Assembly (NCBI RefSeq): GCF_007827275.1
Contig: NZ_VISE01000001.1
Location: 620,001 to 684,000 of the forward strand
Length of the DNA: 64,000 bases
Reading direction: 5' to 3'
DNA from: Gillisia sp. Hel_I_86
GTDB lineage: Bacteria > Bacteroidota > Bacteroidia > Flavobacteriales > Flavobacteriaceae
Part shown: positions 1 through 64,000 of the stretch, one piece after another
Position numbering within the stretch: the first letter of the stretch is position 1
Layout: every line of letters begins with the position of its first letter
Notes under the pieces: generated by a model
Databases searched by the model: none
Seen by the model: the letters and a program-made list of their open reading frames with translations, nothing else
Told to the model about the DNA's origin: nothing
Translations under genes and position numbers: made by a program

Positions 1-927
1 ACTGCCTTGAGTAGAGGGATCACCTTGGTGGAAAGCAACCAAAGCGATCATCAGGCAATTGCCGAAAAATTGATAGAAGAATGTCTGCCGCATGCTCATA
101 AGTCTCTTAGAATTGGGATCACGGGCGTTCCCGGGGTAGGAAAAAGCACCTTTATTGAAGCTTTTGGTAGTTACTTGATCCAACAAGGCAAAAAAGTAGC
201 TGTTTTAGCGGTAGATCCAAGTAGTTCTGTTTCTCACGGAAGTATTATGGGCGATAAAACCCGAATGGAGAAGCTGGTGACCGAAGAAAATGCCTTTATT
301 CGCCCCTCTCCATCCGGGGATTCCCTTGGCGGCGTTGCAAAAAAAACCAGGGAATCCATCATTCTCTGTGAAGCTGCGGGTTTTGACATTTTACTTATAG
401 AAACTGTTGGCGTGGGACAAAGTGAGACCACCGTGCATAGCATGACAGATTTTTTCTTATTGCTGAAATTGGCCGGTGCAGGAGATGAACTACAAGGAAT
501 TAAACGCGGAATTATAGAAATGGCTGATGCTATTGTAATAAACAAAGCCGATGGGGATAATTTGAAAGCTGCCAAAAATGCGAAACTGGAATTTAACAGG
601 GCCTTGCATTTATATCCTCCAAAAGCCAGTGAATGGCAACCAAAAGTCTCTTTGTGCAGTGCTTTAGAGGAAACTGGGATCACCGAAGTTTGGGAGATGA
701 TTTTAAAATATAAAGCGTTGGTAGATAAAAACAATTATTTTCAAATTAATCGCCATAATCAGAATAAATTCTGGTTATTACAAACCATCAACGAGCATTT
801 AAAAAGCAGGTTCTATAAAGATCCCAAAATCAAAAAAGCATTGGAAGAACAATTGCGAGCCATAGAAAATAATGAAACCACGCCTTTCGCAGCCGCAAAA
901 TTATTGCTGAAAATACAACGCATTTAA
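1..927 (+). CDS. meaB: MeaB/ArgK-type P-loop GTPase, 5' end cut by the window
   Basis: The gene encodes a metallochaperone GTPase of the MeaB (ArgK) family. These proteins protect and reload the B12 cofactor of methylmalonyl-CoA mutase in the cytoplasm. The visible part has the Walker A motif GVPGVGKST, a switch region containing DPSSS, the segment [10 protein letters not shown] and the base-recognition NKAD. Reading is open to base 1, and codons before the TTG at base 7 fit the family (an [11 protein letters not shown] stretch), so the true start lies upstream. About 306 of the usual 320-340 residues are present. The partner mutase genes are not in view. A different mutase with its own built-in G domain lies at 39.9-43.4 kb. 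Confidence 0.9.
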
Positions 928-950
928 AAATTTAAGCCCTCATTTCCCTT

Positions 951-2597
951 ATGAAGATTTTAAAAAAGGCCTACCACAATTATCCCGTAGTGTTGCTCCT
1001 TCTTTTGGGGGTTTTAATTTTTATCACTAATCTGGATGTACTTATGGTAAATATCATGGAGGCCCGTAATTTTATTAGTGCCAGGGAAATGCTCACTCAT
1101 AATAATTGGATCTTCACCACGATGAATGAGGCAGCTCGCTATGAAAAACCTCCGTTCCCAACGTGGTTAACAGCGATTTCCGCCTATCTATTTGGTATGG
1201 AAAGCTTGTTTGCCTATCGTTTGCCAGCAGCTTTAACTTCAATTTTTCTCTCTTTTATATTTTATAAGCTTCAGCTGTTATTGGTAATAAAAAAGAAGCT
1301 CGCATTTATCTCCAGTCTAATTTTAATGACTTCTTTTTATATTATTTTTTCAGGCAGGGACGGGCAGTGGGATATTTTTACCCATGCCTTTATGATGGGT
1401 TGTATTTATTTCATTATTCGTTTATTTAAAACTAAAAAGAACAACTATCCCTATGCGATTTTTGCCGGATTATTTTTTGGAATTTCTGTGTTGAGCAAAG
1501 GGCCGGTTTCCTTATATGCCTTGTTTTTGCCATTTTTGATAGCGTACGGAATAAGTTATAAGTTCAAAAATCTTTCTGAAAAATGGCCAGCCCTTCTCCT
1601 ATTTCTAATTGTAGGAGTCTCATCTGGTGCGTGGTGGAGTGTGGTGGTGCACTATTACGATGCTGAAGCTTTCGCCGCAGTGGCAGAACTTGAAAGTAGT
1701 AGGTGGCTTAATTATAACGTGCGGCCTATTTGGTATTATTGGAGTTTCTTTACCCAAAGTGGAATTTGGACTATTCCAGCTTTTGTAAGCTTGTTCTATT
1801 GGTATTTAAAACCAAGGGTTTCTAATTTAAAAGCTTATAGATTCTATATCCTATGGACGCTCTTTTCGGTTGTTTTACTTTCCTTAATTCCTGAAAAGAA
1901 AAGCAGGTACTTATTGCCGGTATTAATTCCTTTGGCATTGACTACGGGATTTTATGTGGAATACATCATTAAGAATTTCAGACAGGGATTATCAAAAATA
2001 GAGCGATTTCCAGTTTATCTCAATTTTATAGTATTGGCAATAATTGCAATTGCTGCTCCTTTTGTGCTTTATAATTTCTTTGGCGAAGTAATCTGGGAGA
2101 AATCTTTCAGCTTTGTTTTAGTGAGTATTGCATTGCTTTTAATGGGAGCTGGCTTTGTCTTTGGCTTGCTTAAAAAGAAACCAAAATTGCTGTTTGGGTT
2201 ACAATTTCTAATGATTTTGGCGATTTTAAATTTCGGTTTTCCCTTAGCCGAATTGATCTCTCCACATCGAAATGTGCCAAATATAGCAACGCTTATTAAA
2301 TTTGAAGAAGCTGAAAATATACGAATTTATGAAGCCTCCGGAATTATTCCTGAGTTCATTTTTGAATATGGAAAACCTATGCCTATCGTAAAATCTGAAG
2401 AAGAACTTCCAACTCAAGCCAACGATAATAAATTTGGAATCCTAGTGTCTCAAGAGGAAAAACCGGAGTGGCAGGAAAAATTCCGAAGCTATAATTTTAA
2501 GCTGATTGACACCTTAGATCTCAATCCAACAATGGATAAAGGAAAGAACAGCCGGTTGATTCGAGAATTCTATGTGTTGACTAAAAAACAATCTTGA
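951..2597 (+). CDS. GT39/ArnT-like membrane glycosyltransferase
   Basis: This is a 548-residue polytopic membrane protein of the PMT/ArnT-like glycosyltransferase superfamily. Such enzymes transfer a sugar from a polyprenyl-phosphate carrier to a lipid or protein on the outer face of the inner membrane. The first external loop has the family pattern: MEARNFISAREM near residue 35, then RYEKPPFPTW, which resembles the DE-R-Y-A-E-I-A-R-E-M and EKPP motifs of ArnT. About ten hydrophobic segments follow, and the last 110 residues are a soluble tail. It starts 24 bases after meaB on the same strand and may be read through from it. Its 3' end overlaps the convergent PAP2 gene by 17 bases. The acceptor is unknown, and lipid A or surface protein are both possible. 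Confidence 0.8.
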   Translation: MKILKKAYHNYPVVLLLLLGVLIFITNLDVLMVNIMEARNFISAREMLTHNNWIFTTMNEAARYEKPPFPTWLTAISAYLFGMESLFAYRLPAALTSIFLSFIFYKLQLLLVIKKKLAFISSLILMTSFYIIFSGRDGQWDIFTHAFMMGCIYFIIRLFKTKKNNYPYAIFAGLFFGISVLSKGPVSLYALFLPFLIAYGISYKFKNLSEKWPALLLFLIVGVSSGAWWSVVVHYYDAEAFAAVAELESSRWLNYNVRPIWYYWSFFTQSGIWTIPAFVSLFYWYLKPRVSNLKAYRFYILWTLFSVVLLSLIPEKKSRYLLPVLIPLALTTGFYVEYIIKNFRQGLSKIERFPVYLNFIVLAIIAIAAPFVLYNFFGEVIWEKSFSFVLVSIALLLMGAGFVFGLLKKKPKLLFGLQFLMILAILNFGFPLAELISPHRNVPNIATLIKFEEAENIRIYEASGIIPEFIFEYGKPMPIVKSEEELPTQANDNKFGILVSQEEKPEWQEKFRSYNFKLIDTLDLNPTMDKGKNSRLIREFYVLTKKQS

Positions 2598-3153
2598 ATT
2601 TTTGGAAGAAAAATTTATGCAAAACCACAAATAATAAGCCCAATAATGTTCCTATTAACATCCCGGTGATCACATCTAAAGGATAATGAACCCCAACGTA
2701 AATTCTACTGTAGGTTACTATTAACGCCCAAAAGAGTAGGAAATAAATAAGTTTTGGATAGAATTTTTTCAGAATTAATCCAACAAATACTGCCAAGGCT
2801 GTAGAATTAGATGCATGTGCAGAAAAATAACCAAATCTGCCACAACGCTCTGCAATAAATCGTGTCGCCTCTTTCACGCCTTCTTGTCCGCAAGGTCTTG
2901 GTCTTTCAAAACCATGTTTAAAAAGATTTGCTAACTGGTCGGTACAGGTAATCATTAAAGCAACCAACACCATAGTGATCAAGGTTCCTTTGACACCAAT
3001 TTTTTTATAAATCAAAAATAATAACACCGCATACAGCGGAATGGCAGTCCATTTATCGGTCATCAAAAGCCAAAAAGGATCCCACGTAGGGTTGCCAAGA
3101 TTATTTAAATAAAGGAATAGCTCCCTGTCGTATTCTATTAGTTCATCTAACAT
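2581..3153 (-). CDS. PAP2-superfamily membrane phosphatase
   Basis: A 190-residue membrane protein with the three acid-phosphatase signatures of the PAP2 family: K-x6-RP as KHGFERPRP, the FSAH version of PSGH, and SRIYVGVHYPLDV carrying the SR...H...D set. Such enzymes remove phosphate from lipid carriers such as undecaprenyl pyrophosphate or phosphatidate, or from lipid A. There are five or six hydrophobic segments. The gene converges on the glycosyltransferase and overlaps its end. PAP2 and GT39 enzymes both act on polyprenyl-phosphate chemistry, so a shared envelope role is plausible but inferred only from proximity. Confidence 0.88.
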   Translation of the reverse strand: MLDELIEYDRELFLYLNNLGNPTWDPFWLLMTDKWTAIPLYAVLLFLIYKKIGVKGTLITMVLVALMITCTDQLANLFKHGFERPRPCGQEGVKEATRFIAERCGRFGYFSAHASNSTALAVFVGLILKKFYPKLIYFLLFWALIVTYSRIYVGVHYPLDVITGMLIGTLLGLLFVVLHKFFFQKFKIVF

Positions 3154-3200
3154 TAAAAATTAATTGGGTGTTCTTAAAGTATCATAATCGATAAGCAACG

Positions 3201-3282
3201 GTCATTCTGAACTTGTTTCAGAATCTCATTACACTTTAACGACCCTGAAATAAATTCAGGGTGACGACATGAATTTTATGAC
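3201..3282. repeat. Dispersed palindromic (REP-like) element
   Basis: Two small hairpins lie side by side between the PAP2 gene and the next small gene: TTCTGAA...TTCAGAA at 3205-3223 and CCCTGAA...TTCAGGG at 3243-3260. Bases 3201-3229 are identical, 29 of 29, to bases 41894-41922 inside the icmF reading frame. Related copies occur near 24.3, 25.3, 29.8, 39.4, 39.7 and 63.4 kb. Confidence 0.85.
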
Positions 3283-3303
3283 AAAAAACGGATACATATA
3301 AAA

Positions 3304-3531
3304 TTAATCGTCGTATCTGGATACTTCCCTATCGTAAAATTCATTTGCCTGTGTGATCAAGATCTCAGCTTCGGTAGCAAGTTCCTTTTCATCACCTTTA
3401 TCAAAATCTTCCAACCACTCTACATCGTCGTTTTCCAAATTGATTATAAATCTCGGATATTCTGTGTGGATCACAAAAATAGCATCCGGAAAATCGGTAT
3501 TATCACCTAAAAGAAATTTTGGGAATTCCAT
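3304..3531 (-). CDS. Small acidic protein, unknown function
   Basis: A 75-residue, strongly acidic protein starting MEFPKFLLGDNTDFPDAIFV. It has no signal peptide, no membrane segment and no motif I can assign. The sequence has a normal amino-acid mix with alternating hydrophobic and acidic residues, as in a compact cytosolic domain. It stands alone between the PAP2 and MATE genes. Similar short proteins are, to my recollection, common in flavobacteria, but I cannot name a family. A plus-strand frame across the same bases gives a low-complexity translation and was discarded. Confidence 0.65.
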   Translation of the reverse strand: MEFPKFLLGDNTDFPDAIFVIHTEYPRFIINLENDDVEWLEDFDKGDEKELATEAEILITQANEFYDREVSRYDD

Positions 3532-3670
3532 AGTTTATATTTTTTATAATTTTCAAAAGGAAGGCTGTCAAAAATGCCATTTTTCATCCTATATTATTCT
3601 TCAGGATAGCTCAATATCCTTTTTCTATTTTCAACTGATAAATTTATTCTGAAATCATTTCAGCATAAAA

Positions 3671-5020
3671 TCAAGCAAGCTTCAGAATTAATTTTTTACT
3701 TAAATAATTGAACCTAAAATACAACATTATAGCCGATGCCGTTAAACCTGCCAATAAGCCAAGCCAAATCCCCATACTGCCCAAATTTTCTGCTCTTCCA
3801 TAATAAATTGAAACTGGGAACCCGATGATCCAGTATGCTATAAAACAAATTACTGTCGGAATTTTCACGTCCTGCAATCCTCTTAATGCTCCGAGAATCA
3901 CAACCTGAAGGCCATCACTTAGTTGAAATAAAGCAGCAACCACCAATAATTGAGCGGCTAGAATAATCACGTCTACATTGTCCAGATATAATGTTGGCAA
4001 CCAATCCTTCATTAAAATAAAGAGAATGGCAAAAACGGCTTCAATTAAAAACACCAGTAAGAAAGTGGATATTGCAATCCGCCGGAGTTCTTTATAATTA
4101 TGCAGTCCTTTTTGATTTCCAACCCGTATGGTTGCAGTTACTCCCAACCCAACGGCAATCATAAAAGTCATAGAGGCCAAATTGAGTGCTATTTGATTTG
4201 CAGCCTGCGGATTGGTTCCTAACATTCCTGCCAAGAAAATCGTGCCAGTAAAGATGGCTACCTCAAAGAACATCTGTAAAGCAGTAGGAAATCCAAGCGC
4301 CAATATTCTTTTGAAGATTGCAATTTTAAAAAATTCGTTTTTAGACCAAATAAAATAAGGTTTGAATTTCTTTTTCTTTCTTAATACTTCCCATAAAAAC
4401 CATAGCATAAAGAATCTGGAGATCAAGGTTCCTATGGCCGCCCCTTCCAGCTCCAGCCTTGGGAAGATCCAAAAGCCATAGATTAATATAAAATTGAATA
4501 CTACATTTACCACATTTGCGAGCAAGGTGGCGTACATGGCATATTTTGTTTGTGACAATCCATCGGCAAACTGCTTATATGCCTGAAAGATCATTAAAGG
4601 GATCATGGAAAAAGCAACTATTTCCAGATATGGAAGGGCCAATGCAACCACTTCTGGCGGCTGATCCAAATGATATAAAATAGGCTTAGCCAACAATAAC
4701 AGCAGGAAAAGGGCAACTCCATTTACGGTACACAACATCACGCCATGATGAAAATAACTTCTTCCCTTTTCTATATTTCCCGCTCCATCTGCCTCGGCAA
4801 TTAACGGGGTTATTGCAAAGGAAAAACCAATCCCTAAGGACAAGGCAATAAAGACCAAGCTATTTCCCAAAGACACTGCTGCCAATTGGGCAGCACCTAG
4901 CCGCCCGATCATTAAATTATCGGCAAGACCCACCAACACATGACCCAGTTGTCCCATCATTACAGGAAAGGCGATGCTTAAATTATATTTGAACTCTTTG
5001 GTGTAGGCTGTTAGCTGCAA
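3671..5020 (-). CDS. MATE-family (NorM-like) cation/drug antiporter
   Basis: The 449-residue product has about twelve hydrophobic segments arranged as two similar halves and begins with the MATE-typical stretch SIAFPVMMGQLGHVLVGLAD near residue 14. MATE exporters expel cationic or aromatic compounds in exchange for Na+ or H+ in the inner membrane. The length is normal for the family. The gene is monocistronic. A perfect 16-base inverted repeat lies 53-110 bases upstream of its start and may form part of its leader. The substrate cannot be predicted. Confidence 0.92.
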   Translation of the reverse strand: MQLTAYTKEFKYNLSIAFPVMMGQLGHVLVGLADNLMIGRLGAAQLAAVSLGNSLVFIALSLGIGFSFAITPLIAEADGAGNIEKGRSYFHHGVMLCTVNGVALFLLLLLAKPILYHLDQPPEVVALALPYLEIVAFSMIPLMIFQAYKQFADGLSQTKYAMYATLLANVVNVVFNFILIYGFWIFPRLELEGAAIGTLISRFFMLWFLWEVLRKKKKFKPYFIWSKNEFFKIAIFKRILALGFPTALQMFFEVAIFTGTIFLAGMLGTNPQAANQIALNLASMTFMIAVGLGVTATIRVGNQKGLHNYKELRRIAISTFLLVFLIEAVFAILFILMKDWLPTLYLDNVDVIILAAQLLVVAALFQLSDGLQVVILGALRGLQDVKIPTVICFIAYWIIGFPVSIYYGRAENLGSMGIWLGLLAGLTASAIMLYFRFNYLSKKLILKLA

Positions 5021-5072
5021 TTTCTAAAATTAAGTGGCAAAGATAACAGGATTTGTTTGGGCAAAAATTGAA

Positions 5073-5130
5073 TTCCATTTTAATTTTCAATAAAGAGAGC
5101 AGCTATGATTTTTAGAAAATTAAAATGGAA
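5073..5130. repeat. Perfect 16-bp inverted repeat upstream of the MATE gene
   Basis: Arms at 5073-5088 (TTCCATTTTAATTTTC) and 5115-5130 (its exact reverse complement) are separated by 26 bases. The structure sits in the 348-base gap between the MATE gene (minus, start 5020) and the M28 peptidase gene (end 5369). The rest of the gap holds only a short hairpin at 5260-5277 (TCCCGAA/TTCGGGA), which resembles a fragment of the dispersed repeats. A 63-codon frame at 5145-5336 looks non-coding. Confidence 0.8.
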
Positions 5131-5368
5131 CCAATCATCCGGGTTTGCTACAGAAACGCATTTTTAAATCATTAAATTCTTTGGTTTTCTTCATGCTTTT
5201 CAGGTCGCCTCGGAATTATTGCACCATCACTTTAATCTATGTTGAAGATCCTAAAACAATCCCGAAAGCCTTCGGGACAGGGTGGTGTGATCCTTTTAGA
5301 AGGATAATGATTTATTTGGAAAAAAAAATGATATAAAAAACTAGACTTTAAAAAGGTAATACTGTCAC

Positions 5369-6766
5369 CTAAAGCTTTGAAATTCCATATTTATCTACTA
5401 AGTAAACCATGGATGCCATAGTAGCAGCACCTAGTTCCAGTTCCCTTTTATTAATATGATCAAAAGTGTCATTTTCTGAATGATGATGATCGAAATAGCG
5501 TTGAGAATCTGGTACCAAACCAGCAAGTACGGTTTTGCCATTTTTCAACGGACCAATATCTGCTCCTCCATGACCAATCTCGAAATAGTGAATTAAATAA
5601 GGCTTAAACAACGGTTCCCAAGCTGCTATTTGATCAAATTGATCTTGTTTTGCTTCAAAAGAAAATCCTCTGGGAGTGAATCCACCAGCATCACTTTCCA
5701 AGGCAAAAATGTGGTTTTCCTTCTTCCCTTTAGCTACTTCAGCATATTTATTGCCGCCACGTAAACCATTCTCTTCATTCATGAACAAGACCACACGAAT
5801 AGATCTTTTAGGCTTTATTCCAGATTCTTTTAATAGTCGCAAAACTTCCATGGATTGAACCACTCCAGCACCATCATCATGAGAACCATCGCCTACGTCC
5901 CAGGAATCCAAATGTCCGCCTACCACAATATATTCATCAGGAAATTGGCTTCCGGTAATCTCACCAATTACATTGTAACTTTGCACATCTGGCAATTGTT
6001 CACTATTCAGTTTAAAATAAACCTCTGTTTTCTTTTCAATTTTCAAAAGACCGCTTAAATATTCTGCATCATTGGTGCTTATTGCTGCTGCCGGAATTCT
6101 TTGAGAAGGCCTTAATTCGCCATAACTCATGGTTCCAGTGTGCGGGAAATCGTCCAACCTTAAATTCATGGATCTTACCAGCACACCAATTGCCCCATAT
6201 TTTGCGGCTTCTGCAGCACCAGAATACCGCTGATCTACACAACCACCATAAGCTTCAAAGGTATTTATAAGATCTGCCCGCATTGGCCTATTATAAAATA
6301 CGATTTTCCCTTTAATTTGGGCTTCTCCATACCTTGCAAGATCTTCTATTCCCTGCACTTCTATAACCTGGGCTTTCGCTCCGCCCACTGGGGTAGACAC
6401 AGAGCCCCCAAGTGCCGTAATATTGATATTCCTGGTGCTACCGGGAGCAGTTTCTATGTAAGCAAATTCCTTAGCACCACGCACCCATTTTGGGACCATA
6501 ACGGGTTGTAACCAAACCTTGTCCAATCCTAAGGTCTCCAATTCCTTTTTAGTGTATTCTACCGCTTTTTGCGCATCTAAAGAGCCAGAAAGCCTCCCTC
6601 CAATATCATTGGACAAATGTTCCAACCATAGATAGGACTTGCCATTAAGCAAAGACATATCGTATAATTTTCGAAGATTCAACGAATCTTCTTGTTTGCT
6701 ACTAATTTGTGAAAATGATAGCTGACTGCACAAAATGGCAAGTCCTACTATAACTATTTTTTTCAT
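5369..6766 (-). CDS. Secreted M28-family Zn metallopeptidase with PA domain
   Basis: A 465-residue peptidase with a signal peptide at residues 1-20 (ending LSFSQ). The M28 di-zinc core is visible in GGHLDSWDVGDGSHDDGAG, in the catalytic/zinc glutamates of MNEENGLRGG, and in later D and H ligands. A protease-associated insert lies before it, around residues 110-230. These enzymes release N-terminal amino acids or split dipeptides in the periplasm or outside the cell. The gene lies 32 bases downstream of the PPK2 gene on the same strand. Exact specificity (aminopeptidase or carboxypeptidase-Q-like) cannot be told. Confidence 0.9.
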   Translation of the reverse strand: MKKIVIVGLAILCSQLSFSQISSKQEDSLNLRKLYDMSLLNGKSYLWLEHLSNDIGGRLSGSLDAQKAVEYTKKELETLGLDKVWLQPVMVPKWVRGAKEFAYIETAPGSTRNINITALGGSVSTPVGGAKAQVIEVQGIEDLARYGEAQIKGKIVFYNRPMRADLINTFEAYGGCVDQRYSGAAEAAKYGAIGVLVRSMNLRLDDFPHTGTMSYGELRPSQRIPAAAISTNDAEYLSGLLKIEKKTEVYFKLNSEQLPDVQSYNVIGEITGSQFPDEYIVVGGHLDSWDVGDGSHDDGAGVVQSMEVLRLLKESGIKPKRSIRVVLFMNEENGLRGGNKYAEVAKGKKENHIFALESDAGGFTPRGFSFEAKQDQFDQIAAWEPLFKPYLIHYFEIGHGGADIGPLKNGKTVLAGLVPDSQRYFDHHHSENDTFDHINKRELELGAATMASMVYLVDKYGISKL

Positions 6767-6798
6767 TTTGGATGTTTTTTTGAATTTAAAAAAGGTAA

Positions 6799-7683
6799 TT
6801 ATAAGATTTCTTTTTTTAAGATTTCCCTGTATTCTTCAAGGTTATTTTTGATCTCTTGAGATAACTCTGGCTCCTGAACATCTTTATATTCTGTAAGCAC
6901 ATCGTACAAGATCTTAGCAACCAAATAACGTGCCGTATCCTTATCGTCTGCAGGGATCACATACCAAGGAGCATGAGGTTTGGAGGTAGCATTTATAGCC
7001 TGCTCATAGGCATCTTGATATTGATTCCATAATTTTCGCTCCTTAAGATCTCCTGGGGAAAACTTCCAATTTTTTTCCTGTTTATCTAGTCTACGTAATA
7101 AGCGTTGCCGCTGTTCTTCTTTAGAGATATGAAGAAAAAATTTAAAGATCAAAGTCCCATTTTCAGCAATATGCTTTTCAAAATTTCGGATAGACTCGTA
7201 ACGGTCTTCCCAAAATTTTTCGTTTACATCTTCCAAACTTGTTACCTCCGGCAAATTTTCTCCCAAAATGTATTCTGGATGCACTTTAGTAACCAATACA
7301 TTTTCATAATGTGTTCTATTAAATACTCCGAATTTACCCCGAGCAGGAAGTGCGATATAATGTCTCCATAAAAAATCATGCTTTAACTCTAAAGAAGTTG
7401 GTACTTTAAAACTGTGCACTACCACACCCCTGGAATTAAAATCTTTGAACACCTCCCTAATCAAACTATCTTTCCCAGCAGTATCCATCCCTTGTAGGCA
7501 AATAAGCACTGCATATTTGCCATGTGCATATAATTTATCCTGCCATTTGCCCAGTTTTTCCCTGGTATCCTCTAGCATATCTTCAATCTCCTCTCCCTTG
7601 GTTTTCAAAGAAAAGGAAGTCGATTTGTTTTTTAATTTAATCTCAGAATCTATTCGAAAGTGAGCAAGATCTAATTTATCCAT
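6799..7683 (-). CDS. Polyphosphate kinase 2 family protein
   Basis: A 294-residue protein of the PPK2 family, which moves phosphate between polyphosphate and nucleotides. Walker A is GMDTAGKD at residues 65-72. The lid/Walker B region contains FNRTHYENVL near residue 121. The basic lid loop with RR and W residues around 190-210 is also present. Length fits a single-domain PPK2. The subclass, and so whether NMP or NDP is the main acceptor, cannot be decided by eye. It heads a possible two-gene unit with the M28 peptidase, but a functional link is not evident. Confidence 0.9.
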   Translation of the reverse strand: MDKLDLAHFRIDSEIKLKNKSTSFSLKTKGEEIEDMLEDTREKLGKWQDKLYAHGKYAVLICLQGMDTAGKDSLIREVFKDFNSRGVVVHSFKVPTSLELKHDFLWRHYIALPARGKFGVFNRTHYENVLVTKVHPEYILGENLPEVTSLEDVNEKFWEDRYESIRNFEKHIAENGTLIFKFFLHISKEEQRQRLLRRLDKQEKNWKFSPGDLKERKLWNQYQDAYEQAINATSKPHAPWYVIPADDKDTARYLVAKILYDVLTEYKDVQEPELSQEIKNNLEEYREILKKEIL

Positions 7684-7760
7684 ATTCTAAATCGTTGAAT
7701 GCTAAATATACGATCTTTAAGAAACATATTTTTTTTATCTTCGCCTTTAAATTCAACAGC

Positions 7761-8354
7761 TTGGAAAGAGAAGAGATAATACAGAATGTTGCCACCCTAC
7801 TAAAGGAAATTCCTAGTTCTATGGAGGTGGTAAAGAATGATTCTAGAAGAGATCAACGATTCCATTATTTGGCGACTCACATGGTAGATAAGGCACTTAA
7901 GAAGGATGCCCTTATTGTTTCCGAGAACCAAAAAGGTTTTGCCATCCTTTTTAAAACAAGCAAAAAAGAGGAGAATTTTTGGAAAGAATTGCCTGAACAA
8001 TTGGGTCTTGTTTGGAATGTTACGGGAATAAAGAATGCTTTAAATATCTTAAAGACACAAAAACACATCAAGAACCAGCGACCACAAGAGGGTGAATATT
8101 TATACTGTTGGTTTTGGGGGATTTTAGAAGATTCCCGGGGGGCGGACAAACAAGTAGGAAAAGAAATGAAAGACGAATTCTATCGTCAAGCAAATCTTTA
8201 CAACATTCCGCTATATGCCGAAACCAGAATGCGTCAAAATGCCTTGGTTTACCAAAGATTTGGATTCGAACTTTTTAATGAGTGGAAACATCCAAGTGGG
8301 GACACCATGTATTTTTTAAGGTATATTCCAGAATCTTTAAAAACCAAAGAATAA
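7761..8354 (+). CDS. GNAT-like acetyltransferase domain protein
   Basis: A 197-residue protein whose C-terminal part ends with a GNAT-type signature, MRQNALVYQRFGFELFNEW, as in N-acetyltransferases where N, Y and GFE follow the acetyl-CoA site. I placed the start at the TTG at 7761. A -7-like element TATCTTCG lies at 7737-7744, about 17 bases upstream, and the in-frame ATG at 7695 lies before that element and would add a run of unlikely hydrophobic and basic residues. ATG 7821 is a shorter alternative. The gene diverges from the PPK2 gene. The substrate is unknown. Confidence 0.72.
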   Translation: MEREEIIQNVATLLKEIPSSMEVVKNDSRRDQRFHYLATHMVDKALKKDALIVSENQKGFAILFKTSKKEENFWKELPEQLGLVWNVTGIKNALNILKTQKHIKNQRPQEGEYLYCWFWGILEDSRGADKQVGKEMKDEFYRQANLYNIPLYAETRMRQNALVYQRFGFELFNEWKHPSGDTMYFLRYIPESLKTKE

Positions 8355-8370
8355 TTCTTGTCTCAAAATA

Positions 8371-9537
8371 TTAGGATTTACTGGCAAAAAGCTTCACATC
8401 TTCTTCAGTCACTTCTGAACCTCCAAGTATAATGAGGCGTTCCACAACATTTCGTAATTCCCGAATGTTCCCTGTCCAGTCATAATCCTTTAACTGATCT
8501 ATAGCCTTTGCGGTAAATACCTTGACGTTGCTCCCATGTTCTTCTGCTATTTTTTCTGTAAAGAATTTCACCAAAAGTGGAATATCATCTCTACGTTCAT
8601 TTAGCGGTGGCACTTTAATAAGGATGACAGCTAGCCTATGATACAAATCTTCCCTGAATTTTTTATCCTCAATTTCTTTTTTAAGGTTTTTGTTAGTGGC
8701 CGCAACTACTCGCACGTCGACTTTTATATCCTTATCGCTCCCAACGCGGGAAATCTTGTTTTCTTGTAATGCACGCAATACCTTTGCTTGAGCAGATAGG
8801 CTCATATCGCCTATTTCATCCAAAAAAATGGTCCCGCCATTGGCCGCTTCAAATTTCCCAGCTCTATCTTTATTTGCCGAAGTAAAAGCTCCTTTTACAT
8901 GTCCAAAAAGTTCACTTTCTATTAATTCTGAAGGGATCGCAGCACAATTCACCTCTACCATAGGCCCGCTGGACCGGTCGCTTTTTTGGTGTATCCAATG
9001 CGCCACCAATTCTTTGCCCGTACCATTGGGCCCAGTAATTAATACCCTGGCATCTGTTTGTGCGACTTTTTCTATAATTTCCTTAATGGAAGTGATAGCG
9101 GGAGATTCCCCGATCATCTGGTATTTTTTTCCCACTTTTTTCTTAAGCAGCGTGTTTTCTACCACCAATTCTTTTCTGTCCAGTGCATTGCGAACGGTAT
9201 TCAATAACCTGTTAAGGTCTGGCGGCTTGGAAATATAATCGAAAGCCCCCATTCTCATAGTATTTACAGCAGTATCCAGATCTCCATGGCCAGAGATCAT
9301 AACAACTGGCACTTCGGGCTTAATTTTTTTTATGGCATCAAGGACTTCGATTCCATCCATTTTTGGCATCTTGATATCGCATAAAACTAGATCGTATTCT
9401 TCATCCTTGACCTTCTCTATCCCAATCAATCCGTCTTCAGCTTCTTCCAGCTGATAGGCTTTGTTTTCTTCAGAAAGAATTTTAACCAAAACCCTTCGTA
9501 TTGCCGCTTCATCTTCTATTACTAAAATTTTTGCCAT
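8371..9537 (-). CDS. NtrC-like response regulator lacking a DNA-binding domain
   Basis: The 388-residue protein has a receiver domain (residues 3-118, phosphoacceptor D54 in LCDIKMP) followed by a sigma-54-type AAA+ domain. Walker A is GPNGTGKE at 169-176, Walker B GTIFLDEIG at 235-243. The sigma-54 contact loop reads GAFTSA (216-221) instead of GAFTGA. The chain stops about 20 residues after the AAA+ module, so the Fis-type helix-turn-helix of classical NtrC proteins (about 450-470 residues) is absent. It must act without specific DNA binding, through a partner, or in another role. No histidine kinase is adjacent. Its start codon shares one base with the stop of the upstream outer-membrane protein gene (TAATG), so they are co-transcribed. 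Confidence 0.9.
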   Translation of the reverse strand: MAKILVIEDEAAIRRVLVKILSEENKAYQLEEAEDGLIGIEKVKDEEYDLVLCDIKMPKMDGIEVLDAIKKIKPEVPVVMISGHGDLDTAVNTMRMGAFDYISKPPDLNRLLNTVRNALDRKELVVENTLLKKKVGKKYQMIGESPAITSIKEIIEKVAQTDARVLITGPNGTGKELVAHWIHQKSDRSSGPMVEVNCAAIPSELIESELFGHVKGAFTSANKDRAGKFEAANGGTIFLDEIGDMSLSAQAKVLRALQENKISRVGSDKDIKVDVRVVAATNKNLKKEIEDKKFREDLYHRLAVILIKVPPLNERRDDIPLLVKFFTEKIAEEHGSNVKVFTAKAIDQLKDYDWTGNIRELRNVVERLIILGGSEVTEEDVKLFASKS

Positions 9538-10439
9538 TATAATATACTGAATTTAAGACCTGTACGGCCATATAAATAATTTGTATCGTTTATGACATAT
9601 ACCCTATCCTGATTTTCATCCCTCAAACGAATATTATTAATAAGGCTATGACTACCGTAAATATAAAAAGAAAAATACTCCGAGAACTGTAATTCGTAAC
9701 CAATCCCAGATAAAACAGTGGTCATTGAAATATTTTGAGCCAATTTTTGATTTGGAGTGTTAACTGCGTCTGGATTAAATTTTTCTTGAATATTTGCATA
9801 AAATCCATCTACGGTAACATAGGCCTGTAAAGAGCTTTTTCCAAAATAATATTTTAGATTCGTTTTTGGTACTCCCAAGGTATAGGACCATTTAGGATCG
9901 AATCTTCGGTAATAATTAACTATTGGCAATGGGAACCTCACACTGGAAGAGGTAGCATAACGCAATCCCAATATCAATCTCCATGGTTGAATAAACCCTT
10001 CGTCTTTTTTGGATTTTATAAAATAAATGGATCCAGTATATTCAACATCTTCACTTTGCAACTCTCCTGTTTCGAAATTGGAAGTCGCATTTATCTCTCC
10101 CTCTGCCCCAAAACGCCATTCTTCGGTCATTTTAAAAGTATAGCCTAAGCTAAAAGCATATGATATTAAATGTTCCAACTTTCCCGTAGGAAAAGAAGCA
10201 GCATCTTTATATTGAAAATTAACATTCTCATATTTAATTCCCGGTACCAAATAAGTTCCACTATCTTTAAGTTTAATAGGAAACCTCAAAAAAGACTTAA
10301 AACGGTTAAAAGAATTATCAGACTTGGATTGCGGAAAATTCGTATATTCTATTCTTGCCAAATCGGTTGCCTGACCATGCATTGCCACAGTTATTCCCAT
10401 CACGAACAAGAAAAAGATTATCTTAAGAATTTTCTTCAT
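9537..10439 (-). CDS. Predicted outer-membrane beta-barrel protein (DUF6268-like)
   Basis: A 300-residue secreted protein. I chose the ATG at 10439 because MKKILKIIFFLFVMGITV starts a proper signal peptide there; a longer frame reaching 10493 adds a non-signal segment. The mature part is rich in alternating aromatic/polar strands (for example YYGRTGLKF near the end) and finishes LKFSIL, as expected for an outer-membrane barrel. It resembles the DUF6268 group, with moderate certainty. The start overlaps the mscS-like gene by 17 bases and the end touches the NtrC-like regulator, so channel, barrel and regulator form one operon. Confidence 0.72.
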   Translation of the reverse strand: MKKILKIIFFLFVMGITVAMHGQATDLARIEYTNFPQSKSDNSFNRFKSFLRFPIKLKDSGTYLVPGIKYENVNFQYKDAASFPTGKLEHLISYAFSLGYTFKMTEEWRFGAEGEINATSNFETGELQSEDVEYTGSIYFIKSKKDEGFIQPWRLILGLRYATSSSVRFPLPIVNYYRRFDPKWSYTLGVPKTNLKYYFGKSSLQAYVTVDGFYANIQEKFNPDAVNTPNQKLAQNISMTTVLSGIGYELQFSEYFSFYIYGSHSLINNIRLRDENQDRVYVINDTNYLYGRTGLKFSIL

Positions 10440-11358
10440 TTTTTGGAGGAATTGTAGGATTGCTTGCACTGGCGGGGTGGAACATATGTACATCTCGTTG
10501 AGGGAACGGAATGGTAATTCCGTTCAATCTAAACAAATTGTCTATTTTAAATCTTAACTGACTTTTGATTTTAGGATCTACAAAGCTATCTGTAACGAAA
10601 AAGTGTAGGGAAAAGACCAGTGCCGAATCGCCAAAATCATCAAAAAGGACAAAAGGCTCAGGTTTTTTAACAATTCCTGTTTGTTCTTTGGCACATTCCA
10701 ACAATATGGCTTGCACCCTCTCTGTATCACTTCCGTAGGCTACCCCAACACTTACAAATTCCCTGGTGGACCTATGGTTTTGAGTGAAATTGAACAGGAT
10801 CTCACTAATAAATTTATGGTTGGGGATAATCATTACCTTATCATCCCTTGTGAGAACGCGGGTGGTTCTTAATTTAATATCTATGACCCTACCTACTCGA
10901 CCTTCTATTTCGATAATATCCCCCACCAGTAGCGATTTATCCACGATAATAAACAAACCCCCTATAATATCCTGAAAGAGTTCCTGCAAGGCTAAACCTA
11001 AACCAACAAATAGGGCCGCAGAAGCAGTGAGCAACACTGTAATATCTATTCCCGAAGAACTTAAAGTAAGAATTACAACTATAAGATATACCAGGTATTT
11101 TATAAATTTGAAAACGCTTATAAATTTAAGTTTATCGTTCTCTTCCAACTTCCTGGTTAGGAATATACGAATTAATTTAAGTGCAATCGTGGTAACCACA
11201 AAAGTAAAAACAACCAGTAGAACGACACCTACGGTAATATGGATTTTACCGTCTTCGTCGCCATTAAAAGGATACAGGGTAATATTGAGAAAATCTTGGA
11301 TTAGGCCCCAGATATCCTGTTCTATCACTTCCTTAACTTTTTCTACATTCCCTTGCAT
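10423..11358 (-). CDS. MscS-family mechanosensitive channel
   Basis: A 311-residue protein with two or three N-terminal membrane helices. The pore-helix and beta-domain pattern of MscS follows: GLGLALQELFQDIIGGLFI, then VGDIIEIEGRVGRV, then TTRVLTRDDKVMIIPN. MscS channels release solutes during hypo-osmotic shock from the inner membrane. The length is close to E. coli MscS (286). It lies 3 bases after the ABC permease stop on the same strand and overlaps the outer-membrane protein gene, so a single transcript from the ABC genes through the regulator at 8371 is likely. Confidence 0.93.
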   Translation of the reverse strand: MQGNVEKVKEVIEQDIWGLIQDFLNITLYPFNGDEDGKIHITVGVVLLVVFTFVVTTIALKLIRIFLTRKLEENDKLKFISVFKFIKYLVYLIVVILTLSSSGIDITVLLTASAALFVGLGLALQELFQDIIGGLFIIVDKSLLVGDIIEIEGRVGRVIDIKLRTTRVLTRDDKVMIIPNHKFISEILFNFTQNHRSTREFVSVGVAYGSDTERVQAILLECAKEQTGIVKKPEPFVLFDDFGDSALVFSLHFFVTDSFVDPKIKSQLRFKIDNLFRLNGITIPFPQRDVHMFHPASASNPTIPPKNEENS

Positions 11359-11361
11359 TGA

Positions 11362-12657
11362 TTAATATTTAATCCATTTATACAATTCCTTATAGGTTGG
11401 TTTTTTACCATACATTAAAATTCCCACCCTATAAATTTTAGCTGCCAACCACACTACCCCTGCATTGGTAGCGAACAATAGGATTACAGAAATCGCCAAT
11501 TCATACCACGGCACCCCAAAAGGAATGCGCATTAGCATTACGATTGGGGATGTTAATGGAATCATGGAAAATATGGTAGAAACTGTACCATGCGGATTTT
11601 CTATCACCGAGAAGAACCCCACATAGATCCCCAACATTAATGGCAAAATTATGGGGAACATAAATTGCTGGGTATCGGTTTCTGAATCTACCGCGGCACC
11701 TATAGCAGCGTAAATAGCACTATAAAGAAAATAACCTCCTATAAAATACACCAAAAATGAGATTATCAATGTGAGAATAGGCAAGTTGGTAATATCTATT
11801 ATCAGCTGCTGCATTTCCCCGTTAGAAACCTGGTCTATATCCTGCATTTGCGGCTGTGCTTCCAATAAGTTCATTCCGGTAAGGGAGGAAGTTATCAATA
11901 AAAGAACGGTTCCTAAGATCACCCAAATAGAGAACTGGGTAATTCCCGCCAGGGAGGTTCCTATAATTTTCCCAAGCATCAGCTGAATGGGTTTTACCGA
12001 TGATATTATAATTTCGATAATTCTATTGGTTTTTTCCTCAATAACGCTGCGCATTACCATGTTTCCGTAGATGATAATGAACATCATGAGCAAATATCCC
12101 GCTGCGCCTCCAAATATCATCTTTATATAATTGGACATTTTTGAGGTGCGCTTTCCTTCGAAATTTTCTATACGGATGTCTACCTGAGCCTCGGCCGCTT
12201 TAATTTGCGAAATATCCATGCCACGGGAAATAAGCTCTCGAGTTGTTAGGTTTTCTGAAATGGTTTGTTCTATCTGCCTTAAAATGCCAATAGATGGAGC
12301 TTCCTTGCCGAAAAACCGGATTGATTTGGCCAACTCAACATTACTCTTGGTATCTGGAATATACAATACCCCGTAATACTCTTTCTCTTTTACCAAAAGT
12401 TTGGCATCATCCAAGGAAACTGCTGATACATCCACAAAATCTATTTCTTCTTTATTCTCGAATTCGCCTTTAAATAAGCCACTATCATCTTTAACCGCAA
12501 TAGTATGGGTTTCACTGTTGTTGAGCATACTTAGATAGGCAATTAAAGAAAACATCCCCACAAGGATCAAGGGGCTCAAAAAGGTCATTACAATAAAGGT
12601 CCTGTTTCTTACCCTTGCCAGATACTCCCTTTGAATAATTAATTTAAGGTTATTCAT
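11362..12657 (-). CDS. ABC-2 type transporter permease (NatB-like)
   Basis: A 431-residue permease starting MNNLKLIIQREYLARVRNR at 12657. It has one N-terminal membrane helix, a large extracytoplasmic domain (about residues 45-180) and five more helices, the layout of Na+-exporting NatB and related ABC-2 permeases. Its start overlaps the stop of the ATPase gene by eight bases (ATGAATAA), indicating translational coupling. An in-frame start at 12687 would extend the overlap and lacks the usual N-terminus. The transported substrate is unknown. Confidence 0.88.
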   Translation of the reverse strand: MNNLKLIIQREYLARVRNRTFIVMTFLSPLILVGMFSLIAYLSMLNNSETHTIAVKDDSGLFKGEFENKEEIDFVDVSAVSLDDAKLLVKEKEYYGVLYIPDTKSNVELAKSIRFFGKEAPSIGILRQIEQTISENLTTRELISRGMDISQIKAAEAQVDIRIENFEGKRTSKMSNYIKMIFGGAAGYLLMMFIIIYGNMVMRSVIEEKTNRIIEIIISSVKPIQLMLGKIIGTSLAGITQFSIWVILGTVLLLITSSLTGMNLLEAQPQMQDIDQVSNGEMQQLIIDITNLPILTLIISFLVYFIGGYFLYSAIYAAIGAAVDSETDTQQFMFPIILPLMLGIYVGFFSVIENPHGTVSTIFSMIPLTSPIVMLMRIPFGVPWYELAISVILLFATNAGVVWLAAKIYRVGILMYGKKPTYKELYKWIKY

Positions 12658-13579
12658 TTGTAGTAACGGTTTTAATAAAGATATCATTTACTGAAGGCAC
12701 AACCTCTACAAAATGATTGACCCTGGATTTTGTGATTAAATATTGTAAAAGATCGTTTGGCGATTCGTTTGGTTTTATTTGAATGCTCAATTTTAAATCG
12801 TCGGAAAGTGATTTAAATTGTGCTTTCCCAATTTTAAAATTCCCTTTTAATTCAGATAACAACTCGTTTTCATTAAATGGATGCATTCCAACTTCAAAAG
12901 TATTGGTTTTATGTGCCCTTTTAATATCGTCTACTTTTCCGTCCAGCAATTTATTGGATTCATGGATCAATGCCATATAATCGCATAATTCTTCGACACT
13001 TTCCATTCTGTGTGTAGAAAACAAGATGGTAGCACCTTCTTTGCGAAGCTGTAAAATTTCATTTTTAATAAGGTCGGCATTTACAGGATCAAAACCACTA
13101 AAAGGTTCATCAAAGATCAATAATTTAGGGCGGTGAAGTACCGTGATCACAAATTGCACTTTTTGGGCCATCCCTTTGGATAGTTCTTGGATCTTCTTGT
13201 CCCACCAGTGCGTGATATCCAATTTAGTGAACCAGTAATCCAAACGTTCCTTAGCTTCGGCCTTGGTCAAACCTTTCAGCCTAGCTAAATAGAGCGCTTG
13301 TTCTCCCACCTTCATTGATTTATAAAGTCCGCGTTCCTCTGGCAAATACCCTATATGGCCAACATCATCTGGGTGCAATGGTTTCCCATCCAGATAAACC
13401 ATCCCGCTATCGGGCATGGTTATTTGATTGATTATCCTAATAAAAGTGGTCTTTCCTGCACCATTTGGTCCCAGGAGCCCAAAAATGCTCTCTCTTGGGA
13501 TATTGATGGAGACATTGTTTAGCGCAGTAAAATTTCCAAATTGTTTGCAAATATTTTCTGCAACCAGAAGATTATCCAT
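12650..13579 (-). CDS. ABC transporter ATP-binding protein (NatA-like)
   Basis: A 309-residue ATPase with Walker A GPNGAGKT (37-44), Q-loop, signature LSKGMAQ, Walker B LLIFDEP and a switch histidine in FSTHRMES. The C-terminal 80 residues match the DUF4162-type extension seen in ATPases paired with ABC-2 permeases. It drives the permease encoded next, with which it overlaps by eight bases. No upstream gene shares its direction closely, so it probably starts the operon that continues to the regulator at 8371. Confidence 0.92.
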   Translation of the reverse strand: MDNLLVAENICKQFGNFTALNNVSINIPRESIFGLLGPNGAGKTTFIRIINQITMPDSGMVYLDGKPLHPDDVGHIGYLPEERGLYKSMKVGEQALYLARLKGLTKAEAKERLDYWFTKLDITHWWDKKIQELSKGMAQKVQFVITVLHRPKLLIFDEPFSGFDPVNADLIKNEILQLRKEGATILFSTHRMESVEELCDYMALIHESNKLLDGKVDDIKRAHKTNTFEVGMHPFNENELLSELKGNFKIGKAQFKSLSDDLKLSIQIKPNESPNDLLQYLITKSRVNHFVEVVPSVNDIFIKTVTTNE

Positions 13580-13681
13580 AAAAGTCTATTATCTCGTAAA
13601 TATATTGAAATAGCGCAGAAATGCTTTTATATCCTAAAAAATTTATTCACACTTGCCAACGCCGCTGTTTTAAAACAAAAA

Positions 13682-13762
13682 CCCACCCTTAAATTAAAAA
13701 TAAGGATGGGAAAAAAATTGCTATGAAAAAGAAAAAGTATCACTAAATTAAATTAGTGATAC
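13682..13762 (-). terminator. Two tandem terminator hairpins after dnaJ
   Basis: Reading the minus strand after the dnaJ stop (13798), a hairpin with 10-base arms GTATCACTAA/TTAGTGATAC (13737-13762) is followed by a T-run. About 27 bases later comes a second hairpin, CCCATCCTTA/TAAGGGTGGG (13682-13710, one mismatch), also followed by T's. They separate the heat-shock genes from the ABC operon. Confidence 0.8.
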
Positions 13763-13797
13763 CCAAATATATAAAAATTATCTTAAAATTATCTTAA

Positions 13798-14928
13798 TTA
13801 TGAAAACATATCTTTTACCTTCTCAAAAAAAGATTTATCGCTTTTCTCTGGATTAGGCTGAAAATTATCATCATTGGCCATTTTCTCGAAAAAGTCTTTT
13901 TGCTCTTTATTTAGAACTTTTGGAGTCCAAACATTCACATGTACCAAGAGATCCCCTTTTCCATAACCATTGATATTCGAGATACCTTTACCACGAAGCC
14001 TCAATATTTTTCCAGACTGAACTCCTTCGTCGATCTTAATTCGCACTTTGCCAGACACCGTATCTATTTCCCTACTTGCTCCCAATGCTGCTTCGGAATA
14101 ACTTATATAAAGATCGTAATGAAGGTTATCCCCTTCTCGTTGTAAAGTGGGATGTGCTTTTTCTTCAATAGCTACCAAAAGATCTCCTGGAATACCATTC
14201 CCCGGAGCTTCGTTCCCTTTGCCGGAAACTTTTAATTGCATTCCATCTTCTACCCCGGCAGGGATTTTAATGGTTACCGTTTCTTCTTTTACCTTAAGTC
14301 CATGAGCATCGGTATCTGCTGGCTTTTTATCTATAGTTTGCCCTGCACCCCCGCAAACTGTACATGGGGATGCTGTTTGCATTCTACCAAGAATAGTATT
14401 TGTAATGCGGGTCACCTGTCCTGTGCCATTACAAGTAGAGCAAGTTTTATAAGTAGTTCCTTCTGCCTGAACTTTACGTTTTACTTTTATTTTTTTCTCG
14501 GCACCATTGGCAATTTCTTCGAGGGTTAAACTAACCCTTATGCGCAAGTTGCTCCCTTTAACTCGTCTTTGGCCACCGCTACCGCCGAAACCTCCAAAAC
14601 CAGAGAATCCGCCACTGCCGCCGCCAAAACCGCTTCCAAAAATATCGCCAAATTGGCTGAATATGTCATCCATGTTCATACCGCCTCCGCCACCACCGAA
14701 ACCGCCGTCGAATGCCTGATGACCAAAACGATCATATTTAGCACGCTTATCGTCATTGCTTAGAATTTCATATGCCTCAGCAGCTTTTTTAAAGGTTTCT
14801 TCTGCCTTACTATCTCCTGGATTCTTATCCGGATGAAATTCTATGGCCTTTTTTCTATAAGCCTTTTTTATTTCTGCTGTCGTTGCGCTTTTGCTTAAAC
14901 CTAATATTTCGTAATAATCCTGTTTCAT
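13798..14928 (-). CDS. dnaJ: Chaperone DnaJ (Hsp40) with two of four zinc motifs
   Basis: A 376-residue type I J-protein that stimulates the DnaK ATPase and delivers clients. The J domain has HPD at 32-34, and a long Gly/Phe linker spans about 73-120. Only two CxxCxGxG repeats exist, CSTCNGTG (163-170) and CTVCGGAG (189-196). Their spacing and context match motifs 2 and 3 of E. coli DnaJ; motifs 1 and 4 are missing. Two client-binding beta domains follow (about 205-345). The gene lies 32 bases after grpE on the same strand, the common grpE-dnaJ pairing. Confidence 0.97.
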   Translation of the reverse strand: MKQDYYEILGLSKSATTAEIKKAYRKKAIEFHPDKNPGDSKAEETFKKAAEAYEILSNDDKRAKYDRFGHQAFDGGFGGGGGGMNMDDIFSQFGDIFGSGFGGGSGGFSGFGGFGGSGGQRRVKGSNLRIRVSLTLEEIANGAEKKIKVKRKVQAEGTTYKTCSTCNGTGQVTRITNTILGRMQTASPCTVCGGAGQTIDKKPADTDAHGLKVKEETVTIKIPAGVEDGMQLKVSGKGNEAPGNGIPGDLLVAIEEKAHPTLQREGDNLHYDLYISYSEAALGASREIDTVSGKVRIKIDEGVQSGKILRLRGKGISNINGYGKGDLLVHVNVWTPKVLNKEQKDFFEKMANDDNFQPNPEKSDKSFFEKVKDMFS

Positions 14929-14960
14929 TTTTTGATTTTTAGTAGTGACTTAATTTTGAA

Positions 14961-15533
14961 TTACTTTCCTGTCACCACTTTTGGATAGCGAATAATTTTT
15001 TCTCCAAGTTTATATCCGCGTTCCACCACATCAACTATCTTGCCTTTCAATTTATCGGAAGGAGCTGGGATTTGAGTGATCGCCTCATGCATATCGGCAT
15101 CAAACACATCACCTTGCTTCACGTTCATTGGCTCTAGGCCTTTATTTAGCAAAGTCTCATTAAACTTATTATAAATAAGCTCTACTCCTTTTAGCAAGTT
15201 CTTGTCTTTGGCTTTTTTGATTTCAAGCAGCGCTCTGTCAAAATCGTCTAAAACAGGCAACATAGCTGACACAACTTCCTGATTAGCGGTTCTAAACAAC
15301 TCGATTCGCTCTTTAGAAGTTCTTCGCTTGAAATTTTCGAATTCAGCAAAAAGCCTTAAAAACTTATCTTTTTCTTTTTCAAGATCTGCTTTTAATCGAT
15401 CGTTCTCTGATGGTTGCCCCCCCTCTTCAGCTTCCTCTACTTCTTCAATGGCTTCATCTATAAGCTCTTCTATCTGATCTTTGATGGATTCATTATTATT
15501 CTCGCTATTATTGGTATCCTTATGTTTATTCAT
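14961..15533 (-). CDS. grpE: Nucleotide exchange factor GrpE
   Basis: A 190-residue GrpE, which releases ADP from DnaK. After an acidic, disordered N-terminus (about 1-45) comes a long coiled coil containing the conserved ENFKRRTSKER segment. The C-terminal beta domain contains GLEPM, DMHEAI and VVERGYKLGEKIIRYPKV. Length is normal. It is the first gene of the grpE-dnaJ operon. No CIRCE element is visible in the 150 bases upstream. Confidence 0.96.
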   Translation of the reverse strand: MNKHKDTNNSENNNESIKDQIEELIDEAIEEVEEAEEGGQPSENDRLKADLEKEKDKFLRLFAEFENFKRRTSKERIELFRTANQEVVSAMLPVLDDFDRALLEIKKAKDKNLLKGVELIYNKFNETLLNKGLEPMNVKQGDVFDADMHEAITQIPAPSDKLKGKIVDVVERGYKLGEKIIRYPKVVTGK

Positions 15534-15651
15534 AGTTGCGCAAAATTTGTTTTCAGTGAAAGGTCAAATTTGTTGCCATTCCTTTCAAAATGTCAAAATG
15601 TCATCTTCAAATTTTAATATTTATTTATGAGCAGTGCATTCGTCTTATCCA

Positions 15652-15659
15652 TAATTTTG
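15652..15659 (+). promoter_or_regulatory. -7 element of the yceI-like gene
   Basis: TAATTTTG fits the Bacteroidota -7 consensus TAnnTTTG and lies 24 bases before the ATG at 15684. No convincing -33 TTTG is at the usual 17-20 base distance. Confidence 0.45.
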
Positions 15660-15683
15660 CACTTCATTAAAAATCAGGTTTAA

Positions 15684-16352
15684 ATGAAGAAAACAATATT
15701 GAACATCTTTACAATTGCTGCAATAGGGTTGGCAACAGTTGGATGTAAAAACGAAAATAAAGAAGTTGAAACTACAGATGCTCGAGAAGTTGCAGATGCA
15801 ACCATGGAGGCTGTGGCTTTTAAGGTGGACACTACTGCCTCTATAATTAAATGGAAAGGCCAAAAACCAACGGGAACTCACATAGGAACCATCAAGTTGA
15901 CAGAAGGAACTTTTAAGGCCAATGATAGCATAATTGAAAGTGGAACTTTTGTTATAGATATGAACTCCATTAAAGATACAGATCTTGAAGGAGACGATAA
16001 ATTGGACCTTGAAAATCACCTTAAAGGAACTGTAGAAGGTAAAGAAGGAGATTTTTTCAACGTAACCAAGTATCCTACCGGTACTTTTGAAGTTACTGGA
16101 GTTTCTGAAAAAGATGGGAAAACAATGTTGCAGGGTAATCTTACTTTAAAAGATGTTACCAAAAACGTTGAATTTCCTGTGACCATCAAAATGAATGGAG
16201 ACACCTTGGAATTAACAAGTGAAAAATTCAATATAGACAGGACTAAATGGAACGTGAATTATGGTTCTAAATCTGTCTTTGATGGTTTAGGGGATAAATT
16301 CATCAACGACGAAGTTGAATTGGAGATCGAAGTGAAAGCGAAGAAAGCTTAA
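15684..16352 (+). CDS. YceI-family lipoprotein
   Basis: A 222-residue protein with a lipoprotein signal ending at Cys21 (LATVGCKN). An acidic spacer is followed by a YceI-type lipocalin-like beta barrel (about 45-222). Typical segments are IKWKGQKPTGTHIGTI, MNSI.D.D, KYPTGTFEVT and NFNIDRTKWNV-like residues. YceI proteins bind isoprenoid-type lipids. Tethered here, it would sit on a membrane facing the periplasm. It is monocistronic and followed by a strong bidirectional terminator. Confidence 0.9.
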   Translation: MKKTILNIFTIAAIGLATVGCKNENKEVETTDAREVADATMEAVAFKVDTTASIIKWKGQKPTGTHIGTIKLTEGTFKANDSIIESGTFVIDMNSIKDTDLEGDDKLDLENHLKGTVEGKEGDFFNVTKYPTGTFEVTGVSEKDGKTMLQGNLTLKDVTKNVEFPVTIKMNGDTLELTSEKFNIDRTKWNVNYGSKSVFDGLGDKFINDEVELEIEVKAKKA

Positions 16353-16370
16353 TACATTCCTCGATATATG

Positions 16371-16400
16371 AAAAGAGGCTGCAAATTGCAGCCTCTTTTT
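16371..16400. terminator. Bidirectional terminator between the yceI-like and SDR genes
   Basis: The arms AAAGAGGCTGCAA and TTGCAGCCTCTTT pair perfectly. T-rich DNA follows on the plus strand and A-rich DNA precedes it, so the hairpin can end transcripts from both convergent genes. Confidence 0.9.
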
Positions 16401-16401
16401 G

Positions 16402-17304
16402 TTACAACAAATTCTCCAAGGCTTTTGTTAAATTCTTGTACTTAAAGGAAAATCCCGTGTTTTCTATTTTATCCGAACTCACTAACTGGCTGGATAAAAC
16501 TACTGTAGACATATCTCCTAACGCCACTTTTAACGCGATGGCAGGTACATTTGGCAACCAAACATTTTTATCCAGTTGCTTGGCGATGCCCTCCATTAAT
16601 TCATTGTTTGTAACAGGATTTGGGGCCACCCCATTATAAATGCCTTCAAGCCCAGTCTCCAAAATGTGCATATATAGGTTAGCAAGATCTTCTATATGGA
16701 TCCAAGATTGCCATTGTTTGCCACTACCAAATGCGGCACCCAAATTAAAATCTGCAGGCTCTTTCATCTTTTGCAATGCCCCACCATCTTCTGCCAGCAC
16801 CAATCCTGTACGAACTTTTGCAACTTTAATATTTAATTCTTTGAACTTATCGGCAGCCAGCTCCCATTTCTCCACAACCTCTCCCAAGAAAGAATCGTCC
16901 CGTTTTTCATCTTCCTCATTATATAAATTTAGATAAGAACTGGGATAAATACCCACAGCGCTGGCAGAAATAAATTGAGAAATAGAATGGTTTGTGGATT
17001 TTAGAGTATTGAACAACAAATTTGCTGTTACTACCCGGCTAGCTAAGATTTCCTTTTTATAACTACTTGTCCATCGTTTTGCAATACTGGCACCTGCCAA
17101 ATGAAAAATGGCATCTACACCATCCAAGCAATGAGGATCGATTTCATAATTGGAAGGATCCCAATAAAAACCTTTAAACCCGGCTTTATTTTCAATTTTA
17201 TCCTTGCTCGTGGTTAAATAATTAACTTCAAAACCTTTCGCCAAGCATTTTTTAGCGATTCTCGAACCAACCAAACCCGTTGCACCTGTAATAAGAATTC
17301 GCAT
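16402..17304 (-). CDS. TIGR01777-family SDR epimerase-like protein
   Basis: A 300-residue extended short-chain dehydrogenase starting MRILITGATGLVGSRIAKK, a Rossmann fold with the GxxGxxG nucleotide motif. Downstream segments AIFHLAGASIAKRWT, SASAVGIYP and VRTGLVLAEDGGAL match the TIGR01777 (YfcH, SDR39U1) group, whose substrate is unknown. The length is normal. A distinct C-terminal region around 240-300 also fits. The gene is convergent to the yceI-like gene and lies 71 bases downstream of mnmD. Confidence 0.9.
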   Translation of the reverse strand: MRILITGATGLVGSRIAKKCLAKGFEVNYLTTSKDKIENKAGFKGFYWDPSNYEIDPHCLDGVDAIFHLAGASIAKRWTSSYKKEILASRVVTANLLFNTLKSTNHSISQFISASAVGIYPSSYLNLYNEEDEKRDDSFLGEVVEKWELAADKFKELNIKVAKVRTGLVLAEDGGALQKMKEPADFNLGAAFGSGKQWQSWIHIEDLANLYMHILETGLEGIYNGVAPNPVTNNELMEGIAKQLDKNVWLPNVPAIALKVALGDMSTVVLSSQLVSSDKIENTGFSFKYKNLTKALENLL

Positions 17305-17375
17305 ATATTTTTATTTGCAATATAGATAAGGGGTTGCTTTATAGCTAAGAATTTCACTAGGTTTAACAGCAGTCC

Positions 17376-18053
17376 CTAAATATTTTTTGTTGCCCTTAAC
17401 ATTTCGCGCTTCCCTGGAGGTCCAGGCAGACGTTCGACTAAAAACCCTACTTCCAGCATTGCCCTTCTAACACTTCCCTTTGCAGCATAAGTTACAAGGA
17501 CACCATTGTTTTTGAGTGCATTGTACATTTTTCTCAAAATTTCTACCGACCATAGCTCTGGTTGAACCCTAGCTCCAAAAGCATCGAAATAAATCAGGTT
17601 ATACAACTGGGTATCTTCAATTTCCTGAAAAAACTTCTGCTGTTTGGTAAGTGAAAAATATTTTGTGATCTCTACTTTCTTTTCCCATTCACTTTCATGG
17701 ATCTTATCAAAGAAACCTACTGCCAAAGGGTCTTTGATGATTGCACTGAAATTCAATTTTTCTACCTCCTCTTGAGCTACAGGATAAGCTTCTACGCCAT
17801 TGTAATCAATACTTTTTTTTAAATTTTGAGCTTCCTCCCAAGTTACCAATGCATTTAGTCCGGTTCCGAAGCCAATTTCCAGGATTGAAATTTCGTGCAA
17901 ATCTTCTCTTCTACTAATGGGGATTAATCCCATATCTATAAAAACATGTCTGGCTTCCTGCAAAGCTCCATGCTTGGAATGGTATTGCTCGTTCCATTCT
18001 GGAATATGAATGGTGGAAGAACCATCTCCCGTAATAATTATTTCTCTTTTCAA
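17376..18053 (-). CDS. mnmD: tRNA mnm5s2U34 methyltransferase MnmD
   Basis: A 225-residue SAM-dependent methyltransferase matching the MnmC1/MnmD (DUF752) family. It performs the last methylation making mnm5(s2)U34 in tRNA wobble positions. SAM motif I is ILEIGFGTGLNAL near residue 65. YFDAFGARVQPELWS contains the active-site DAF region. The FAD-dependent MnmC2 domain found fused in E. coli is absent, so this is the stand-alone type. It starts 123 bases past the cphA stop on the same strand, after a probable terminator. Confidence 0.92.
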   Translation of the reverse strand: MKREIIITGDGSSTIHIPEWNEQYHSKHGALQEARHVFIDMGLIPISRREDLHEISILEIGFGTGLNALVTWEEAQNLKKSIDYNGVEAYPVAQEEVEKLNFSAIIKDPLAVGFFDKIHESEWEKKVEITKYFSLTKQQKFFQEIEDTQLYNLIYFDAFGARVQPELWSVEILRKMYNALKNNGVLVTYAAKGSVRRAMLEVGFLVERLPGPPGKREMLRATKNI

Positions 18054-18131
18054 ACCTTATTATATTTTGAAGCAAAATTACGTGAATAAAAGATGTCTAG
18101 AAGATTTTGAAAATGAAGCTTGTAAAAAATA

Positions 18132-18160
18132 AAAAGGCCACCATAATTGGAAGCCTTTTA
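18132..18160 (-). terminator. Probable cphA terminator
   Basis: On the minus strand after the cphA stop, AAAAGGC and GCCTTTTT flank a 14-base stretch with additional TCCA/TGG pairing, and the run of T's continues. It separates cphA from mnmD. Confidence 0.6.
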
Positions 18161-18176
18161 AAAAAAAAATATTTAT

Positions 18177-20813
18177 TTAACTAGCGAAAACTTTCTCACC
18201 TTTAGACTCTTTCTCTTTCAATTCTTTTACAAGATCTAGGGCATCAGGAACCACATCGCTACATAAAACTATTAAAGTTCCTTTACGAGCATGAGATACA
18301 GCATATATTATGGCATCCCTTTCTGAGGGTATAATTGTAATTTTCTTATTAGGGTCTTTCATTTTGATGCCGGTTTCCAGCATATTTATAAGTTCTTCTT
18401 CTGTTTTGCCCCTTAAATGTTTGTCCTGTCTAATAATTATTTCGTCAAACATATCAGCAGCAATGCTACCCATTTCATTATTATCTTCTACTCGCCTATC
18501 CCCAATACCAGCGATAATACCCACTCTAACTGTACATTCAAGTTTATCTGTGAATTTTTTGAGCGCACGCATACCTGCCGGATTATGGGCATAATCTAAT
18601 AGGATTTTAAAATTTTCGAACTCAAAAAGATTTAGTCTCCCCGGAGTTTGTGCAGGAGAAGGTATAAACGTTTCCAAACCGGCTTTCATGTCTTCAATAC
18701 TAATACCTCTTACATTAGCCGCTATTACCGCTGCCAATACATTTTGAACCATAAAATCTGCTTTGCCTCCATAAGTTAATGGAATTTCTTCAGCACGCAT
18801 TATACGCATTTTCCAAGAACCTCTACAAAGCGTTACATATCCATTTTCATAAACGGCAGTTATACCCCCTTTTCTTTGTAATGCCTTAATCCTAGGGTTC
18901 TCCTCATCCATAGAAAACAGTGCTAAATTACAAGATAAATCTTTCCTCATTTCGTACACTAGATCATCATCTGCATTTAAAATAGCATAACCATCCGGCA
19001 GTACGGTTTCAGGTAAAACACCTTTAACTTTCGCTAACTGCTCTATGGTATGAATTCCTTTGAGTCCGAGATGGTCTGCAGCGACGTTGGTAACTATAGC
19101 GACATCGCAATGTGCAAAGCCAAGACCTGCCCTTAGCAAACCGCCTCTTGCACATTCCAAGACAGCAAAGTTAACCGTAGGATCCCTTAATACAAATTCT
19201 GCACTGGACGGCCCTGTACAATCGCCTCTCATTAAAAGTCTATTTTGGATATAAACCCCATCACTAGTTGTATATCCTACCCTATAACCTTTTAATTTAG
19301 CCATATGTGCAATTAGTCTACTAGTAGTTGTCTTACCATTGGTTCCAGTAATTGCAACAATTGGAATTCTACCAGTATTTCCTTGGGTAGGAAATAATTT
19401 ATCCACCACAGGTGATGCTACATTTCTAGGAAGACCTGTTGTTGGTGCTAAATGCATTCTAAATCCAGGACCGGCATTTACTTCTAAAACCGCACCCCCG
19501 GTTTCAAATAAAGGTTGGCTGATATCGGTGGTCATAATATCGATTCCGCAGATATCCAGATCTATTATTTTTGAAATTCTTTCTGCCATAGATACATTTG
19601 CAGGATGAACAATATCTGTAATATCTTCCGCAGTACCTCCTGTACTTAAATTTGCCGTATCCTTTAAGACTAGTTTTTCATTTTTTGGAAGTACCGAGAT
19701 CAAAGTATATCCGGCATCTTCTATTATTGTTTCTGTTAATTTATTTATTGTGATTTGCGTGAGTACCTTTTCATGTCCAAAACCTCTTCTCGGATCCCTG
19801 TTTACCTCTTTAATTAAATCTTCAATACTTGATTCTCCATCCCCAATTACATGGGCTGGAGTTCTTTTTGCAGCAGCAACCAACACATTATTAATCACCA
19901 ATAATCTATAATCTTCTCCTGTAATATATTTCTCTACAATTACACGATTGGAAACTTCCTTGGCAGCATTAAACGCTTCTATTGCTTCTTTATACGTATG
20001 TATGTTTACTGTAATCCCTCTGCCGTGATTTCCATCTATAGGTTTAATTACCAATGGATAGCCCACATAATTACAAACCTTCTCGAGATTGCTTTCTAAA
20101 GAAAGAATCTTCCCTCTGGGTACAGCAATTTCAGCTTGCTCCAATAAATCTTTTGTATCTTCTTTATCGCATGCCAACTCTACTCCTATACTGCTCGTTT
20201 CTGAAGTTACTGTTGCCTGAATTCTTTTTTGATTGGCCCCATATCCTAACTGACACAGAGAATATTTATTTAATCTAATCCAAGGAATACCTCTACTTTC
20301 TGCTTCTTCAACTATAGAACCCGTGCTAGGTCCCAATCTTTCAGACTCCCTTAACTCCCTCATATGCTGGATATCTTTATCCAAATCGTAATCTTTAGCA
20401 GAAATTAAAGCCTTACATATTTCAACGGATGCTTTGGCAGCGTAACGACCAACACTTTCTTCCATATAAGAAAAAACCACATTATACACACCCTTTTCTC
20501 CATATCCCCTAGTTCTCCCAAAGCCGGTATCCATGCCTGCCAAGGTTTGAATTTCCAGCGCGATGTGTTCTATAATATGCCCCATCCAAGTACCTTCATC
20601 TACACGTTCAAAAAAACCACCCGGAGTTCCCACAGAACATCTATGAGAATACAAACTAGGAAACATCTTTTTTAACCGATCTGAAAACCCGGGAACTTTA
20701 TTAGATGGAAATTCTTCCATCTTCCCTAGATCAAGTACCATTACTATTAATTTATGTCGGCGAACTGACCAATAGTTAGGACCACGCATCGCATTTATTT
20801 CTAGGATCTTCAT
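18177..20813 (-). CDS. cphA: Cyanophycin synthetase
   Basis: This 878-residue enzyme builds cyanophycin, a polymer of aspartate with arginine side groups, using two ATP per building block. An N-terminal domain (about 1-160) carries HIIEH at 79-83. In cyanobacterial CphA, from memory, similar residues trim polymer into primers. The ATP-grasp domain (about 165-480) includes VIKPIDGNHGRGI and the metal-binding LEVNAGPGFRMH. The Mur-ligase-like domain (about 482-870) has the P-loop GTNGKTTTS at 490-498 and the ARGG and DYAHNP segments. All three domains look intact and the length is normal. It diverges from cphB across 112 bases. Confidence 0.96.
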   Translation of the reverse strand: MKILEINAMRGPNYWSVRRHKLIVMVLDLGKMEEFPSNKVPGFSDRLKKMFPSLYSHRCSVGTPGGFFERVDEGTWMGHIIEHIALEIQTLAGMDTGFGRTRGYGEKGVYNVVFSYMEESVGRYAAKASVEICKALISAKDYDLDKDIQHMRELRESERLGPSTGSIVEEAESRGIPWIRLNKYSLCQLGYGANQKRIQATVTSETSSIGVELACDKEDTKDLLEQAEIAVPRGKILSLESNLEKVCNYVGYPLVIKPIDGNHGRGITVNIHTYKEAIEAFNAAKEVSNRVIVEKYITGEDYRLLVINNVLVAAAKRTPAHVIGDGESSIEDLIKEVNRDPRRGFGHEKVLTQITINKLTETIIEDAGYTLISVLPKNEKLVLKDTANLSTGGTAEDITDIVHPANVSMAERISKIIDLDICGIDIMTTDISQPLFETGGAVLEVNAGPGFRMHLAPTTGLPRNVASPVVDKLFPTQGNTGRIPIVAITGTNGKTTTSRLIAHMAKLKGYRVGYTTSDGVYIQNRLLMRGDCTGPSSAEFVLRDPTVNFAVLECARGGLLRAGLGFAHCDVAIVTNVAADHLGLKGIHTIEQLAKVKGVLPETVLPDGYAILNADDDLVYEMRKDLSCNLALFSMDEENPRIKALQRKGGITAVYENGYVTLCRGSWKMRIMRAEEIPLTYGGKADFMVQNVLAAVIAANVRGISIEDMKAGLETFIPSPAQTPGRLNLFEFENFKILLDYAHNPAGMRALKKFTDKLECTVRVGIIAGIGDRRVEDNNEMGSIAADMFDEIIIRQDKHLRGKTEEELINMLETGIKMKDPNKKITIIPSERDAIIYAVSHARKGTLIVLCSDVVPDALDLVKELKEKESKGEKVFAS

Positions 20814-20925
20814 TGTTATCTATTTATTTGATTTTTCCCTACTTGGAAAGAAATGTATTTTTGACTGTAATTTATGTATAGGTAAAATATTAAACTATTT
20901 TTACGCCAAAATTTAATTTTTAATT

Positions 20926-21780
20926 ATGATTAAAGGAACTTTAATTCCCATTGGAGGGAATGAAGATAAAGGATTTCATAAAGCAGATAGGTTTCGACTA
21001 GATTATATTAGCCAGGGAATTTTGTCTAGGGTAGTAAAAGAAAGCGGAGGAAAAGATTCGAAAATTTTGGTGATCACTACAGCTTCTGGCATTCCAGAAA
21101 TAGTAGGCAAAAATTATATTGATGCGTTTGATCTTTTGGGATGCCATAATGTGCAAACATTATTTATAGACTCTAAAATAGATGCTGACTTAGAGGAAAA
21201 CCTTGAAATGTTGAAAAATGCCGATTGCATTATGCTTTCTGGAGGGAATCAGTCTAAAATCACAACTAAGATAAAAAACACACAATTTCACAAAATTTTA
21301 TTAGAGCGTTACCAGAACGAAGAAATAGTAGTAGCAGGAACCAGCGCTGGCGCAATGTGCATGTCCATGGAAATGATCATAGGGGGAAGTAGTAAAGAAT
21401 CGTTTATAAAAGCCGCTACTAAAATGCGTGAGGGAATGTCATTAATTCCAGAAATAATTATAGACACCCATTTTATTCAAAGAGGACGTTTTGGAAGATT
21501 ATCTGAAGCCGTGGCGCGCTATTATGATCGTATAGGAATTGGGTTGGCAGAAGATACCGGATTGGTTATTAAAAAAGGAAACTATTGTGAGATAATTGGC
21601 TCAGGGATGGTCATTGTTTTCGATCCTGGAAAACTTACCCACAATAATTTTGATATCCTGAAAGATGGCACACCGCTTACCATGACAAATTTAATTACCC
21701 ATGTACTTTCATCTGGGGATTGTTTTGATATCGATAAACGAAAAGTTAAAGTTTTGACCGTCGAAGAACATATGCTATAA
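20926..21780 (+). CDS. cphB: Cyanophycinase
   Basis: A 284-residue serine peptidase of family S51 that cuts cyanophycin to beta-Asp-Arg dipeptides. The nucleophile elbow GTSAGAM places Ser140 as the catalytic residue. IMLSGGNQSK (103-111) and DTHFIQRGRFGRL are also characteristic of CphB. There is no signal peptide, so the enzyme is cytoplasmic, as expected for turnover of an internal store. It is divergent from cphA, with the short shared promoter region between them. The isoaspartyl peptidase that could finish the degradation follows on the other strand. Confidence 0.96.
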   Translation: MIKGTLIPIGGNEDKGFHKADRFRLDYISQGILSRVVKESGGKDSKILVITTASGIPEIVGKNYIDAFDLLGCHNVQTLFIDSKIDADLEENLEMLKNADCIMLSGGNQSKITTKIKNTQFHKILLERYQNEEIVVAGTSAGAMCMSMEMIIGGSSKESFIKAATKMREGMSLIPEIIIDTHFIQRGRFGRLSEAVARYYDRIGIGLAEDTGLVIKKGNYCEIIGSGMVIVFDPGKLTHNNFDILKDGTPLTMTNLITHVLSSGDCFDIDKRKVKVLTVEEHML

Positions 21781-21978
21781 AATATTTTTTTAAAAAGCTG
21801 AATAAAAAAAGTTGAAATAAGGTGTAAGAATATCCGAAGAACTGTAGTATTAGCAGATCTCTCAGAATTACACCTTAATGAGTGATTTAAACTTACCTAA
21901 ACAAATTAATTGTGGCTTAAGCCTTGCTAATTTAAGATTGGTTGATTGTTCCAACGGAATCCGTCATTTGAATTGGCA

Positions 21979-22914
21979 CTAATTTTCATATATTAAAACT
22001 TCCTCTATTCCAATAGAAGATTTACATGCCCTATACATGCCCTCTGTATTAAAGGGCATGGAAATATTGCCTTTTGCATCTACAGCAATTAAGCCTCCAT
22101 CTCCTCCAATGCTTAAGATTCGTTTATTTATTACCTCGTTACATGCAGCTTCCAAAGACATGCCTTTATATTCCATTAAACAGGAAACGTCGTATGCAAC
22201 GACCCCTCGTATGAAAAATTCCCCACTGCCCGTACAGCTTACAGCGCAAGTTTTGTTGTTGGCATAGTTCCCGGCTCCAATCATTGGACTATCACCCACT
22301 CTTCCCCACTTTTTATTGGTCATTCCTCCTGTTGAAGTAGCCGCTGCAATATTCCCATATTTATCACAGGCAACAGCGCCCACAGTTCCAAATTTGGAAT
22401 CTTTTTTTACCGAATGGTCCAATTGAAAATTGTCGCTTCCCTTTAGATCCTGCCATTGGTTGTAACGAAGTTCATCATAGAAATACGATGCTGGCTCTAA
22501 AGAAAACCCATTGATTTTCGCGAACTCCAATGCGCCATCTCCTGCCAAAAAAACATGCTCGCTCTTATCCATTATATTACGGGCCAAGGAGATTGGATTT
22601 GCAATTCCTGTTATTAAGGAAACTGCCCCAGCTTGTAGTTTATTCCCTTCCATTATAGCTGCATCCATCTCATGTGTACCTTCAGCGGTAAAAACACTTC
22701 CCTTTCCTGCATTGAACAAAGGACAGTTTTCAAGGATGATCACGGCCTTCTCAACTGCATCTATGGAACTTCCTCCATTTTTTAAAACATCGTAGCCTTC
22801 TGTTAAAGCACTTTGCAAGGCATTTTTATAGGCCAATTCTTTTTCCTGGGTCATTTGACCTTTTAAAAGTGTGCCAGCTCCTCCATGTATTGCGATAGAA
22901 AATGTGTTCTTCAT
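21979..22914 (-). CDS. iaaA: Isoaspartyl peptidase / L-asparaginase (Ntn hydrolase)
   Basis: A 311-residue plant-type asparaginase that self-cleaves to expose a catalytic threonine. The cleavage site is FGTVGAVA, giving Thr177 as the nucleophile. IHGGAGT at the N-terminus, the AVSLITGIANPI segment and the GGMTNKKWGRVGDSPMIGAG region are typical. These enzymes split beta-Asp dipeptides, including the beta-Asp-Arg released by cyanophycinase. There is no signal peptide, which fits a cytosolic role. It sits 198 bases from the cphB end, converging on it, so the three enzymes give synthesis, polymer cleavage and dipeptide cleavage. Confidence 0.93.
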   Translation of the reverse strand: MKNTFSIAIHGGAGTLLKGQMTQEKELAYKNALQSALTEGYDVLKNGGSSIDAVEKAVIILENCPLFNAGKGSVFTAEGTHEMDAAIMEGNKLQAGAVSLITGIANPISLARNIMDKSEHVFLAGDGALEFAKINGFSLEPASYFYDELRYNQWQDLKGSDNFQLDHSVKKDSKFGTVGAVACDKYGNIAAATSTGGMTNKKWGRVGDSPMIGAGNYANNKTCAVSCTGSGEFFIRGVVAYDVSCLMEYKGMSLEAACNEVINKRILSIGGDGGLIAVDAKGNISMPFNTEGMYRACKSSIGIEEVLIYEN

Positions 22915-23136
22915 TATGTGTCTTAATTATAAAGGATTCGAAATTAATTAAACAATAAATGACTAGCTTTTATTTTAATCTTTAAACTGTTTGGGTAAAT
23001 ATATTAAATCCTATTTAGACTAAGCGGTGTGAAAAATGTCATTATTTAATAGAACTCCCATTCTCCCTATTAAAATTAATTATTCACCTTTAAGCATTTC
23101 AAACTAAACACTTGTTAAATTATTCAAATTCCCAAC

Positions 23137-23166
23137 TTTGATTTTGTTTTTAATTAGGTAAATTTG
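23137..23166 (+). promoter_or_regulatory. Bacteroidota-type promoter of ilvE
   Basis: TTTG at 23137-23140 and TAAATTTG at 23159-23166 are separated by 18 bases, a full match to the TTTG/TAnnTTTG consensus of Bacteroidota. Transcription would begin near 23172, about 15 bases before the ATG. Confidence 0.75.
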
Positions 23167-23186
23167 CAAATACTAAAACCTAGATA

Positions 23187-24257
23187 ATGAAAAACGATGC
23201 AACCATCGATATTGATATAAAAAGAGTCCCTACCTCTAAAATAGATTCAATAGATTTTGAAGATTTAAAATTCGGGCATATTTTTACAGATCATATGATG
23301 GCTTGCGATTATGAAAATGGATCCTGGCAGGCACCTAAAATAATGCCCTACGGACCTATTTCCATGGAACCTTCTGCAAAGGTTTTTCATTATGGCCAGG
23401 CGGTATTTGAAGGAATGAAAGCCTATAAAGATGATCAAGATCAAATCTGGATGTTTAGGCCAGAGGAGAATCTTAAGCGCATCAATAAATCTTCTAAAAG
23501 AATGGCCATTCCAGAATTTCCGAAAGATTACTTTTTTAATTCTTTGGAGGCCCTGTTGAAATTAGAAAAAGACTGGATTAAAAAAGGCTTTGGAAACTCG
23601 CTATATATTCGGCCTTTTGTGATCGCTACCGAAGCGGGGGTATCGGCTTCCCCAGGAACAAACTACAAATTCATGATTATTTGCTCTCCAGCAAAATCCT
23701 ATTATACAGGAGAAGTTAGGGTGAAATTCTCTGAAAGCTATAGCCGCGCCGCAGATGGTGGTGTTGGTTTTGCAAAAGCAGCAGGAAATTATGGTGCACA
23801 ATTCTATCCAACCCATTTGGCCAAGGAAGAAGGATATCAGCAAATTATCTGGACCGATGCAAATACACATAGATTCCTAGAAGAAGCGGGAACTATGAAT
23901 ATTTTCTTCAGAATAAATGACACTTTAATCACGACCCCTACCAACGACCGGATTTTGGACGGTATTACCAGAAAAAGTTTGATCACTTTGGCTGAAGAGA
24001 ACGATATTAATATTGAAATAAGAAAAGTTCCTGTTCAGGAAATCGTAGATGCCGCTAAGAAAGGGACATTAAAAGAGATTTTTGGTACGGGTACGGCAGC
24101 AGTAATAAATCCAATTGCCGGATTTGGGTATCAAGGCGAGAAACATGAACTGCCAAAATTAACCGATTCTTATGCGAGTTACTTTAAAGATAAATTGATG
24201 AAAATTCAATATAATCTAGCTGAAGATAAGCATGGTTGGAGATATTTAGTGAAATAA
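23187..24257 (+). CDS. ilvE: Branched-chain amino acid aminotransferase
   Basis: A 356-residue class IV PLP aminotransferase that interconverts branched-chain amino acids and their 2-oxo acids. The PLP lysine is K197 in GFAKAAGNYGAQ. The stretch FHYGQAVFEGMKAY (67-80), the arginine-rich RPEENLKRINKSSKRM and the terminal GTGTAAVINPI phosphate-binding loop all fit the IlvE subgroup of about 355 residues. It is monocistronic with a consensus promoter. The preceding 272 bases hold no other recognisable element. Confidence 0.95.
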   Translation: MKNDATIDIDIKRVPTSKIDSIDFEDLKFGHIFTDHMMACDYENGSWQAPKIMPYGPISMEPSAKVFHYGQAVFEGMKAYKDDQDQIWMFRPEENLKRINKSSKRMAIPEFPKDYFFNSLEALLKLEKDWIKKGFGNSLYIRPFVIATEAGVSASPGTNYKFMIICSPAKSYYTGEVRVKFSESYSRAADGGVGFAKAAGNYGAQFYPTHLAKEEGYQQIIWTDANTHRFLEEAGTMNIFFRINDTLITTPTNDRILDGITRKSLITLAEENDINIEIRKVPVQEIVDAAKKGTLKEIFGTGTAAVINPIAGFGYQGEKHELPKLTDSYASYFKDKLMKIQYNLAEDKHGWRYLVK

Positions 24258-24290
24258 ATATTTTAAAACCCAATATAAAAAAGGCCTTAA

Positions 24291-24530
24291 ATGTCATTCT
24301 GAACGCAGCGTAGCGGAGTGAAGAATCTCAACGTAATATTATTATCTCTCTTGAAAAGGGGGATCCCTCCTAGCGTTGGGATGACAATATAACAGAATTG
24401 CCATTCTGAAGGAAACGTAGTGAACTGAAATATCTCAATAATGTAGGTCATCCTGAATTCATTTTAGGATCTTAACAAAACATATTTCTAAATAACAGAA
24501 GCTGAAACAAGTTCAGCTTGACGAAGAAGT
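24291..24530. repeat. Cluster of degenerate dispersed repeats
   Basis: The 362-base gap between ilvE and the MazG-like gene is filled by several diverged copies of the REP-like family. Recognisable pieces are GTCATTCTGAACGCAGCG (24292 on), GCCATTCTGAAGGAAACG (24400 on), GTCATCCTGAATTCATTTTA (24447 on) and GAAACAAGTTCAGCTTGACG (24503 on). A short hairpin TCGCCAATTTGGCGA follows at 24554-24568. No gene is visible. Confidence 0.75.
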
Positions 24531-24619
24531 ATAAATTCAGCGTCTATTCCCCATCGCCAATTTGGCGAAGACAATAATTATTTCAGGATGATGCAGATTT
24601 TATTTAAAAACAACTGAAT

Positions 24620-25006
24620 TTATTTCTCCAAAATCTTCTGGATCTCAGGCTTAAAATAATTGGGGCCTTTAAGCACTTTTCCATCTTCTCTATAGATGGG
24701 TTTTCCGTTTTCCCCGAGCTTGCTCATATTACTTCGCTGAATCTCCTCAAAAACCTCTTCTATTTTATGTTGCATCCCATGTTCTATAATGGTGCCACAT
24801 AAAATATATAACATATCGCCCAAAGCATCTGCCACTTCTGTAAGATCATTATTATTGGCAGCTTCCAGATATTCCTCGTTCTCCTCCTTCATTAAATTAA
24901 AACGAAGCATGTTTTTTGCCCCTCCAAGATCTGCGATAGGTTGATCATTCATTCCCAATCCAAAAGCGGTATGGAATTCTTGTACGGCTTCAATTCTTCT
25001 TTTCAT
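24620..25006 (-). CDS. MazG-like nucleotide pyrophosphohydrolase
   Basis: A 128-residue all-alpha NTP pyrophosphatase-like protein. The metal-binding pattern is EENEEYLEA (an ExxE half) followed by EVADALGDMLYIL (an ExxD half), as in MazG, HisE and dUTPase-2 folds. The tail with GKVLKGPNYFKPEI is frequent in the short phosphoribosyl-ATP-pyrophosphohydrolase-like subgroup. It probably removes non-canonical nucleotides, although its substrate is not defined. It diverges from the 62-residue membrane protein gene across 47 bases. Confidence 0.85.
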   Translation of the reverse strand: MKRRIEAVQEFHTAFGLGMNDQPIADLGGAKNMLRFNLMKEENEEYLEAANNNDLTEVADALGDMLYILCGTIIEHGMQHKIEEVFEEIQRSNMSKLGENGKPIYREDGKVLKGPNYFKPEIQKILEK

Positions 25007-25053
25007 TATAAATTGCGTTTTTAAAAAGTTAACTTTGCCCTAAAATAACAAAA

Positions 25054-25242
25054 ATGTTTAGTACCGGACAATGGATTTTTGCTGCAATATTTTTTCTTTC
25101 GTTTGTAGTAGTAATAATCTTTAGTTATAGAAAAGATATCGCGATCCACAAAAAATACCACAAAGGCAGTTTATACGTCTTGCTTGGCTTTTTGATTTTT
25201 ATTGGATTGTTGTTTGTGATAAAAGCATATTTAAAAAACTAA
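25054..25242 (+). CDS. Small two-helix membrane protein, unknown function
   Basis: The 62-residue product has two hydrophobic helices (about 6-25 and 42-58) joined by a basic loop, RKDIAIHKKYHKGS. It ends KAYLKN. By the positive-inside rule the loop faces the cytoplasm. It has its own start close to the divergent MazG-like gene and is followed by a bidirectional terminator 190 bases later. I recognise this as a typical short flavobacterial membrane protein but cannot assign a function. Confidence 0.7.
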   Translation: MFSTGQWIFAAIFFLSFVVVIIFSYRKDIAIHKKYHKGSLYVLLGFLIFIGLLFVIKAYLKN

Positions 25243-25285
25243 TAATGGATAATTATATGTATAACCGTTTTCTGTCGTAAAAGTT

Positions 25286-25385
25286 CTATCGTCACCCTGA
25301 ATTTATTTCAGGGTCTCAATATTTTAGTGGTTTACATTGAAATGAGATTCTGAAACTCCCGAACGGTCGGGACAGAATGACGTCA
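25286..25385. repeat. REP-like element with three hairpin pieces
   Basis: CACCCTGAATTTATTTCAGGGTCTC (split here over two hairpin arms) starts near 25291, followed by GAGATTCTGAAACTCCCGAA and a CGGTCGGGACAGAATGACG end. It is the same family as the 3.2 kb copy, in inverted arrangement. Confidence 0.75.
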
Positions 25386-25427
25386 TTTTTCAGTTTAGGA
25401 TAATTTACTGCCAAACAAATAATTACT

Positions 25428-25465
25428 AAAAAGCCCCGATAACTTTAGATTATCGAGGCTTTTTT
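25428..25465. terminator. Bidirectional terminator before the DPP III gene
   Basis: AAAAAGCCCCGATAA and TTATCGAGGCTTTTTT form a near-perfect stem with an 8-base loop, with A and T runs on the two sides. It can stop both the 62-residue protein gene and the DPP III-like gene. Confidence 0.85.
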
Positions 25466-25483
25466 CAATCTATTAAATTTTGC

Positions 25484-27544
25484 CTACTCTACCGGTACAG
25501 CAACTTCTTTATTCATTTTCAAAAAATGGTAGTTTTTAGTATACTCCATCATTTGAGATGCAAAATCTTTAGGCTGTGTAACCTTTAAAGCTTTGATCTC
25601 ATTGTTATCATCCATTTCTGCAACCAATACCGGATTTACAAATCCACTATAAGGAGGAGATTTAAACTGTGCATTCCTATCCAGAACTTCTTTGTGGATC
25701 TCTTGATCTACTTTTACTCCGTAGTTTTCTACAAGATTCTTTGCAGCATTAAAATCACCCTCAGACTTGATTCTCTGTGTTTCTTTTAACAACTCTCCAA
25801 ACAATTCGCGTAAACGCTCATAATCCTTGATGTCGAAATACGTTTTTCCATCCCTGGTAACTTTTTCTATAACTCCTTCTTTTTGTCCTTTTTCGAAAAC
25901 CCAAGCGCTTACCCATTGTCTATTACGCATATGGGCTTCTTCTACATCATCCCCAATTTTCAATCTTCTTAACTGGGTCATTAGTCCATTTCTAATATAA
26001 CCATCGTATGCAGCCATTCCAGTTTTCTTCCAATCATCGGTCAAGCCCAATTCCTGGATTTTTGGATCCATTAAGTAATAAAGCCCAACAAGATCTGCTC
26101 TTCCTTCTTCCATCGTAGACGCATAATTCTTTAAGGTTTCTTTGGTTTCTCCAACTCCGGGATTCAATTGCCCGGATGCATGACCTACAACCTCATGAAG
26201 CGCTGTATGCAATTTATCGGCATTTTTTCCATATTCTTCTTCTAATGCAACTTCCTCTTCATCATTGGCAAATTCCTTTAACACACCAGAACTTCCAGCG
26301 TTGTTATAGGCTTCAATAATGTTACCTAAAGAAACAGATTTACTTCCATGAGCGGCCCTAATCCAGTTTGCATTGGGTAAATTCACACCAATTGGCGTAC
26401 TAGGCGACGCATCCCCAGCTTCTCCGGCAACTATTACTGTTTTATAGGTTACTCCAACAACAGATTTCTTTTTGTGTTCTGGCATTAATGGCGAGTTATC
26501 TTCAAACCATTGTACGTTGTCTTCTAAAACCTTCATTTTTTTGGACATTTCAAAATCCTTGATTTGCACAATAGTTTCGTAAGATCCACGGTATCCCAAG
26601 GGATCGTTGTATACTTCAATAAAACTGTTGATGTAATCTATATTTCCTTCGGTGGCTTCAACCCAAGCAACATTATAGTCATCCCAAGTTTGAAGATCCC
26701 CTGTATTATAATATTTAATCAGCAACCCAAGTGCATTTCCTTGCTTTTCATTTTCAGCAACACCTTGTGCTTTCTCTAACCATTTTACAATTTCATCTAT
26801 GGCTGCACCATATAATCCACCGCTTTTCCAAACTTTTTCTACCAGTTGTCCTTTTTCCTTAACCAAAGTAGAATTCAAACCATAAGAAAGTGGCTTGTCT
26901 TTATTTGGGGAAGATTTCTTTTTATAGAATGCTTCGGCCTCTGCGGCAGTTACATCTGGACCATAAAAATTGATGGCAGATCCTTTCAATAAACCTTTGG
27001 ACGGATCTAAGTTCACTTTTTTAGCATCCTTATCGTTAAAGATCACCTCATAAGGCTCCCCTGTAAGTTCTGTTTTGGTTTCAGCTAAAAGCATATCAAA
27101 ATATTCTTTGCCGAATTCAGGCTTTATCTTATCGTTAGCATAATGGTGGTGGATCCCATTAGAGAACCACACTCTTTTCATATACGTTTCAAAAGCATTC
27201 CAATCTGAAGCATCTTTATCTCCAGCATAGGTAGCATAGATGTTTTCTAAGGCATCCCTAATTTCCAGATTGTGTCTATAATTCTGGTCCCACATAATAT
27301 CACGGCCGCTTAATCCAGCTTGTGTAAGGTAGTACACCAATTTCTGCTCTTTAAGCGTTAAATCCTCGAACCCGGGAATTTGATATCGCAAAATTTTGAT
27401 GTCAGCAAATTCTTCTACCTTGTAATCAAACTCAGTTTCGGTAGAAGTTTCCACCTCAGCAATCTCTTTATCCTTATCATCATCCTTGCAGGAATACAAT
27501 AAAGAAGACATTAATACTAATGCCATAATGAATTTAAGTTTCAT
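25484..27544 (-). CDS. Dipeptidyl-peptidase III-like (M49) lipoprotein
   Basis: A 686-residue zinc peptidase. HEVVGH (about 451-456) is the HExxGH motif unique to family M49, with the third ligand in EEGRAD about 25 residues later. M49 enzymes remove dipeptides from the N-terminus of short peptides and are usually cytosolic. Here the ATG at 27544 begins a lipoprotein signal with Cys19 (SLLYSCKDDDKDKE), so the enzyme is probably anchored in the envelope. An upstream in-frame start at 27631 would hide that signal and is unlikely. The gene diverges from the SRPBCC protein. Confidence 0.9.
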   Translation of the reverse strand: MKLKFIMALVLMSSLLYSCKDDDKDKEIAEVETSTETEFDYKVEEFADIKILRYQIPGFEDLTLKEQKLVYYLTQAGLSGRDIMWDQNYRHNLEIRDALENIYATYAGDKDASDWNAFETYMKRVWFSNGIHHHYANDKIKPEFGKEYFDMLLAETKTELTGEPYEVIFNDKDAKKVNLDPSKGLLKGSAINFYGPDVTAAEAEAFYKKKSSPNKDKPLSYGLNSTLVKEKGQLVEKVWKSGGLYGAAIDEIVKWLEKAQGVAENEKQGNALGLLIKYYNTGDLQTWDDYNVAWVEATEGNIDYINSFIEVYNDPLGYRGSYETIVQIKDFEMSKKMKVLEDNVQWFEDNSPLMPEHKKKSVVGVTYKTVIVAGEAGDASPSTPIGVNLPNANWIRAAHGSKSVSLGNIIEAYNNAGSSGVLKEFANDEEEVALEEEYGKNADKLHTALHEVVGHASGQLNPGVGETKETLKNYASTMEEGRADLVGLYYLMDPKIQELGLTDDWKKTGMAAYDGYIRNGLMTQLRRLKIGDDVEEAHMRNRQWVSAWVFEKGQKEGVIEKVTRDGKTYFDIKDYERLRELFGELLKETQRIKSEGDFNAAKNLVENYGVKVDQEIHKEVLDRNAQFKSPPYSGFVNPVLVAEMDDNNEIKALKVTQPKDFASQMMEYTKNYHFLKMNKEVAVPVE

Positions 27545-27637
27545 ATATTTCTGTTTAATTTTCCTACAAATGTAGCAATTAGCAGCTTGATATTTAACTA
27601 TATTAGCATACTGAACCACATTAACACCCAATTTTAA

Positions 27638-28690
27638 ATGAAAATTTTAAAATATTTATTCTTTTTACTGCTCATTGTGATCATTGCAGGAGCTATTTAT
27701 GTAGCTACCAAAGATGGAAATTATCAAGTGGAGGAAACCGCAGTTATCCATGCTCCGGTTCCAGTGGTCTTTAATGAAGTAAACAACTTTAAAAATTGGG
27801 ATCAATGGGGACCATGGATGGATGATTCAGATGATATCATTATTAATTATTCTGAAAAAACGATAGGTGAAAATGCCAGCTATTCCTGGAAAAGTGAAGA
27901 AATGGGTGATGGTTCTATTAGAAACACAAAGGTAATTCCAGACTTGGCAATAGAACAGCAACTAATTTTTAAATCTCCTTATGGGGAATCTCAAAGTGAT
28001 GTGTATTGGGATTTTGTTGAAGTGGAAGAAGGCACAAAAGTAACTTGGGGAATCCAAGGAAAGCAAAGTTTTATGGACAAACTTGCATTCACTTTTATGG
28101 ACAAAAGTTTTCCTGAAATGATACGCCCGATGTATCAAGAAGGTTTAGAAAAATTGAATAGCGTTGTACTGGAAAAAATGAGCAGCTATTCTGTAAATGT
28201 CGATGGAATTACCACTCACGGGGGAGGATTTTATATGTACTCCACTACGGCCACCAAAATTTCCCAGATCCCGTCCAAGATGCAAAAAATGTTGGCAGAT
28301 GTATCTTTATATATGGAACAAAACAATATCCCTTCAATGGGAAATCCTTTTGTACTATATAACAATTGGGACGAACAAAATAATTCGGCTATCTATTCCA
28401 CCGGATACTTTACACCAAGTTTAATTATAACGCCTACCGAAAGCACCGTTTTAAACGGGATGATGCCAGTGCAAAAGGTTGTAAAGACAACCTTAAAAGG
28501 AGATTACAAAAACTTAAAAGAAGCTTGGGATGCTGCTTATAAATATACCCAGGAAAACAATTTGCCAGTAAATCCAAATAGTCCCGCTTTCGAAGTATAT
28601 TCAATTGGTCCGGATAAATCCCCAAATCCTGCAAATTGGGTGACCGAGATCTATATTCCGCTTTTGGAAGTTGAAGAACCTACCTTGTAA
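27638..28690 (+). CDS. Membrane-anchored SRPBCC plus GyrI-like fusion protein
   Basis: A 350-residue protein with an N-terminal membrane anchor (about 4-23), an SRPBCC/START-like ligand-binding domain (about 32-180, beginning AVIHAPVPVVFNEVNNFKNW), and a GyrI-like/effector-binding domain (about 190-345, containing EVYSIGPDKSPNPANWVTEI). Both folds bind small hydrophobic molecules. There is no DNA-binding part, so it is not a classical AraC-type regulator. The CrcB gene starts 15 bases later on the same strand, suggesting joint transcription. The ligand is unknown. Confidence 0.8.
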   Translation: MKILKYLFFLLLIVIIAGAIYVATKDGNYQVEETAVIHAPVPVVFNEVNNFKNWDQWGPWMDDSDDIIINYSEKTIGENASYSWKSEEMGDGSIRNTKVIPDLAIEQQLIFKSPYGESQSDVYWDFVEVEEGTKVTWGIQGKQSFMDKLAFTFMDKSFPEMIRPMYQEGLEKLNSVVLEKMSSYSVNVDGITTHGGGFYMYSTTATKISQIPSKMQKMLADVSLYMEQNNIPSMGNPFVLYNNWDEQNNSAIYSTGYFTPSLIITPTESTVLNGMMPVQKVVKTTLKGDYKNLKEAWDAAYKYTQENNLPVNPNSPAFEVYSIGPDKSPNPANWVTEIYIPLLEVEEPTL

Positions 28691-28705
28691 ACTATATTCC
28701 TTTAA

Positions 28706-29077
28706 ATGAAAGCGATCTTAATGGTTTTTTTAGGAGGGGGATTGGGAAGCGCATTACGCTTCGTGATATCGAGGGTTTTAAATAAATCTGCACTGGACAT
28801 CCCATTTGGCACTTTTACCGTAAATATCTTGGGAAGCCTTTTATTGGGATTAATCCTTGGAATCTCCCTAAAATCTGGTGCCTTTTCCAACAATACCATG
28901 TTATTTCTCGCAACCGGCTTTTGTGGCGGCTTCACCACATTTTCCACCTTTAGTTATGAGAATCAGGTGTTTTTAAGGACCGGCGATTACTCTAGCTTTG
29001 CAATTTATTCTTTAGGAAGCATCGTAGCCGGGTTCGCCGCAGTATTTTTGGGCTTGTACCTTTCTAAATTGGCCTAA
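28706..29077 (+). CDS. crcB: Fluoride channel CrcB/Fluc
   Basis: A 123-residue, four-helix membrane protein. GGGLGSALRFVISR near the start, the FGTFTVNILGSLLLG segment (70s in E. coli numbering), and GFCGGFTTFSTFS with the conserved polar track are diagnostic for Fluc fluoride channels, which act as dual-topology dimers. No fluoride riboswitch is possible in the 15 bases before it, and I see no typical riboswitch upstream of the SRPBCC gene. It converges on the DUF1684 gene with one base between them. Confidence 0.95.
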   Translation: MKAILMVFLGGGLGSALRFVISRVLNKSALDIPFGTFTVNILGSLLLGLILGISLKSGAFSNNTMLFLATGFCGGFTTFSTFSYENQVFLRTGDYSSFAIYSLGSIVAGFAAVFLGLYLSKLA

Positions 29078-29078
29078 A

Positions 29079-29687
29079 CTATTTCTTGTGCTTCTTTACA
29101 CCCACAGGAATAGCGACAGAAATCTCATTTTCTAAAGGAGGGATAGAACAAGAATATTTACCGTTGTAGGCACAGTAAGGGTTATATGCCTTGTTGAAAT
29201 TAAGTGTAATGGTATTTCCTGTAGGAATACGCAAATCCAGATATCTTCCACCACCACCATAACTGGTTTCCCCATTGGTAGCATCTGTAAATGGAACAAA
29301 AAGATAATCCACATAGCCCGGTTTGGTTATCAACTCCTGGTTTTGATAGCTATTTAACTTGAATGATTGCCCTTCAAGATCAAAATAAGCCTCTCCGTAT
29401 TTCACATATATCGGCATCCTGTTGGTAGTGGTGGGCATGGCAAAAGGAGGTTCTGCAGGGGTCCTTAGAAATTCTGCTTCAATCACGTAGGTAGTATCAA
29501 TATCAAAAAACTCCAAGGCCTTAAATTTTTTCAGGTCTTCTGAAGTCAGTGGGGATTCTTCTGGATTTGCAAATTCTGAATTTAAGTGCTCTTGAAAGGC
29601 AACAATATCCTCCACTTTTGAAATATCCTGCGCAACAAGTAGCGAAATATTCAAAATTAAGAACATCGAAAAAAACAACTTTTTCAT
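29079..29687 (-). CDS. DUF1684 secreted protein
   Basis: A 202-residue protein beginning MKKLFFSMFLILNISLLVAQ, a signal peptide. A longer start at 29708 would add seven residues before it. The DUF1684 pattern is present: FFDIDTTYVIEAEF, LFVPFTDATNGETSYGGGRY (with one extra G in this protein), RYLDLRIP, NKAYNPYCAY and CSIPPLENEISVAIPVG. The conserved Cys and NPYCAY residues are kept. Function is unknown. It is the only gene between crcB and a long repeat region. Confidence 0.85.
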   Translation of the reverse strand: MKKLFFSMFLILNISLLVAQDISKVEDIVAFQEHLNSEFANPEESPLTSEDLKKFKALEFFDIDTTYVIEAEFLRTPAEPPFAMPTTTNRMPIYVKYGEAYFDLEGQSFKLNSYQNQELITKPGYVDYLFVPFTDATNGETSYGGGGRYLDLRIPTGNTITLNFNKAYNPYCAYNGKYSCSIPPLENEISVAIPVGVKKHKK

Positions 29688-29794
29688 CTTCTTAAATTTA
29701 GAATACAAAAATGGGGAATTTTATTTGAACTATACTTTTTAAGCTTTTCGCAAAATTCAGGTATTGTTTGTCCATAAAGTATCCTAAACTGAAA

Positions 29795-30055
29795 AATGAG
29801 GTCGTTCTGTTCCGATAGCTGTCGGAATTGTTTCAGAATCTCATTTTCAATGTAAATCAATGCAAAATTGAGATCCTGAAATAAATTACCATTGACGTAT
29901 TTTTATTTATTTGTGAATCCAAGACCCTGAAACCAGTTCAGGGTGACGATGGGGAATTGTCGTCATGCTGAACTGGTTTCAGCATTACGACAATTTACTA
30001 CGCTGGATAATTTTTTTATCACGGGTCTCAGGGTGACAAAAAAACTTTTAGGACA
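29795..30055. repeat. Cluster of REP-like elements before the MFS gene
   Basis: The 484-base gap contains at least four pieces of the dispersed family. These are GTCGTTCTGTTCCGATAGCT (29803 on), GATCCTGAAATAAATTACC (29872 on), CCCTGAAACCAGTTCAGGGT (29924 on) and TCATGCTGAACTGGTTTCAG (29964 on). Several form perfect small hairpins. A -7-like TAATTTTG for the MFS gene follows at 30147-30154. No gene is visible. Confidence 0.75.
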
Positions 30056-30171
30056 GAAAACGTATATACAAAATTCAGGTTTAGCCAGATCAATTCACCT
30101 AAATAATTGAAGCTTTATTTTAAAAAATTTCTTTGAAAAATTTAACTAATTTTGATCCCTAACCAATCTAA

Positions 30172-31389
30172 ATGTTTCAAAAAATCTTCCGTTCTTATGT
30201 AGACTCCTTTAGCGATTTACGGCGGGAGGTTTGGCTGCTTGCGTTAATAACCTTTATTAACAGGGCCGGTACCATGGTAATCCCTTTCCTTTCTCTATAC
30301 CTTACAAAGAGCCGTGGGTTTTCCCTGGAAGAAGTTGGGTGGATCCTTACCTTTTTCGGACTTGGGTCTGTAACCGGATCCTGGCTGGGTGGTAAATTAG
30401 TGGACAGCATTGGGCATTACAAAACAATGGCAGGAAGCTTACTTATCTCTTCGGTGCTTTTTGTTCTCTTACAATTTCCAAGCTCCTTTTGGGGAATTTG
30501 TCTAGGGATCTTTTTGGTAATGGCGGCTGCCGATATTTTTAGACCTGCCGTTTTCGTGGCAATTAGTGCCTACAGCAAACCACAAAATAGAACGAGATCT
30601 GTAACCTTAATTAGATTGGCGATAAACTTGGGTTTTTCTGCTGGTCCGGCAATTGGAGGATTGATAATAGCTAGTGCGGGATATAGCGGTTTATTTTGGG
30701 TAGACGGAATTACCTGTTTACTTGCAGGGATCTTATTGCTTAAACTATTGCACCCTAAGAAGGCAGTTGAAAATATTAGAGAGGTGAATTTGAATCCACA
30801 AGGAGTGCTAAAAGATTTTCCCTACTTAATTTTTATAGCAGCCATGGTTTTGTTCGGGTTCATATTCTTGCAATACTTCTCTACAATGCCTTTGTTTTAT
30901 GCCCAACAACATGGACTCACAGAATTGGAAATAGGGATTTTATTGGGAATGAACGGGTTTTTAATTTTCCTTTTGGAAATGCCATTGATAAAACATCTTG
31001 AAACTAGAAAAACAACAGCGATCTTTCATGTTATCGTTGGGACAATATTGGTAGGCCTAAGTTTTGTGGCGGTAAACCTTACAGGCTGGGCAGGAATTTT
31101 AGTTATAGGCATGCTCTTAATGACCATTGGGGAAATGATTGCTTTTCCCTTTTCCAATACGTTTGCATTAACTAGGGCAGACAAAGGCAAACAAGGCTCC
31201 TATATGGCATTATATAGTATCGCGTTTTCCTTGAGCCACATTTTTGGTCATAACTCTGGGATGCAATTGATCAGTAAATTTGGATATGTATTTACGTGGA
31301 ATGCAATGATTACCTTAGCTACGGTAGCTTGCGGATTCTTGGTTTATTTGGGATATTTATTAAAAAAAGAAAAACTAGCCAGTAGCTAG
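30172..31389 (+). CDS. MFS transporter
   Basis: A 405-residue major facilitator with about twelve helices. The loop 2-3 motif A is GSWLGGKLVDSIGHYKTM, close to GxLaDrxGrkxxl. Length and start (MFQKIFRSYVDSF) are normal. The arrangement suggests a sugar/drug efflux or YajR/MdtH-like protein, but the substrate is unknown. A possible -7 element TAATTTTG lies 18 bases before the ATG. The 3' end overlaps the convergent hydrolase-like gene by four bases. Confidence 0.9.
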   Translation: MFQKIFRSYVDSFSDLRREVWLLALITFINRAGTMVIPFLSLYLTKSRGFSLEEVGWILTFFGLGSVTGSWLGGKLVDSIGHYKTMAGSLLISSVLFVLLQFPSSFWGICLGIFLVMAAADIFRPAVFVAISAYSKPQNRTRSVTLIRLAINLGFSAGPAIGGLIIASAGYSGLFWVDGITCLLAGILLLKLLHPKKAVENIREVNLNPQGVLKDFPYLIFIAAMVLFGFIFLQYFSTMPLFYAQQHGLTELEIGILLGMNGFLIFLLEMPLIKHLETRKTTAIFHVIVGTILVGLSFVAVNLTGWAGILVIGMLLMTIGEMIAFPFSNTFALTRADKGKQGSYMALYSIAFSLSHIFGHNSGMQLISKFGYVFTWNAMITLATVACGFLVYLGYLLKKEKLASS

Positions 31390-32819
31390 TTATCGCTTGG
31401 AATATTGTAATACTTTGATTCTCCCAAATACTTTTTCACCAACTCATTAAACTCAGGGCTTAACTTGAGATCCAAAGTTCCAGGGATATCATATAATTGT
31501 TCCAGATCATCATATCCAGTTATAAGAAGGTCTTCTAAATATAATAGTGCAGTATAGTAATCCCCATCTTGAGCACTCAAAGAAATTATTGAAAAGTATC
31601 CTTCCGGATTCTCTTTATCGAATATAGTACGAAGTATCGAAACAAGGATCAATCTATCTATTCCAAACTTGGCTAGCTTTAATTCTTCAAATCTCCTTTT
31701 GGTATAGGTTTGTAAATAATCCTCTAATCTATAACTTAGTTCAGATTCGGCTGTTATTTTACTGTTTTTTAAAGAGTCTATTTCTTTGTATTGCTGCGCC
31801 CACCAACCTATATTTTCAAAACTTTTCAAAACAAGATCTTCTTCAATCAAGTATGCATATTGATAGCGCAAATCCTGTTCTTTTATTTTTGCTGAATTAT
31901 ATTGAGAACGCTGTTCTTTATAAATGGACTCCCTTCTAATTTCTTTCTGAAGGTCCCGGATTTCATCTTTCTTATCGAAATATTTATATTTGTCCCGCAT
32001 GAGTTTCAGCAACTCATAAGCTTTATAAAAATTTAGTTGTCGCCTCCAACTTTCTGCAGTAGCTAATTCAGATTCGTATAAATTATTTACCATTTCAGCA
32101 TCCTTAGGCTGGCTGCCATCAAGCATTGCTTCCAAAGTAAAAGTCCCTAACCCGTGTGAAATTAATTTTGCCGAAGGCCACATTCCCTCATCTTCATAGT
32201 TATAAATGAACTTTTTATAATCTAGGATTTTAAATAAATTAAAGCTTTCGTTGAAATTATTATATGAATCACTTTTATAGCTTGCAAAACCTATTATAGA
32301 ATATTTGTTAGTGTTTTGAACCAAAAAATCCTTGTTCATCCAAATATCCTCCACAACCACAATGCCTTTGATTTTAGGATACACAGCTGGTAAGGTACTT
32401 GCTACATGTGCCCCTTGGCGCAAGCCTGCGGCATAAACCCTTTTTTCATCAATCGGAAAATTCAATAACACCTTCTCTAAGAGCCTAACAGCAGTTTCTA
32501 AATTAGTTGCCAAAGAATCATTTCTGGAAATATTATTAGAGGCCACAATTAAATAGCCTTGCTCATTTGCAGCCTGACTAAAAAGTCTAGCTGAACTTAT
32601 TCCCCTTCCTTCTGGATCGAACACAAAAACAATGGGCCACTTTTTATCACTTGAATAATTGCTGGGCAAATACATTGCAAAACTTTCAGAAATACTATCA
32701 TTTATTGGCAAACTATCTATAGCAGCGCCTTTTCGAAGCGATAGTTCTTGTGCAAAAAGCAATTGTAATGGAAAAAAGAGGGCTAAAAGTCCCATTTTTA
32801 TAGGAGAAGTGAGTTTCAT
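31386..32819 (-). CDS. Secreted alpha/beta-hydrolase-like protein without catalytic serine
   Basis: A 477-residue exported protein (signal about 1-23, ending LLFAQ). The N-terminal half (about 40-240) looks like an esterase/poly-hydroxybutyrate-depolymerase-like alpha/beta hydrolase: FAMYLPSNYSSDKKWPIVFVFDPEGRG, then RVYAAGLRQGAHVAS. The nucleophile elbow normally reads GxSxG, but here it is GLRQG, so the serine is replaced by arginine and the protein is probably not a hydrolase. The C-terminal half (about 245-477) is helical, charged and unassigned. Similar proteins exist in flavobacteria, to my recollection. Confidence 0.75.
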   Translation of the reverse strand: MKLTSPIKMGLLALFFPLQLLFAQELSLRKGAAIDSLPINDSISESFAMYLPSNYSSDKKWPIVFVFDPEGRGISSARLFSQAANEQGYLIVASNNISRNDSLATNLETAVRLLEKVLLNFPIDEKRVYAAGLRQGAHVASTLPAVYPKIKGIVVVEDIWMNKDFLVQNTNKYSIIGFASYKSDSYNNFNESFNLFKILDYKKFIYNYEDEGMWPSAKLISHGLGTFTLEAMLDGSQPKDAEMVNNLYESELATAESWRRQLNFYKAYELLKLMRDKYKYFDKKDEIRDLQKEIRRESIYKEQRSQYNSAKIKEQDLRYQYAYLIEEDLVLKSFENIGWWAQQYKEIDSLKNSKITAESELSYRLEDYLQTYTKRRFEELKLAKFGIDRLILVSILRTIFDKENPEGYFSIISLSAQDGDYYTALLYLEDLLITGYDDLEQLYDIPGTLDLKLSPEFNELVKKYLGESKYYNIPSDN

Positions 32820-32845
32820 ACTTCTAAATTAGTGCAATTAAAGGA

Positions 32846-32874
32846 AATAAAAAAGACCACATCGCTGCGGCCTG
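32846..32874 (-). terminator. Terminator of the DUF1328-like gene
   Basis: On the minus strand GGCCGCA and TGTGGTC pair (two G-U) around a GCGA loop and are followed by six T's. Confidence 0.6.
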
Positions 32875-32904
32875 ATTCAATTTGTAGGGTAATTTTGTTG
32901 GATA

Positions 32905-33102
32905 TTATTTCTTGACTCTTTGTAATCTAATCCCTTTACCATCCGAGAAAAATATTTTTGAAATTAATGCAACGATCAATAAATCGGCAAAAATCAAAAA
33001 CAATACCCTCACAACTTCAATTCCAAAGAAATTACCTCCCGCAAACCCAAGCAATCCTGTTACTATAGTCATTATAAGGAAATGTAAAGTATAATTTTTC
33101 AT
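32905..33102 (-). CDS. DUF1328-like small membrane protein
   Basis: A 65-residue membrane protein with two helices. The pattern FLIMTIVTGLLGFAGG...VRVLFLIFADLLIVALI resembles DUF1328 (YtjA), small proteins of unknown role often induced by stress. I chose ATG 33102 (MKNYTLHF); a TTG at 33123 would add a lysine-rich seven-residue extension. It is monocistronic with its own terminator. Confidence 0.75.
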   Translation of the reverse strand: MKNYTLHFLIMTIVTGLLGFAGGNFFGIEVVRVLFLIFADLLIVALISKIFFSDGKGIRLQRVKK

Positions 33103-33307
33103 CGTGTTCTTATTTTTTTTCAAAGATAACTGCTTAGTAGTCGTACAATTACTAACTAAATTACAATTGAGATATATTTAACTAAAAAAGACTATTTTAA
33201 TAGTTGTAGTTTTCTCCAGCATTGTTTGGAAGTCTTCCCCGCAGGGGAGGATTTAGGAGGGATGGGAAGGTGATTGTTAAAGATAATCCCATATTAAAAT
33301 AAAATAG

Positions 33308-33315
33308 TACATTTG
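33308..33315 (+). promoter_or_regulatory. -7 element upstream of the DEAD-box helicase gene
   Basis: TACATTTG matches TAnnTTTG exactly. It implies a 5' leader of roughly 90 bases before the ATG at 33410, long enough for cold-responsive leader structure. A good -33 TTTG is not visible. Confidence 0.45.
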
Positions 33316-33409
33316 CAGCCGGTTGCAACCTTCTCCAGTAAGCAACATTTTACACATAACCTGTCCAATTATAAATATATTAATACCGGACGGCATTTAT
33401 AATTCATAC

Positions 33410-34678
33410 ATGACATTTAACGATTTACAATTAACTGAACCCTTATCCAAGGCAGTTCAAAAAGTAGGATATACTACACCAACCCCAATTCAAGCCCAAT
33501 CTATCCCAGCCATTTTAAAAGGAAGGGATATCTTAGGTTGTGCGCAAACCGGGACCGGAAAAACGGCAGCGTTCTCCATTCCAACCATTCAACTATTAAA
33601 TAGCAATCTCAATAACGGAGGTCGCAAAACAACTATAAAGAGCCTTATTTTAACCCCTACCCGCGAGCTTGCGATCCAAATTGGGGAAAGCATAGCCGAG
33701 TATGGTCAGTTTAGTGATCTTAAACATCTTGTGATTTTTGGTGGTGTTAATCAGAATTCCCAAGTAAGAGCGCTTAGAAATGGCGTGGACATATTGGTAG
33801 CAACTCCCGGGAGATTATTGGATCTTATGGATCAAGGATTCATTTCCCTGTCCCAGATCGAGATTTTCACTTTGGATGAAGCAGATAGGATGCTGGATAT
33901 GGGGTTTGTTCATGATGTGAAGAAAGTGATCAAAAAAATTCCTGTTAAAAGGCAAACTCTATTCTTTTCGGCAACTATGCCAAATTCCATCATAGATCTT
34001 GCAAATAGTATTTTAACCAATCCTTTAAAAGTATCGGTTACTCCCGTTTCTTCTACTGCAGAAAGAATTGGGCAGGAAGTGTATTTCATAGATAAAACCA
34101 ATAAAAAGAACTTATTAAAAGATCTTTTGAAAACTTCTGAAGAAGTTAGGGTTTTGGTTTTTACCAGAACAAAGCACGGTGCCAATAAAGTGGTAAAAGA
34201 CCTTATTAAAGTAGGGATTAAAGCTGAAGCTATCCACGGAAACAAGACTCAAAATGCCCGTCAAAAAGCATTGAAAAATTTCAAGGATAAGACTACTCGG
34301 GTTTTGGTAGCTACAGATATTGCTGCCCGGGGTATTGATATCGATGATCTAGCATTAGTTATAAATTATGAAGTCCCCAACATTGCCGAAACCTACGTGC
34401 ACAGAATTGGACGAACAGGAAGAGCAGGTGCTAGTGGAAAAGCGATCTCTTTTTGTGATTTTGAAGAAAAAGCATATTTAAAAGATATTCAGAAATTAAT
34501 AGACCAAAAGGTTCCTGTAATAGAAGAACACGATTATCCTATGGAATTCTTTGAAATTCCGGAAAAGAAGCCACAACAACGAAGACCTTCCCGAAATAGA
34601 AATGGGAATTCCAATAACACGAAAAGCTCCGGAGGAAATTCATCTAAAAGGAATAATGTTGGCAGATCAAGAAGGTAA
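33410..34678 (+). CDS. DEAD-box RNA helicase (RhlE-like)
   Basis: A 422-residue ATP-dependent RNA helicase. The motifs follow in order: Q motif with TPIQAQSIP, motif I AQTGTGKT, Ia TPTRELA, DEAD in [13 protein letters not shown] in FSATMP, and motif [12 protein letters not shown]. The C-terminal 45 residues are basic and low complexity (R, N, S, K), as in RNA-binding tails of RhlE-type helicases. I start at ATG 33410 ([12 protein letters not shown]); an in-frame TTG at 33323 lies within the leader. The 3' end overlaps the methyltransferase gene by 23 bases. Confidence 0.95.
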
Positions 34679-35567
34679 TAAAGGACACTCCGAGAGTTAT
34701 TTTGGGGACTACCGAGATTTCTGGTGGAATCCTACGTTTATCGAGCTCACCGCGAAGAGGCTGGAATTAGGCAAGCATAATTCTATGTTGGATGTTGGTT
34801 GCGGACAAGGCCATTGGACACAAATATTAGCGCCACTTCTTGCGCCCAAAGCCAAAATCATTGCTGTGGATAATGACAAAAGATGGTATTCCAAAAACGA
34901 AGAATTAGAACGGCTTTTTAAGAAATCCAATAATCCATTTACTTTAACAAAAGGAAACGCACAGCAATTGCCCTTTGAGGATAATCAATTCGATCTTGTG
35001 ACCTGCCAAACGGTGCTAATCCATGTTCCTAAACCTCAACAGGCATTGGAAGAAATGAAGCGGGTGTTAAAACCCGGGGGCACCTTGTTATGTGTAGAAC
35101 CAAATAACATAATCCAAAGCCTTACCAAAACATCGCTTTCAAAGAACGACTCTATAGAAGAAACATTAGATCACATTAAGTATAGACTGATCATAGAAAA
35201 AGGCAAGAAAAACATGGGGCAAGGAGATAATTCTTTGGGAGATCTATTGCCCGGAATGTTCGCTTTGGCTGAAATGCATACTATTGAAGTTCGATTATCG
35301 GACAAGGCCATCGCTATGTATCCGCCTTATAGTACAAAAGAGCAAATGGCAACTTTAAAACAATGGATGACCGGGAGTTCCTGGAAATCCAATACTCAAA
35401 AGGATATCGATTTTTTTAGCGCCGCAGGAGAAGAATTTATGCCCTTTTATTTTGAATATCAGGAGAAATATGCCCGAAGGGACGACCATTTAATGGGCGC
35501 ATTGCAACGGGAACAGTACCACGCAGCCGGAGGATCGTTGATGTATTTGGTTAGTGGCACAAAATAG
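34656..35567 (+). CDS. SAM-dependent class I methyltransferase
   Basis: A 303-residue UbiE-like methyltransferase. Motif I is [12 protein letters not shown], followed by IIAVDND (motif II), [20 protein letters not shown] (motif IV) and [18 protein letters not shown] chose the ATG at 34656 because the protein from MLADQEG onward is compact, while the frame upstream overlaps the helicase tail more deeply and gives a basic, low-complexity sequence. The 23-base overlap suggests translational coupling with the helicase. The substrate is unknown; RNA or small molecules are both possible. Confidence 0.85.
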
Positions 35568-35574
35568 ATTTATT

Positions 35575-36018
35575 TTATCCCCTTCTTTTTATAGGCCCCT
35601 GTTCCACTACGTTGGAGAGGATAATATGGGTTTTCGTTTCCCCATAAGTAATTAGTTTATCTATAAATTCCTCCAAGTGAGATTGATCATATAAAACCAC
35701 TTCCATAATAATATTTTCATTTCCTGTAATTCTATAACAATTTATTACTTCCTTGAATTCTTTCACTTTTTCCAAGAACGGTTTCAATCTCCCCATAAAA
35801 GCACGCAAGGTGATCACTGCTTTTAATTGATGACCGGTTTTATGATAAGATACTTGAGCCTTATAACCACATATAATTCCGCTATCCTCCATCTTTTTCA
35901 CCCTTTCTGTAACGGCTGGGGAAGTAAGTCCAACTTTTCTTCCAATTTCGGCAAAGGAAAGTCGTGCATTTTTTTGAAGTGATTCCAAGATTTGCCAGTT
36001 TAACGCATCTATAGGCAT
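35575..36018 (-). CDS. Lrp/AsnC-family transcriptional regulator
   Basis: A 147-residue regulator with an N-terminal HTH (about 5-60: ILESLQKNARLSFAEIGRKV followed by the recognition helix SPAVTERVKKMED) and a C-terminal RAM/ligand domain (about 70-145, with VITLRAFMG and ITGNENIIMEV). Such proteins sense amino acids and form octamers. It converges on the methyltransferase gene with seven bases between. The target is unknown. Confidence 0.94.
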   Translation of the reverse strand: MPIDALNWQILESLQKNARLSFAEIGRKVGLTSPAVTERVKKMEDSGIICGYKAQVSYHKTGHQLKAVITLRAFMGRLKPFLEKVKEFKEVINCYRITGNENIIMEVVLYDQSHLEEFIDKLITYGETKTHIILSNVVEQGPIKRRG

Positions 36019-36144
36019 ATTTAATATTTTTAACTATTAAACTTAATAAATTTAAAGCTAATATACTCATTCACTTTAAAATCGAAATAACATATAGCCG
36101 ATATCTCACTAATTTTATGGAAATCAAATAAAAATTAGCGAAGC

Positions 36145-36540
36145 ATGAATTCCGTTAGCAGATCAGATTTTAATTATTCTCCTGTATATCGCCAAGCGAT
36201 AGAGATACTTAATATTTCCAGGCATATTTCCAATTATGTGGTTCAGGATCTGGCCATTCTAAAGCAAAACGGAAAGGAAGATCAAGATATTTACTTTTCT
36301 GGGGACATCATACAGCAGTCTACCTCATTGATGCCTCATATTTTGCGAGCAGAAAGCGAGCCTTTTGCAGAAGAAAAACATAAATATGCAGCTTCTGTAA
36401 CTCGACTTACCAATTTGCTGTACAAGAATTGTGAGCGTTTGGAACTTTCCAACAGCAATGGAAGGGAATTTATAAGAATCTTGAGATTCGAATTGAAAAA
36501 GTTCAGAAAATTACAGCGTATCTGGAAATTGACTTTGTGA
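36145..36540 (+). CDS. Conserved hypothetical helical protein
   Basis: A 131-residue protein that looks mostly helical. It contains VYRQAIEILNISRHISNYV near residue 15 and a basic C-terminus FELKKFRKLQRIWKLTL. It has no signal peptide, transmembrane segment or motif I can assign. Codon use is like that of neighbours and the frame is clean, so I consider it real. It ends 3 bases before the convergent AGCS symporter stop. Confidence 0.68.
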   Translation: MNSVSRSDFNYSPVYRQAIEILNISRHISNYVVQDLAILKQNGKEDQDIYFSGDIIQQSTSLMPHILRAESEPFAEEKHKYAASVTRLTNLLYKNCERLELSNSNGREFIRILRFELKKFRKLQRIWKLTL

Positions 36541-36543
36541 TTT

Positions 36544-38091
36544 TTAAATCTTATCCTTTTTTATAATTTTCAAATAGCTTTTTAATTCTTCTGCCACCTT
36601 AGGACTTAGAATAAATAGTCCTATCATATTGGGCACCAGCATCGCAAAGATCATGGCATCGCTAAAATCTGTTACCGCTCCCAAAGTAGCTGCTGCACCA
36701 ATTACCGTAAAACAACAAAATAGCAATTTATAAATATAGCCTGTTCTTTTCCCCCTTCCAAACAAATAGCTCCAAGCTTGATAGCCGTAATAAGACCAAG
36801 AAATCATGGAAGAAAAGGCAAAAAGAACAACCGCAAGGGTCAATAAATAGGGAAACCACGACACCCCACTTTCCAGCGCTGAAGCCGTTAAGAGCACTCC
36901 TTCCTCATCATTTAGGATCATTCCGGGAACTATTTGACCAGTAATTATCAATGCCAAGGCTGTTAACGTACAAACTACCACAGTGTCTATAAATGGTTCC
37001 AATAAAGCCACTAGTCCCTCACTAGCAGGAAATTTGGTTTTAACGGCACTATGAGCTATGGAAGCACTTCCTATTCCGGCTTCGTTGCTAAATGCAGCTC
37101 TTTTAAATCCCTGAATTAATACCCCCACGAAACCTCCAATAACTCCTTCAGGATTAAATGCCCCCTCCCATATGGAAATAAATGCATTCGGAATTTCCGT
37201 ATAATTAATTCCCAGGACTATTAGTACTGCCAACATATACGTGATAACCATGAAAGGAACTATCTTATCTGTGACGCTTGCTATTTTCTTTATTCCTCCA
37301 ATGATCACAACACCAACCAAAATTGCCATAACCAAACCAAAAACCCATCCCTTGCCAGCTATAAAACTATCTTCGGCGCCTGTTACATATTCAAATAATT
37401 TAAAGGCTTGATTTACCTGAAACATATTCCCACCTCCAAAGGATCCTCCTATGCACATGACGGCAAATAATATGGCCAATACTTTTCCCAATTTCTTAAG
37501 CCCTTTTTCCTCAAGCCCTTTTTTGAGATAGTACATCGGGCCACCAAAAATGGTTCCTTCAGCATTTACTTCCCTATATTTTACCCCGAGCGTACATTCT
37601 ACAAACTTTGAGGACATTCCAAGTAAACCAACCAAGATCATCCAAAAAGTTGCCCCTGGGCCTCCTATTCCCAGAGCAATTGCAACTCCGGCTATATTCC
37701 CTAGGCCTACGGTCGCAGAAACGGCTGCTGTTAAAGCTTGAAAATGGCTCACCTCCCCTGCTCCCTCAACTCGAATAGTATCCGGATTATCACCATCTAC
37801 GAGATGTACGGATGAGCTGGCCTCTACAATACCTTCAGTTTCAAGATGATCGTATTTTCCTTGAACCACCTTAATAGCCGTAAAAAAATTCGTGAAATTC
37901 ACGAACCTAAAATACAAAGTGAAATAAGCTGCACCTAGAATGAGCACCACAAGAACCCATGGGATTCCGGTTGTATCGGTTAAAGGAATTTCAGCAAAAA
38001 TCCCATCGATAAACCAGCGGGTTGCATCACTAAATTTTTCGTTGATCCTTTCATCTAATGTGGAATTGGCAATCTGAATAAAAATGGACAT
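36544..38091 (-). CDS. Sodium:alanine symporter (AGCS family)
   Basis: A 515-residue transporter with about eleven helices. The family signature is present in TVGLGNIAGVAIALGIGGPGA (written here up to the GGPGA end), and FSNEAGIGSASIAHSA is also typical. AGCS proteins import alanine or glycine with Na+ or H+. The first 70 residues contain an extra helix, and a soluble segment is inserted around 80-115 (EGIVEASSSVHLVDGDN), longer than in most relatives. The membrane-anchored HTH regulator gene lies 81 bases upstream on the same strand. Confidence 0.93.
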   Translation of the reverse strand: MSIFIQIANSTLDERINEKFSDATRWFIDGIFAEIPLTDTTGIPWVLVVLILGAAYFTLYFRFVNFTNFFTAIKVVQGKYDHLETEGIVEASSSVHLVDGDNPDTIRVEGAGEVSHFQALTAAVSATVGLGNIAGVAIALGIGGPGATFWMILVGLLGMSSKFVECTLGVKYREVNAEGTIFGGPMYYLKKGLEEKGLKKLGKVLAILFAVMCIGGSFGGGNMFQVNQAFKLFEYVTGAEDSFIAGKGWVFGLVMAILVGVVIIGGIKKIASVTDKIVPFMVITYMLAVLIVLGINYTEIPNAFISIWEGAFNPEGVIGGFVGVLIQGFKRAAFSNEAGIGSASIAHSAVKTKFPASEGLVALLEPFIDTVVVCTLTALALIITGQIVPGMILNDEEGVLLTASALESGVSWFPYLLTLAVVLFAFSSMISWSYYGYQAWSYLFGRGKRTGYIYKLLFCCFTVIGAAATLGAVTDFSDAMIFAMLVPNMIGLFILSPKVAEELKSYLKIIKKDKI

Positions 38092-38172
38092 AAACTTGAT
38101 TTTTTAGCAAATTGCTCTAAAACAAGTCTTTAGGAAAGGTTACGTACTGTTGAAATTTTAGTGTCGCTATGC

Positions 38173-39291
38173 TTAAGCATTGTCTTTTATTGAAGAATAT
38201 TGAAGTAGATTATTCTTTTTGGCATATTCAATTAATTGTTCTTTCCCGCCTTTCCCACTTATATTCAACAGCTTTTTTATTTGATGAATATGGGTTTGAA
38301 ATCCGTCGTTACTAATATTCATTAGCTCTGCTATTTCAGGATAGGATTTATTTGTACCGTAATAGGCGAGATTGCCCAAAACCTCTTTTTGACGATCTGA
38401 AAGCTCGATTTTAGCAGCTTCTCTTAGTACTATCAGTTCATTTTTCATGCTCTTTATAGTATCCAGATGACTTTCGTTTGCAAGTTCTTGCTGTTCCAAT
38501 TTTTTCTTGAACTTTAAATTTTCTGTAGCTAATTTATCTGCTAATCCTTGTTGTTGTTCTTTTTCAGAAAGGAATTTCCAACTATATAATAGAATGGAGA
38601 ACAATAATATAAACAGGAATTTGAATGAGATGGCAGTTATGCTCCCAGCAATTGACCAAAATTCTTGATCTACAAGCTGAATTGCCCTATCCTGTGGTAT
38701 GATCCTGTGTGTTACGGCAATAATTATTAGGACGAATAATACGAGGGTAGGTAAATACATAAATCGCATTTTTCGTGTTGAAAATGCTTTGTTCAGTTCA
38801 TACAACAAAGAAAATGCAACCACTACCGAAATAGGAATATCTATAAGCCATATAAAACTGTTGCTTATTTCTATGTTGTTTATAGAGGTAGCCAAGAAAA
38901 CAAAAGCAATCATGGATAACACGCCAAAATACACCCCTACAAAATCCTTAGTACTGAATTTTTGAACCAGTCTCACCACGATCCCCCTCCTTTTATTGTG
39001 TTCTATGGATGGAAGGGATAGCAATATAAAAAGTGAATTGGTTAATGAAACCAGCACCCCTAAATAAATAATGATCTTATTGGAAGGATCCCAGCCGAAG
39101 CCAAAAACCAAAATTAAATTTAGTACAGCTCCCAAGCCCCAAACTAAAATAGCGAGACCAAACCACATAATTCCTTTAATAGTATTTTCGCCAGAGCCTT
39201 CTTTTCGTTCTTTGATGAAAATTCGTTGAATTATGATTGCTGATATAAGGCAAACAATTGCAGTAACGGTATATTCTATAATTGATAGCAA
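38173..39291 (-). CDS. Membrane-anchored HTH (LuxR-like) regulator
   Basis: A 372-residue protein with seven or eight helices in residues 1-250, a coiled coil (about 250-300, rich in E, K, L and Q, including EKEQQQGLADKLA), and a C-terminal winged or LuxR-like HTH (about 300-362). The HTH contains LSDRQKEVLGNLAYYGTNKS followed by IAELMNIS and a recognition helix. It looks like a one-component signal transducer that reads a membrane signal. It lies 81 bases before the AGCS symporter gene, which may be its target. No histidine kinase or receiver domain is present. Confidence 0.82.
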   Translation of the reverse strand: MLSIIEYTVTAIVCLISAIIIQRIFIKERKEGSGENTIKGIMWFGLAILVWGLGAVLNLILVFGFGWDPSNKIIIYLGVLVSLTNSLFILLSLPSIEHNKRRGIVVRLVQKFSTKDFVGVYFGVLSMIAFVFLATSINNIEISNSFIWLIDIPISVVVAFSLLYELNKAFSTRKMRFMYLPTLVLFVLIIIAVTHRIIPQDRAIQLVDQEFWSIAGSITAISFKFLFILLFSILLYSWKFLSEKEQQQGLADKLATENLKFKKKLEQQELANESHLDTIKSMKNELIVLREAAKIELSDRQKEVLGNLAYYGTNKSYPEIAELMNISNDGFQTHIHQIKKLLNISGKGGKEQLIEYAKKNNLLQYSSIKDNA

Positions 39292-39383
39292 ATTGAAATA
39301 TTTAATTAGAGATCCGAAGATAAATACAATCCATTTTTGTTATTCAATTTAACGGTATTCAAATAGTTGAAAATATATCATTT

Positions 39384-39903
39384 TGTCCGTTCGAGCGCAG
39401 TCGAGAACCCATCAATTTAAAAAATTGGTTTCAACTTTAGCCTGTATTGAGCGCAGTCGAAATGCTCAACCTGACATCCTTATTACACATTATAATTTCG
39501 ATATGAACATAAATACTGACCTCTATATTTAATTTTAAAGATATTGAAAATAATATTTAACCTATAAAACCAAAAAATCCCAACTCTTAGGGAATTGGGA
39601 TTTTTGATTCTGTGTTTTATAATTATCTTATTGTATATACGTTTTTAGTCCAGCATTTCATCTGACTATCTAGTCACCCTGTCCCGAAGCATGGAGTTTC
39701 AGGATCTGCTCCGGACTTACTGGGATGCTGAAACAAGTTCAGCATGACGATAAGCCTGGGCATAGTTGCTTAAAAGCAATACTGGCACAAAAACAGATAA
39801 GCGATTCGCATACTCTTTACTAACTTAATTCTGCTGATAACATGATCCTGCTTGAAGAGATCCCGATATCGCTGCGCTCATCGGGATAAGCGATTCGCAC
39901 ACA
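39384..39903. repeat. Mosaic of repeats in a 643-base gap
   Basis: Pieces are recognisable in order. The first is GTTCGAGCGCAGTCGAGA near 39388, with its partner TTGAGCGCAGTCGAAATG near 39446. CACCCTGTCCCGAAGC (39675 on) is followed by GCTGAAACAAGTTCAGCATG near 39727. ATCCCGAT...ATCGGGAT forms a hairpin at 39860-39887. The 15-base sequence GATAAGCGATTCGCA occurs twice, at 39796-39810 and 39885-39899. No reading frame is plausible. Confidence 0.75.
39574..39605 (-). terminator. Terminator-like hairpin downstream of icmF
   Basis: On the minus strand TCCCAAT and GTTGGGA arms with an 11-base loop are followed by six T's. It lies 330 bases past the icmF stop and is the first strong terminator there. 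Confidence 0.6.
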
Positions 39904-39934
39904 TTTAATGAAAAAATGAAATGTGGCTCTCTGC

Positions 39935-42900
39935 TTACATATTTCTTCTATACTGCCCTCCTACTTCAAACATCGCTGTTGTGATCTGACCTAAAGAACA
40001 AACTTTAGTTGCATCCATTAAGACTTCAAATAAATTTTCATTTTTAATAGCCGCTTCTTGGATCAGTTCCAAAGCTTCCGCAGATTCTTTCTCAAAGGCT
40101 TTATGTAAATTTTTCAAAGTAGAAATCTGGTATTGTTTTTCTTCTTCTGTAGCTCTAATAACTTCTCCTGGCGTAACCGTGGGAGAACCTGTAGAACTCA
40201 AAAAAGTATTTACTCCTACAATTGGAAATTCGCCGTTGTGTTTCAAGGTTTCGTAGTACAAGCTTTCTTCTTGGATCTTACTGCGTTGGTACATGGTTTC
40301 CATAGCTCCCAAAACTCCACCTCTTTCTGTAATTCTATCGAATTCCAAAAGAACGGCTTCTTCCACAAGATCTGTTAACTCTTCTATAATGAATGCTCCC
40401 TGAATTGGGTTCTCATTTTTAGTAAGTCCCAACTCTTTATTGATGATAAGCTGAATAGCCATCGCTCTTCTTACTGAAGCTTCTGTAGGCGTTGTAATTG
40501 CTTCATCATACGCATTGGTATGTAAGGAATTACAGTTGTCATAGATAGCATAGAGCGCTTGAAGCGTTGTTCTAATGTCGTTGAAATCTATTTCCTGCGC
40601 ATGAAGTGAACGTCCAGAAGTTTGAATGTGGTATTTCAGCATCTGGGCTCTTGGATTCGCTCCGTATTTATATTTTAATGCCTTTGCCCAAATCTTTCTT
40701 GCCACCCTACCAATTACTGCATACTCAGGATCTACTCCGTTGGAGAAAAAGAACGAAAGGTTGGGCCCAAATTTATTGATATCCATTCCTCTACTCAAAT
40801 AATACTCAACATACGTAAATCCGTTGGCCAAGGTCAATGCCAACTGAGTAACAGGATTTGCTCCCGCTTCGGCAATATGATATCCAGAAATAGAAACCGA
40901 ATAAAAGTTTCTTACTTGCTCTTCAATAAAATATTCCTGTACATCTCCCATCAACCTCAAGGCATATTCCGTAGAGAAGATACAGGTGTTTTGTGCCTGA
41001 TCTTCTTTTAAAATATCTGCTTGCACAGTTCCACGAACTACATTTAAAGTGTTCTTTTTGATTTTGGCATATACATCTGCAGGAAGTACTTTATCGCCGG
41101 TTACCCCCAATAACATTAGTCCCAAGCCGTTATTACCTTCCGGAAGTTCTCCTTGATACGCAGGGCGATCTATTTTTTTATCCTTGTATATTTTTTTGAT
41201 CTTTTCCTCTACCTCTTTCTGAAGTTCATTTTCTATAATATATTTCTCACACTGCTGATCGATAGCCGCATTCATAAAGAAACCCAGCAACATTGGAGCG
41301 GGACCATTAATAGTCATACTCACCGAAGTCATGGCATCTGCTAGATCGAATCCTGAATACAATTTTTTTGCATCATCCAAACAACAAATAGATACTCCCG
41401 CATTTCCTATTTTTCCGTAAATATCTGGCCTAATATCTGGGTCGTTACCATAAAGTGTTACCGAATCGAAAGCTGTAGAAAGTCTCTTAGCTGGTAAACC
41501 CGCACTCACATAATGAAAACGTCTATTTGTTCTTTCCGGTCCGCCCTCTCCAGCAAACATTCTGCTTGGATCTTCCCCCGCTCTCTTAAATGGGTATAAT
41601 CCGGCGGTGTATGGGAATTCGCCCGGTACATTTTCTTGTAAACCCCATTTTAAAATGTCTCCCCAAGCCTGATATTTAGGTAAAGATATCTTTGGAATTT
41701 GAGTGTGGGAAAGAGACCCGATATGCGTTTCTATTTTTATTTCCTTGTCCCTCACTTTAAAAGAATAAACCGGCTCCTTGTATTTATTCACTTTTTCATC
41801 CCAACCAGTTATGATCTCCCAGTTATATGGATCGAGATCCATCTTTACCCTATCAAATTCAGCAATAAGAAGTTTTAGAAAATCTTTCTTCTCGTCATTC
41901 TGAACTTGTTTCAGAATCTCATCTGAATCTACACCGTGTTTATCTAAAAAAGACTTCTCGACTTCGCTCGACGTGACATTTGCAACAGAACCTATGGTTT
42001 TATAAATCCCATAAAGCTTCTGTGCAACTTCCTGCTGCGTACTGGCTGTATCATCATATTTTCTGTTATTTTCAGAAATTTCAGAAAGGTATCTTACCCT
42101 GCTTGGTGGGATCACATAAATTTTTTCACTTTTATCTTCATCAACATGAAAAGTGGAAGATAAAGCGGCCTCTGTTTTTTCATCTACTTTATTCATCAAC
42201 TTTCGGTATAGCGTATTCATCCCCGGATCGTTGAACTGGGAAGCAATAGTTCCATATACAGGGAGTGTTTCAGGATCGTCATGCCATAAGCCATGATTAC
42301 GCTGATATTGTTTCTTCACATCGCGAAGCGCATCTAAAGCTCCTCGTTTATCGAATTTATTGATCGCTACCAGATCTGCGAAGTCCAGCATATCTATTTT
42401 CTCCAATTGCGTAGCTGCTCCAAATTCCGGGGTCATTACATATAAAGAAGCATCAGAATGTTCTAAGATCTCGGTATCGGATTGTCCTATTCCTGAAGTT
42501 TCTAAAATAATAAGGTCGAAATTTGCTGCTTTTAATACTTCAACCGCTTCAGAAACATATTTAGACAAAGCCAAATTAGACTGACGGGTTGCCAAAGAAC
42601 GCATATAAACCCGATCATTATTAATGGCATTCATTCGGATTCTATCTCCCAATAAAGCGCCACCGGTTTTACGTTTTGATGGATCTACAGATACAATTCC
42701 GATGGTTTTTTCCGGGAAGTCGATTAAAAACCTTCTTACCAATTCATCTACCAAAGAAGATTTTCCAGACCCCCCGGTTCCGGTAATTCCCAGAACAGGA
42801 GTTTTCTTTCCGTTAAGTTCTATCTTATTGAAAGCCTTCTTAAAATCTTCATGCCTGTTTTCAGCTAAAGAAATCAATCTGGCAATGGTGTTTATATTTT

Positions 42901-43387
42901 TTTCCTTTAAAAGGCTTTGTGTTTTATCGGCTTTTTCCAGAGCAGGAGTTGGAGTATCTGAAGTTTTCACCAAATCGTTGATCATTCCCTGCAAGCCCAT
43001 TTCTCGTCCATCATCGGGTGCATAGATTTTGGTAATTCCATAACCCATAAGTTCTTTGATCTCTGATGGAAGGATCACTCCACCGCCGCCGCCAAAGATT
43101 TTGATATGCTCTGCTCCTTTTTCCTTAAGCAAATCGTACATGTATTTAAAATACTCATTATGCCCACCTTGGTAGGAAGTCATGGCAATAGCATTGGCAT
43201 CTTCTTGAATCGCACAATTCACTACTTCTTCTACACTGCGATCATGACCCAAATGAATCACTTCTACCCCTGTAGACTGAATGATACGGCGCATAATATT
43301 AATCGCGGCATCATGTCCATCAAAAAGCGAGGCTGCTGTTACTATTCTTACTTTATTGGTAGGGATATATGGAGTTTGATCTTGCAT
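39935..43387 (-). CDS. icmF: Fused isobutyryl-CoA mutase IcmF with in-frame repeat insert
   Basis: A 1150-residue B12 enzyme that interconverts isobutyryl- and butyryl-CoA (sometimes pivalyl/isovaleryl-CoA). The B12 domain (1-140) has the DGHDAA motif with H25 as cobalt ligand. The MeaI-type GTPase (about 195-430) has the P-loop GTGGSGKSS at 203-211. The mutase barrel (about 530-1150) follows, with typical [16 protein letters not shown] and [14 protein letters not shown] segments. Residues 470-498 are encoded by a REP-like element; see findings. I start at ATG 43387 since [20 protein letters not shown] is the family start; an upstream in-frame start at 43453 lies in the leader. Confidence 0.95.
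41894..41980. repeat. REP-like element inside the icmF reading frame
   Basis: Bases 41894-41922 equal intergenic bases 3201-3229 exactly, and CTTCTCGACTTCGCTCGACG at 41954-41973 matches another common piece of the same family. The insert spans 87 bases, 29 codons, so it keeps the frame. It encodes the linker residues [10 protein letters not shown] and TSSEVEKSF between the GTPase and mutase domains. Confidence 0.85.
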
Positions 43388-43479
43388 TGTTATTCTAAAT
43401 TTTTGGAGCTGCAATTTACTAAATTCGTAAAGATTTTTCCTTATAAGTTCCATTTTTAAGGAATTCCTTAATATAAAAA

Positions 43480-43508
43480 ACGCCCCTAAAAAATATAGGG
43501 ACGCTCTT
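43480..43508 (-). terminator. Terminator after katA
   Basis: On the minus strand GCGTCCCTA and TAGGGGCG pair around a short T-rich loop and are followed by six T's. It separates katA from icmF. Confidence 0.85.
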
Positions 43509-43528
43509 CTTCAACTAATAAATCAAGA

Positions 43529-45022
43529 TTATCTGGCAAACATACTTTCGTCTACTTTCACTCCCAGTCCATTGGCAACTCCTGCTCCTAAAGTAGGATC
43601 TGCCCTAAACCAGTGGCATAATTGTCTGTTTATAATTTCATCTTTTTTAGGGCCGTCAATTCCGCTCATAGCGCCAACAATGTTGCTAATAAGATTCTTT
43701 TGAGCTTGATCGTCCATTATTCTGAAAAGATTTCCGGGCTGAGTGTAATGATCGTCTTCTCCCGGAGCATTTCTATCAAACCAATCTGCTTCAGCATCCA
43801 CAATAGTTGGTGGGAGTTGTTTGTAGCTTTCATCTACTTCAATATCATCGAAACTATTAGGGAAATAATTTGGTTTACGCCCTTGATTTCCATCCACCCT
43901 CATAAAACCATCTCGTTGATAATTATTGCTTTCCTTCATAAACGGGCAGCGGTTCACTGGGATTTGCTCGTAATTGGCGCCCAATCTATATCTATGCGCA
44001 TCTGGATAAGAAAGCAATCTACCTTGCAACATCTTGTCCGGGGAATATCCTATTCCGTCCACTATATGCGCCGGTGAAGTTGCCAATTGCTCAATTTCAG
44101 CAAAATAATTTTCAGGATTTCTATTCAACTCCATCAGCCCAACGTCTATTAACGGATAATCCCCATGTGGCCATACCTTTGTAAGATCGAATGGATTTAT
44201 ATGATAACCCACGGCTTCGGCTTCAGGCATTACCTGAATTCTCAAATTCCACTTTGGGTAATTTCCTTTTTCAATATTTTCCAGAAGATCCCTTTGAGAA
44301 AAATCCGGATCTATTCCTCTCATTTCTGCAGCTTCTTTATCTGTAAAATTCTTAATTCCCTGAGCTGTTTTGAAATGAAATTTCACATAAAAACGCTCAT
44401 TATCCTTATTGATCAAAGAAAAAGTGTGGGACCCATAGCCGTTCATATGTCTAACACCGTATGGTGTTCCGCGGTCACTCATTAAAATGGTGACTTGATG
44501 CAAAGATTCAGGGCGTAGGGACCAAAAATCCCACATCATCGTCGGAGATTTCATATTCGTATATGGATCCCGTTTTTGTGTATGGATAAAATCACTGAAT
44601 TTTTTGGGATCCTTAACAAAGAAAATGGGCGTATTGTTTCCTACCATATCCCAATTTCCATCTTCAGTATAAAATTTTAATGCAAAGCCACGCGGATCCC
44701 TTTCTGTATCCGCAGAACCTTTTTCACCTCCCACGGTAGAAAAACGAGCGATCATATCGGTCTTCTTGCCTACTTTGGAAAATATTTTAGCTCTTGTATA
44801 TTTTGTAATATCATGAGTAACGGTAAAAGTTCCATAAGCCCCAGAACCTTTTGCATGCACCACTCTTTCTGGAATACGTTCTCTATTAAAGTGAGCCATT
44901 TTTTCATGAAGAATATAATCTTCCACTAACAGAGGCCCTCTTTTTCCAACACTAAGGGAATCTTCATTTTCTACATAAGGACGACCAGAAGCAGTCGTTA
45001 ACTTATTGTTCTTGTTACTCAT
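43529..45022 (-). CDS. katA: Monofunctional haem catalase
   Basis: A 497-residue clade 3 (small-subunit) catalase that breaks down hydrogen peroxide. The catalytic His is H56 in [14 protein letters not shown]. The haem-side region [17 protein letters not shown] and the proximal tyrosine in [12 protein letters not shown] are present. The NADPH-binding pattern appears intact. There is no signal peptide, so it is cytoplasmic. A -33/-7 pair with an overlapping inverted repeat precedes it, and a terminator isolates it from icmF. Confidence 0.97.
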
Positions 45023-45045
45023 TTTTTTGGATTTATTGATTTTAC

Positions 45046-45076
45046 TAAAGATAAGATTTGATTTATTATAATCAAA
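45046..45076 (-). promoter_or_regulatory. katA promoter with overlapping inverted repeat
   Basis: On the minus strand, TTTG (45076-45073) and TATCTTTA (45053-45046) are 19 bases apart, close to the Bacteroidota consensus. TTTGATT at 45057-45063 and AATCAAA at 45070-45076 form an inverted repeat across the -33 element and spacer, which is a likely operator. The ATG is at 45022. Confidence 0.6.
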
Positions 45077-45157
45077 ATCGATTGTTTTAATATAAGTATA
45101 ACATCCCTCGATAATAAGATTGGAATATAAATTGATACTTTTATCGAAAATATCCTC

Positions 45158-45862
45158 ATGAAAAAATTATACATACTGCTATTTATCCCATTATTTTTTG
45201 GTTGCGCAGAATTACAAGGAATTGCCACTCAGCTTCCGGGCGGGGCATATGGAGTGTCGGATGCAGAAATTGCTTCGGGATTACGACAAGCACTGGATTT
45301 TGGAATAGACAAGCAGGTTTCCAAACTAACTCAAGAAGATGGCTTTTTCAGAAATGAACTGGTGCGTATTACCTTACCCGCAGAACTGCAAAAAGTAGAC
45401 AAAACTTTGAGGGATGTTGGTTTGGACGCCTTAGCAGATGAAGGCTTAAAAGTATTGAATAGAGCTGCTGAAGATGCCGTTAAGGAAGCAACACCAATTT
45501 TTGTAAGTGCCGTAAAAGAGATCACTTTTACCGATGCCCGAAATATCCTATTAGGAAACAACACTTCAGCCACTACTTATTTGAATCAGAAAACGGAAAC
45601 CCAATTATATGCCAAGTTTAACCCTGTTATTACAAATTCATTGAACAAAGTTGGAGCCACAAAAGTTTGGTCCAATATAATAGATAAATATAATTCCCTT
45701 CCCTTAACTTCAAAAGTAAATCCAGATCTAGCAGATTATGTGACCAATGAAGCGCTAGATGGCGTGTTTACAATGATCGCAGTGGAAGAAAAAGATATAA
45801 GAAATAATTTTGGAGCAAGAACTACGGATTTATTGAGAAGGGTTTTCGGACTACAAGATTAA
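45158..45862 (+). CDS. DUF4197 lipoprotein
   Basis: A 234-residue protein with a lipoprotein signal (Cys16 in [10 protein letters not shown]). The mature chain is the alpha-helical DUF4197: [67 protein letters not shown]. The function of the family is unknown. It diverges from katA across 135 bases, and no gene follows closely on the same strand other than the 61-residue protein about 100 bases later. Confidence 0.88.
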
Positions 45863-45936
45863 CTATTATAATTATTTGTTATAAAATTTATAATTACTTT
45901 AACCTCAACTTAATACATATTAATTGTCATTGCTGG

Positions 45937-45944
45937 TACATTTG
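45937..45944 (+). promoter_or_regulatory. -7 element of the Lacal_2735-like gene
   Basis: TACATTTG matches TAnnTTTG and lies 16 bases before the likely ATG at 45960. The same octamer precedes the helicase gene. Confidence 0.5.
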
Positions 45945-45959
45945 CAGCATAAACCCTTA

Positions 45960-46145
45960 ATGATGATTGATGTAATGTTGTTTAAAACCGAAGAAGAGCG
46001 ATTATGCCAAAAGTATACGGCGCTCATGGAGAAAGCATTTAAAACTGCTTTATTCGATAAAGAGAAAAGCGATAAAATAAATGCACGAGCAAAAAAAATA
46101 ATGGAACAGCTGAAAAGGATGAACTATAAGGGTCTCGATAAGTAG
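45960..46145 (+). CDS. Small helical Lacal_2735-like protein
   Basis: A 61-residue charged helical protein resembling the Lacal_2735 family of short flavobacterial proteins: a KTEEERLCQKYTALMEKAF stretch and a second helix with KSDKINARAKKIMEQLKRM. The start could also be 45963 or 45975 (MLFKTEEER); I chose 45960 for its position after the -7 element. The 3' end overlaps the convergent BtuF-like gene by 22 bases. Function unknown. Confidence 0.7.
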   Translation: MMIDVMLFKTEEERLCQKYTALMEKAFKTALFDKEKSDKINARAKKIMEQLKRMNYKGLDK

Positions 46146-46921
46146 TTCTGTAGGTACTCAAAATATTTAAAAGCTTGTAATTGCCGGGAGCCATACCAAC
46201 TAAAGAACTCGCCATTTACAAGTTCTATACGAACATTGGAATATTTTCCTATTTCTTCTATATGTTTTTTCTTAAAAGGGAAGGGTTCTGAGGATAAAAG
46301 GATAAGTTCCGGATCTTTCTCTTCCAATAATTTAAGTTCTATTTCTGGGTATCTCCCCTCTGCTTGTTTATATATATTTTCCCAGCCATTCAACTCTAGC
46401 ATAACATCGATATAGGTATTGCCTCCCACCACCATCCAAGGTTTTCTCCAAATAAAATAAGCTACCCTTAATTTCTTGGTTGTTAAATTATTCTGAAAAG
46501 ACTTCTTTTTCTGGGATAATTCTGAAGCCAGTTTGTGGGCCTCCTTTTCCTTATCGAACAGTAAGCCATACATTGTTATAAGCTCTAAAGAATCAGAAAA
46601 AGTGATGATATTTGAAACATGCACTTGATAGGTTTTCTCCAGCTCCTGCACCATTTCGAGCGTATTTTCTTCTTTATTGCAAAGAATAAGATCTGGTTTT
46701 AGATCACGGATTTTATCTAAATGAACCTGTTTGGTGCCTCCAACTATTGTTTTTATGTTTTTTAAACTCTCAGGATGAACACAAAATTTTGTAATTCCCA
46801 CTAGTTTTTCCTCTAAACCCAAATGGACTACTAACTCGGTGAAGCTTGGAACCAATGAGATGATCCGATTAAAGGGTTTTGATATATCAATTCCCCTGCC
46901 TAGCTGATCTTTAACAAGCAT
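46124..46921 (-). CDS. BtuF-like substrate-binding protein without signal peptide
   Basis: A 265-residue protein of the helical-backbone periplasmic binding fold (BtuF/FecB type). IISLVPSFTELVVHLGLEEKL, KIRDLKPDLILC and a WRKPWMVVGGNTYIDVML segment match cobalamin- or haem-type binders. It starts MLVKDQLGRGIDISKP directly in the domain, with no signal peptide or lipobox, so it should stay in the cytoplasm. No ABC transporter genes flank it. pyrF lies 11 bases upstream on the same strand. The ligand may be a corrinoid, but this is inference. Confidence 0.82.
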   Translation of the reverse strand: MLVKDQLGRGIDISKPFNRIISLVPSFTELVVHLGLEEKLVGITKFCVHPESLKNIKTIVGGTKQVHLDKIRDLKPDLILCNKEENTLEMVQELEKTYQVHVSNIITFSDSLELITMYGLLFDKEKEAHKLASELSQKKKSFQNNLTTKKLRVAYFIWRKPWMVVGGNTYIDVMLELNGWENIYKQAEGRYPEIELKLLEEKDPELILLSSEPFPFKKKHIEEIGKYSNVRIELVNGEFFSWYGSRQLQAFKYFEYLQNYLSRPL

Positions 46922-46932
46922 CCCTTCTTAAT

Positions 46933-47757
46933 TTAAGACAAGATCGCAGCCATTTGAGAGGCCATTTCCCGTTGCATTACCTCGGCCTTGGCGGCAGCGA
47001 TTTCAGCAAAGTTCGAAGTTTGGGAAGCATAAATAATTGCCCTGGAAGAATTTACCAGTAGACCAACATTTTTGTTCATTCCGTATTTACAAACTTCTTC
47101 CAAACTCCCCCCTTGGGCTCCAACGCCGGGCACCAAAAGAAAACTATCCGGAACAATTTTCCTGATCTCTAAAAGGAACTCTGCCTTTGTTGCTCCTACC
47201 ACATACATGAGCTGATCTGAATTCTTATAGGTCTTGGAAGTTTCCAATACTTTCTTATATAATTCTTTTCCGTCACTTTTTAAAGTTTGAAAGTCGAAGG
47301 CACCTTCATTGGAAGTAAGCGCCAAAAGAATAGCATGCTTATCCCTAAATTCCAAAAAGGGCTCTACGGAATCCCTTCCCATATATGGAGCAACGGTAAC
47401 CGAATCGAAGGCCATTTCGTGGAAGAATGCCTTTGCATACATACTTGAAGTATTCCCAATATCCCCGCGTTTGGCATCGGCTATGGTAAATATATCAGGA
47501 TATTTGGTATTTATATAATCTATTGTCTTGTCCAAAGATTTCCATCCCTTTCTACCATAGGCCTCATAAAATGCCGTATTTGGCTTATATGCCACTGTGA
47601 ATTTATGGGTAGCATCTATGATCGCTTGATTAAAGGTGAAAATTGGATCTTCTTCAGTAAGTAAATAGGTTGGAATCTTATCCAGATCGGTGTCCAATCC
47701 TATACATAGGAAGGATTTCTTTTTATGTATTTGAGCAATAAGGTCCTTAGTGGTCAT
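46933..47757 (-). CDS. pyrF: Orotidine 5'-phosphate decarboxylase
   Basis: A 274-residue decarboxylase making UMP, the last step of pyrimidine synthesis. The catalytic K-D-K-D type pattern appears as [30 protein letters not shown] (phosphate/nucleotide side), [14 protein letters not shown] and the phosphate-binding [12 protein letters not shown] fit subfamily 2 of about 270 residues. I start at ATG 47757 (MTTKDL); TTG 47766 would add three residues. It is likely co-transcribed with the BtuF-like gene and sits 271 bases from prfA. Confidence 0.96.
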
Positions 47758-47886
47758 AAAAATCAATTTTTATTAATATCAAAAATAAAAAATTTCTTGA
47801 AACCGACTAACCTAAAGGCAGAGTCATAGAGGTATTTCGTCAGTTTCATTTTAACCTCTAGATCAAAAACCTAAATTTTGTATTTT

Positions 47887-47937
47887 ACCTCACCTGGAAC
47901 TGCAAAAAAGCAGTTCCGACCTCTCCCAAGGAGAGGT
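47887..47937. repeat. Nested two-hairpin element
   Basis: GGAACTGC/GCAGTTCC (47896-47903 and 47910-47917) and CTCTCC/GGAGAG (47921-47926 and 47930-47935) are enclosed by ACCTC/GAGGT. It differs from the GTCATTCTGAA repeats and lies in the gap between prfA and pyrF. Confidence 0.65.
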
Positions 47938-47990
47938 GAAATGGAAACCCCTAGGTAATGCGTCGGGGGAATTATTTAGAATAAGGATAT

Positions 47991-48014
47991 AAAAAATCCC
48001 GCAATTGCGGGATT
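47991..48014 (-). terminator. Terminator of prfA
   Basis: A perfect palindrome AAATCCCGCAATTGCGGGATTT lies 14 bases past the prfA stop, flanked by A's and T's. Confidence 0.85.
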
Positions 48015-48027
48015 TTAATTTCAATAT

Positions 48028-49104
48028 TTAAAAAGCATCGCTGTTCTCTTTCAGCTTTTCAGTGTTTTCAACCAATTGCAGTTCATCTACTATTTTTTGG
48101 ATATCTCCATTTATAATATTGGAGAGATCATATAAAGTCAAGTTAATTCTATGATCTGTAACCCTTCCTTGAGAATAATTATAGGTTCTAATCTTCGCGC
48201 TTCTATCCCCACTGGAAACCATGGAATTACGTTTAGCAGAATCTGCCTCCAATTTCTTGGCCAGCTCCATATCATATAACCTGGAACGCAGTACCCTAAA
48301 TGCTTTTTCCTTGTTCTTGTGCTGGGATTTCTGATCTTGACACTGGGCAACCAAACCGGTTGGAATATGCGTTAAACGCACCGCAGAATACGTAGTGTTT
48401 ACCGATTGTCCTCCAGGACCTGAAGAACAGAAAAAATCCACCCGTACTTCCTTAGGGTTGATCTCCACATCGAATTCTTCTGCCTCTGGCAGTACCATTA
48501 CCGTCGCAGCCGAAGTATGCACACGCCCTTGGGTTTCTGTTTGAGGCACCCGTTGAACCCGGTGAACCCCAGCTTCAAATTTCAAGGTGCCATACACCTC
48601 TTCTCCGGAAATTTCAAAAATCATCTCCTTAAAACCTCCATTGGTACCTTCATTATAATCTACAATATTGCATTTCCAGCCCCGACTGTCGGCATATTTA
48701 TTGTACATTTTATACAAATCTCCTGCAAAGATACTGGCTTCGTCGCCACCTGCTCCTGCCCGAATTTCCATCACCACATTCTTGGCATCTTCTGGATCCT
48801 TGGGCACCAACATCATTCTTATTTTTTCATCCAATTTTGGTAATTCAGATTTAGCTTCCTCCAATTGGAGTTTTGCCATTTCTGTCATCTCCGCATCACT
48901 GCCATCGGCAATGATCTCTTCAGATTCTTGGATATTATTTGTGAGCTCCATATATTTTTCACGCACATCCATGAGTGCCTTCAAATCCTTATATTCCTTG
49001 TTCAATTCTACATAGCGCTTTTGATCTGATATAATATCAGGCTGAATGATAAGATCATTCACTTCATCAAAGCGTTGCTTCACGATATTCAACTTCTCAA
49101 TCAT
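48028..49104 (-). CDS. prfA: Peptide chain release factor 1
   Basis: A 358-residue RF1 that reads UAA and UAG stop codons and triggers peptide release. GGQ is at residues 231-233 ([12 protein letters not shown]). The codon-recognition motif reads PQT in [12 protein letters not shown], where E. coli has PAT; proline and threonine are kept. Helical N-terminal domain and length are normal. The GGQ glutamine is usually methylated by PrmC. It is monocistronic with a terminator. Confidence 0.97.
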
Positions 49105-49273
49105 AAATTTTTCTAATGATTTTTCAGTGCAAATTTACATTAATTTCACCAATTATATAGGGACGTTTTTTCTGCTTTTCTAACTGAAATATTTGAAAGC
49201 ACCTAAAAAAGGACATATTTCGACCCTATTGAAACTTACTAGCTGCTGCTTCAAGATGGAATTGCTAAGCTTC

Positions 49274-50452
49274 TTAATACTGGAATTCCCCAAATTCACT
49301 TTTTATCGTAAGTTTTTTAACATCCGAAGGCTGCACCCTTCCTATTATTTTGGCATCTACGTTAAAAGAATTTGAAATGGAAATAAGCTCTTCGGCAATC
49401 CCTTCGTTCACGTAAAGTTCCATTCGGTGCCCCATATTGAACACCTGGTACATTTCCTTCCAATCGGTTTTACTTTCTTGCTGAATCAATTTGAATAAAG
49501 GCGGCACTTCAAATAAATTATCTTTTACAATATGAAGGTTATTTATAAAATGAAGGACCTTCGTTTGTGCCCCTCCACTACAATGTACCATTCCGTGGAT
49601 ATCGGAATTGGTATATTTTGAAAGGATTTTTTTGATGATAGGCGCGTAGGTACGCGTTGGAGATAGCACTAATTTCCCTGCATTTAGGGGTGAATTTTCT
49701 ACTTCTTCAGTCAAAGATTTGGTTCCAGAATAAATAAGCCCTTCAGGAATGCTGCTATCAAAACTCTCCGGGTATCTTTCAGCTAAATTTTTAGAAAAAA
49801 CATCATGTCTGGCCGAGGTAAGTCCGTTGCTTCCCATCCCGCCATTGTACTCTTTTTCATAAGTTGCTTGCCCAAAAGAAGCCAAGCCAACGATCACATC
49901 CCCAGCTTGAATATTGGCATTGTCTATCACGTCACTTTTCTTTATTCTCGCCGTAACGGTAGAATCTACGATTATGGTCCTAACAAGGTCTCCCACATCT
50001 GCGGTTTCCCCACCCGTGGAATGAATTTCTACCCCAAAACCTTTTAAATCTTCAAGTAATTCCTCGGTTCCATTGATAATTGCTGAAATAACTTCTCCCG
50101 GAATGCGGTTTTTATTTCTACCAATCGTAGATGAAAGCATGATATTATCTACCGCTCCCACGCAAAGCAGATCATCTATATTCATGATAAGTGCATCCTG
50201 GGCGATACCTTTCCAGACAGAAAGGTCCCCGGTTTCTTTCCAATACATATAGGCTAAAGAAGACTTTGTGCCCGCACCATCTGCATGCATAATAAGGCAG
50301 TAATCCTCATCACCAGTAAGATAGTCGGGAACAATTTTACAGAATGCTTGGGGAAATAATCCCTTATCGACATTTTTAATGGCATTGTGCACATCTTCTT
50401 TTCCTGCAGAAACACCTCTCCCGGCGTATCTTTTACTTATTTCCTGACTCAT
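49274..50452 (-). CDS. purM: Phosphoribosylformylglycinamidine cyclo-ligase (PurM-like)
   Basis: A 392-residue AIR synthase. It begins SKRYAGRGVSAGKEDVHNAI; the segments MHADGAGTKSSLAYMYW, DDLLCVGAVDN and STGGETADVGDLVRT are typical of PurM, which makes aminoimidazole ribotide in purine synthesis. This longer flavobacterial form (about 390 residues) is diverged from E. coli PurM (345), so it could be a paralogue. It lies 169 bases upstream of prfA. The curli operon terminator lies just upstream. Confidence 0.88.
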   Translation of the reverse strand: MSQEISKRYAGRGVSAGKEDVHNAIKNVDKGLFPQAFCKIVPDYLTGDEDYCLIMHADGAGTKSSLAYMYWKETGDLSVWKGIAQDALIMNIDDLLCVGAVDNIMLSSTIGRNKNRIPGEVISAIINGTEELLEDLKGFGVEIHSTGGETADVGDLVRTIIVDSTVTARIKKSDVIDNANIQAGDVIVGLASFGQATYEKEYNGGMGSNGLTSARHDVFSKNLAERYPESFDSSIPEGLIYSGTKSLTEEVENSPLNAGKLVLSPTRTYAPIIKKILSKYTNSDIHGMVHCSGGAQTKVLHFINNLHIVKDNLFEVPPLFKLIQQESKTDWKEMYQVFNMGHRMELYVNEGIAEELISISNSFNVDAKIIGRVQPSDVKKLTIKSEFGEFQY

Positions 50453-50510
50453 TGAGCATTAATTTTGATGAGATTCCAAAGGTACATAGAATGTGTTGCT
50501 AATAAAACCA

Positions 50511-50540
50511 AAAAAGCGACACATTAAGGTGCCGCTTTTT
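50511..50540 (-). terminator. Terminator closing the curli operon
   Basis: On the minus strand AAAAAGCG-type and CGCTTTTT arms with CAC/GTG inner pairs form a hairpin followed by six T's, 24 bases past the stop of the propeller lipoprotein. Confidence 0.8.
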
Positions 50541-50563
50541 ATATTCTTCTTTTAATGTGTTCT

Positions 50564-52066
50564 TTATTCCCAATCGGGCATTTTTGCATTTTCTTTTAGT
50601 AATTTCCGAACCTCTTCTATAGTTTCAAATTCCTCATCATAGCTCACCTGATAAATAGATTTAACAGCTGATGCCTCATTGGAAGAATTCACAAAAACAA
50701 CAGAAGCTTCATTTGGAACAAACCTAGGATCGGTATCATTGGTGCCATTTGGCTTTTCTGTACTTATAGCAATAGTTTGATTTGTATCTACCTTATAAAT
50801 AAACATCTTGGAATTCAATTGCCTATTACCTGGACTTTCAAATTCTGAAATATCTCGTGTAAACAATATTAAATTATTATCTACAGAAATATCAATACCT
50901 CCTAGGGTTCCTTTAACATTTTGAACAAAAACATCGATCTTTTCTCCAGAATTATCAATAGTAAAAATAGAACCATCGTACCCCTGAAGATTAGTTTCTA
51001 AAACAAGTATGCGCGTACCATCCTCACTTTGTTGGATATCCAAAACATATCTACCAGGTGGTGCTTGATAAGCAATCTCTTTACCACTGCCGTCTATATT
51101 TATTTTATAAACCTTATCGAAATTTGGATATAGCAAATACCCCCCGTTATCTGCCCAAGAAAAGTCTAAAGTTTCGTTGTTAATTCCATTCGCTGGAATA
51201 CTATTGGTTATTTGTTTTTGATTTGTTCCATCGGGTTGCATGGTAAAAAGATGAGTTGCCCCACCTGTAGTTCTATAAAATGCTATAAGGTTTACATTCA
51301 GATTTTTTCGTGGCCTAAAACTGTTATTGGAAGAAGAAGTAAGTTGTACTTCATCACCTTCATTATTTGAAGAAAATATCACATTATTCCCATTAATGTT
51401 CCTTACAAAAAGGTAATTATTGTTTACTGGCGCATCGGCTGTAGTAAAAGAATATACTTCACTAAAAACCCTTTCATTAATACTATCAGAAACCTTTACT
51501 TGCCAAAAATATTTATACCCATAATTTAAATCATCAACGGTATACGTCGTATCCTGAATTCCTGAAAAATTTAAAATTTCATTATTCCTGTCATTTTTAA
51601 TCTCCAACTCATAAGTAAGTTCGTCTTGCTCTGGGTCTGAGGAACTCCAATTAAATTCTATACTTAAATCTTGGTCTGATGCTCCATCTTCTGGTAAGAG
51701 CAATTTAGGGGTTGAGGGTTGCCTATTATTCGCTGTTTCAGTTAAAAGCTCGAAAATGACATTTACCTCGTTATTGGTTCTAACGGTTGCGCCTTCGAAT
51801 TGAGTTAGAAACCCATCTTTCCTAGCCTGAACAGAATATTCACCTTCCGACACATTTCCAAGAATGAAATTTCCATCTTCATCAGTAAATACTGTTGAAG
51901 AAGCAGGACTTGTGGATATTTTCACATTTTCAATCGGTTCATTAGATCCTTCTTTCACCACCGTCCCAGTAATTGTACCATTTCCTAAGGAGTCAATCGT
52001 GTCTTCACTACAGGATAAAACCACCGCTAAAAGAAAAAATATAAAAATTATTTTTAAGAATTTCAT
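50564..52066 (-). CDS. Curli-operon lipoprotein with CarboxypepD_reg, FN3-like and beta-propeller domains
   Basis: A 500-residue lipoprotein with Cys19 after LLAVVLS. A carboxypeptidase-regulatory-like domain (about 30-105; GTITGTVVKEGSNEPIENV) is followed by an FN3-like domain (about 113-208; TYELEIK, YKYFWQVKVSDS). The rest (about 215-500) is a TolB-like six-bladed propeller with repeated DG/DGS/NS turns such as LFTMQPDGTNQKQIT. It begins 4 bases after the csgG stop on the same strand, and the operon terminator follows, so it is part of the curli operon. It may be a surface-exposed accessory or adhesin. I chose ATG 52066; an in-frame start at 52102 would overlap csgG. Confidence 0.82.
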   Translation of the reverse strand: MKFLKIIFIFFLLAVVLSCSEDTIDSLGNGTITGTVVKEGSNEPIENVKISTSPASSTVFTDEDGNFILGNVSEGEYSVQARKDGFLTQFEGATVRTNNEVNVIFELLTETANNRQPSTPKLLLPEDGASDQDLSIEFNWSSSDPEQDELTYELEIKNDRNNEILNFSGIQDTTYTVDDLNYGYKYFWQVKVSDSINERVFSEVYSFTTADAPVNNNYLFVRNINGNNVIFSSNNEGDEVQLTSSSNNSFRPRKNLNVNLIAFYRTTGGATHLFTMQPDGTNQKQITNSIPANGINNETLDFSWADNGGYLLYPNFDKVYKINIDGSGKEIAYQAPPGRYVLDIQQSEDGTRILVLETNLQGYDGSIFTIDNSGEKIDVFVQNVKGTLGGIDISVDNNLILFTRDISEFESPGNRQLNSKMFIYKVDTNQTIAISTEKPNGTNDTDPRFVPNEASVVFVNSSNEASAVKSIYQVSYDEEFETIEEVRKLLKENAKMPDWE

Positions 52067-52070
52067 GATT

Positions 52071-53471
52071 TTATTTATTTTGATTTGATTTGGCATTTCC
52101 ATTGGCTCCGAGGTTAAAATTCACCCCCAAACCAAAATTAAAGTAATGATCATCTCTCTTTCCTTGTATAACATAATCAAGCTGATCTGAGAATGAAATA
52201 TTGTGCTCTGCAAAGATCTTTAAACCAATCTTTTGGGACAGCAAATATTCCAGACCAAGGCCATATTGCATTTTAAAAAAAGATTTATCCACTCCTTCAG
52301 GTATATCCCCATTACCAATATTAAAGATATAACCACCACCTCCATATACAAATGGACTAAAATTGTCATGAGGAAGAACAAGAAATCCAGCATTTAAATC
52401 AAGACCTAAAAAACTTTCGGAAAAAACTTTTTCGTTTGATAGTTGGAAGCCGTTACCTGCGATATTAATAAAAAATGCGTTGCCTAATTTAGAAGAATAT
52501 TCAATTTTGATCATGGGAGAGATTTCTGCTCCATTGTAGTCCCCGCTAATAACGCTTCCACCAAGGCTTACCCCAAGAGATCTATTATAGTTTCTGACAA
52601 TGTATTTCCGATTATAAAGCCCGGTTAATTCGGCTTCCTGCTTTTCCAAATAATAATCAGCAATAAACTTCTGGGACGCTCCTCCTTCCTTCACCTTCCA
52701 TAATTCTTCTTCAACGCCCTCAACAATGAGGCCCTCTACAGCTTTTTCAATAGCCTCCTTCACGGCAAGTTGTACTGGTTCATTTCGTGTAAACCCTACC
52801 TCGGCCTCCATTAATCTCTGAAACTTCACATACTTAAAAATGCTTGCATCTATAGCCTGCGAAAGGATTGTTTTGGATATATATATATTCTTAAGAATTT
52901 CACCGCTTGACGTGGAGATTGCACGTAGGTAAACCGTCACACGATCCTGACGGTATTGCGTACTCCCACCCACGCCAAAATATCGAACCCCAGCACCACC
53001 AGTGATAATATTGGTATCATAAGAAACTATACCTCCTTCCAAAAGAATACCTGCAAACAATAATGGAGGGACCTGAGGTGTGTTTTCTTTGGAACCTTGA
53101 TATTCCTGTCTGGTAGATCTAATTATATTTCTTTCATTTAAAAGATTCCCAATATTTTCTCTTTCAATGGGGGTAAACCATCCGGAATTCTCAAGGGCTT
53201 CAATTAAAATTGCCGTACCACCCTGTGTAACGGCAGTACTAAATGTACTCCCAACATCAGATGGTTTATATTGGCCGGTAAGATCCCTGAAATTATAAAC
53301 CCCAACTACTACCTTTTCTTCCGGTTCCGGTAATTGGTTTAGCTTTTTTGTGACCTTTGTTGTTTCTCCTATCCTCGCACCGTTAAAATCTATTGGCTTA
53401 TTTAAGGGGGTTCCGCATGAATTAAACAAAAAGGTAGAAACCACTAATACTACTAAGATTGGATATTTCAT
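52071..53471 (-). CDS. csgG: Curli secretion channel CsgG with extra C-terminal domain
   Basis: A 466-residue lipoprotein. The CsgG domain (about 20-275) has the lipobox ending at Cys19 and matches E. coli CsgG closely: VVGVYNFRDLTGQYKPSD, SGWFTPIERENIGNLLNERN, ILLEGGIVSYDTNI, GARYFG-like GVRYFGVGGSTQYRQD, FKYVKFQRLMEAEVGFTRNE. CsgG forms a nonameric outer-membrane pore for curlins. The E. coli protein ends near 277, whereas this one has about 180 further residues with alternating strands (YNRSLGVSLGGSVISGDYNG, GLGVNFNLG) suggesting an OmpA-like beta-barrel. It is spaced 5 bases from csgF. Confidence 0.93.
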   Translation of the reverse strand: MKYPILVVLVVSTFLFNSCGTPLNKPIDFNGARIGETTKVTKKLNQLPEPEEKVVVGVYNFRDLTGQYKPSDVGSTFSTAVTQGGTAILIEALENSGWFTPIERENIGNLLNERNIIRSTRQEYQGSKENTPQVPPLLFAGILLEGGIVSYDTNIITGGAGVRYFGVGGSTQYRQDRVTVYLRAISTSSGEILKNIYISKTILSQAIDASIFKYVKFQRLMEAEVGFTRNEPVQLAVKEAIEKAVEGLIVEGVEEELWKVKEGGASQKFIADYYLEKQEAELTGLYNRKYIVRNYNRSLGVSLGGSVISGDYNGAEISPMIKIEYSSKLGNAFFINIAGNGFQLSNEKVFSESFLGLDLNAGFLVLPHDNFSPFVYGGGGYIFNIGNGDIPEGVDKSFFKMQYGLGLEYLLSQKIGLKIFAEHNISFSDQLDYVIQGKRDDHYFNFGLGVNFNLGANGNAKSNQNK

Positions 53472-53476
53472 AAATT

Positions 53477-53881
53477 TTAAGAATTGGGGATTACTATTTG
53501 TGTTTGTTCCCCGGTATTAGTATCTAAAATATTAATAACTAATCCTTCGTTAGATGTATAAATGTCCAGAGCTAGACTACCAAACGAATATGTTCCTGGT
53601 TGTAAAGTTAACTCTCCAAATTGTGTAGTAAAAAGCCTCCTGCTAACCTGTCCCAATAATTGTGAATTAAGACTTTGTGTGAAATCTTCTAATTCAGATC
53701 TATCAAAATTTTCTCTTGCAGCGTCATCAGTGAAGGAGTTCTGAGCCTGTGCCGAACTAAGCATCCACTGATAATTGAATGTATCTCCTCCAAAGGCGGG
53801 ATTAATAGGTTTATAGACCAAATCCTGTGAAAAGGAGTTAAAGCTTAAGAATAAAAAAATTATTAAAGTAATTTTTTTCAT
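53477..53881 (-). CDS. csgF: Curli assembly protein CsgF
   Basis: A 134-residue secreted protein (signal 1-19, FNSFSQ). The CsgF core shows NPAFGGDTFNYQWMLSSAQAQNS, close to the E. coli peptide that inserts in the CsgG pore (NPNFGG, SAQAQNS), followed by FTQSLNSQLLGQVSR and a C-terminal DTNTGEQTQIVIPNS. In E. coli CsgF forms a second gate in CsgG and helps place the nucleator. It lies 15 bases after the csgE-like gene and 5 bases before csgG. Confidence 0.95.
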   Translation of the reverse strand: MKKITLIIFLFLSFNSFSQDLVYKPINPAFGGDTFNYQWMLSSAQAQNSFTDDAARENFDRSELEDFTQSLNSQLLGQVSRRLFTTQFGELTLQPGTYSFGSLALDIYTSNEGLVINILDTNTGEQTQIVIPNS

Positions 53882-53896
53882 GGATAGAAGTTTGGG

Positions 53897-54646
53897 TTAG
53901 TATTGTCGATTGGATTCATTTCTATTCTTAAGGTATTCAAAATATCGATTTACCTGGCTTAAGGCCTGTGTAGCCTTATCTTCAAGGAAATCCAATTTAG
54001 GCCTGGCATAGAATTGATAGACGATTTGATCTTCAATTTTAACCATTATTTTGGTTGTCCGGCCAAAACTGATCATTTCATCAATCTGGATAATTTTATT
54101 GCCTTTTTCAGGATTAAGACTATACTTCTGATAGAAAAAATCATAAAAATCCTTTCCGGGTTTGGTCTTGGTATTTTCTGTAACCATTCCCTTTAAAACA
54201 ATACCTTCATTGGGTTTGCTATAAGACATTTCATTTTCCTTCTTCTTGCTTTCGGTAAGGTCGTACTCTTTTCTATCCGTTCCCAATAACTTATCATCCT
54301 CATTATTATAAATTAATAGGAGGATGGTGGTCTTCATTTCTGGATTGATGTGGACAGATGTTTGCGAAAGGCTTTTAGTTTCAAATGGTCCCAATGTGAA
54401 TTTTCCCGATTGTGAATTCTTTGAAGAATTATTCTTGCCCGTAGTTGAAATAACCGAAAGTTCATAGCGCAAGCTATAAGTTGTTTCGGTAAGGCTTGTA
54501 GCTACCCCGGTAATCTCCAGCATACCATTTTCAACATCATTGGTTTTAATACCAGCCTCCACTTTAGTGTTCAAATTTTGGGCAGTCATCCCTGAAAAAC
54601 AAAAAATCAATACAACTATAAATATGTATTTGCTAAAGGATTTCAT
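53897..54646 (-). CDS. csgE: CsgH-like and CsgE fusion, curli secretion factor
   Basis: A 249-residue exported protein (signal about 1-22). Residues about 145-245 match CsgE, the periplasmic cap on CsgG: GIVLKGMVTENTKTKPGKDF, DFYDFFYQKYS, TKIMVKIEDQIVYQFYARPK. Residues about 24-130 form a separate beta domain with LRYELSVISTTG, SQSGKFTLGPFETKSLSQTSV and ILLLIYNNEDD, resembling the CsgH/CsgC immunoglobulin-like curlin-aggregation inhibitor. Bacterial CsgE is normally about 130 residues. The CsgE part is firm; the CsgH assignment is inference from pattern. It is fourth in the operon direction from csgA. Confidence 0.85.
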   Translation of the reverse strand: MKSFSKYIFIVVLIFCFSGMTAQNLNTKVEAGIKTNDVENGMLEITGVATSLTETTYSLRYELSVISTTGKNNSSKNSQSGKFTLGPFETKSLSQTSVHINPEMKTTILLLIYNNEDDKLLGTDRKEYDLTESKKKENEMSYSKPNEGIVLKGMVTENTKTKPGKDFYDFFYQKYSLNPEKGNKIIQIDEMISFGRTTKIMVKIEDQIVYQFYARPKLDFLEDKATQALSQVNRYFEYLKNRNESNRQY

Positions 54647-54659
54647 ATTAATACCTTTT

Positions 54660-55148
54660 TTATTTATAATTTTTTACAATTAAAGATTTGAGATTGCCAT
54701 TTAATTTAAACTTCAATTTATTGCTTATGCTATTCGCTCCATACATTTCAAAATGAGTGTTTTCTCCTGTTTGTTCCACATTCAACACTACAGGTTGAGA
54801 GGAATCTGAAACAAAATTAAAAAGCTTATGATCATTCCCGGTTTGGTTTATATATTCATGTATCTCTTTTGCTTTTGCATATACAAATAATCCATTATTC
54901 TCACCATATTGCTTTAATTCAAGTACACTATTACTTGACTTCATATTAACTATGGCTTCATTACCACTACCAATCTGGGACAAATAAACCGAATTTTCAT
55001 TAGTATATTCATTAGCCTGAATTTTAGGCTGAAAAAATTCATTTAATAAACTAATTCTCTTTAAATCATTATATTCAGTTACCGTCTGAGCATGAACTTT
55101 TCCGGAAACAATTAAAATAAATATAGCATAAAATATTTGTTTTAACAT
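54660..55148 (-). CDS. Minor curlin-like protein (CsgB candidate)
   Basis: A 162-residue secreted protein (signal 1-20, VHA). It has curlin-like strand motifs such as VYLSQIGSGNEAIVNMKS, VLELKQYGENNGLF and EYINQTGNDHK, with the Q-x-G-x-x-N pattern, but only about four to five of them. The C-terminal part is less regular and ends LIVKNYK. It is probably the nucleator, CsgB-like, although the major/minor roles cannot be proved from sequence. A strong terminator lies between it and the upstream major curlin gene. Confidence 0.75.
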   Translation of the reverse strand: MLKQIFYAIFILIVSGKVHAQTVTEYNDLKRISLLNEFFQPKIQANEYTNENSVYLSQIGSGNEAIVNMKSSNSVLELKQYGENNGLFVYAKAKEIHEYINQTGNDHKLFNFVSDSSQPVVLNVEQTGENTHFEMYGANSISNKLKFKLNGNLKSLIVKNYK

Positions 55149-55180
55149 AATTTTAGATTTTATTTATTATGAATAAAAAA

Positions 55181-55211
55181 AAGAGGAAGCTACATCCAGA
55201 AGCTTCCTCTT
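55181..55211 (-). terminator. Intercistronic terminator after csgA
   Basis: An 11-base perfect stem AAGAGGAAGCT/AGCTTCCTCTT with a 9-base loop is followed by eight T's on the minus strand, 13 bases past the csgA stop. It should reduce transcription into the rest of the operon. Confidence 0.85.
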
Positions 55212-55223
55212 AGTATTAAAGAC

Positions 55224-56153
55224 TTATGGATTAGTCTGAGTTACATTTGCAGAATTGGCACCATATTGATATAGTGTGCTAGTATTTCCAAAACCAGTCT
55301 GACTTACTCTGGCGGTATTATCAGCACTGTTAGCCAACGAACCAGGTCCGTCCTCCTGAGTGATAAAAGATCTGTTTTCATCACCAGTTTGCATAACCTT
55401 TGCATAGTTACTATAACCTGCCCAAACATTATGTTTATTACCTGACTGTGTTACACGAGAAAGGTTATCATCACCTATTTGTGACAAGTTTGAGTAGTTA
55501 TTATTATCATCCTGGTCAACATACTCGCGGTTACTTATAGAAGATCCATGAGCAGGATCCGCAGTTTCCTGATAACTAACTGCTTTGTTATCATTACCAT
55601 ATTGGTCTATCTTGGAATAATTACCACGTGTTTGGTTAGGTTTTGAAAATTGTTCCAAATTGACAGAGTTATCATTACCCTCTTGGTCAATATCAGCGAT
55701 ATTATTGTCATGTCTTTGCAATACACGGGATCTGTTATCGTCCCCATCTTGCTTAATATTAGCCTTGTTATCCTCAGCCTTGGCATTATTGCCCTGTTGC
55801 AACCATGAATTGTTACGATCTCCATCCTGTTCTACAATTCCACGGTTATCATCTCCACCTTGTTCCATCCAAGAAACCTGATCCCAACCATGTTGATCTA
55901 CTTTGGCATAATTAGAATTACCACTTGATGGGCTATTATCCCCATGCTGAGATATAGTAGATTTATTCTTATGTACCTGATCCACAAAGGCTTTGTTATC
56001 CGTAAACTCCTGATCAACTTTACTATTGTTGTTTCCTGATTGGTTGATAACTGCATTGTTACCCGAGCCTGTTTGGGTACCTGTACTTGTGTTTTGAGCA
56101 AACCCCATTGCTCCTAGAATTAACGCTGCCGCGCAAAAAATTGCTTTTTTCAT
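55224..56153 (-). CDS. csgA: Major curlin subunit (CsgA-like), about 22 half-repeats
   Basis: A 309-residue secreted protein (signal about 1-19, GAMGFA). The mature chain is an array of about 22 beta-strand half-repeats of roughly 10-19 residues with the pattern (Q)xGxxNxxxxxQ, for example QTGSGNNAVINQ, QGGDDNRGIVEQ and QTGFGNTSTLYQ. This corresponds to about 11 full curlin repeats against five in E. coli CsgA. Many turns are Asp/Asn rich. It heads the curli operon. The frame through it on the opposite strand is a shadow. Confidence 0.93.
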   Translation of the reverse strand: MKKAIFCAAALILGAMGFAQNTSTGTQTGSGNNAVINQSGNNNSKVDQEFTDNKAFVDQVHKNKSTISQHGDNSPSSGNSNYAKVDQHGWDQVSWMEQGGDDNRGIVEQDGDRNNSWLQQGNNAKAEDNKANIKQDGDDNRSRVLQRHDNNIADIDQEGNDNSVNLEQFSKPNQTRGNYSKIDQYGNDNKAVSYQETADPAHGSSISNREYVDQDDNNNYSNLSQIGDDNLSRVTQSGNKHNVWAGYSNYAKVMQTGDENRSFITQEDGPGSLANSADNTARVSQTGFGNTSTLYQYGANSANVTQTNP

Positions 56154-56263
56154 AATACTTGAATTTAATTGTTAATATTAATTGAACCTAACTTATGCAT
56201 GCCATAATTTTGAGCACATCATAATATTTTAAAAATAATTTATGGGGAAGTTTTGTAAAATTT

Positions 56264-56301
56264 TAATAGTGGGGTGGGAAATCTAATAGTAGGGTGGGAA
56301 A
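56264..56301. promoter_or_regulatory. Direct repeat in the curli promoter region
   Basis: TAATAGTGGGGTGGGAAA (56264-56281) and TAATAGTAGGGTGGGAAA (56284-56301) match at 17 of 18 bases and start 20 bases apart, two helical turns. They sit 111-148 bases upstream of the csgA ATG, where an activator dimer could bind. A candidate -7 element (TAAGTTAG, minus strand 56095-56088 offset form at 56195-56188) lies nearer the gene. Confidence 0.7.
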
Positions 56302-56785
56302 CCGGTTAAAAAATAGAACGATCGCAGTAATAATCACGTTAGTAAGATTCATAATAAAGGAACCTCAATAACTCTTAATAACATAATGTTAAGAAAAACA
56401 TTAATATTGACTTGTTCAAAATTAAAATTATTTAACAGCCTTTAGGGTGCTGTTTTTAAGAAATCATTAATTTGAAAGCTCATTCCTAAAATTCAGGTTT
56501 TAAAAATCTGAATTGAACAAAAAAATATTTCTTTAAAAAAAACGAAATAATTAATTATACGTATAATTATATGTAGTTAACAATTCAAATATGCGAATTA
56601 AATATGAATTCAGCAAAATTTTAATATTAGCAGAATACATTATCTCCCTTATTTGTAAGAATTAACCTTTAGGGTTTTCCCCCTTTAACAATTTTAACTA
56701 CAAGGTCATGTGAGTTTAACTAAAAAAAAAGCAGTTGCTTGACTTGTTAAGTTTTTGTTAAATTTAACAAAAATATTTTACATAA
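56302..56785. other. AT-rich long intergenic region of the curli operon
   Basis: No gene is visible. Structures include a hairpin with AACAGC/GCTGTT followed by T's on the plus strand (56434-56457), an inverted repeat AATTCAG/CTGAATT (56490-56514), an 18-base perfect palindrome TAATTATACGTATAATTA (56552-56569), and CCTTTAGGGT occurring twice (56439 and 56667 on). The total gap between csgA and the glutamine synthetase gene is 688 bases. Confidence 0.6.
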
Positions 56786-56813
56786 AAAACCCACATCCTA
56801 AGATGCGGGTTTT
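56786..56813 (-). terminator. Terminator of glutamine synthetase III
   Basis: On the minus strand ACCCGCAT and ATGTGGGT pair around CTTAGG and are followed by six T's, 29 bases past the glnN stop. Confidence 0.85.
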
Positions 56814-56841
56814 TAGATAATCCCAGGATGTGCCAATATAC

Positions 56842-59028
56842 CTATCTAGTAAACAACAATTCCCTGTATTTGGTTAGTGGCCAGATCTCATCATCCACCA
56901 ATAACTCCAATTTATCACAGTGGTATCTAATTTCTTCGAAAAATGGTTTTACATTATCGCAATATGCAATAGCCCTTTTTTCTGCATCTTCAATCACATT
57001 TGCTTTTTTACGGGCATCTGTCATCTTGTTCACATCGGCATTAATATGTTCTATATGCCCAGAAATAGCTTCAATGATCCCTATTTGTTCTTTAGAATGT
57101 TTTTTGAAATCCTTCTCGAAAATTTCCTTTAATCCACGAACATTTTCTATTAAAACATTTTGATAACGTATCGTAGTTGGAATTACATGATTTCTTGCGA
57201 TATCGCCCAAAATCCGTCCTTCGATTTGAATCCTCATGGAATAATCTTCCAATTCAATTTCATAACGGGCTTCTACTTCCCTCTTGTTCATCACTTTCAT
57301 TTCCTTGTACAAATCTATTGTTTGTTTGGAAACCTTTGCTTTTAAAGCTAGTGGCGTGGTTTTATTATTGCTTAAACCACGTTTTTTAGCTTCATCTTGC
57401 CATGCGTCTGCATACCCATCTCCTTCAAATCTAATTTTCTTCGATTTTTTGATATACTCCCTCAAGATATTAAAGATCGCATCGTCCTTCTTCATCTTCT
57501 TGTCCTTCACCAACGCATCTACACTCTTTTTAAATTCCTTAAGTTGCTTTGCAACTATGGTATTTAATACGGTCATAGGATTTGCACAATTTGCGGTAGA
57601 ACCTACGGCCCTAAATTCGAATTTATTGCCTGTAAAGGCAAAAGGAGAGGTTCTGTTTCTATCTGTATTGTCTAGCAGGATTTCAGGAATTTTACCCACC
57701 ACATTTAATTTAAGGTCTGTTTTTTCTTGTGGGGACAGTTTCCCATCGGTCACTTTTTCCAGTTCATTTAACACCTCTGTTAACTGGCTTCCTATAAATG
57801 CCGAAATAATTGCCGGTGGTGCTTCGTTTGCTCCCAATCTATGATCGTTGGAGGCACTTGCAATAGTCGCCCTCAACAATTCTTCATAATCGTGAACTGC
57901 TTTAATGGTATTGATGAAAAATGTCAAAAACTGAAGGTTCTTCATTGGGGTACTTCCCGGGCTAAGTAAATTAGTTCCAGTATCTGTACTTAAAGACCAG
58001 TTATTGTGCTTTCCACTCCCGTTGATTCCTGCAAATGGTTTTTCATGAAAAAGCACTTTAAAATTGTGCCTTTCCCCAATTTTATCCATAAGGTCCATAA
58101 GCAGGGAGTTATGGTCCACGGCAAGATTAGCCTCTTCAAAGATTGGAGCTAGTTCAAACTGATTTGGAGCTACCTCGTTATGTCTTGTTTTTACCGGAAT
58201 CCCCAATAACATGCATTCTATTTCCAAATCCCTCATATAAGCCAAAGCCCTACTGGGAATAGATCCAAAATAATGATCGTCCAATTGTTGTCCTTTTGCA
58301 GGGGAATGTCCCAACAAAGTTCTTCCAGAAAGTTGTAGATCTGGTCTGGATGCATATAAAGCAGAATCTATCAAGAAATATTCCTGCTCCCATCCCAGGG
58401 TAGCGATAACTTTAGTTACATTTTTATCGAAATATTTACAAACTGCGGTTGCTGCAGAATCCACCGATTGCAGGGCCCTTAAAAGTGGTGTTTTATAATC
58501 CAATGCTTCCCCAGTGTAGGAAACATAAACGGTGGGGATACATAATGTGGTGCCGTATATAAATGCCGGAGATGTAGGATCCCACGCAGTATATCCTCTT
58601 GCCTCAAAAGTATTTCTAATTCCTCCATGCGGAAAGCTGGATGCATCTGGTTCTTGTTGGACCAATTGCATTCCCCCAAATTTTTCTATAGCAAGACCAT
58701 CCCCAATAGTTTCAAAAAAAGCATCATGCTTCTCTGCGGTGGCTCCCGTTAGGGGCTGAAACCAATGCGTATAATGTGTAACCCCTTTAGAGATTGCCCA
58801 CTCCTTCATCCCAGTAGAAATATGATCGGCAACCCCCCTACTGATTTTTGTCCCTTTAAGACTGGCATCCCTAACACTTTGATAAGCTTCCTTGGTAAGG
58901 AATTGTCTCATCACCGTCTCGTTAAATACATTTCTTCCAAAAAGTTCAGATCTACGATCGGTTTCCTCTATCTTAATTGGTTTCCTATTCAATGTTTCTT
59001 TTAAAGCCTGAAATCTTAAAGTTGCCAT
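56842..59028 (-). CDS. glnN: Glutamine synthetase type III
   Basis: A 728-residue GSIII that makes glutamine from glutamate and ammonia. Length and sequence fit the family: THWFQPLTGATAEKHDAF near 80, then LGWEQEYFLID, HNEVAPNQFELAPIFEEANL, GINGSGKHNNWSLSTDTG and the NDHRLGANEAPPAI region. It is the main route of ammonia assimilation in many Bacteroidota. It is monocistronic with a terminator. A near-palindrome CCCCCTAAATTTTGGGGG lies about 60 bases upstream of the ATG. Confidence 0.97.
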   Translation of the reverse strand: MATLRFQALKETLNRKPIKIEETDRRSELFGRNVFNETVMRQFLTKEAYQSVRDASLKGTKISRGVADHISTGMKEWAISKGVTHYTHWFQPLTGATAEKHDAFFETIGDGLAIEKFGGMQLVQQEPDASSFPHGGIRNTFEARGYTAWDPTSPAFIYGTTLCIPTVYVSYTGEALDYKTPLLRALQSVDSAATAVCKYFDKNVTKVIATLGWEQEYFLIDSALYASRPDLQLSGRTLLGHSPAKGQQLDDHYFGSIPSRALAYMRDLEIECMLLGIPVKTRHNEVAPNQFELAPIFEEANLAVDHNSLLMDLMDKIGERHNFKVLFHEKPFAGINGSGKHNNWSLSTDTGTNLLSPGSTPMKNLQFLTFFINTIKAVHDYEELLRATIASASNDHRLGANEAPPAIISAFIGSQLTEVLNELEKVTDGKLSPQEKTDLKLNVVGKIPEILLDNTDRNRTSPFAFTGNKFEFRAVGSTANCANPMTVLNTIVAKQLKEFKKSVDALVKDKKMKKDDAIFNILREYIKKSKKIRFEGDGYADAWQDEAKKRGLSNNKTTPLALKAKVSKQTIDLYKEMKVMNKREVEARYEIELEDYSMRIQIEGRILGDIARNHVIPTTIRYQNVLIENVRGLKEIFEKDFKKHSKEQIGIIEAISGHIEHINADVNKMTDARKKANVIEDAEKRAIAYCDNVKPFFEEIRYHCDKLELLVDDEIWPLTKYRELLFTR

Positions 59029-59059
59029 GTGATATCGTTTAAATTTTACAATTAAGCGA

Positions 59060-59102
59060 CAAAAATATACATTTTAAGGTTACACCCCCTAAATTTTGGG
59101 GG
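59060..59102 (-). promoter_or_regulatory. glnN promoter with near-palindrome
   Basis: On the minus strand TATTTTTG (59067-59060) fits TAnnTTTG. A near-palindrome CCCCCTAAATTTTGGGGG (59085-59102, one T:T mismatch) covers the expected -33 region. CCCCCTCTTTTGG at 59138-59150 repeats half of it. Confidence 0.55.
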
Positions 59103-59150
59103 CAAAAAATTAAATTTTAACTTTTATTGGAATTTAACCCCCTCTTTTGG

Positions 59151-60095
59151 CTATTTTAAAAAAGCCAATCCTATAAAAACAACATAGGCACCAAAGAGGA
59201 TCATTCCCTTATACCTGGAGATACTAAATCTCTCTGGAAGAAAAGCTAAAGGAATTAGTACAAAAGAAAAACCCAGCATCCAAAAGATGTCGTTGGTAAG
59301 TAGTTGTTCCGACTTTAAATAAATAGGTTGAATAAGGGCTGTGATTCCCAGAACCGAAGCAATATTGAAAATATTGGATCCTATTAAATTTCCGAGCGAA
59401 ATTGCTTTTTCCTTTTTTAATGCGGCAATTACTGAAGCGGCCAACTCCGGTACACTTGTTCCCACTGCAATAATACTCACCGAAATCACGCGTTCGCTAA
59501 CCCCGATCATTTCAGCAAGGTCTACAGCACCGGTAACCAACAATTCTGAGCCTCCATAAAGTGCCACTCCACCAATTAGCAACCAAACTATGATTTTAAA
59601 GCCAGAAATAGCTTCTAAAGAATCATCTACACCTTCTACCTCTATCCGGTTTTTTCTAGCCCGCTGTATCAAGAAAAGCACATATATAATGATGCCTATT
59701 AACAAGGCCGCTCCTTCAATTCTGGATATATTACCTCCAGTGTAAAGGAAAAGATACAAAGCAAAAGAGAAGAACATCATAATGGGCCAGTTGAACTTAT
59801 AAAAATCCTTGTCTATAATCAATGGGGAGATTATGGCCGTGATTCCCAGTACCAAACCAATATTTGCAATGTTGGAGCCAATCACGTTTCCTAAAGCAAT
59901 ATCTGAGAACCCAGCCAAAGCCGCTTGCAAACTCACTAATAACTCAGGGGCAGAAGTGGCAAAAGACACCACCGTTAACCCAATTATCATTTTTGAGATA
60001 TTGAATTTAAATGAAATTGCTACCGAAGATCTTACCAAGAATTCCCCGCCCACAACCAATAGAACAAATCCAATTAATATATAAACTATGCTCAT
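59151..60095 (-). CDS. Calcium/sodium antiporter (YrbG-like CaCA)
   Basis: A 314-residue exchanger with about ten helices and two alpha repeats: FATSAPELLVSLQAAL with GNVIGSNIANIGLVLG, and VGTSVPELAASVIAAL with GNLIGSNIFNIASVLG. The paired GNxxGSN and SxPE segments carry the ion-binding acidic residues. YrbG-type proteins exchange Ca2+ for Na+ in the inner membrane. It sits between glnN and the BlaI gene; no shared operon is evident, although its stop lies close to the glnN promoter region. Confidence 0.93.
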   Translation of the reverse strand: MSIVYILIGFVLLVVGGEFLVRSSVAISFKFNISKMIIGLTVVSFATSAPELLVSLQAALAGFSDIALGNVIGSNIANIGLVLGITAIISPLIIDKDFYKFNWPIMMFFSFALYLFLYTGGNISRIEGAALLIGIIIYVLFLIQRARKNRIEVEGVDDSLEAISGFKIIVWLLIGGVALYGGSELLVTGAVDLAEMIGVSERVISVSIIAVGTSVPELAASVIAALKKEKAISLGNLIGSNIFNIASVLGITALIQPIYLKSEQLLTNDIFWMLGFSFVLIPLAFLPERFSISRYKGMILFGAYVVFIGLAFLK

Positions 60096-60155
60096 CTATT
60101 TCATTTTGATGCGAAGATAAAGAAAGTTCCGAGTGCTACATAACACAAATTTAAA

Positions 60156-60197
60156 ACTACAGATATAGGTTTATAACTATTTTTATCGTTATCTTTG
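60156..60197 (+). promoter_or_regulatory. blaI-like gene promoter with putative operator
   Basis: TATCTTTG (60190-60197) fits TAnnTTTG. AAACTACAGATATAGGTTT (60156-60174) contains the TACA core and an imperfect AAACTA/TAGGTTT dyad, as at BlaI/MecI/CopY operators, and lies in the -33 area. The ATG is at 60234. Confidence 0.5.
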
Positions 60198-60233
60198 ATT
60201 TAAACTTCTAAACCCTATTTAAAAAAAAGATCT

Positions 60234-60596
60234 ATGCAGAAACTCACGAATAAAGAAGAAGCGATCATGCATATTTTATGGAAGCTTAAAAAAGCCTTTG
60301 TAAAGGAAGTTCAGGCAGAATTGACCGATGAGAAACTTCATTACAACACGGTTTCTACTATTATTAGGAACCTGGAAGAGAAAGGCTATGTGGCGCATAA
60401 AGCTTTCGGAAAAACACACCAATATTATCCAACAGTTTCCAAAGAGGCCTATAGAAAGCAATTTATGAACACAGCCACCAAAAAATTCTTCGACAATTCT
60501 TATAAAAGTATGGTTTCGTTTTTTGCAAAAGAAGAAAAAATTTCTGCGGAAGAATTGCGGGAAATCTTGGCTATTATAGAAAAAAAGGAGAAATAA
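60234..60596 (+). CDS. BlaI/MecI/CopY-family repressor
   Basis: A 120-residue winged-helix repressor. It begins LTNKEEAIMHILWKLKKAFV and contains the recognition region LHYNTVSTIIRNLEEKGYV and a dimerisation tail. These repressors are removed by cleavage after a partner M56 membrane peptidase senses a signal. The partner gene overlaps by one base (TAATG). No beta-lactamase or copper gene is next to it, so the regulated target is elsewhere or unknown. The dyad upstream suggests autoregulation. Confidence 0.95.
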   Translation: MQKLTNKEEAIMHILWKLKKAFVKEVQAELTDEKLHYNTVSTIIRNLEEKGYVAHKAFGKTHQYYPTVSKEAYRKQFMNTATKKFFDNSYKSMVSFFAKEEKISAEELREILAIIEKKEK

Positions 60597-62599
60597 TGGA
60601 AAGTTTGCTTACCTATTTATTAAAAAGCGCGGGTTTATTAAGCCTCTTTTATTTACTATATATAGTGTTGCTTAAAAATGACACTTCTTTTACCGCAAAC
60701 AGGAAATTTTTATTGGGAGGGATCTTTACTTCTTTGGTTTTGCCGGCCATCTACTTTACCAAAAGGATAATGGTTAATGCTCCTGAAATAGTCTATTCTG
60801 AATCCTCACTAAATTCAAATTTCATCACAATACCGGAAAGCACTTCTTTAGAAATGGATTGGTGGATGATCGCCGGAACAAGCTATTTAATAATAACCGG
60901 GTTCTTCCTACTTCGATTTTGTTTCAGGATCTTCCAGATCTATAAAATGATCCATTTCAGCAATATCAAAAAAGAAGGAAAGTTCAAAATTGTTGAAACC
61001 CTGGACATCGCTGGCCCCTTTTCCTTCTTTAATTATCTCTTTATAAATACTAAAACAATTCCAGAAGAGGAATATCCCATAATGCTGCGGCATGAAAAAG
61101 TACATGCCAGCCAGTTTCATTCTTTCGATATGTTGGCATCCCACCTTCTCGCTGCAATCTTATGGTTCAACCCGATAAGCTGGTATTACAAAAAAGCAGT
61201 CGAGCAAAATCTGGAATTTATTGCAGATCATGAAACAGCACAAGCATTGGAATGTATCCAGCAGTACCAACATGTTCTCGTAAAAGTTACAACAAATCAA
61301 TATCAAAGCGTATTGGTCAATCATTTTTATCAATCCTTCATCAAAAAACGAATAGTTATGTTAAACAAAAAATCATCAAACCACAGCAATATCTCTAAGA
61401 TGAGCTTAATTCTTCCTTTGCTTTTAGCTTTTATGCTCACTTTTAATGTGAAAACGGAAGCTAAGGTAAAACAAGGGTCTAAAGTTGTGATAAACGATGT
61501 TCAATTTTATCCTGATGCACTGGCCTCAGCTATCATCACAAAAAATTCAACAAAAGAACAACTGGAAGATGTAGCTAGAGAATTTAAAAAACAAGGAGCA
61601 GAACTTCAATTCAAAAAACTGAAATTTTCAAAGGAAGGGATGTTGACCCGAATCAATATCAAATATGCAGTTGAAAAGACCGGAGACTCCGGGAACTTCA
61701 ATAAAAATGGAGATTCCCCAATAGATGATATCGAAATTATTTTATCAGAAGATTTAAAAATTGAATTTCGGTCTCCCAATAACAGGAATAAAAAAAATGA
61801 ATTTGTATTTATAAGCGATTCCAATCCTCTTGGTATGGATGCCACTTTAACGCATGAAACTATAGGTTACAAAGAAGACCTCGGCGATGTAACAAAAGAG
61901 CGTATAATAGTTGTAGATCCAAACAAGAATATTTCCGGAGGTCCATTTTCAGTTGGAAACAAGGTCCATTATTATTCAACAGACAGCGATTCCATTAGCG
62001 GAAATGGCAAGATTATAAATGTGAACACAAAAAATGGCAATCGCATCACATGGACATCCAGTGATACCGATACCATCAAAAGCACATATAGAATAATCGT
62101 TCTAGACAGTTCTCATACCAATGCATCCAATATTTCCAAGGAGATAAAAGTAATTTCAAGGGAGAAGAAGGACAGGCCGCTTTATATTGTTGATGGAGTA
62201 GTTAAAAATGATGATTTCAATTCAGAAAAAATAAATCCTTCAAATATCGAGAACGTGTATGTTCTTAAAGATTCTTCTGCAATAAGAAAATATGGTGCTA
62301 AAGGCATAAATGGGGTGGTGCAAATAAATACAATAAACAATAAACTATTTAAAATTTCACCAAAGATGACCGATGCTGAATTAGAAAACCTAAAGTTAAC
62401 TGTTGCTTCAACTACAGGCTTTAAACTTTCTTTAGATGATATTAAAAGAAACAAGAAAGGGCTTATTAGCACTATTTCGATAAAATTTAAAGATAATTCA
62501 AGAAAAATGGTATCTGGAAATTACTCAGAATCAGCTGGAATATCCGATATTTATTTCGGAGAAAAAGAAGGTGGTACTATTATCATCTATTCTAACTAA
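60596..62599 (+). CDS. M56 (BlaR1-like) membrane peptidase with plug-like C-terminal segment
   Basis: A 667-residue protein. Helices near 10-25, 38-55, 90-108 and 268-286 surround a cytoplasmic zinc peptidase with HEKVH (166-170) and EFIADHE (207-213). The outer part (about 290-667) has two related domains (about 310-385 and 590-660, each with a KxGxLxxIxIKF/Y pattern). Between them a segment RPLYIVDGV (528-536), VLKD (557-560), YGAKGINGVVQI (567-578) is strikingly like the plug domain of SusC/TonB-dependent receptors. Other BlaR1 sensors carry a penicillin-binding domain instead, so the signal sensed is different. Confidence 0.88.
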   Translation: MESLLTYLLKSAGLLSLFYLLYIVLLKNDTSFTANRKFLLGGIFTSLVLPAIYFTKRIMVNAPEIVYSESSLNSNFITIPESTSLEMDWWMIAGTSYLIITGFFLLRFCFRIFQIYKMIHFSNIKKEGKFKIVETLDIAGPFSFFNYLFINTKTIPEEEYPIMLRHEKVHASQFHSFDMLASHLLAAILWFNPISWYYKKAVEQNLEFIADHETAQALECIQQYQHVLVKVTTNQYQSVLVNHFYQSFIKKRIVMLNKKSSNHSNISKMSLILPLLLAFMLTFNVKTEAKVKQGSKVVINDVQFYPDALASAIITKNSTKEQLEDVAREFKKQGAELQFKKLKFSKEGMLTRINIKYAVEKTGDSGNFNKNGDSPIDDIEIILSEDLKIEFRSPNNRNKKNEFVFISDSNPLGMDATLTHETIGYKEDLGDVTKERIIVVDPNKNISGGPFSVGNKVHYYSTDSDSISGNGKIINVNTKNGNRITWTSSDTDTIKSTYRIIVLDSSHTNASNISKEIKVISREKKDRPLYIVDGVVKNDDFNSEKINPSNIENVYVLKDSSAIRKYGAKGINGVVQINTINNKLFKISPKMTDAELENLKLTVASTTGFKLSLDDIKRNKKGLISTISIKFKDNSRKMVSGNYSESAGISDIYFGEKEGGTIIIYSN

Positions 62600-62613
62600 T
62601 TATTTATCAGAAA

Positions 62614-63159
62614 ATGGAATCGCACTCAGTTTTAGAAAAATTAAAATACCCAATTGGGAAATTCAGTCTCCCGGAAACAATTTCCGAAGCAGCTATAAAA
62701 AGTTGGATCGCAGCTATTGAACAATTTCCCAATAGACTGAATAAATTGGTGCCTTACCTTTCTGCCAGTGAGCTAAATTATAGGTACAGGCCAGAAGGAT
62801 GGACGATAAAACAAGTCGTCCACCACTGTGCAGATAGCCACATGAACAGCTTTGTGAGATTTAAATTATGTCTTACAGAGGAACTTCCCACCATTAAAAC
62901 CTATCATGAAGATAAATGGGCGGAGTTACCAGATACCACGGAAACGGATGTTTCTACATCCTTGAAACTCCTTGAAGGTTTGCATGCACGATGGACCGTG
63001 CTGCTAAAATCCCTAGATGCTTTAGCTCTCAGCAAGCAATATATACATCCGGAAAAGGCGCAGCCCCTGGATCTCAAAGATACTATTGCACTTTATGCCT
63101 GGCATGGGAACCATCACCTGGCACATATTAAGCAAGCCTTGGAAAATAAAGAGGATTAA
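62614..63159 (+). CDS. YfiT/DinB-fold putative metal-dependent protein
   Basis: A 181-residue protein of the DinB superfamily, close to YfiT/BstA bacillithiol transferases. It includes a FSLPETISEAAIKSWIAAIE start, EGWTIKQVVHHCADSHMNSF with a metal-binding His, and WHGNHHLAHIKQAL with two more. Bacillithiol is made in many Bacteroidota, so a bacillithiol S-transferase role is plausible. It starts 14 bases after the M56 peptidase stop on the same strand and may be in the same operon. Confidence 0.87.
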   Translation: MESHSVLEKLKYPIGKFSLPETISEAAIKSWIAAIEQFPNRLNKLVPYLSASELNYRYRPEGWTIKQVVHHCADSHMNSFVRFKLCLTEELPTIKTYHEDKWAELPDTTETDVSTSLKLLEGLHARWTVLLKSLDALALSKQYIHPEKAQPLDLKDTIALYAWHGNHHLAHIKQALENKED

Positions 63160-63318
63160 GTTTATTGCCCAATTTTATTGAGCGAAGCAAAGCCGTCAGG
63201 GAATTATTGGATTAAAGCTCTCGATTTTACTATAATCAAAAATTCCAGTTTTTCGTCTTCCCTGATTTTAAATACCTTTAAACCTGGGTTCGATATAAAA
63301 TTCGTTGTTTTTTTATTA

Positions 63319-63326
63319 TATCTTTG
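63319..63326 (+). promoter_or_regulatory. -7-like element in the 63.2-63.5 kb gap
   Basis: TATCTTTG matches TAnnTTTG. Downstream lies a REP-like element, then the small basic protein gene at 63470. A -33 element is not clear. Confidence 0.35.
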
Positions 63327-63346
63327 ATTTTTAATGCTTTGTCATT

Positions 63347-63436
63347 TCCGCGGTTCCGATAACTATCGGAAGAAGTATGAGCGACGAGAAACCTCAATAG
63401 AATGAGATTCCTCCTCATTCTTCGTGCGGAATGACA
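63347..63436. repeat. REP-like element before the small basic protein gene
   Basis: It starts TTTGTCATTTCCGCGGTTCC, has a TCCGATAACTATCGGA hairpin, then GAATGAGATTCCTCCTCATTC, and ends GCGGAATGACAG. It belongs to the dispersed family although diverged. The rest of the 310-base gap (63160-63346) shows nothing notable. Confidence 0.7.
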
Positions 63437-63469
63437 GCATTTGTTATTAAAAAACAAATCTATGCTTTT

Positions 63470-63622
63470 ATGAAAAATCGCTTTTTCAAGACTTTGTCCA
63501 AAATCAACAAAAAGATTTTACCGAGTTACTCAAAAAAACAATTGGATCTTCAAAAAGCAAGCAAACTACAATTAGCCATATTCGGGTGGAAACTTTGGGT
63601 GACAAAAAAAGCCTTGGATTAA
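63470..63622 (+). CDS. Small basic protein, often annotated as 'SsrA-binding protein'
   Basis: A 50-residue basic protein starting MKNRFFKTLSKINKKILPSY and ending FGWKLWVTKKALD. Near-identical short proteins in flavobacteria are annotated as SsrA-binding protein, to my recollection, but this one is far shorter than SmpB (about 150 residues) and shares no clear SmpB motif, so I would not use that name. It has 11 lysines. I start at ATG 63470; an upstream start at 63431 falls in the repeat. Confidence 0.7.
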   Translation: MKNRFFKTLSKINKKILPSYSKKQLDLQKASKLQLAIFGWKLWVTKKALD

Positions 63623-63682
63623 ATTAAGAACTTCGGGTAAATTTGTACAGCCGTCCAAGCCGGTTAGATCCTCAATGAGGGA

Positions 63683-64000
63683 TTAATATTTAAGCAAGGA
63701 TTCGACAGCATAAGAATTCAATTTATTTCTACCATTCAAAAATTCCAGTTCTACCAAGAAATTGCATTGCACGATCTCTGCACCCATTTTTTTTACCAAG
63801 TTACAAGCAGTTCTTGCCGTGCCTCCGGTTGCCAAAACATCGTCATGTAAAATAATTCGTTCCCCTTTTTTGATGGCGTCACAATGAATTTCCAAGGTGT
63901 CTTTTCCATATTCCATATCGTATACCTCCGCATAGGTTTCGGCAGGCAATTTTCCAGGCTTTCTTATGGGTACAAAACCTGCATTCAATTTTTCGGCCAA
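63683..64000 (-). CDS. apt: Adenine phosphoribosyltransferase, N-terminus beyond the window
   Basis: The C-terminal 105 residues of an Apt, which converts adenine plus PRPP to AMP. The PRPP-binding motif is IILHDDVLATGGTA, preceded by the flexible-loop KLPAETYAEVYDMEYG pattern. The frame is open to base 64000, so the true start, about 65 codons upstream on the minus strand, is outside. The gene is convergent with the small basic protein gene. Confidence 0.94.
   Translation of the reverse strand: MAEKLNAGFVPIRKPGKLPAETYAEVYDMEYGKDTLEIHCDAIKKGERIILHDDVLATGGTARTACNLVKKMGAEIVQCNFLVELEFLNGRNKLNSYAVESLLKY

Follow-up and report, generated by a model that had tools for sequence, protein, structure and literature searches.

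Several types of palindromic repeat translated in frame in one IcmF linker across Flavobacteriaceae: probable recurrent capture of REPs

REPs are called extragenic, and in-frame copies have been described mainly as scattered cases. The RPEs of Rickettsia are palindromes that occur in several genes of one species and are translated in frame. In the sections of Di Nocera et al. 2013 (PMC3733652) drawn on here, RPE-4 and RPE-6 are assigned to the CGTC-tagged REPs, intragenic CGTC units are reported, and Bacteroidetes are counted among the phyla with CGTC repeats; its section 15 holds a single case of intragenic REPs at the same site, in recB of two Xanthomonas species. A word search of that paper returned neither "Flavobacter" nor "Gramella". 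Two Flavobacterium genomes are listed as REP-rich by RepRanger (PMC12306157); the portion of that source used here treats counts, not translated copies, and the words "in-frame" and "intragenic" are absent from its text. In-frame REPs as a general kind are already known. In the literature searched, with most subscription journals outside its scope, we found no report of REPs in IcmF, of in-frame REPs in Flavobacteriaceae, or of several repeat types recurring in the same orthologous linker in different genera.

We analyzed a window of 64,000 bases (bases 620001-684000 of the 4,245,106-base chromosome of Gillisia sp. Hel_I_86), in which two repeats, REP-A and REP-B, are translated within icmF. 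Units of the CGTC superfamily have an unpaired CGTC (or TGTC/CCTC) at one end, a stem of 8-9 bp that begins with AT pairs, a loop of 4-5 nt and a short unpaired tail, mostly CCA; they form mostly HH dimers, with no transposase gene alongside. Set against the CGTC-tagged REPs as described in those sections of PMC3733652, REP-B is alike in its CGTC tag, its 8-bp stem starting with AT, its 5-nt loop, its frequent inverted pairs and the lack of a linked transposase, whereas its tail is not clearly CCA and the A-type units differ, being mostly TGTC-tagged with an interrupted stem. The likeness to RPEs proposed in an earlier note on this DNA therefore stands by class, RPE-4 and RPE-6 being assigned to a group whose tag, stem and loop REP-B has, and sequence homology to RPEs forms no part of it. 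RPEs are likewise palindromes translated in frame inside ORFs, but they occupy several genes of one species, whereas in IcmF a single linker of a single gene is concerned, in many genera and with several repeat types. The Xanthomonas recB REPs, as presented in that section 15, involve two species, in contrast to many genera in IcmF (judged by group code and record title), at least seven types and a mosaic arrangement over several slots. REPs mobilized by RAYTs are similar as short palindromes with a 5' tag, often in inverted pairs; the window's genome differs in having one RAYT gene, about 1.1 kb from the nearest REP, and RAYTs show no association with linker REPs in the genomes compared.

The icmF product carries the Pfam B12-binding, MeaB (G-protein) and MM_CoA_mutase domains in one chain and belongs to IcmF, with 4xc6 as its solved homologue. 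In the coding sense, the linker between the GTPase and mutase domains consists of REP-A, a nine-residue middle and REP-B (Table 1). The ORF translation and the NF045497 score bear out the earlier description of a repeat that lies in frame and is translated within this linker, and the 29 bases 41894-41922 match intergenic 3201-3229 exactly, as had been noticed. The same description took the stretch for a single 87-base insertion of 29 residues, which does not hold: it comprises two REPs of different types together with FLDKHGVDS. REP-A, the second of them, had been overlooked, as had the recurrence across the family and the existence of several repeat types. The residue numbers 470-498 given for the insertion fit a start at M23; counted from the ORF start at 43453 on the minus strand, the residues are 492-520. 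M23 of the window ORF is invariant across 30 aligned IcmF sequences and is likely the true start. An AlphaFold2 model of the window IcmF built from 30 sequences had a mean pLDDT of 54.9, which is too weak to judge the tolerance of the linker; residues 471-550 of this low-confidence model score 69-86 per block of ten, mainly as helices, and are not relied on.

Table 1. Features of the window discussed in the text; positions are those of the window.
Feature	Position	Strand	Description
icmF	39935..43453	minus	isobutyryl-CoA mutase fused to a GTPase (1172 aa); 1733.5 bits with NCBIfam NF045497, whose cutoff is 1500
REP-A slot, type A1	41951..41977	minus	coding strand GTCACGTCGAGCGAAGTCGAGAAGTCT; residues 493-501 VTSSEVEKS; 0 mismatches to A1 pattern
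Linker middle	41924..41950	minus	residues 502-510 FLDKHGVDS; lines up with the LxKxG found in shorter relatives
REP-B slot, type B1	41894..41922	minus	reverse complement GATTCTGAAACAAGTTCAGAATGAC; codes residues 511-520 (codons 41894-41923)
REP-B pair, inverted, tags outward	3201..3267	+	intergenic; 29 bases of the left half match the icmF copy exactly; z -4.39 for the folded stretch 3201-3273
REP-B copy	39724..39748	+	intergenic, ~190 bases downstream of icmF stop
REP-A1-like copy, 1 mismatch	39385..39406	+	intergenic, ~530 bases downstream of icmF stop (G000:C1:659385-659406)
Degenerate REP-B pair	24447..24524		intergenic
Degenerate REP-B-like repeats	25291..25356		intergenic (D1, I8, I10)
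Degenerate REP-B pair	29923..29990		intergenic

Fifteen congeners were searched alongside the window's own genome, and the linker was readable in 14. Six of them (G003, G006, G007, G008, G009, G013) carry REP-derived linker segments, some decayed, with 46-47 residues in the compared columns. Seven shorter linkers (G001, G002, G004, G005, G010, G012, G015) have 38-39 residues in the same columns and match none of 11 REP consensuses within 5 mismatches. The linker of G011 is short by eye and absent from the alignment, with icmF broken by frame changes; this gene (G011:C1:1785364-1788810; L133, L135) lies in several frames with internal stops and represents either a decaying gene or an assembly fault. 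No linker was recovered from G014. The same alignment columns hold 46 residues in the window, and the net gain over the short-linker congeners is 7-8 residues rather than the 29 new residues formerly counted. The LxKxG motif is kept in the short linkers and lines up with FLDKHG of the window, indicating that the middle segment is probably older than the repeats. Conservation of the residues in species lacking the repeat, which the earlier note had named as the finding that would speak against a repeat origin, was observed for this middle LxKxG only and did not extend to the REP-coded residues.

A short linker is not equal to a repeat-free one. In G004 (L128) and G010 (L039/L130), LSLSK before the G of the motif is coded by a B2-type palindrome core, CTGAGCCTGTCGAA(G/A), with 0 and 1 mismatches, respectively, and "repeat-free congeners" was accordingly rejected as a label for the seven short linkers. 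The 15-base core has 10 occurrences in G004, including the icmF copy, and no exact occurrence in G010. In some species, REPs may have given rise to part of the LxKxG motif. LSLSK or LSLTK was also observed to be coded by the core CTGAGC(C/T)TGTCGAAG, or beside it, with 0-2 mismatches in L128, L039/L130, L097 and L083, and the short linker of L097 holds two copies of that B2 core in opposite orientation.

The dispersed and palindromic nature of the repeat, as originally described, was confirmed at the level of the chromosome. REP-B-like sites number 292 (138 + 154) when up to 3 mismatches to the REP-B pattern are allowed, with 0 for the reversed control, and the A1 pattern of REP-A occurs at 98 sites genome-wide at up to 2 mismatches, again with 0 for the reversed control. 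The icmF copy of REP-B folds into an 8-bp stem with a 5-nt loop (DNA fold z -3.19), a structure found in all three folded B1 copies (41894-41922, the left half of 3201-3273, and 39720-39760), and the stem begins with AT. The tag was CGTC in 27, TGTC in 2 and GGTC in 1 of 30 exact copies, for which the search pattern fixed GTC and left the first base free, and CGTC in 19 of 20 one-mismatch copies; the icmF copy itself reads CGTC. The tail of the 20 one-mismatch copies was CCCA in 11, CTCA in 4 and another sequence in 5, exact copies being uninformative since the pattern forces CT after the stem. An inverted partner lay at most 114 nt from 20 of the 30 REP-B copies, an arrangement that may correspond to HH dimers.

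Among 30 REP-A copies, the tag was TGTC in 23, GGTC in 5, AGTC in 1 and CGTC in 1. The window copy, the sole A copy folded, forms only a 4-bp stem and folds worse than most shuffles (z 1.65); judged on this copy, REP-A falls outside the CGTC superfamily as delimited by a CGTC or TGTC tag with an 8-9 bp stem. REP-A types have the GTC tag in common and resemble one another in the core, the arms being type-specific. Both REP types are also present in the gap downstream of the icmF stop. From the window's own genome we sampled 80 REP copies, made up of exact B1 and exact A1 copies (in each case the first 30 of 38) and 20 one-mismatch B1 copies, and only the two icmF copies lay deep in a long ORF; 12 others fell in mechanical ORFs of 62-164 codons.

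By eye, many REP-B pairs sit within a longer element, about 170 bases in length and bounded by roughly TGTATATCCGTAAAGTATC and GACAAAAAACGGATATACA, which is MITE-like with terminal inverted repeats; one spans about 3155-3310 of the window, and similar elements were seen at L018-L022, L027 and L030. Tandem arrays were observed at G000:C1:69016-69631 (L294-L297) and 3068643-3071440, the former with four units spaced 198 bases, each containing an A1 REP and further palindromes.

To describe the linker across the family, we built an alignment of 205 IcmF rows. It comprises the window, 14 genus loci, 110 loci from a family search and 80 named loci, the last being the best 80 out of 589 that were confirmed. 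The family search matched 249 of 349 genomes, from which we used the 30 best together with 80 picked among the listed places, partly for longer matches; the sample is biased toward window-like genes, and one row (L133) has no linker letters. At up to 5 mismatches, 72 of the 205 linkers match one of 11 REP consensuses, which were partly read off the linkers themselves, compared with 0 of 205 letter-reversed linkers. The matches comprise 17 of the 80 named loci, 6 of the 14 genus loci, 48 of the 110 family loci and the window. Outside the linker, in gene sequence about 25 times its length, the same consensuses gave 8 row-hits. After removal of duplicates (the window's second copy and five others), 71 of 199 linkers match at up to 5 mismatches, and 66, 56 and 51 at up to 4, 3 and 2, respectively. 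A set of 8 patterns, one of them loosened, gave 3 chance-like matches outside the linker at 4 mismatches. Most sampled linkers, 133 of 205, match no consensus; the B2 core adds three linkers (L039, L083, L128) to those found with the 11 consensuses.

A consensus-free measure gave the same direction. GTC-tagged perfect hairpins occur at 2.47 per kb in linkers versus 0.43 in the rest of the gene (5.7 times), and hairpins with other tags at 68.9 versus 58.5 (1.2 times). A GTC-tagged perfect hairpin is present in 52 of 201 linkers, 15 of which have no consensus match, some surely by chance. A class search beyond the family added 27 new loci, of which 17 linkers were parsed and 4 matched a consensus at up to 5 mismatches: L347 belongs to the window's own family, and L349, L351 and L352 belong to other families, with 4-5 mismatches. 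In the IcmF linkers of these last three loci, EEILRS segments are possibly REP-derived.

The REP matches fall at two or three slots of the linker. Taking the best match per slot at up to 4 mismatches over 202 rows, the 5' slot (before LxKxG) holds A1 in 23 rows, A4 in 8, A2 in 6, A3 in 6 and F1 in 1, and the 3' slot (after LxKxG) holds B1 in 24, B2 in 12, A1 in 6, F1 in 5, B3 in 1 and H1 in 1. Because the A types are mutually related, the count of at least seven types does not mean seven unrelated families. The combinations include A1+B1 in 12 rows, A1+B2 in 3, A2+B1 in 2, A2+B2 in 2, A4+B2 in 3, and A3 with B1, B2 or B3 in one each; B1 occurs without a 5'-slot REP in 8. L064 and L188 have A3+B2 in common and differ in a third palindrome, which is A1 in L188 and, by eye, a GTCATTCC...GGAATCT palindrome in L064. 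A1 is doubled in L214, and REP-B contains an extra inner palindrome in L164 and L168 (by eye). F1 occupies the second slot in 5 Flavobacterium rows, and close kin carry a sequence of the same length that by eye resembles decayed F1. L221 and L347, of one genus by group code, have B1 and a reversed A1 at corresponding places. Linkers lengthened by a further stretch were seen in L053, L064, L225, L233 and L235; that of L064 reads, for example, VIPMEGGMTDKES, and its DNA resembles another GTCATTCC...GGAATCT palindrome. On a FastTree tree of the one gene minus its linker, the first slot requires at least 52 changes and the second at least 42, counts that include losses and decay and are unable to tell gain from loss.

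Two pairs stood out among 57 row pairs with at least 88% identity of gene DNA. In L153/L217 (one genus by group code), the gene DNA is 95.4% identical and the linker 46%; in L154/L063, the values are 95.7% and 43%. Identity in these switched pairs drops within about 30 codons on both sides of the linker. Near-identical genes with unrelated linkers indicate that the linker can change as a block, by allele exchange or by rapid rebuilding. L151 and L153 resemble each other more closely in the linker (0.872) than in the remainder of the gene (0.819). A donor whose linker is near-identical did not turn up among the rows compared, and the flanks of the window linker gave no clear signal of import from another genus.

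Evidence at the level of the palindrome came from REP-A. Its free base 6 tends to pair with base 23, the base that determines residue 8. Of 17 rows, 12 have a Watson-Crick pair, compared with 5.1 expected by shuffling, and 3 of 20000 shuffles were as good. The set comprises 17 of 38 selected rows, those in which REP-A has AC as bases 4-5, and the free base is the third of a threonine codon; ACT occurs with AAG, ACA with ATG, ACG with ACG, and ACC with AGG. Five of the rows are of the ACCTTG type and differ by at most 2 mismatches from A2, in whose consensus the base pair is fixed; without them the count is 9 of 12, and 8 of 11 when L165 is also left out. Four of the 17 rows belong to the window's genus, and the window copy itself is unpaired at these bases. 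Covariation of a synonymous base with the base of a downstream residue argues that whole palindromes arrive, not peptides.

The abundance of REPs elsewhere in each genome was compared with the content of its linker, kinship being ignored as in every test of this analysis. Genomes with a linker A1 within 2 mismatches have a median of 13 A1 copies elsewhere (n=16), versus 2 in those without (n=64; p=0.0018), and other A1 copies are present in 15 of the 16. The link for B1, likewise with kinship ignored, is weak (4.5 versus 2.0, p=0.036). In four genomes the icmF copy of A4 is the only one at up to 2 mismatches, suggesting that some linker REPs may be relics that outlasted their family.

A RAYT or IS200 transposase as the mobilizer was not supported by neighborhood or association data. 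Such REPs were absent from the fetched stretch at 28 of 30 RAYT-type loci and present at 2, and linker REPs showed no association with RAYTs (11 of 18 genomes over the cutoff versus 35 of 62 others, p=0.79). Of 13 Y1 transposase places in the window's genome, two (L035, L259) have degenerate or exact REP-B copies nearby, more than 600 bases from the transposase gene, and L260 has one loose-pattern match. REP-B resembles the CGTC-tagged REPs in having no adjacent transposase. The single RAYT gene of this genome, G000:C1:2130686-2131159 (L259, L265), scores 105 bits with NF047646 (cutoff 80), and a REP-B pair lies about 1.1 kb upstream of it. Four near-identical IS200-family copies (G000:C1:1420222, 3194027, 3207853 and 3411726; L031-L034) have alike immediate flanks, and no REP matches were found in the flanking stretches examined around them. 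REPs may be moved by a RAYT acting in trans.

We consider it probable that REPs have been recurrently captured in frame, have decayed and have been replaced in a permissive inter-domain linker of Flavobacteriaceae IcmF, with linker exchange in addition. In-frame REPs, several types per slot, mosaics, near-identical genes with unrelated linkers and base-pair covariation were seen directly; capture itself would proceed by copying or conversion, under selection on frame and length and with tolerance by the enzyme. The GTPase-mutase linker would be a permissive site that GTC-tagged palindromes have entered in frame repeatedly, each arriving as an intact palindrome copied from the resident genomic pool. 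It would survive only where its frame is open and mostly polar and the linker has a workable length, and insertions that keep frame and length would persist because the hinge tolerates them. Later, a copy would decay by point mutation, or be refreshed or replaced by another REP or by the linker allele of a relative. The linker of the window's species has an A1 REP and a B1 REP flanking the LxKxG segment. A more far-reaching proposal, which we put forward tentatively and think unlikely to hold in full, is that the linker is a landing site whose resident palindromes are captured, homogenized against the pool and swapped between species as a cassette, so that repeat DNA, and not point mutation alone, diversifies the length and make-up of the hinge joining the chaperone GTPase to the mutase, possibly affecting B12 loading.

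The switched pairs, whose linkers differ wholly including the middle, and the greater likeness of L151 and L153 in the linker than elsewhere, would also suit movement of whole linker alleles between species by homologous recombination at conserved flanks, with REPs as passengers and their own entry rare and old. We regard this as rather improbable as the main process: a near-identical donor is missing among the rows compared, and the third slot of L064/L188, the doubled A1 of L214, the eight rows with B1 and no 5' REP, and the A1 abundance ask for repeated entry too. A single ancient insertion of a REP dimer, inherited vertically and now under protein-level selection, would account for the A-type and B-type pair pointing outward like intergenic pairs and for the wide recurrence of some REP-coded residues; different types in the same slot, the covariation, unmatched slots in close relatives and the linker switches make it very improbable. 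Comparably slight odds attach to retention of the palindromes as a DNA or mRNA hairpin acting at the domain boundary, for example in ribosome pausing or mRNA processing. In four congeners with intact REP-B, all 8 comparable REP-B codons are synonymously invariant, versus 390 of 937 elsewhere (p=0.0009) and 1 of 6 in the middle segment; these congeners were chosen for an intact REP-B, so that recent entry, refreshing from the pool and hairpin selection are not separable. Against a hairpin role are also the lost or decayed copies of L121, L123 and L125, the poor fold of the window REP-A and the 133 rows that match no consensus. Some unmatched linkers are alike at the protein level, such as DEEILQNAKNDD in L042, as would be expected if a polar helix had come to resemble translated REPs by chance or convergence, an explanation to which we give almost no credence: exact DNA matches of 25-29 bases already refute it, and the GTC-tag enrichment and the zero counts of the reversed controls oppose it as well.

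One orthologous linker would record many captures of different repeat types in a range of genera, where fresh and decayed copies coexist with unmatched linkers. Two questions become testable in this system: how REPs move without a linked transposase, and whether selfish-looking palindromes serve as raw material for protein linkers. Where flavobacterial proteins contain residues such as VIASETKQS or those coded by REP-B, these may stem from translated repeat DNA and need not be conserved peptide motifs. In many Flavobacteriaceae, one piece of a protein seems to be rewritten over and over by selfish-looking DNA.
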